A stretch of 22,010 nt of DNA from a virus. Positions 1 through 22,010 of the stretch are shown here, piece after piece. The DNA is taken from IMG/VR virus record IMGVR_UViG_3300044675_001067, positions 1-22,010 of that record; one strand, 5' to 3'. The position numbers were made by a program, and so were the translations under genes. How positions within the stretch are numbered: position 1 is the first letter of the stretch; every line of letters begins with the position of its first letter. Below the pieces are notes generated by a model. The model searched no databases. It had not been told where the DNA came from and saw only the letters and a program-made list of their open reading frames with translations.

Positions 1-1369
1 CCTCAAGTGCGCTCAGTATTGCGTTTTTAACTTTGTAGTTGGTGCTGGTGTTGAGCCCGGGGATGGGCTGCTCAGAAAGTGCAAGTTGCCGCGCCATCGC
101 GGGGTCAACCATCAAATAATTTACATACGTACCGGTCTCCGCATAGGGTTCACGGTCTTTGGCCAATGCAAGCTGTTGAATGGCGTAGCTTTCGGTCTCG
201 GAAACAGGCATTTCGCCAACCGGTATGGGCATACCCTTTACAGGTTTGCTTGCTTTGACCGTTTGTGCCAGCTCTTCCATGTACTCTTGGGGAGACATTC
301 CCGCAATACGTTCGCGCTCAGCTTGGTCAGCCTCTCGTTGCTGGGCCAGTGTGTGGTATTTCTCAAGGTAGGCTTGTTGGTCTTTGGCCAACTGCTTGTC
401 CATTGCCGCCCGTTTCTTGGGAGAAAGCGCTTCTTTAAGCAGTTCAGCCTCGGGCATACCCACAGCACTTTCTGGTGTCGGTACTTCACGCAAGGTAGGT
501 TCGGGGATGGCAGCGGCTTCGGAGGCGGGGGGCTGTTGGTCTTGCTGTAAAGCTGTTCCGGCACCTCTGCGCCCTAACGCTAAATCCAACAAACCCTGCG
601 CTAATGCGCCAACTGCGCCGCCATAAGCAGCAGATTCTCCAACCTGCTCAATAATTTCTTGCTCAGGCTTGTATATACCTTTGGTAATAATATTTTGTGC
701 GGCTTGTGCTGCGGCTTCTTGTGCGGCTTCCTCACCGCCTGCCATCAACGCACGTTTTATGTACGACGTAGCGCCATCAAGTACCGGCTCTCCAAGACGT
801 TTCAGAATACGTGTGGGAGCAAACATTTCCGATGCACCAACCACACTCCCCAATGCAGTGGCAACGGTTTGTTCTCCTGCTGTAGCTCCTTCAGCAGCGG
901 ATTTTTCTACCTGCGTGCCAGCGCCAGCGCCAATACCAAGGCCGTAACCCGCCAAACGACCGGCCACACCAAACGGGCCGGTAGCAAGGAAAGGGATTAT
1001 TGAACCCGTAGCTTCACCAAACTTGCGCGGTATCGTGTCTTCGTACCCCGGAGCAGCGGCAAACGGATCTTTAGCTGTGGCGGCTGTTTCTTTAATGTAT
1101 TGTTGTGCGGCTCGCTCTTGTTCTTCAGGAAGAAGCGCGGATATACCTGTGCCAGCTTGTTCAACTAAACCAATGCCGCCGGGAATTAAGCCTTTGAAAA
1201 ACTCTTTAACTTGCCCACCAGCAGTTGGCCCGGCTGCTTCTTCTTTAGGCGCTGGTGGTTGAAACGCTTCGGGGTATTCGCGTATTGCACGCAACCAAGT
1301 CTCTTCGGGCGTTTCGCCCTCCCTGATAGTTACCGATGTGCCGTCTGGTAATGGGAGACTTTTTGCCAT
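1..1369 (-). CDS. Large internal virion-type protein, N-terminal part (cut by window edge)
   Basis: The reading frame is open from ATG at 1369 to the left edge, giving about 456 codons with no stop, so the C-terminus is missing. The N-terminus reads MAKSLPLPDGTSVTIREGE. An Ala/Gly-rich segment with hydrophobic stretches follows (around residues 115-150, containing SIIPFLATGPFGVAG). The rest is Ala/Glu/Gln-rich and predicted helical. This composition, and its place last in a virion block straight after a transglycosylase gene, resemble the very large internal or polyvalent proteins carried in the heads of many podoviruses and injected with the DNA. No catalytic motif is visible in the part present. 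A hairpin and a 12-bp palindrome lie just upstream, and the start has only a weak purine-rich ribosome site (AAAAG). The frame is certain; the role is inferred from composition and position. Confidence 0.75.
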   Translation of the reverse strand, partial: MAKSLPLPDGTSVTIREGETPEETWLRAIREYPEAFQPPAPKEEAAGPTAGGQVKEFFKGLIPGGIGLVEQAGTGISALLPEEQERAAQQYIKETAATAKDPFAAAPGYEDTIPRKFGEATGSIIPFLATGPFGVAGRLAGYGLGIGAGAGTQVEKSAAEGATAGEQTVATALGSVVGASEMFAPTRILKRLGEPVLDGATSYIKRALMAGGEEAAQEAAAQAAQNIITKGIYKPEQEIIEQVGESAAYGGAVGALAQGLLDLALGRRGAGTALQQDQQPPASEAAAIPEPTLREVPTPESAVGMPEAELLKEALSPKKRAAMDKQLAKDQQAYLEKYHTLAQQREADQAERERIAGMSPQEYMEELAQTVKASKPVKGMPIPVGEMPVSETESYAIQQLALAKDREPYAETGTYVNYLMVDPAMARQLALSEQPIPGLNTSTNYKVKNAILSALE

Positions 1370-1376
1370 AGCTTTT

Positions 1377-1388
1377 ACTTTTAAAAGT
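1377..1388. repeat. 12-bp perfect AT-rich palindrome
   Basis: ACTTTTAAAAGT is its own reverse complement. It lies 7 bases upstream of the ATG of the large left-edge gene and 6 bases from the neighbouring hairpin. It could be a protein-binding site or part of a promoter, but no matching -35/-10 pair or phage-polymerase promoter can be assigned. Confidence 0.45.
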
Positions 1389-1394
1389 TGAGAA

Positions 1395-1420
1395 ACCTTG
1401 GCGGGACTTTGCGCCAAGGT
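1395..1420 (-). terminator. Stem-loop, possible weak terminator, after the SLT gene
   Basis: Nine bases (ACCTTGGCG) pair perfectly with their complement across an 8-base loop. Read on the minus strand, the hairpin starts 15 bases after the stop of the transglycosylase gene and is followed by TTCTC. The U-tract is short, so it could be a leaky terminator or an RNA-stability or processing element. It sits in one of the few real intergenic gaps (66 bases). Confidence 0.5.
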
Positions 1421-1435
1421 GTTTTGATTATGCCA

Positions 1436-3769
1436 TTAACTGCGTGTGCCTTCAAAGTCTTGTACTTGTGGAACAGCCCCACCCAACGCTTTGTTACGCA
1501 ATACGTTGTACAGCACAGGGTCGGTTTCTTTGAGCAGTATTCCAGCGTCTTTCAAGAACGCTAAAGCCTCTTGTGCACTTGCTTTTGGATCGGCCTTTGC
1601 TTGCGCAATTTGTCTGAGCAACGCCATGTTCTTGGGGTCTCGCGCCCACTCCAGTGTTTGAATTTCGGCAGACGGCTTGTTGTAGTGCTTGCCCATTGCT
1701 TCGCGGTACGCGGCTTCGGACTTGGCTTTTTCTTCGGCTTGTTGCATGCCCAGCGTAGCAATACCGGCTTTGCCAACGTTGGTCATAAAGTGGGGCGAAT
1801 CGCCAGCCATCAGGTTTAAGCCCATCTTCAACAGCAAACTGTTCACATCAACGCCGCCTTGCTGAGATTCTGCTTTTGGCAACAAGTCTTCCAAACCTGC
1901 GGCTTGCTCGGGTGCGGGTGGTGGAGCAGGGTAGCGTTGAGCCAAGCGTGTTGCTTCGTCGGTGTACGCGCCAACAGGCGGTTCAGCCAAAGGTTCTGCA
2001 AACGCATAATCCGGAATACCCCCCACTTTATCTACGGCTTGCATGGTTGATAAACCTTGCGCAGTACCGGTCATCTTGGCTTGGTTCAACCGAGCAGCAT
2101 CTTGCGCTAAGGCAATTTCTTTGGCTGTCTTGTCAGCAATATTAGCAGTCTTAGTAGCGGCTTCAATAGATTGGCCCGCCCCTGTTGCAGCTTTACGGTC
2201 GGCTTCCAACTGCGCCATGCGACGGGCATTTTCAGCAGCAGCGCGAGTAGCGGCAGATGCCTCGTCAAGAACGTCCAAACCTGCTTTGGCCGGAGGCAAG
2301 ATGCGAGGTGTGTTTGCAATAGCGGCGGCTTGTTCCGCTTTTTGAATCATTTCAGCCGTAGGTTCCAGTCCTTTGGATATGGCAGACCCTGCTTTACCCA
2401 CTTTTGCAGCACCAGCAACAGGTGCCGTCCACCCGCCAAGGGCGTTCAGTGTGTTAGAAAAGTTGCGTTGAAACTCTTGGGGGATGCCCGCCTTGTCAGC
2501 CAAACTGCCAAAGTAAGTATTGGTGTCTTTGTACTCAGGCGCTTTAGAAGACTGGCCGGGAATTTGACTAAAAAGTGCTTCTTGGCTATCTTGTGCAACA
2601 GGAGGTGGTGCCGAACCAGTGACAAAATTTTCTACGTCTTGCATTTGTTTTTTGAACAGCGCATCTGCTTGAGCTTGTGTTCTTCCGCCAGAGGGGGCAG
2701 CATATGCAGGATCGTTCGCCCTGTTCAACGCGGAAATACCTTGATCTTGTGCCGCAGCAGGGGCGGCTTGTGCAGTACCAGTAGGAATTAATGAAGGGAG
2801 GCGTGTTTTACCTTCTGCCCATTGCGTAACATCACCAACACTTTTATTTTTAAAAATAGAAGCGTTGCTTTTGATGATGCTATTGCCTCGTTCTGGATCG
2901 GCTTTTTTAATCACGTCTTCTACAGACGCTTTAGGGTCGGCTGCAAGAACAGCGCGGCCAGTAGAGTCTCCCAGCACCCATGTAACGTATGCTTCGGAAG
3001 CAGACGGTTCGCGGCCTGTGGCGTTTTTAAAATTATCTGTGTTGCTGCGCAGCAATTTAGCCGCATTACGCACTTGTGTTTTAGCGTCGGCTCTGTCTCC
3101 GCCGCCCATTTTTTTCCACATTTCGTCAAGCAATTGCCCAGCGCCGTGAGCAGTTGATTTTGGGTTTTTAGCCGTGACTTTTCCTTGGCTTTCCACTTTA
3201 ATAATTTGTGACAGTACTGCGGGGTCAACGCCGTATTCTTGGGCGTATTTGTTTATGTATTCAGTAAGACCCCCTTCAACATAGCCTTTGTCAGCGTAAC
3301 CAACAATACCGCCTTCGGCAAAGTCCATGTTTGCCACTGGGAGCGTGGCAATACCTTGATCTTCAGGCAGCACATAGCCGCCTTCGGCCATGCCTTGGGG
3401 AGGCATTGGCCCTTGCGCCATCTGTTGTGGCGGCATGCCCTGTGGCGGCATGCCCTGTGGAGGCATCGGTGCCTGACCTTGAGGAACTTGAGGTGGCATG
3501 GGCGGCTGTGGGGGTTGGCCGATGCTTTGCAGAATCTGTTGAGAAATAGGCGGCTGTTGCTGTTGACCAGCCATCAGGGCCATAGCTTCTTGTGCATGTT
3601 TTTTCTTGTACTTGTCTGCTTCAGCAGCCAAGCCCAGCTTGATGGCGTCGTCTTGATTTGCAACTGCAAAAGCTTGCAATTGTTGCGAATTCATTTTCAA
3701 CAGTTCTACGCGCAAAGCGTCAATGCTGCCTGCGCCAATACCTGAAGTTCGTGGGCTGGATGTCATCAT
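1436..3769 (-). CDS. Virion-associated SLT-type lytic transglycosylase
   Basis: A 777-aa protein whose recognisable domain is lysozyme-like (soluble lytic transglycosylase) at about residues 167-290. It has YGVDPAVLSQIIKVESQG followed by STAHGAGQLLDEMW; E193 in KVESQG is the expected catalytic acid, and the HGAGQLL stretch corresponds to the usual G-A-x-G-L-x-Q region. Such domains in virion proteins cut peptidoglycan during DNA entry. Upstream lie a Gln/Pro/Met-rich region with a GMPPQ repeat (residues about 70-128) and three AEGG-like motifs (residues 128-167). The C-terminal 480 residues are Ala-rich and mostly helical. Start is ATG at 3769; a second ATG at 3766 fits the AAGAG ribosome site slightly better. 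The gap to the upstream gene is 5 bases. Its length and position among Gln/Gly-rich proteins suggest an internal ejection protein rather than the lysis endolysin, which is the M15 gene. Confidence 0.8.
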   Translation of the reverse strand: MMTSSPRTSGIGAGSIDALRVELLKMNSQQLQAFAVANQDDAIKLGLAAEADKYKKKHAQEAMALMAGQQQQPPISQQILQSIGQPPQPPMPPQVPQGQAPMPPQGMPPQGMPPQQMAQGPMPPQGMAEGGYVLPEDQGIATLPVANMDFAEGGIVGYADKGYVEGGLTEYINKYAQEYGVDPAVLSQIIKVESQGKVTAKNPKSTAHGAGQLLDEMWKKMGGGDRADAKTQVRNAAKLLRSNTDNFKNATGREPSASEAYVTWVLGDSTGRAVLAADPKASVEDVIKKADPERGNSIIKSNASIFKNKSVGDVTQWAEGKTRLPSLIPTGTAQAAPAAAQDQGISALNRANDPAYAAPSGGRTQAQADALFKKQMQDVENFVTGSAPPPVAQDSQEALFSQIPGQSSKAPEYKDTNTYFGSLADKAGIPQEFQRNFSNTLNALGGWTAPVAGAAKVGKAGSAISKGLEPTAEMIQKAEQAAAIANTPRILPPAKAGLDVLDEASAATRAAAENARRMAQLEADRKAATGAGQSIEAATKTANIADKTAKEIALAQDAARLNQAKMTGTAQGLSTMQAVDKVGGIPDYAFAEPLAEPPVGAYTDEATRLAQRYPAPPPAPEQAAGLEDLLPKAESQQGGVDVNSLLLKMGLNLMAGDSPHFMTNVGKAGIATLGMQQAEEKAKSEAAYREAMGKHYNKPSAEIQTLEWARDPKNMALLRQIAQAKADPKASAQEALAFLKDAGILLKETDPVLYNVLRNKALGGAVPQVQDFEGTRS
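3426..3470 (-). repeat. 15-bp repeat (two exact copies plus one diverged)
   Basis: TGTGGCGGCATGCCC occurs at 3426-3440 and 3441-3455, and a diverged copy at 3456-3470. On the coding strand the unit encodes the pentapeptide GMPPQ. It lies within the low-complexity N-terminal part of the transglycosylase gene and probably varies in copy number by slippage. Confidence 0.8.
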
Positions 3770-3774
3770 TTCTC

Positions 3775-5310
3775 TTATCCCATCTTTGAAAGTACAAGCG
3801 CCGACAGGCCGGATGGGCCACGTCGCTCTTCTCTAATCTCACCACCCTCGGCCTTGGCTGTTGGCGTGCCAAACAGATTGTTCAAGCTGTACCCAGTCAA
3901 GCCAGCACCGGCCACCTGCGACAACAGGCTAGGAGGGGCCGAGTAAACAGACTGAGTTCCCTGCTGAAGTGGCACACCGCGCAAAATGTTGGACATGTAC
4001 GAGGCTTGCTGGTACGGGAACTGTTGCTGGGTCAAGAAGTCCTGATACTGCTGGTTCAGAATGTTCTGAATTTGCTGCTGTTGCTGACCACCAAACTGAG
4101 CCTGCGCGTTGAGGTTGCTGACGTTTTGGCCGTACAGATTCTGACCAACGTTGGCCAAATTGCTGTAGCCCTGCATCCCTGCTTGCAAACCTTGCAGACC
4201 CAAACCTGCACCATATTGCTTGGATTGCTCTGCCAACTGTTGCATTTGCTGGTTGGTCATTTGATTGGCCAACTGCGCTTGCAGGTTTTGACCAGAGCCC
4301 AAGGACTGAACGCCCAGATTTGCTTGAAGGTTTTGATTGCCTACGTTGTAGCCCATCTGCTGGTTTGCCAAAGCCGCTTGCATCGCTTGCTGCGCGTTCA
4401 TACCGCTGGCTTGCAACTGATTGGCCATGTTCTGCACGTTGGCTTGCTGCTGAGTTGAAAGGTTTTGCATACCTACAGTCAGACCGGCTTGCTGATTGGC
4501 TTGCTGTGCTGCCAGTTGCCGTGCTTGGTCAGACGTGAACATCTGAGCCGCTTGGCTGTACGCTTCTTGGCTACCCTTGGACTGGATGTCCGACATTTGC
4601 TGAGACAGGTTGCGCTGGGCTTCTGCGTTCTCAATGGCTGATCGAGACCCACCAAAAGCACCGGCCTGTGCTTGGCGAGCGCCGCGTTGTGTGCCTGCAA
4701 TGTCGGCTTGGCGCTGTGCTTCCCGCTTGCCAATATCTACAACCGCTTGCTGGTATGGCGACATGTACTGATCGACAGCACCGGGAGAGGTGAAGTTCTG
4801 TGTGCCAACTTGTTGGGCTGGCCCCATCTGGGCGGCGTTGATATTCCCAACGGAAATCTTTTGTGCTGCCACATCGGCAGGCTCCGCCATCTGGAAGTTT
4901 TGCAGGGTTGGCGCAGCAACTTTTGTGTAGTTGAAGCTTGATGGGTCGTAGCCGTATTGACCGGCTTGCCCAGCTAAATTCTGAAGACCCGTAGCCGAAC
5001 TTGTAGAGTATGGGTTGTAACCCAGCTTTCCAGCAGCGGCATACGCATCTTTTTGCAATTGCGTAAATTGCGCTGTTCTGTCGCCCGTGTAGGGGGTGTA
5101 AGCTTTAAAGCCTGTCGGTGTTGGCTGAGCGCCAGCAGTACCGGGAGCAACGATTTTGCCCGCTGAGTCGCGGTAAACCATCTGCCCGTTCTTGTCTACC
5201 TCGTAGTCGTAAAGAGAGCCGCCAACCATGCCCAGCATTTGCTCGACATATGGCCGAGCGTAGTCAGGAATGGTCGTCGTATTTTGTATGACTTGTGTTG
5301 GTTCTGCCAT
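3775..5310 (-). CDS. Gln-rich internal/tail structural protein
   Basis: A 511-aa protein beginning MAEPTQVIQNTTTIPDYARP. Residues about 190-440 are extremely rich in Gln, Asn and Ala with almost no aromatic residues (for example AQQANQQAGLTVGMQNLSTQ), consistent with a long helical, possibly coiled-coil rod. The C-terminus carries EGGEIREERRG, another AEGG-like motif as in its neighbours. No enzyme motif is present. Translation starts at ATG 5310 behind AAGGAATAGAC, whose AAGGA overlaps the stop region of the upstream gene. Composition and position between the 225-aa protein and the transglycosylase favour a virion protein, probably one of the internal or ejected set. The exact role is not recognisable. 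The frame is certain; the role is an inference. Confidence 0.7.
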   Translation of the reverse strand: MAEPTQVIQNTTTIPDYARPYVEQMLGMVGGSLYDYEVDKNGQMVYRDSAGKIVAPGTAGAQPTPTGFKAYTPYTGDRTAQFTQLQKDAYAAAGKLGYNPYSTSSATGLQNLAGQAGQYGYDPSSFNYTKVAAPTLQNFQMAEPADVAAQKISVGNINAAQMGPAQQVGTQNFTSPGAVDQYMSPYQQAVVDIGKREAQRQADIAGTQRGARQAQAGAFGGSRSAIENAEAQRNLSQQMSDIQSKGSQEAYSQAAQMFTSDQARQLAAQQANQQAGLTVGMQNLSTQQQANVQNMANQLQASGMNAQQAMQAALANQQMGYNVGNQNLQANLGVQSLGSGQNLQAQLANQMTNQQMQQLAEQSKQYGAGLGLQGLQAGMQGYSNLANVGQNLYGQNVSNLNAQAQFGGQQQQQIQNILNQQYQDFLTQQQFPYQQASYMSNILRGVPLQQGTQSVYSAPPSLLSQVAGAGLTGYSLNNLFGTPTAKAEGGEIREERRGPSGLSALVLSKMG

Positions 5311-5319
5311 GTCTATTCC

Positions 5320-5997
5320 TTAAGCTGGAAGGTACTTGTCTGCGCGGCTGTTCTTGGCCACATTGCCTTTGCCAACGGTTTTGCCACGGGCAGCTTGGAT
5401 TCGATCCATCATCTTGTACAGCTTGCGTGCGCCTGCTTCGGTTGATCCATTGCCAATCTCAGAGACGATGCGGGCTGGAACAACAAACTCGCCATCAGCC
5501 AAACGAGCAGGCTCACTTTCGCCAATAGTAGCGGGGATGGAATCAGACACGCCGTCACCGGGGCCTTTGAGCAGTCGGCCACCATCAGAGTAGCTACCCA
5601 GATCAGACAAACCGCCTGTGTTCATGGACATGGCCATGCCGCCAGCGGCCAAGCTGGTGTTGCCTTTTATGTAAGCCACCATAGCTCGCAAAAGGTCGTG
5701 CGCTTTTTCGGTTTGATTTTTCTTTATTGCAGCATACGCAGGACGAACAAAGTCGGTATACAGCTTGTGGGAAATCAACGCACCTTTTGGATTGTTTTCC
5801 AGTTCTTTGGCAATTTTTGGTGAGTTCTTGTAGTACCAGTCAATTTCTTTTGAGCCTTCTGGGTGCTTTGCCATGTAGGCGTCGCGGAACTTGGCAAGCG
5901 TGTTCATCATATCGTCGTCATATTTATGACCCATATGCTTGACTGCGGCGGCTCCAATAAAACCGCCTTCTGCATACGCATTTCTTGTAGTTGCCAT
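5320..5997 (-). CDS. Phage virion-associated protein with GEFVVPARIV-type motif
   Basis: A 225-aa protein. The N-terminus contains AYAEGGFIGAAAVKHMG. The middle (residues 30-110) is helical and charged. Residues 145-200 hold a pattern often seen in phage internal or structural proteins: GPGDGVSDSIPATI, then LADGEFVVPARIVSEIGNGS and a helical EAGARKLYKMMDRI. Family function is not established to my knowledge, and no catalytic residues can be named. Start is ATG 5997, sharing one base with the stop of the upstream gene (TAATG) behind a strong GGGAGG ribosome site, so the two are translationally coupled. The shared AEGG motif and immediate neighbours place it with the internal-protein group. Confidence 0.7.
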   Translation of the reverse strand: MATTRNAYAEGGFIGAAAVKHMGHKYDDDMMNTLAKFRDAYMAKHPEGSKEIDWYYKNSPKIAKELENNPKGALISHKLYTDFVRPAYAAIKKNQTEKAHDLLRAMVAYIKGNTSLAAGGMAMSMNTGGLSDLGSYSDGGRLLKGPGDGVSDSIPATIGESEPARLADGEFVVPARIVSEIGNGSTEAGARKLYKMMDRIQAARGKTVGKGNVAKNSRADKYLPA

Positions 5998-8027
5998 TAC
6001 ACAACCTCCCCATTTTCACGGATAAATTTTGTGTCTGAACCCAGAGTGTCAAACAGACCCAGCCAGAACTTTCTTAGCGGGGTAAACACCCAGCCCCATT
6101 TGTTTTCGCCGTAGTACCACTTTGCGTAATGAACAGCGGGGTCAGCAAAAGTGAGGACGACAAACGCACTGAACAGTTTTGACTTTCTCATCAAAGGCAC
6201 AAACACTTCAGCCAATTTGTAATAGCCGCGCTTGTTTTGTTCGGTGGCTTTTTCATCGCGGTAACGTCGGACGACGCGATCCATAGTGCCGTTGCCGTAG
6301 CGGGCTTCTAGCATGATGAAACAACATCCGCCGCCTCCACCACCACCGCCACCTCCGCCCGTACCCCCCACTCCAGCAGTCCCGCCGGGGCCCGTAACTC
6401 CAAAACCGCCGCCACTACTTACGCCAAGACCGGGAGCGCCGGGAGCGCCACCAGTAGTTCCACCACCAGTAGTTCCACCACCAGTAGTTCCACCACCAGT
6501 AGTTCCACCACCAGTAGTTCCACCACCCGGCACTGCGTAGCCACCACCACTGTTTACGCCAAGAGCAGGAGCGCCCGGCGTACCTCCAGTAGTTCCACCA
6601 CCAGTAGTTCCTGTAGCCGCAGCGGACTGTCCGCCCATAGCTGAACTTACGGCATTACCGGGAGTGGTTGATGGCACGCCGGGGCCGTTAATACCAGACA
6701 AGCTTGCAAGGCCAGAAGTCGTCACCCCTGTATCGCCCGGCGTTGGTACGCCCTCAACTTGCGTAAAGTTAGGCGAATCATTAAAAGTTAGGCTGTCAGA
6801 TATAGGCGCAGGCTCTCCTTGACGAGGGCCGTCCATTTTGTATGCAATATAACCCAGCGTATTTGTAATAGCATCGCCCATTTTGCTCAACGCCAACGAC
6901 GGCACTGCCAATGGGGTTATCTTCCCTCCGCCATCAACCAGACTGGTGGGGAGCCCGCTTGTGCCGGGTGTTTGATTGCCTTGGTTGCTGCTATATCCAC
7001 CGCCTGTAGGAGCTTGCACAACAGAAGTAGGTTTATCCTCAATATCTGTTGCATCAGTAGTATCCATCCGCGCAGGAATCCATTTTGTCGTGCCGGTTGC
7101 CGTGTCAAACTCGTAGTGGCCCTCGTATGACGGAGCCTTGGTAGTTGTTTGTGTAGGCGTGGTGGAAGTCTTGCCCATCAAAAAGTCATAGGCATCTTGC
7201 GATGTCATGCCGCCACCAGCAAAGGAAACAGCGCCGCCCTTGGCCAAGGCAACAATACCGCCATTGGCTGCTTTATACGGTGTACCGGGTGACCACTCTG
7301 TATCAAACCAGTTCTGCTCTCTGGAACCAATATTAGCTTCTGGTTGGCGAACTGTGCGCCGCATTTGGTATGGCCGGATGTAGCTTGGGCTTTGCGCAGG
7401 AACTGGCGTCTTGGTTTGCACCGCCATGTCGGCCATGATGGGGCTCATGGCCATACCAATCTTGCCGTAGTTGTTCTTGAAGAAGTCCATTGGCGCATCC
7501 GCCGCCGCTCTGGCACCAGCAGTTAAGCTGCCCATTGGAGAAATAGCTTCCATAGCAGGAGCTGAATTCCGAGCCAGCAAAATATCCCGTGCGCTTGAAT
7601 CTGCGCCAAGGGTGGCGGCAGTTGAAGCATTTTCAGCACCAAGCGTTTGCGCGGCAAGGGAAGCACCCGTGTCCATAAAACCAGCAGTCAAACCAGCACC
7701 GCCGTAGGCACCCAGACCAGCCATCAAACCTTTTTCCAAACTGCCAGTACGAGCTGCTTGCAAACCGCCAATACCCAACCCAATCATTGCTGGATTGATT
7801 GTGCCGCCTGAGAAATACGAGATGCCCGCGCCAATCAAGGTGGGCAACAACTTGTCCAAAACGCCCGCTTCGGGCAGTCCAGTTTCTGGGTTAATGGTCA
7901 GTTGATGACCATGCGCCATAGCCAAATCACTAAGGCTTTTTAATTCACGCGGCGACATGTGAACAAGGCTTGTGTCGGGGCCACGGCCTTGGTCAGAAAG
8001 ATGTTGAGCGGCAAGCTGTAGACTCAT
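5997..8027 (-). CDS. Gly-rich virion protein with C-terminal CFI-box-like domain
   Basis: A 676-aa modular protein. Residues 55-135 are Gly/Ala-rich and hydrophobic (LLPTLIGAGISYFSGG, GLGIGGLQAAR), like membrane-active ejection proteins. Residues about 250-275 carry NGGIVALAKGGAVSFAGGG, the AEGG-type motif of this block. Residues 440-550 are a Gly/Thr linker with five exact GGTTG pentapeptides. A run of about 12 Gly then leads into a distinct C-terminal domain at residues 568-676 that starts CCFIMLEARYGNG and continues VVRRYRDE, LAEVFVPLMRKSK and a Trp/aromatic amphipathic tail. A glycine-rich spacer plus C-F-I plus R-x-Y-R-D matches the CFI-box-CTERM domain known from bacterial proteins, from memory. 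Start ATG 8027 follows CGAGGCAAAT. The virion role is inferred from position. Confidence 0.72.
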   Translation of the reverse strand: MSLQLAAQHLSDQGRGPDTSLVHMSPRELKSLSDLAMAHGHQLTINPETGLPEAGVLDKLLPTLIGAGISYFSGGTINPAMIGLGIGGLQAARTGSLEKGLMAGLGAYGGAGLTAGFMDTGASLAAQTLGAENASTAATLGADSSARDILLARNSAPAMEAISPMGSLTAGARAAADAPMDFFKNNYGKIGMAMSPIMADMAVQTKTPVPAQSPSYIRPYQMRRTVRQPEANIGSREQNWFDTEWSPGTPYKAANGGIVALAKGGAVSFAGGGMTSQDAYDFLMGKTSTTPTQTTTKAPSYEGHYEFDTATGTTKWIPARMDTTDATDIEDKPTSVVQAPTGGGYSSNQGNQTPGTSGLPTSLVDGGGKITPLAVPSLALSKMGDAITNTLGYIAYKMDGPRQGEPAPISDSLTFNDSPNFTQVEGVPTPGDTGVTTSGLASLSGINGPGVPSTTPGNAVSSAMGGQSAAATGTTGGGTTGGTPGAPALGVNSGGGYAVPGGGTTGGGTTGGGTTGGGTTGGGTTGGAPGAPGLGVSSGGGFGVTGPGGTAGVGGTGGGGGGGGGGGCCFIMLEARYGNGTMDRVVRRYRDEKATEQNKRGYYKLAEVFVPLMRKSKLFSAFVVLTFADPAVHYAKWYYGENKWGWVFTPLRKFWLGLFDTLGSDTKFIRENGEVV
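6450..6524 (-). repeat. Five perfect copies of a 15-bp repeat
   Basis: The plus-strand unit ACCAGTAGTTCCACC is repeated exactly five times without interruption and encodes GGTTG on the minus strand (residues 502-526 of the Gly-rich protein). Two further imperfect copies lie at about 6584-6613, with a duplicated flanking segment (GAPGAPGLGVSSGGG versus GTPGAPALGVNSGGG). Identity at the base level, including third positions, points to recent slippage or unequal recombination. Confidence 0.9.
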
Positions 8028-8061
8028 ATTTGCCTCGTATGCGGGGGGTTATGGGATGGTA

Positions 8062-8760
8062 TCATGTTGGTAGCGCCGACACAAATGTGATTGACCCAAT
8101 AGCAGAGGGTACTGCGGGGTACGGCATGGGAGTTGTTTGTGCTGCGCGGTAGTCGATGTAAATCCCTGTTGCACCGCCAGAAGTGGCGGCTTGGTTCGTT
8201 CCCCACCACAATCCAAGCGTATCCCCAGCGTCTAACTGGAAGACCACCTCTGAGTACCCACATACAAACGTTGGGACTCCTGCACTTTTACGCGCAGCAA
8301 CAGTAAAAACAGTAGAAGAATCCGTAATATCGGCTGCCGAAGTTGCTCCGTTTACCCGCAACCAGACGACTGCGTCATGCGCAGCGTTGTCGTTGTTGGC
8401 AAACTGGAGGCTGTACGTGATCTTGTAAATACCCGCAAATTCCGCTGTGGCAGTGTTGCCTGCGTTCAGCGTAAACCCATTCCCCTGTTCCAGCGTATCC
8501 CACTGAATGATAGTTGGTGTATCTGCCGCTGTTGCGTACTGAATGGCGTTATCGGACGCAGCAATAAACGGGAACCGCACCCCAGAAATGCCGCCCGAAG
8601 TCGATAGTTGCCCAATAATGTTGTCAAGCTGGTTGAAGTACAGCCGCAAGACGTTGTTCAACTGGTTGACGTAGTTCTCATCGTACTCAGACGTAGCCAC
8701 AGGCAGGCGCGGGGCAACAACCCTATTGAGTTCATACTCTGAAGTTACAACGTAACTCAT
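8062..8760 (-). CDS. C1q/TNF-like beta-sandwich fibre or receptor-binding protein
   Basis: A 232-aa protein. Residues 30-52 (VNQLNNVLRLYFNQLDNIIG) look like a short trimerising coiled coil. The rest is a beta-rich globular domain with the C1q/TNF-like pattern: TIIQWDTLEQGNGFTLNAGN, then AEFAGIYKITYSLQFAN, then VVWLRVNG, VFQLDAGDTLGLWWG and a final IYIDYRAAQ strand. Such trimeric jelly-roll heads cap many phage fibres and bind receptors or neighbouring virion proteins. No transmembrane or signal segment is present. The ATG at 8760 overlaps the stop of the nozzle-like gene by 4 bases (ATGA), so it is co-translated with it. The fold is inferred from sequence pattern, not from an alignment, and the binding target is unknown. 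Confidence 0.68.
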   Translation of the reverse strand: MSYVVTSEYELNRVVAPRLPVATSEYDENYVNQLNNVLRLYFNQLDNIIGQLSTSGGISGVRFPFIAASDNAIQYATAADTPTIIQWDTLEQGNGFTLNAGNTATAEFAGIYKITYSLQFANNDNAAHDAVVWLRVNGATSAADITDSSTVFTVAARKSAGVPTFVCGYSEVVFQLDAGDTLGLWWGTNQAATSGGATGIYIDYRAAQTTPMPYPAVPSAIGSITFVSALPT

Positions 8761-11294
8761 CGTCTGCCGTCCGGTCTGATGTCAATCCGAGGAGCGCCAA
8801 GCTGCCACTGGACACCAATGTCGCTGGACGTGATCTTCATCTGCATCTGACGGCCACGAATCCGGATGTACAACTGACCGGTGTATTCATCCACATTGAT
8901 GACCGATGGCGCGGAGCCGTTGTAGGTTACACCCGCATAACCACTTTGCGTAACACCTGAGCCTGAGTTGTTCAGCCCTTGCAGGTACATGGTCACGGCT
9001 GGTGTAGTGCCTCCAGTGGAGCCTCGGAAGGTCATGTCTGGGAGCATGCGGTAGACGAAAGCAAAGTTGTGCCCATCACCAATGTCAAACTGTGCGGACG
9101 TGATCGAGGCCGCAATTGGCAGGGTGGTACCCGTCTCGTTGTCGTCTACGCCTGACTCTTGGTTAACGATGTTGTAACTGTATGTCGCAGCAATCGGGTT
9201 ATCCCGCAAGCCGGTATCCAGCCAAGCAGTGCGCCCCATCGTGCCGTACATCCAAATGTCTTCGGCGTAGTTGTAGATGACGTACTTGTCCACAGTGTTT
9301 GAACTGGAGGAGCAGTAAAAGAACCAGACCTCGTTGAAGCCTTCGTTTGTGCTGGCAAACACTTGGTCAAACTGAAGCTGGTTGATGTCGCTGTAAATGT
9401 ACTGACGCAGGTCACAGCGCAGGGTTTGCACACGGCCATCGTACTTGTAGAACTTGTCCACACCCATCCAGTAAATAACGCCGGAGGCCATTGCTGCGGC
9501 ATTTGGGCTGGCAATTGAGACATTGTCTGCAAGCAACTGAGTACCCCACACATAAGGCGGGCCAAGGTATTGGAGCGAGTACAGGGATGAATCCGTCCAG
9601 ACCACAATCTCTTGGCGGCTTTGCAGTGTGGTCACGATTTTGGAACCGTGAGAAAGACGAGCGCTACCGGCTTGGTTGGTGATTGCCGGGTACCAAGTGG
9701 TCAAAGATTCTTGGTCTGACCAGCGGATGAGCATTGGATCAAGCGTAGTGCTGTCGTAGTCATTGGTGCCAAACACAAGAACAAACCTGCTGGCATCTGA
9801 GACGGTGAACGTGTTCTGGTACAGGGGTGTGTAGCCGTCTGCGCCTGATAAGCTGCTCAATGGGACGCCGCGCACGGACAGCCGCTGTGTCCCAGACTGG
9901 GAACCAGACGTGTTGACCATTGTCAAGGCCGACATAGTAGAAGACGCAACTGCCGCGCCAGCACTCACAGAATAAGTGCCTGTGCCACCGGTGCCCGTGC
10001 CTGTAAGCGACAAAATTCCCAGATTTGTAGTCAACCCACCGCCGTAGAACACGGTCATACCGGCCACCAATATACCGTCAACAGCAGTCACGTTCAGCGT
10101 GTTTGCACCCGAACCGCTACAAACAGCGGTCATTGTTCTGGTTACTGGGCTTGCCGTGGTCGTCAAGTAGAACGTGGTGGCGGTCAGGTAGCTGGTGTAG
10201 TACAGGGTTCCAACGGTCAAACCTGTTGGCAGTGCGCCATCTGTCTCAAACATTATGGCGGTCTTGTTGGGCAGATTCAAAGATGTGCTGACCACAGCAG
10301 GCGTTGCAATTGTGATTGTGGCCGCTGGGGGTGTGTAGCCAATTGTGGCGTTCCAGTAGTACAGCTCATCGCCGCGAGGGCCGTAGATCAAGTCTTGGCC
10401 CCAGTTCGTTTGGTTCCAAATCCGGATGGCCTCAGTAGAGGATATACCAATACCCCAAGGGCCGGAGCCCCAGAAGCCAGCACCCCAGCCGCTTTGCGGG
10501 GAAGCCGCTGCCACACCGGTTTGAATTTGGTACACGGCGTAGACTGTGCCGCCACCTGCGGCTGTTGTGGATGAGGCTTTTGCCGTGGCTGTGTGGATGC
10601 CTGTTTGGCCAGAACCAACCGTGCTGATGGCCGTGCCGCCAGAAGTCAGTGACAACTGGAAGGTGTACCCCGATGTGTTGACCACATAGTAAGAAGTGCC
10701 CGCCACAAACGGGTCAGGCAGCATCCCAGTCGTGGTGAGAGACACCCTGACGTCGTTGGCCAACTTGTACTGGGCCGTAAATACAGCGGGGTTTGCGATG
10801 GATATGGCGACCGTTGAAGTCAGCGGGATTGTGTATGTGGTGCCGCTTGCCAGTGTGAGCTGGTATTCACCAAGGATAGTGATGCCGCCTGCTGCTGTGC
10901 TGCCTGTGAAAATTACAAAGTCGCCATCAGAAAAGCCACCAGCCGCGTCGGTTACCGTGACAGTGGACGACCCGCTGGTTGTAGCAAACGGATTTGTCAG
11001 CGTATTCAGATCGCGCACAGGCGTGATGTCGTAATACGCACCGCCGTTCTCAATGTAGAACTTCAGGTTTGTGCCCACGCCCAGCAGGTTTTGGAAGCCA
11101 AGCGTCACCCAGTTCCACAAAGACCGGCACACACCCAAGAACGTGGCCGAAGAGATGCGCTCCCAGCCGCCAATCTTCTCAGGCGTGCCTTGGCGGAACC
11201 GCACCTTATCGGATTCATACCAACCACCCTCATTGGTGTACCTCGTGTTCTCACGATTTACACCGGGTTTCAGTAGAATTTTTTGTAATGGCAT
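8757..11294 (-). CDS. Tail nozzle-like protein (P22 gp10 / T7 gp12 type)
   Basis: An 845-aa beta-rich protein beginning MPLQKILLKPGVNRENTRY, followed by GGWYESDKVRFRQGTPEKIGGW, a start I associate with phage stabilisation or nozzle proteins. The propeller-like parts are at residues about 1-100, 255-330 and 460-845 (IYGPRGDELYYWN, VVWTDSSLYSLQYLGPP). Three Thr/Gly-rich insertions interrupt them: residues 105-240, 325-390 and 392-455. P22 gp10 and T7 gp12 close the tail tip after packaging. This protein is larger than the roughly 470 residues of P22 gp10, the excess fitting the insertions. The gene follows the endolysin stop by 4 bases and lacks an obvious ribosome site. A beta-propeller tail protein is fairly likely; the exact P22-type assignment is less certain. 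Confidence 0.65.
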   Translation of the reverse strand: MPLQKILLKPGVNRENTRYTNEGGWYESDKVRFRQGTPEKIGGWERISSATFLGVCRSLWNWVTLGFQNLLGVGTNLKFYIENGGAYYDITPVRDLNTLTNPFATTSGSSTVTVTDAAGGFSDGDFVIFTGSTAAGGITILGEYQLTLASGTTYTIPLTSTVAISIANPAVFTAQYKLANDVRVSLTTTGMLPDPFVAGTSYYVVNTSGYTFQLSLTSGGTAISTVGSGQTGIHTATAKASSTTAAGGGTVYAVYQIQTGVAAASPQSGWGAGFWGSGPWGIGISSTEAIRIWNQTNWGQDLIYGPRGDELYYWNATIGYTPPAATITIATPAVVSTSLNLPNKTAIMFETDGALPTGLTVGTLYYTSYLTATTFYLTTTASPVTRTMTAVCSGSGANTLNVTAVDGILVAGMTVFYGGGLTTNLGILSLTGTGTGGTGTYSVSAGAAVASSTMSALTMVNTSGSQSGTQRLSVRGVPLSSLSGADGYTPLYQNTFTVSDASRFVLVFGTNDYDSTTLDPMLIRWSDQESLTTWYPAITNQAGSARLSHGSKIVTTLQSRQEIVVWTDSSLYSLQYLGPPYVWGTQLLADNVSIASPNAAAMASGVIYWMGVDKFYKYDGRVQTLRCDLRQYIYSDINQLQFDQVFASTNEGFNEVWFFYCSSSSNTVDKYVIYNYAEDIWMYGTMGRTAWLDTGLRDNPIAATYSYNIVNQESGVDDNETGTTLPIAASITSAQFDIGDGHNFAFVYRMLPDMTFRGSTGGTTPAVTMYLQGLNNSGSGVTQSGYAGVTYNGSAPSVINVDEYTGQLYIRIRGRQMQMKITSSDIGVQWQLGAPRIDIRPDGRR

Positions 11295-11298
11295 GGCG

Positions 11299-11766
11299 TC
11301 AGGCTACAAGTCCGGGGAGATACTGTGTTTTACCAGCTACCTTGGTCGCGGTCAATTCCTGCTTTTTCAAGTTATCTGGGTCGTATGACACATGAACCCA
11401 GCCGCTGTCAGGAATGCCGGGGGTGTAGAACTCCAGAATCAACTGGGTGTAGTCCAGATTATCCATGATCCACTGCGCCAAGTCAGCGTTTGCTACGCCG
11501 GGAATCTCTATATCGGCTGCTCGGCCAAGGCAATGGTCTGAGGACTTTGAGCCTCCGGTAGCTTGGTTGACGGCTGGAGCACGGAACCCTGAGTTCACCT
11601 TGACACCCTTGCCAAAGTGGTCACGCACAGGCTGGAGGACTTTCTCGCACAGCAAGCGCAGATTCTCTGTCTCGGCTTCGCCGGGGGTGTTATCCAGATC
11701 ATTGCGCAGCGCAGTGTCGGATTTGGTCAGTTCGTGGAGGGAGAAGTTAGCTGTCAATTGAGTCAT
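11299..11766 (-). CDS. Peptidase M15 endolysin
   Basis: A 155-aa zinc peptidase of the M15 family (D-Ala-D-Ala carboxypeptidase or L-alanyl-D-glutamate endopeptidase type), which cuts peptide stems or crosslinks of peptidoglycan. Visible motifs in order: F8-S-L-H-E-L, V58-N-S-G-F-R, then SSDHCLGRAADIE with zinc ligands H78 and D85, and DSGWVHVSY with probable catalytic D120 and zinc ligand H125. No signal peptide or transmembrane segment is present, so export would need a holin. The ATG at 11766 overlaps the Rz stop by 4 bases and sits behind GAGGAAAATGA. The length is normal for single-domain phage endolysins of this family. It lies directly downstream of spanin and holin-like genes, completing a lysis cassette. 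Confidence 0.92.
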   Translation of the reverse strand: MTQLTANFSLHELTKSDTALRNDLDNTPGEAETENLRLLCEKVLQPVRDHFGKGVKVNSGFRAPAVNQATGGSKSSDHCLGRAADIEIPGVANADLAQWIMDNLDYTQLILEFYTPGIPDSGWVHVSYDPDNLKKQELTATKVAGKTQYLPGLVA

Positions 11767-12230
11767 TTCATTTTCCTCAAGGTTTCGTATTGGTCGATGC
11801 AGGCGTTGAGCTTGCGGATGGCTTGGTCTCCGTCGGTTGTGATTGCGATAAGAGCTTCAGCAACCGATCTGTCAAGTTCGGTTCTTGTTTCTCTGCTATC
11901 TCCGGAGGCAGCGGCGGCAGTACCGGCGCTTGATACGGCGCACTCGGTTTTAACAGGGATGAACAACCGACGCTCACCAGAGGCAATATCAGCACGAAGC
12001 TTGTTCTCCTTAACTTTTGCAACATTGTTGGCCTTTCTCAAAGTCTGTGCATATGTCTGGGCAACCTGACCCATACGCTGTTCTGCTTCCCGTGCCTTGG
12101 CATTCAGGGCTGCAATTTCAAGCTGCTGGCGCTCGTACTCATTTTGTTCACCGCTAAAGTACCCAGCACCAAAACTGCCCAGAACCGCCAAAATGATGCC
12201 AAGTATGACGTATGGATTTAACAAGCTCAT
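11763..12230 (-). CDS. Rz: Rz-like i-spanin (inner-membrane subunit)
   Basis: A 155-aa protein with one N-terminal transmembrane helix at residues 6-26 (YVILGIILAVLGSFGAGYF). A periplasmic, charged helical region follows (residues 28-85, EYERQQLEIAALNAKAREAE), then an Ala/Ser-rich stretch and a second helix. This is the architecture of Rz-type i-spanins, which bind an outer-membrane Rz1 lipoprotein and fuse the two membranes at the last step of lysis. The assignment is strengthened by a lipoprotein frame lying entirely inside this gene, the classic lambda arrangement. Two cysteines (in KTECAVSS and LNACIDQ) might form disulfides, as in some dimeric spanins. Its start overlaps the holin-like gene by 4 bases, and its stop overlaps the endolysin start. 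Confidence 0.85.
   Translation of the reverse strand: MSLLNPYVILGIILAVLGSFGAGYFSGEQNEYERQQLEIAALNAKAREAEQRMGQVAQTYAQTLRKANNVAKVKENKLRADIASGERRLFIPVKTECAVSSAGTAAAASGDSRETRTELDRSVAEALIAITTDGDQAIRKLNACIDQYETLRKMK
11777..12025 (-). CDS. Rz1: Rz1-like o-spanin lipoprotein nested inside Rz
   Basis: An 82-aa frame completely inside the Rz gene, in a different frame on the same strand. The N-terminus MLQKLRRTSFVLILPLVSVG precedes C21, a signal-peptidase-II type sequence; the lipobox VSVGC is slightly unusual in having Ser at -3. The mature part is Pro-rich (APYQAPVLPPLPPEIAE), typical of Rz1. The protein would be anchored in the outer membrane and pair with the Rz periplasmic helix. The start ATG has a GAGAAAGG site 6-7 bases upstream, which argues that it is a real translation start rather than chance. 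The frame ends 14 bases before the Rz stop. Automated annotation usually misses such nested genes. Confidence 0.83.
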   Translation of the reverse strand: MLQKLRRTSFVLILPLVSVGCSSLLKPSAPYQAPVLPPLPPEIAEKQEPNLTDRLLKLLSQSQPTETKPSASSTPASTNTKP

Positions 12231-12550
12231 GGCTTTGGCGGCTCATCGTTGTCGTTAGCTTCGGCCTTGGCTACCGCATTGGCTACGGCTTTAATACCTG
12301 ACCGACCTGCCACTCCGCCCAGAACGCCTGTGATGAACACCATGATGGTAGAAATTTGAGCGGTGTACACCTTGTCAATTGCCGCCATAGCGCCATTCAT
12401 CGGCTGCATGACAAACGTGACCGAGTAAAGGAACATGGCCATCGCGCCAAGCAGGATGCTGACCAAAGTCACGATGACAAAAGCCCAGACGCGGACTTCA
12501 ATTTCTTCAGCGGTCAGTCGGTTGTTTGTTTTGTAGGCACCAGTAGGCAT
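12227..12550 (-). CDS. Two-TM membrane protein, holin candidate
   Basis: A protein of 107 aa from ATG 12550. An in-frame GTG at 12553 is also open, but ATG overlaps the lipoprotein stop as TGATG and follows GGAG at good spacing. Hydrophobic helices lie at about residues 21-48 (VWAFVIVTLVSILLGAMAMF) and 65-84 (QISTIMVFITGVLGGVAG). The C-terminal tail is charged and ends in DNDEPPKP. Two membrane helices, small size and a position directly before the spanins and endolysin fit a class II-like holin, which would release the signal-less M15 endolysin. No family-specific holin motif is recognised, so this rests on topology and context; another membrane protein role is possible. Confidence 0.6.
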   Translation of the reverse strand: MPTGAYKTNNRLTAEEIEVRVWAFVIVTLVSILLGAMAMFLYSVTFVMQPMNGAMAAIDKVYTAQISTIMVFITGVLGGVAGRSGIKAVANAVAKAEANDNDEPPKP

Positions 12551-12753
12551 CACTTTTTCTCCGGTTCGGGTTTAATAAGCATTTCGGGGCAAGTGCCAGT
12601 GGCGGTACAGATTGGGGGCTTGCACTCAGGGTTATTCCAGTTTGTCGGGTCTTGGCATGTGTAGCGAAAACGGTCTTCGCACCCTGTCAGCAGCCCGCAG
12701 AGGATGCCAACGCAAACAGTAAGCGCCAGCAGTGAAAGTTCATGTTTTGTCAT
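12550..12753 (-). CDS. Small Cys-rich lipoprotein
   Basis: A 67-aa lipoprotein starting at ATG 12753. A longer frame is open to 12780, but 12753 has an AGGAGAGA ribosome site upstream and gives a clean signal peptide. The signal MTKHELSLLALTVCVGILCG ends in the lipobox LLTGC, with C25 the lipidated residue. The mature part is short and polar with four further cysteines (in RYTCQD, NPECKPP, ICTATGTCPE), which could form two disulfides in the periplasm. I have a general memory of similar C-Q-D-P and C-K-P-P lipoproteins in other phages, without a known function. It overlaps the upstream one-TM protein gene by 14 bases and the holin-like gene by one base. Roles in lysis or in altering the outer membrane are possible. 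Confidence 0.75.
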   Translation of the reverse strand: MTKHELSLLALTVCVGILCGLLTGCEDRFRYTCQDPTNWNNPECKPPICTATGTCPEMLIKPEPEKK

Positions 12754-13030
12754 TCTTACGTCTCTCCTGTTCCATCTCACGCCTTAACCGCTCAAGCTTC
12801 TCAGTCTGCATCTTGACTTCATGCTTGGCGTCCAGAATATCCAAGTACAACATCCCAAGCACTGGGAGCATGAGGGCAACCAACACACAAGCGGCAATCC
12901 ATCCCATCACGTCTTCCCCAAACGACTCACGAACAGGAGCCACAACCACAGGTAAAGGAGGAATAGGATAGTCGCTACGAGATACGCCGACTTTGCTTGG
13001 AAGTTTCTTTTTTCCTCCCGTCGTTGCCAT
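12740..13030 (-). CDS. One-TM protein with C-terminal coiled coil
   Basis: A 96-aa protein. Residues 1-40 are basic then Pro-rich (YPIPPLPVVVAPVRE). One transmembrane helix spans about residues 41-64 (VMGWIAACVLVALMLPVLGM). Residues 68-92 are a strongly charged helix likely to form a coiled coil (MQTEKLERLRREMEQERR). The start ATG 13030 lies 124 bases inside the upstream gene in another frame, yet it is preceded by a strong AGGAGAGG site, which supports it as real. Its stop overlaps the lipoprotein gene. The helix-then-coil layout resembles small i-spanins, though the 40-residue cytoplasmic part is long for that. The function is unknown. Confidence 0.7.
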   Translation of the reverse strand: MATTGGKKKLPSKVGVSRSDYPIPPLPVVVAPVRESFGEDVMGWIAACVLVALMLPVLGMLYLDILDAKHEVKMQTEKLERLRREMEQERRKNDKT

Positions 13031-13599
13031 TGTTTAAACCTCTCCTGCGCTTCTTCCTTCAACCTTGCCTTCTCCTGCTCCTCCTGTATGACATCCCGCA
13101 TCTCAAACACTTTGGAATACAGCGCCCCCATCTCGGGTGGCGATCTATACACCATCGTTTCCCTGATAGTCACTTCCAATGCTGCCATCTGGTCAATTGC
13201 CATCACCCGGTTAAGTGCGGCCTCCATCAAGTTGGCATTAGGATCGTAGACGCTCCGGCTCTTTTCCTCTTCTTCCCTGATATGGGCTGCAAGCTGCTCT
13301 TGAAGTTTAAAAAACTCAGTGAGTTGGCTGACCACATCTGCCATGACTTTGGTTTCGTCAACGGCAACGTACTTGGCCTTCTTTTTCGCCACAGGCTTGG
13401 GCGCTGGGGTGGAAGGCTTTTTGAACCAAGCAATGATTGGCCCAAGAAACCCCCCGACCTCCTGAACAATTCCAGCCACTTCGTCATAAGTCTCTTTGAC
13501 CTCAACAAAGGATTCTTTGGCTTGCTTGTAAAGCTCACAACCCTCTTTGATAGCCGCAACACAGGCATTGGCCGCAAAGAGGATTGAGATCGGATCAAT
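12907..13599 (-). CDS. Tail-anchored coiled-coil protein with probable AUU start
   Basis: The conventional start is GTG at 13479 (190 aa), but it has no ribosome site at usable distance. The same frame stays open upstream to an ATT at 13597-13599, directly after the stop of the 60-aa gene and 5 bases behind GGAG, giving 230 aa. The added residues are protein-like (DPISILFAANACVAAIKEG), whereas the competing TTG frame there is not, so AUU is the preferred start. The protein has a hydrophobic N-terminal region, a basic Pro-rich hinge (KKPSTPAPKPVAKKKAK), long charged helices (residues about 100-195) and a C-terminal membrane anchor (LVATILFLLYLWLWLLFVS). Its 3' end overlaps the next gene by 124 bases. 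The role is unknown; its place before the lysis genes suggests a membrane-related one. Confidence 0.65.
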   Translation of the reverse strand: MDPISILFAANACVAAIKEGCELYKQAKESFVEVKETYDEVAGIVQEVGGFLGPIIAWFKKPSTPAPKPVAKKKAKYVAVDETKVMADVVSQLTEFFKLQEQLAAHIREEEEKSRSVYDPNANLMEAALNRVMAIDQMAALEVTIRETMVYRSPPEMGALYSKVFEMRDVIQEEQEKARLKEEAQERFKQWQRREEKRNFQAKSAYLVATILFLLYLWLWLLFVSRLGKT

Positions 13600-13601
13600 G
13601 C

Positions 13602-13784
13602 TTACTCCGCTGCCACTTCTGGCTGGTTGACTTCAGGCATTGGCACTTGGGGAATTGCCTGCTCACGGATGGCTTGAACCAAGTCGGCAACTGCTTCGTA
13701 AGGCTGTTTAGCCAAAGCAGCAAGCACCATGTTCACACCCTGAAGAGGCAGTTCCAGTTTGATTGTGACGTTTTTGTCAGTCAT
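13602..13784 (-). CDS. Small conserved-type phage protein (60 aa)
   Basis: Starts at ATG 13784 behind GGAGAAATCGC. The sequence MTDKNVTIKLELPLQGVNMV is followed by LAALAKQPYEAVADLVQAIR, a compact strand-then-helix pattern, and a flexible Pro/Gln tail ending PEVAAE. There is no transmembrane or catalytic motif. I recall similar short proteins next to fibre and lysis genes in other phages, always without assigned function. Only two bases separate its stop from the presumed AUU start of the next gene, so the two are likely coupled in translation. Confidence 0.72.
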   Translation of the reverse strand: MTDKNVTIKLELPLQGVNMVLAALAKQPYEAVADLVQAIREQAIPQVPMPEVNQPEVAAE

Positions 13785-13800
13785 GCGATTTCTCCAAAAG

Positions 13801-13824
13801 CACCGCTGAGATGGGGCAGCGGTG
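13801..13824 (-). terminator. Stem-loop between DUF7936-like and 60-aa genes
   Basis: CACCGCTG and CAGCGGTG are exact complements around an 8-base loop. On the minus strand the stem begins 8 bases after the DUF7936-like stop and is followed by CTTTTGG. Four U residues make only a weak terminator, so partial termination, RNA processing or mRNA-end protection is plausible. The ribosome site of the next gene begins a few bases later. Confidence 0.5.
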
Positions 13825-13832
13825 AATACCCC

Positions 13833-14132
13833 TTATTCTGTTGTCCAAGGCACGCCTGTGGCAGTCACAGGGTTCTTCTTCAATTCAATCTGAGCCGCCA
13901 AAGAAGCCTCTGTTGCGTCCTTATCCACACCATTAGCCCAAATCCAACCAAGGACTTGTTCTTGTGTCAGGTCGGCATAGTCCACGGTGGGAGTGCCATC
14001 AGACCATGAGCAAGTGGCGTAGATAGAGGCTGAATGCTCACCATCAACTGCTGTGGCTTGCCAGTGGGCAGTGGTTACGAAACCATCGGCGGTGTTGCGG
14101 TCAAGTTGGGAGATTGTCCAAGTGGTGGTCAT
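13833..14132 (-). CDS. DUF7936-like phage protein
   Basis: A 99-aa soluble protein. It starts MTTTWTISQLDRNTADGFVT and continues with a beta pattern (AHWQATAVDGEHSASIYATC), then a helix-rich half containing YADLTQEQVLGWIWANGVDK. This combination of TWTI-QL-RNTADG and LTxExVLGW matches, from memory, a widespread phage family annotated DUF7936, often encoded next to tail fibre genes; its function is unknown. ATG 14132 overlaps the fibre stop by 4 bases (GCATGA) and has AAAGG upstream, so it is translated together with the fibre. A fibre-associated or assembly role is suggested only by position. Confidence 0.75.
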   Translation of the reverse strand: MTTTWTISQLDRNTADGFVTTAHWQATAVDGEHSASIYATCSWSDGTPTVDYADLTQEQVLGWIWANGVDKDATEASLAAQIELKKNPVTATGVPWTTE

Positions 14133-17080
14133 GCTGTACCTTTCAATGCGGCGATTTCTACTGCTTGTGCGTCAACGATGGCCTTGAGTTCTTGGATGGC
14201 GGCTGTCAGTGTGGCAACCAAGAAGCTGGTGTCGATGCCTTGGTAGACAGGATTTCCTTCAGCGTCTACTGCGTCTTTTTCTCCAACCACGCACTCTGGA
14301 ACAACTGCTTGCAATTCATGGGCAATAAAGCCTTGGCTTTCGCTATTGTCAGCATTCCACTTGTAGGTGACGGGCTTGAGTGCAGCAACCTTGGCAAGCG
14401 CACCAGTCATGGGCTGGATGTCGTGCTTTAAGCGATAGTCTGAGGAAGTTGAATAAGTTGTTGCGGATGTTGAGCAATCAATAAAGCCTACGTTGCTAGA
14501 GCCCGCACTATTATTGAAGTTAACCGCTCTATATCCACTATTTGCTTCTGGCCTAAACGTCATTCCGTGAGACGTATTGTTGGCAACAAAAAGACTAAAA
14601 CGTGAGTTGGTTCCATAAGCTGTCGTAGTCCCCACCAGCAAGTTACCGCTGGAGTCGATGGTCATACGGGCAATGCTGTTTGTTACAAAACGCATTGAAT
14701 TGGCTGCGTGGTCATATCCAACTTCACCAATATTTGCAGCGTCAGTATCCCCAAAGTTAATTCTAACTTGTGAAGTGTTTGGGCCAATAAGCGTTAAATC
14801 ATTGGCAGTGGCGTTTGCGCCTGTAATCCGAGCCATAGCAAACGTGGACGATATTGTCGTAGCACCTGCTTGAGCTACATCTAATCTATAAGTTGGCGAA
14901 GTCGTACCAATCCCCACATTACCAGAGGAGTCGATTGTCATCTCAGCTTCTGACCTTGCAGTGCTGTTGGTGCTAAATGACATTGCGTTTGTAGAATGGT
15001 CGTACTTAATAAAACCACGATATTCTTCAGCGCCAGAAGTTCCATCAGCAAACTGCAAATAACCAGCAGTTGCGTTGCTTGTGTAAATAGCTAAACTTGA
15101 ATCACCAGTTCCAGAGCCGACGATTGCGTAAGCAGTTGAGTCAAAAGCGGTGGATGTATTGCCAACAGTTAGCTGACCGCTTGCATTAAGCGTCATTGCT
15201 TGGGTGAAGCTGATTGTGTTCCCTGCTGTGCCTGCGGCGGCGGTGAACCACGAGTGAACGCCGCTTAATTGCGTATAACGAGTTGGCGCAACACCTGTAA
15301 CGTAGTATGTCCAAGTATTTGCGGCGCTTTCGTAACAGTTAAAGTTCAAGCTAGTTGAGCCGTTTGCTTGTTCGTTTAATGACGCATAACCAGTAGTTCC
15401 TAACTGAAAGGCTCTGGCTCCAGATTTCCAAGCACTCGGAGTAATCCCCAAGCCGAGGTTGCCGGAGGAGTCGATACGGGCGCGTTCTGTGGCGTTACCT
15501 GTGTTTGAACCGCCACTTGTGTAAAACGCCAAAGAAGTAGACGTGTTTCCCGAAGACTCACTAAGCGCTTGAATTGCTGCGTGTTGATTTGTGCTTGAAA
15601 ATCCGTTTGCCACAGAGAATGAAATTCCACATCCATTACCTGTTCCTGAAGTGCTGTTGTAGAGCCTCATTCCAGCGTTGTTTGCCGCCGTGACAGTCAT
15701 GTCTAATTTATAAGCAGGAGAACTCGTCCCAATACCCAGACCTGTGCTGGTCAGGCGCATTTGTTCGGAGTTGCTGACGGAAAAAATGGCTATGCCTCCC
15801 GTTGCGTTCAGGTTGAAATTTATACCTGTGCCGGTTTGCAAATCCATACGCGATGCCGTTCCAGCGTATCCAAGGTAGCCCTTTGCGCCCCCACTATCAT
15901 AAAACCGCAAATACCCTTGGCCCGTGCTTGAAAAATCGCCAGTGCTTTCCAGCTTTAATTGTTCACCTGAAGACAGCAGGGTCAGCTTGCTCCCATCAAA
16001 CGTCAGCGCAGACCCCGTGGTCAGTACTTTGCTGCCGTTCAGGTAGGCCACGCCGTTGGCTGTGCCGCCGTTCAATGTAACCGTGCTTGAAGTTGTCAGC
16101 GTGGTGAATGCACCAGTTGATGCTGTTGTCGCACCAATAGACATATTATTGATAGTGCCAACACCTGTGGAAGTAAGCGCCAGCGTGGGTGTGTTACTTG
16201 CCGTGAGAGTGATTAGATTGGTGTAAGCTGTCCCGTCTACATCATAGGCAGCAAGAGACAAAGTATTGGTGGCTGTCTTAGCTGATTTAAGCTGAGTGCC
16301 AGTTACATAAGAAGCTGCTTGTGTAATGGTGTCTGTATCAGCGTCACCAATTGTTGTGTTGCCTGTAGAAGACAACGTAGTGAATGCACCAGTTGATGCT
16401 GTTGTCGCACCAATAGACATATTATTGATAGTGCCAACACCTGTGGAAGTCAATGCAAGTGTGGGCGTAGTGCTGGCAGTTAGTGTGACTAAGTTTGTGT
16501 ATGCTGCACCGTCTGTGTCATAAGCAGCAAGGTTTAACGTATTGGTAGCTGTCTTAGCTGATTTAAGCTGAGTGCCAGTTACATATGAAGCCGTTTGGGT
16601 GATGGTGTCGGTATCAGCATCGCCAAGAGTGGTGTTTCCTGTGACAACCAAATTGCCGTTGACGGTAAAGTTACCAGTGGTGGCGCTATTGCTGCTAATA
16701 CGGATAAAGTCTGTTCCGTTCCACGCTACAACAGCCGACTCACTGACAGCCAAGGTCACGCCTGTGGTTGGGCCAACGCCACAAATTTTTACCGTGTAAA
16801 CAGCAGAGGTGTTGATGACCGTGTAAATCTTTGACTGCGCAGGAGCCGTGATGGTTATGTTTGCCGAAGCAGGTGAACACAACAAAATAGCCTGACGGGA
16901 CTGATTAGCTGAGCCTGTGGTGGTAGTCAGCGTGGTGTTGGCTGTAATTGTCTGAGTACCAGCAATTGCTGAATCAAGCAAAGAGGTAATACTGTTGTTT
17001 ACGGTGTCGCCCCATGTTCCTGACAATTCGCCTGTGACGGGAAGAGCCAAGCCCAAAAGTGATGTGTATGCTGTCGTCAT
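14129..17080 (-). CDS. Large tail fibre with C-terminal S74 intramolecular chaperone
   Basis: A 983-aa fibre. The N-terminus (YTSLLGLALPVTGELSGTWG) is the kind that attaches to the virion. Residues 142-325 contain two near-identical 92-residue units (DADTDTITQ, SYVTGTQLKSAKTATNTL, INNMSIGATTASTGAFTTL). Residues about 430-850 hold repeated IDSSGNxGIGTTSPxYxLD-type motifs typical of phage fibre shafts. The C-terminal ~108 residues are a Peptidase_S74 chaperone: SSDYRLKHDI with probable Ser880/Lys885 dyad (same spacing as endosialidase S911/K916), then YKWN, SQGFIAHELQAVVPE and a final coiled coil. These domains trimerise the fibre and then cut themselves off. Start ATG 17080 follows TGAGGTAACAAC and overlaps the previous stop. 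Receptor binding is inferred. Confidence 0.9.
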   Translation of the reverse strand: MTTAYTSLLGLALPVTGELSGTWGDTVNNSITSLLDSAIAGTQTITANTTLTTTTGSANQSRQAILLCSPASANITITAPAQSKIYTVINTSAVYTVKICGVGPTTGVTLAVSESAVVAWNGTDFIRISSNSATTGNFTVNGNLVVTGNTTLGDADTDTITQTASYVTGTQLKSAKTATNTLNLAAYDTDGAAYTNLVTLTASTTPTLALTSTGVGTINNMSIGATTASTGAFTTLSSTGNTTIGDADTDTITQAASYVTGTQLKSAKTATNTLSLAAYDVDGTAYTNLITLTASNTPTLALTSTGVGTINNMSIGATTASTGAFTTLTTSSTVTLNGGTANGVAYLNGSKVLTTGSALTFDGSKLTLLSSGEQLKLESTGDFSSTGQGYLRFYDSGGAKGYLGYAGTASRMDLQTGTGINFNLNATGGIAIFSVSNSEQMRLTSTGLGIGTSSPAYKLDMTVTAANNAGMRLYNSTSGTGNGCGISFSVANGFSSTNQHAAIQALSESSGNTSTSLAFYTSGGSNTGNATERARIDSSGNLGLGITPSAWKSGARAFQLGTTGYASLNEQANGSTSLNFNCYESAANTWTYYVTGVAPTRYTQLSGVHSWFTAAAGTAGNTISFTQAMTLNASGQLTVGNTSTAFDSTAYAIVGSGTGDSSLAIYTSNATAGYLQFADGTSGAEEYRGFIKYDHSTNAMSFSTNSTARSEAEMTIDSSGNVGIGTTSPTYRLDVAQAGATTISSTFAMARITGANATANDLTLIGPNTSQVRINFGDTDAANIGEVGYDHAANSMRFVTNSIARMTIDSSGNLLVGTTTAYGTNSRFSLFVANNTSHGMTFRPEANSGYRAVNFNNSAGSSNVGFIDCSTSATTYSTSSDYRLKHDIQPMTGALAKVAALKPVTYKWNADNSESQGFIAHELQAVVPECVVGEKDAVDAEGNPVYQGIDTSFLVATLTAAIQELKAIVDAQAVEIAALKGTA
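16105..16656 (-). repeat. 276-bp tandem duplication within the fibre gene
   Basis: Two direct units of 276 bp (16105-16380 and 16381-16656) encode a repeated 92-residue fibre module. The first 70 bases of each unit (16105-16174 and 16381-16450) are identical, and a stretch near GTCTTAGCTGATTTAAGCTG is also shared. The rest has diverged mostly at synonymous positions. Confidence 0.88.
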
Positions 17081-17973
17081 GTTGTTACCTCAATTTCTTC
17101 CCAATTCGGGTTTTGCTCATCGGCAATCAGTGACCAGCCGGGAGTCTGCGGGTTGCTGATATTTTGCCAGTTTGCGGTCTGCGTGTCATCTATATTTGAC
17201 CAGTCAGCCGTTTGTATGTTAGAGATTGTGCCCCAATCCGCAGTCTGACTGTCATCAATCAGCCTCCAGTAGACGGCAACTATAGCTCCAGCATATCCAG
17301 CCGCTTGGTTCCCAGTCAGCGAGAAGGTTCTTTCTCCAACAGCAACCGAGCCAACAGCAGCATCTGCCGCGTTGCCGGTCAACTCAATCACTATCTCGGG
17401 AATAACCGTGCCAACAGTGCCGATGGCTGTGTTAGGCAACAGCGGAACAATTACATATCCTGCAAGGCCAGCAGCTTCAACGCCTACCAGCTCAACAGAC
17501 GCACTCTGGACAACTGTGCCGACTTCACCTGTGGCTTCATCGCCAGATATGGCGGCAGTCTTGCTGTGCGTTACTGTGCCAACAAACCCTGAAGCAGCGG
17601 TGCCGGATATGGCAACTGTGATGTTCCCTGTCTCAATACCGGGGTTGCCAGCGGCCACAACACCAGACAAGGCAAGGGAGGTTGTGCCCCTTGCGACTGT
17701 GCCGACAAATCCTGCGGCAGAAACGCCAGTCAGAGAAATTACACGGGAAACTCCAACACTGCCCACGTTTCCAAAAGCAATATTGCCGTTTTCTGTTGGG
17801 TTATTTGTCTCAACAACAGTCCCAACCGCCCCAGAAGCCAGAACCCCACTTAACGCAACAGTCCGACTGGGCGTGACCGTCCCTACGGTTCCTGTTGCTA
17901 CATCCCCCGTTGCTTCAAGAGTGCCGCCCCAGCCGTTGTCGCCCCAAGCATTGTTGCCCCAGCCGAGAGCCAT
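17077..17973 (-). CDS. Repeat-rich structural (fibre-associated) protein
   Basis: A 298-aa protein in three parts. The N-terminus is Trp/Gly-rich (ALGWGNNAWGDNGWGG), a start I recall in other phage structural proteins. Residues about 20-225 are roughly ten degenerate repeats of about 20 residues with the core SGxxAxGxVGTV (for example LSGVLASGAVGTV, AISGTAASGFVGTV), predicted short beta hairpins. Residues 236-298 are five 11-residue repeats, WxxIxxxQTxx (WGTISNIQTAD, WSNIDDTQTAN). No enzyme motif, signal or transmembrane segment is seen. The ribosome site lies in a hairpin that includes the upstream stop codon, so translation is probably coupled to the 163-aa gene. Its stop overlaps the fibre start. 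A surface or adhesin-like accessory of the tail is likely; the function is unknown. Confidence 0.72.
   Translation of the reverse strand: MALGWGNNAWGDNGWGGTLEATGDVATGTVGTVTPSRTVALSGVLASGAVGTVVETNNPTENGNIAFGNVGSVGVSRVISLTGVSAAGFVGTVARGTTSLALSGVVAAGNPGIETGNITVAISGTAASGFVGTVTHSKTAAISGDEATGEVGTVVQSASVELVGVEAAGLAGYVIVPLLPNTAIGTVGTVIPEIVIELTGNAADAAVGSVAVGERTFSLTGNQAAGYAGAIVAVYWRLIDDSQTADWGTISNIQTADWSNIDDTQTANWQNISNPQTPGWSLIADEQNPNWEEIEVTT
17080..17268 (-). repeat. 33-bp-period repeat encoding WxxIxxxQTxx
   Basis: Five tandem 33-bp units plus a partial sixth encode 11-residue repeats beginning with Trp. The amino-acid pattern is better conserved than the DNA, so this is an old, selected repeat rather than recent slippage. 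Confidence 0.75.
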
Positions 17974-17974
17974 G

Positions 17975-17994
17975 AACTACCTCTTTAGGTAGTT
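17975..17994 (-). promoter_or_regulatory. Hairpin over the ribosome binding site of the 298-aa gene
   Basis: On the mRNA, AACTACCT and AGGTAGTT form a perfect 8-bp stem with loop AAAG, ending one base before the ATG. The upstream gene's stop codon UAA begins in the 5' arm and runs into the loop. The Shine-Dalgarno sequence AGAGG spans the loop and 3' arm. A ribosome finishing the 163-aa gene would melt the stem and expose the site, an arrangement expected for translational coupling. Confidence 0.7.
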
Positions 17995-18476
17995 GCCAAG
18001 CGCAACAAAGCAGTTGACGTAGTGTTTGACGGCATAGTCAAAGTGAAAGTACCCGCCGTGATGGTCTGTGAACCAAACGTGTGGACGCTGATAGCCTTGT
18101 TGCTTTGTGTTGAGTTGTACAGCAACACAGTATCAAACGCCGTGGTTAAGGTCACCGTGGTGTAGGTAATTGATGCTGAAGGAGTCCAGTACGCTACACC
18201 AGCAGTTGCTGAAGTGTTAGTTGACGTTGGAGCCGTAGCATTTGTTACCGTAACTCCGCCAGCAACATAGTTTGTACCAGAAACTTCTCCAGTTACTGTG
18301 TACGCAGTAGTGGCTGCATTGATGGTTGCCGATGCCAAGTACAAAGCAGCTTTTACAGTATCTGTAGTGGGTGATGTCAAGCTGCCACGGGATACGATGG
18401 TTGAAGTGCCAAGTTGATGCTGACCAAGCATTAGCTCGCTCATAAATGAAGTGCACATTGATTGGGTGTTTGCCAT
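17985..18476 (-). CDS. Beta-rich virion protein, paralogue of the 146-aa protein
   Basis: A 163-aa protein starting MANTQSMCTSFMSELMLGQH behind AAGGATAAATC. It is Thr/Ser/Ala-rich with alternating hydrophobics, so beta-structured. It shares a recognisable core with the 146-aa protein two genes upstream: TDTVKAALYLASATINAATTAYTVTGEV against TDVFKIALYTNDATLDATTDAYTATGEV, followed in both by a Y-x-A-G-G motif and a closing strand ending in LLRLA or IIRIG. This indicates gene duplication. No catalytic residues are seen. Such proteins are probably virion surface or decoration components; I do not recognise a named family. The stop codon forms part of the hairpin controlling the next gene. Confidence 0.7.
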   Translation of the reverse strand: MANTQSMCTSFMSELMLGQHQLGTSTIVSRGSLTSPTTDTVKAALYLASATINAATTAYTVTGEVSGTNYVAGGVTVTNATAPTSTNTSATAGVAYWTPSASITYTTVTLTTAFDTVLLYNSTQSNKAISVHTFGSQTITAGTFTLTMPSNTTSTALLRLATT

Positions 18477-18486
18477 GATTTATCCT

Positions 18487-18684
18487 TTAGCCAATTGATT
18501 GGGTTTCGCCACCGCCAAAGACGGGCATTTTCTTCAAGGCCACATGCGCAGACCGGTGGACAAGCTCACCTTCCAACCAATACTCAACCCATGTGGTTAA
18601 TTCATTGTCGTTGTCCACGGTACCCTCACGCTTCTCCAACAAAGAGTCATCCATGTCGCCTTTGGTTGTGGTTACAAGTGCCAT
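18487..18684 (-). CDS. Small acidic hypothetical protein (65 aa)
   Basis: Starts MALVTTTKGDMDDSLLEKRE and continues with WVEYWLEGELVHRSAHVALK, ending FGGGETQSIG. It is a small soluble protein with charged and aromatic residues and no signal, membrane or enzyme motif. The ATG shares one base with the stop of the upstream beta-rich gene (TAATG), with AAGGAT upstream. It lies between the two paralogous beta-rich genes, so it may serve as a partner or spacer in the same substructure, but that is a guess from position only. Confidence 0.68.
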   Translation of the reverse strand: MALVTTTKGDMDDSLLEKREGTVDNDNELTTWVEYWLEGELVHRSAHVALKKMPVFGGGETQSIG

Positions 18685-19124
18685 TAGCCGATCCTTATGA
18701 TTGCTGTGGTGTTTGTGGCAGCAGGGAACTGCACCACAAAAGTTGTTGTTGAAGTTTTGTTTGCGCCAAAGTCAAGCACGCAAACTGCGGGGTTAGTTGT
18801 GCCATTGTCCTTGTAGATCAACGCGCCACGGGCTGTGAAAGCACCAGTCCATGAGGCATTGGCAAAAGACAAGTATGCGGTTGTGTTGGGTGCATTGCCG
18901 GTGGTGGGCGCTTGGTTGATTACCAAAACCTCGCCACCTGCCGTATATCCAGAAGCCACAACTTCGCCCGTAGCCGTATAAGCGTCGGTAGTCGCATCAA
19001 GCGTGGCGTCATTGGTATAGAGCGCAATTTTGAAGACGTCCGTTGTGCCCGTGCCAAAGTCGTACACACCGTCCAGCAGGCCAGTGCGAAACACGTTGCA
19101 GGTGTAATTCCCGGTAAAGGCCAT
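18684..19124 (-). CDS. Beta-rich virion protein (146 aa), paralogue pair member
   Basis: The start is ATG at 19124, which overlaps the upstream stop as TGATG; a TTG three bases further out is also in frame but less likely. The N-terminus MAFTGNYTCNVFRTGLLDGV is followed by GTTDVFKIALYTNDATLDAT and a beta-rich remainder closing with TTTFVVQFPAATNTTAIIRI. The core matches the 163-aa protein, showing an ancient duplication. No enzyme motif, signal peptide or membrane segment. It follows the adaptor-like gene, so a virion component near the tail or head surface is plausible. I do not recognise a named function. Confidence 0.72.
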   Translation of the reverse strand: MAFTGNYTCNVFRTGLLDGVYDFGTGTTDVFKIALYTNDATLDATTDAYTATGEVVASGYTAGGEVLVINQAPTTGNAPNTTAYLSFANASWTGAFTARGALIYKDNGTTNPAVCVLDFGANKTSTTTFVVQFPAATNTTAIIRIG

Positions 19125-19855
19125 CAACGCACCCCATTATTCTGAGGAAGCGGAGCTTCTCTGTATTGGCCACTGCGGTAGGCATCACTGCGCTCCAGAC
19201 CATCACCCAAGCGTTTGGCCAAGCCAAGTGCTTCTTTGTACTTGCCATCGTAGAGCTGCAACATGTCTGTCTCGCCCTTCATAAAGGTATACGCCTCAAC
19301 CAATGAACCATACAACAGCACGGTGTCAAAGTTGTCGCCCAGCCATGTTTGGCCGGAGGCCGCAGTGGTGATGGACGTGGGGTAATAGTAGTAGTGCAGC
19401 TCCACAGAGTAGGCCGCATCAGGTGTTGGGCCAAGGATAAAGCTCAACTCATTTGTGATGGACGGATTTAAACCCGCTGTTGTGGTCGGGCCAAACAGTG
19501 CGTAGTACTTGGGGGTCGCTGTGTCAGTGGGGTTGGGGTACGCTTGCCGGATGAAGTTGACATCCTTGTTCAGCAAGTACTCGTAGCTCCCGTCCGCATT
19601 GATTACGGCCAAAGAAAAGGTGGACAGAAAGTCATCAGGGCAAGCAAGGTACTTGTTGTTGACCGTCGCCACGCCCGTCATGTTCTTGCGAAGAGACGGG
19701 AACTGCACAGTGTTGTAGATGCGTTGCTCCGCCTGCTGGATGAAGCGATTAATCTGAGTAGTCGTACTCTCAGTCGATCCATCAGCAAGCGTAATCGCCG
19801 GAAAATTATTCTCCGTATACGACTGGATTGCAACTACAAGCTCTGCGTAGGTCAT
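19124..19855 (-). CDS. Head-tail adaptor-like protein (SU10 adaptor type)
   Basis: A 243-aa protein starting MTYAELVVAIQSYTENNFPA. Recognisable stretches are INRFIQQAEQRIYNTVQFPS and LRKNMTGVATVNNKYLACP, then FLSTFSLAVINADGSYEYLL, NKDVNFIRQAYPNP and PKYYALFGP; the C-terminal half is helical (LLYGSLVEAYTFMKGETDML). This pattern matches, from memory, the phage adaptor family of podovirus-like phages (annotated SU10 adaptor or tail tubular A-like), which links the portal to the tail nozzle. The ATG overlaps the upstream stop by 4 bases. Length is usual for the family. The adaptor assignment is fairly good; which ring of the neck it forms is not resolvable here. Confidence 0.75.
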   Translation of the reverse strand: MTYAELVVAIQSYTENNFPAITLADGSTESTTTQINRFIQQAEQRIYNTVQFPSLRKNMTGVATVNNKYLACPDDFLSTFSLAVINADGSYEYLLNKDVNFIRQAYPNPTDTATPKYYALFGPTTTAGLNPSITNELSFILGPTPDAAYSVELHYYYYPTSITTAASGQTWLGDNFDTVLLYGSLVEAYTFMKGETDMLQLYDGKYKEALGLAKRLGDGLERSDAYRSGQYREAPLPQNNGVR

Positions 19856-20052
19856 GCCATTGGGCCTCGGGCCATTTTGCCTTTGGTCTGCGCTTTACCG
19901 CCGCGCACAACAATGCCGGAGGTTTTTATGGGAGGGTAATCTTGGCTGCGGGTATTGGCCACAGACACATTCGCCTTGCGCATGGTTTCTTTTGCAGGCT
20001 CTTCACCAACAATAACGTTGGGCTTTTTGGTTGCTTGCTTGTAGGTGGCCAT
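19852..20052 (-). CDS. Small basic protein with GPMA C-terminus (66 aa)
   Basis: Starts MATYKQATKKPNVIVGEEPA behind GGAGGCTAAG. It ends in KTSGIVVRGGKAQTKGKMAR then GPMA, a Gly/Lys/Arg-rich tail that I recall as recurrent at the ends of small phage structural-region proteins. It is positively charged and probably disordered, consistent with binding DNA or acidic virion surfaces. It has no transmembrane or enzyme motif. One base separates it from the upstream 63-aa gene and it overlaps the adaptor-like gene by 4 bases. The function is unknown. Confidence 0.72.
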   Translation of the reverse strand: MATYKQATKKPNVIVGEEPAKETMRKANVSVANTRSQDYPPIKTSGIVVRGGKAQTKGKMARGPMA

Positions 20053-20053
20053 C

Positions 20054-20245
20054 TTAGCCTCCGCGACCAGAAGAACGCTGGTTCATGATCTTGGCCATGT
20101 TACGGCCATATTTCAGCATGTCGCTGTTGGTCTTGCCGCCAGCCTTGAGCTTGGTCATAGGCTTGCCGGGGTGCATGGCTTTTTCATGCTTGCCAATGGC
20201 GGACTTAATCATCTTCTTGTCCTGCGCTAAATCTTTCTTGTCCAT
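20054..20245 (-). CDS. Small basic phage protein (63 aa)
   Basis: The preferred start is ATG 20245, six bases after a perfect AAGGAG; an upstream frame opening at 20284 overlaps the previous gene and lacks such a site. The sequence is MDKKDLAQDKKMIKSAIGKH, then EKAMHPGKPMTKLKAGGKTN and a basic end KYGRNMAKIMNQRSSGRGG. It is Lys/Arg-rich, soluble and likely helical followed by a disordered tail. Similar small proteins accompany adaptor genes in other phages, from memory, with no known role. Binding to packaged DNA or to the connector is a reasonable guess. Confidence 0.75.
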   Translation of the reverse strand: MDKKDLAQDKKMIKSAIGKHEKAMHPGKPMTKLKAGGKTNSDMLKYGRNMAKIMNQRSSGRGG

Positions 20246-20255
20246 GATCGACTCC

Positions 20256-20684
20256 TTATGTCGTTGCAACTGTAACTGTACCAATTTCCACTGCGGAAAC
20301 CAAGTTATTTGGGGTCAAACCGTCATCATTGGCCCGAGAGCCGCCAACTGGTGCCCAACCCCACTGAAATATCCGACTACCACCGCCAACCACGCCCTGA
20401 GCATCCACATTGACGCTGTTGGTCAACACAATCTGCAAACCGGTGCGACCAGACAACTGGTAGCTCAGGTCGGGACGTGGATCGCGCACACCTTGCGGGT
20501 CGTCCACCGGATACATGCCCAACTGCAACTGCGGCTGGTCAGGTTCCCAACATTGAGGACACACCTTCAGGTCATACGTCTTGGTCTTGACGACGAGCTT
20601 CTTCAGCACCGTCAGTTTGAACCGAAATCCACAGCGGTCGCACTCGGCAATCGAGTTTTTACCAGAGGAAAACCTGTTTCCCAT
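20256..20684 (-). CDS. Zinc-ribbon structural-region protein (142 aa)
   Basis: Residues 15-45 form a zinc ribbon: C15-D-R-C18-G-F and C42-P-Q-C45-W, with a short basic segment between (LTVLKKLVVKTKTYDLKV). After it comes DPQGVRDPRPDLSYQLSGR and a beta-rich C-terminus ending in SAVEIGTVTVATT. Knuckles like this bind one zinc ion for stability; many phage neck or head-completion proteins have one. The ATG overlaps the upstream adaptor-like stop by one base (TGATG). No DNA-binding helix or nuclease residues are seen, so a structural role is more likely than regulation. The exact place in the virion is unknown. Confidence 0.75.
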   Translation of the reverse strand: MGNRFSSGKNSIAECDRCGFRFKLTVLKKLVVKTKTYDLKVCPQCWEPDQPQLQLGMYPVDDPQGVRDPRPDLSYQLSGRTGLQIVLTNSVNVDAQGVVGGGSRIFQWGWAPVGGSRANDDGLTPNNLVSAVEIGTVTVATT

Positions 20685-21619
20685 CAGCCACCACCAATGA
20701 ACATCTGTCTAGGCACGAGGCGCAAAGCTGCGCGTTCCTGATCTTCATCAGCCGCTGTCATCCATGCCTCGTCGTACTGGGCCTTGAGAACTTGAAGCCG
20801 TTCCATGCCACCGGGCACTTTCAAAGCGATGTAATAGGCCAATCCAGCCACCATACAGGGCACAAAACGGAAAGGCACGTCCATCACATTGACACCGCTT
20901 CCCGCATCCTGCACCCGACGCATGCGCCAGTACACGAATTGGTATGTCTGGGAGCCGTCAGGCGTTGGCCACATGGTCACGCGGGGCGCATTGTTGACGT
21001 AAATCTTGGCATTTGCACTGGCAGTATGGGAAGCGGCAGTTGTGCCGTTCTGACCACGGTAACAATCGCCCAAAGTGTTGCCATCAATGTAGTTGTAGAA
21101 GATGGTTTCGCTGTCCAAGTTGATGTACCCGATTGCAGGCAGACCAACGACGTTGGACAAGACGATTGTGTTGGTTGTAGCGTCGATACTTGTGGCCAAA
21201 ACCGCCGTGGTGGGGGTAATCTGGCCGTCCAAACGCTGATACCAGACCTGAATTGGTCTGGCTTGGGTGATTTTGTTGGGGATGGTGGCGTAGGTAGAAA
21301 CGCTAATACGCGTGATTGTCAAATCTGACTGTGTTGCGGCCACATTTGCCTGCGTTCGGATGACGTGATCGAGCAAATCAACAGTGTCTGTGGGGATTGC
21401 GTAGGTGTTCAAGCCTTGAGTTAGGGTGATCGTGCCCTGCTCAAACGTCCACATGTTGACACCGCGATTTGCCCAATCAGCAAACAGCAAATTCAGCGAC
21501 CGGCGGGCTGTTTTGAGGTCATAGCCAGTACGCAACTCTGAACCAGCACGCTCAAACGCCTCCTCCACCAGCTCGGTGAGGTCTAAATTAAAGCCTGTTG
21601 ATCCAGAAGTTGTTGCCAT
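20684..21619 (-). CDS. Phage adaptor/connector-like structural protein (311 aa)
   Basis: The N-terminal helical region reads LDLTELVEEAFERAGSELRT, GYDLKTARRSLNLLFADWAN and RGVNMWTFEQGTITLTQGLN. A beta-rich middle follows, including TTAVLATSIDATTNTIVLSN and VVGLPAIGYINLDSETIFYN, which is like a small inserted Ig-like or fibre-type module (residues about 165-225). The C-terminus is helical again (YIALKVPGGMERLQVLKAQY). The helix-rich ends and RTGYDL-ARRSLN motif match, from memory, a conserved phage protein group placed near adaptor genes, sometimes called connector or tail-completion proteins. The gap to the upstream gene is 3 bases; the ribosome site is AGGA. The connector role is probable, but which ring it forms is not clear. 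Confidence 0.72.
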   Translation of the reverse strand: MATTSGSTGFNLDLTELVEEAFERAGSELRTGYDLKTARRSLNLLFADWANRGVNMWTFEQGTITLTQGLNTYAIPTDTVDLLDHVIRTQANVAATQSDLTITRISVSTYATIPNKITQARPIQVWYQRLDGQITPTTAVLATSIDATTNTIVLSNVVGLPAIGYINLDSETIFYNYIDGNTLGDCYRGQNGTTAASHTASANAKIYVNNAPRVTMWPTPDGSQTYQFVYWRMRRVQDAGSGVNVMDVPFRFVPCMVAGLAYYIALKVPGGMERLQVLKAQYDEAWMTAADEDQERAALRLVPRQMFIGGG

Positions 21620-21622
21620 GTT

Positions 21623-22010
21623 TTATCGCATTCCTGCTTGTTTTCCTGCTAATCTTTGGATAGCGCCTGCCACAGCCGGAGGGGTTCTTGGCGGAACTTG
21701 CGACGGTGCAGGTGATGCCCGCACTGCCGCTGGCGCAGGCTTAGAAACCACCTGTGACGATGTTGTCTTTCTCTGGGGCAACGGTGGCGATACTGGGGGT
21801 CTTGGCATAGGGGTTGACACTTCTGGTCTAGACGGCATCCCGCCCAAAAGACCTTGCAAACCTGCCAAGCCAAGCGGTTGTTGCTGCTGCGCAGCTCGCG
21901 TTTGCGCCATCTGACTCATTTGTTGCGCGTAAGGCTGTGCAAAATCTGGCATACCGCCTTGCCTTTGTTGCTGCAAAGCTTGTTGCTGAGCCGCCTGTTG
22001 GGCCATCTGA
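21623..22010 (-). CDS. Gln/Pro-rich protein, C-terminal part (cut by window edge)
   Basis: The frame is open to the right edge. A methionine codon is present at 22006, but it is preceded by an in-frame CAG and no ribosome site can be seen, so it is probably internal and the true start lies outside. The visible part is Gln/Ala-rich (AQQAAQQQALQQQRQGGMPD), then Pro/Ser/Val-rich (STPMPRPPVSPPLPQRK) and ends PAVAGAIQRLAGKQAGMR. It is low-complexity and probably disordered. PDFAQPYAQQM resembles PDYARPYVEQM in the 511-aa protein. A scaffold-like, internal or head-associated role is possible; nothing specific is recognised. Confidence 0.65.
   Translation of the reverse strand, partial: QMAQQAAQQQALQQQRQGGMPDFAQPYAQQMSQMAQTRAAQQQQPLGLAGLQGLLGGMPSRPEVSTPMPRPPVSPPLPQRKTTSSQVVSKPAPAAVRASPAPSQVPPRTPPAVAGAIQRLAGKQAGMR

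Follow-up and report, generated by a model that had tools for sequence, protein, structure and literature searches.

A mobile 109-residue C-terminal module of phage virion-region proteins, remotely related to the CFI-box

The 676-residue protein and a probable gene split

The window, meaning the whole stretch of DNA that was analysed, is a virus record of 22,010 bases; its features are listed in Table 1. The last 109 residues of the 676-residue protein (residues 568–676) form a module that begins CCFIMLEARYGNGTMDRVVRRYRDE / CCFIMLEARYGNG and finishes FIRENGEVV, directly followed by a TAA stop. An earlier, sequence-only reading of this DNA had described a terminal domain of this length, with a CCFIMLEA start and the motif VVRRYRDE, behind some 12 glycines; domain and motifs are all present, and the run comprises 11 consecutive glycines (residues 557–567). 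An antisense proline-rich open reading frame (6313–6540, plus strand) was discarded as the reverse strand of this linker. The sequence GGGGAGG (6000–6015, minus strand), a plausible ribosome-binding sequence of the 225-residue gene, lies within the codons for the conserved NGEV tail of the module.

Table 1. Positions of genes and features in the window
Feature	Position	Strand	Basis or remark
777-aa protein with SLT transglycosylase domain	1436..3769	-	gp16-like ejection protein by domain
511-aa protein	3775..5310	-	weak match to DNA ejection protein phrog_4287 (E 0.003)
225-aa protein: N-terminal CFI-box (GGFIGAAAV) and C-terminal SDSIP/GEFVVPARIV domain	5320..5997	-	downstream half of split gene
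C-terminal domain SDSIP/GEFVVPARIVSEIGNGS (GPGDGVSDSIPATIG...GEFVVPARIVSEIGNGS)	5323..5649	-	highly conserved
CFI-box (NF041770) match	5767..5961	-	profile search; 40.8–42.8 bits, above cut-off 40
TAATG stop-start overlap linking 676-aa and 225-aa genes	5995..5999	-
676-aa protein: N-terminal ejection-region part (MSLQLAAQHL...), Gly/Thr-rich linker, 109-aa module	5997..8027	-	ORF translation
109-aa module	6000..6326	-	CFI-box-like over first ~67 residues; conserved tail FIRENGEVV
11-glycine run	6327..6359	-	immediately ahead of Cys-Cys
845-aa virion structural / 'stabilization' protein	8757..11294	-	phrog_3287
M15 endolysin and Rz-like spanin genes; S74-capped tail protein	11299-12230 and 14129-17080	-

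The adjacent 225-residue protein itself matches the CFI-box-CTERM profile at residues 13–76 (40.8 bits, E 1.4e-10), with the conserved Cys replaced by Gly and the box in an N-terminal rather than C-terminal position. The sequence-only reading, which stopped short of this gene (5997–5320), overlooked both this genuine CFI-box and the gene split described below. Relatives of the 225-residue gene are encoded in 595 viral stretches, most of the best 80 aligning to the 5323–5649 part only; weak matches also fall among tape-measure families and proteins of cyanophages and Caulobacter phages.

Three sister phages (L090, L089 and L277) carry one fused gene, comprising linker, CFI-box and C-terminal domain, that is equivalent to the two genes of the window, in the order 845-aa structural gene, 232-aa gene, fused gene, 511-aa gene. 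All three fused proteins align with residues 13–225 of the 225-residue protein. Upstream, L090 matches the first 99 residues of the 676-residue protein and L089 its residues 87–326; the N-terminal part is syntenic with that of the single-gene form in these two, while the N-terminal part of L277 is different. The fused proteins bear a canonical CFI-box (GCFLTTAAV) directly after the Gly-rich linker, and it is exactly at this joint between linker and CFI-box that the window has the 109-residue module and its stop, the downstream gene beginning in the TAATG overlap. Given this position, the gene was probably split by insertion of the cassette: the simplest reading is that, in the window lineage, the cassette entered between the Gly linker and the resident CFI-box and left two overlapping genes, although fusion by deletion in L090, L089 and L277 may have occurred instead. 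The case illustrates low-complexity linkers as a point of entry into genes for modules of this kind.

Conservation, distribution and kinship of the module

A scan of IMG/VR with the window domain alone recovered 160 viral stretches encoding a relative of the whole domain, and further scans seeded with diverged members added more; the domain thus stands well clear of chance. Among 151 sites read, 149 encode 109 residues ending at the stop, and the remaining two are shorter and lie at the ends of their loci; every full-length copy (149/149, from IMG/VR contigs and two Roseobacter phage records) is thus exactly 109 residues long and flush with the stop codon. Across 71 distinct copies, with identity to the window copy as low as 61%, 34/109 columns were invariant, including the second Cys (the C of CFI), YG, V-V-R, Y-R, R-G-Y and the tail F-x-R-E-N-G. 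Synonymous differences far outnumbered non-synonymous ones (dN/dS about 0.04–0.08; medians 0.036–0.082 by divergence class). The module was present once in each of 27 module-bearing records (31 records checked).

In the phage collection, the module was found only in Roseobacter phages CRP-345 and CRP-13, whose hosts are Rhodobacteraceae and whose carriers are proteins of about 1,200 residues encoded between the portal and coat genes; CRP-13 belongs to a group with morphogenesis modules of the HMO-2011 type (PMC8528129). A 'class I SAM-dependent methyltransferase' considered as partner in CRP-345 was rejected, being the overlapping next gene. A search of 84,980 cellular species genomes, which required exact short motifs, yielded no true match to the module and leaves the proposed 'capture from a host gene' without a cellular relative of the 109-residue form. 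Two cellular matches (L085/L086) were set aside: one lies within a glycosidase-like protein, its similarity stopping after CCFIMLEA, and the other is a short frame lacking the rest of the domain. PADLOC returned nothing for the module.

The module had been likened to the CFI-box-CTERM domain, and the profile search proposed to check this gave a divided answer. Against NF041770 (NCBIfam, curated cut-off 40 bits) the window module produced no match at E≤10 and its best relative scored 17.5 bits; by the NCBI curated cut-off the module is not a CFI-box member. Sub-threshold matches were nevertheless obtained in 17/32 relatives (best E 0.0022), and alignment of the module to 26 cellular-type CFI-boxes by hhalign, over 67 columns starting at C-F-I, gave a probability of 94.8 (single-comparison E 4.9e-8) and a score of 43.5, compared with a mean of 11.3 (sd 2.3, maximum 20.2) in 200 column-shuffled controls. 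Alignment was weak to four phage CFI-boxes alone (probability 5.5), and reached 60.5 with the mixed set. The profile comparison supports the module being a remote homologue of the CFI-box over its first ~67 residues; what stands of the earlier resemblance is kinship, and not membership. For the last ~40 residues, ending FIRENGEVV, no counterpart was found in the CFI-box.

The AF2 model of the module has five helices (pLDDT 79.8, pTM 0.70, with low pLDDT over the first 10 residues), and the AlphaFold model of a canonical phage CFI-box (pLDDT 89.7, pTM 0.80) has the same number in the same succession, but no convincing match was common to the Foldseek searches with the two models. Those with the module retrieved a 69%-identical viral protein of 1,208 residues and a 20%-identical viral protein of 433 residues (TM 0.72, E 0.022), neither with a named function, and sequence and fold searches of the PDB yielded chance matches only, with no solved structure alike. 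The module is a phage-specific, extended and mobile relative of the CFI-box that no searched family library covers above threshold.

Exchange among unrelated partner proteins

A first clustering of the partner proteins joined unrelated sequences through their low-complexity linkers; when this was redone with masking, the parts upstream of the module fell into 18 classes without detectable mutual similarity, some of them singletons or fragments at contig ends. Among them are the window and CRP types, Gln-rich coiled proteins, a DUF4815 tail protein (related to phrog_358) and a tail-like class, and the carriers are mostly virion- or ejection-region proteins. Their positions in the virion gene map differ: ejection region, the interval between portal and coat, DUF4815 tail protein. 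The ten residues ahead of the Cys-Cys pair were at least 60% Gly/Ser in 119/152 copies, and a few copies were preceded by a hydrophobic Gly/Ala stretch instead. The earlier description of a C-terminal cap behind a low-complexity linker on virion-region proteins is confirmed.

On the tree of the module, partner class changes 21 times, compared with a minimum of 17 possible for 18 classes. Monophyly of the window partner class on this tree was marginally rejected (p-AU 0.045), and partner class 4 showed no significant departure from monophyly (p-AU 0.366). A trace of exchange was seen in L033, a close, 95%-identical relative whose module DNA was only 71% identical overall. In 60-bp bins, the N-terminal part of the gene was 88–100% identical in nearly all bins, the module bins dropped to 57–77%, most of the residual CFI-box region stood at 72–88%, and identity was back at 95–100% over the final ~280 bp of the gene that follows; segment replacement by recombination leaves such a pattern. 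The module is mobile, having passed between phages as one unit with its own stop codon.

One partner (L248:4639–6327) is a tail-like protein in which a HINT/intein-type domain (residues 217–362) lies between the N-terminal part and the linker and CCFI module. As the last residues of the HINT domain are VHN and the next is Lys, cleavage seems likelier than splicing.

Possible roles and comparison with known systems

The reading favoured here, at a rough probability of 0.42, is that the module is a cassette of tailed phages, CFI-box-derived with a C-terminal extension of ~40 residues, that is recombined onto virion proteins and serves them as a host-side docking or effector end. Recombination would move the cassette whole, stop codon included, to various virion-region proteins (ejection-region, portal–capsid interval and DUF4815 tail proteins), usually where a Gly/Ser linker ends. 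Carried from the virion by its partner, to which a flexible tether joins it, the folded, basic five-helix module, with its conserved Cys at the tether and fixed C-terminal tail, would then dock onto a conserved component of the host while the genome is being delivered or shortly afterwards. Because the genes of the partners lie at several distinct sites among the virion genes, a common binding partner is more readily pictured as a host component than as a part of the virion. Proteins of the ejection region usually diverge fast, yet the module is nearly frozen on unrelated carriers, which points to a common, constrained target. A precedent is T7 gp16, in which a short C-terminal end is required for infectivity (PMC8954989).

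The module might instead be an assembly domain, a virion docking element or intramolecular chaperone comparable to the Peptidase_S74 cap, which would pack Gly-rich proteins into the particle or keep them there. Like S74 caps it is strictly C-terminal, strongly conserved and swapped among diverse virion-region proteins, and the window phage also encodes an S74-capped tail protein; a part in assembly or as a chaperone would likewise be in keeping with strong conservation and a capping position at the C-terminus. On the other hand, no conserved virion partner is obvious for a module whose carriers vary both in their place among the virion genes and in type of phage, and it resembles neither S74 nor any known chaperone in sequence or fold; a Pfam search, Peptidase_S74 profile included, gave no match. 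An assembly function is a possible explanation, but a doubtful one.

The sequence-only reading had likened the domain to a 'sorting or anchoring module', a role in which the Cys-Cys end and amphipathic helices would fix the partner to the host envelope. Several partners (L065, L073, L075, L248 and L252) do have Cys-Cys 0–13 residues after a hydrophobic Gly/Ala stretch, and aromatic and basic residues could bind membranes (median net charge +6). However, most copies follow a Gly/Ser run, hydropathy reveals no transmembrane-like stretch in the domain (maximum KD19 1.27; tail FIRENGEVV), and among the partners of cellular-type CFI-boxes are cytosolic-looking ones (an Mrr nuclease carrying a WYL domain, an HNH endonuclease, TPR proteins and a cold-shock protein), a range that does not resemble that of a surface-sorting signal. 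No paper naming the CFI-box was found in a literature search. No basis was found for the earlier label, and anchoring is unlikely. Least probable of all is that the conserved Cys behind the linker serves to sever the module from its partner, by self-cleavage or otherwise: the second Cys is indeed invariant in the 71 copies, 91/122 complete partners have no other Cys and the linkers are exposed Gly/Ser runs, but no catalytic dyad is recognisable, the residues ahead of the Cys vary freely (Gly, Ser, Ala, Leu, Pro), and Cys-poor partners may just reflect virion proteins generally, the 511-, 777- and 225-residue products of the window also being Cys-free.

A further proposal is tentative: that the module is a host-acting effector domain, exchanged as a cassette among unrelated tailed phages (short-tailed ones and ones with DUF4815-type tail proteins) and delivered at the end of whichever virion protein is exported. 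By analogy, and just as tentatively, it could play on virion proteins the part that exchangeable C-terminal tips play on polymorphic effectors. Small, soluble-looking and with both ends known to the residue, the module offers a direct route to finding its target.

Several known systems bear comparison. Peptidase_S74 intramolecular chaperone caps are mobile, strictly C-terminal and common to diverse phage tail proteins; they share no sequence or fold similarity with the module, whose partners are not mainly tail spikes. In HINT/PT-HINT polymorphic proteins, as in L248, a linker and C-terminal module follow the HINT domain, an arrangement that may recall proteins releasing a C-terminal effector. 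Unlike in those systems, this organisation is found in a single protein among ~18 partner classes, and the module matched no toxin family.

A further comparison is with CFI-box-CTERM itself, which is widespread in bacteria and archaea, for which no described function was found, and to which the module gives a phage context. Among cellular-type boxes, one on the Haloquadratum walsbyi plasmid PL47 (L178) caps the Mrr-type nuclease with a WYL domain, beside another restriction endonuclease, and another (L282) caps the HNH endonuclease; on Acidovorax and Denitratisoma plasmids (L181, L186) small CFI-box genes sit just upstream of a Dna2/Cas4-type nuclease, with an M48 protease close by and the order repeated on different conjugative plasmids. 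Phages carry CFI-boxes too; the records of ctYwJ313, L090 and L279 have no 109-residue module. In ctYwJ313 (MW202701) a Gly-rich linker precedes a CFI-type domain on a virion-region protein encoded between portal and capsid genes, as with the module, although its box is canonical (57.4 bits), and in L090, L089 and L277 the same succession of linker and CFI-type domain stands at the position syntenic with the window. CFI-box-CTERM and the module both start at C-F-I, continue with YG, R-x-x-R-D and Y-Y in equal order, lie C-terminally after low-complexity linkers and are predicted to form five helices in equal order; the module differs in lacking an SP motif, in its C-terminal extension of ~40 residues with the conserved FIRENGE tail, in its fixed length of 109 residues and in a distribution confined, so far, to phages.
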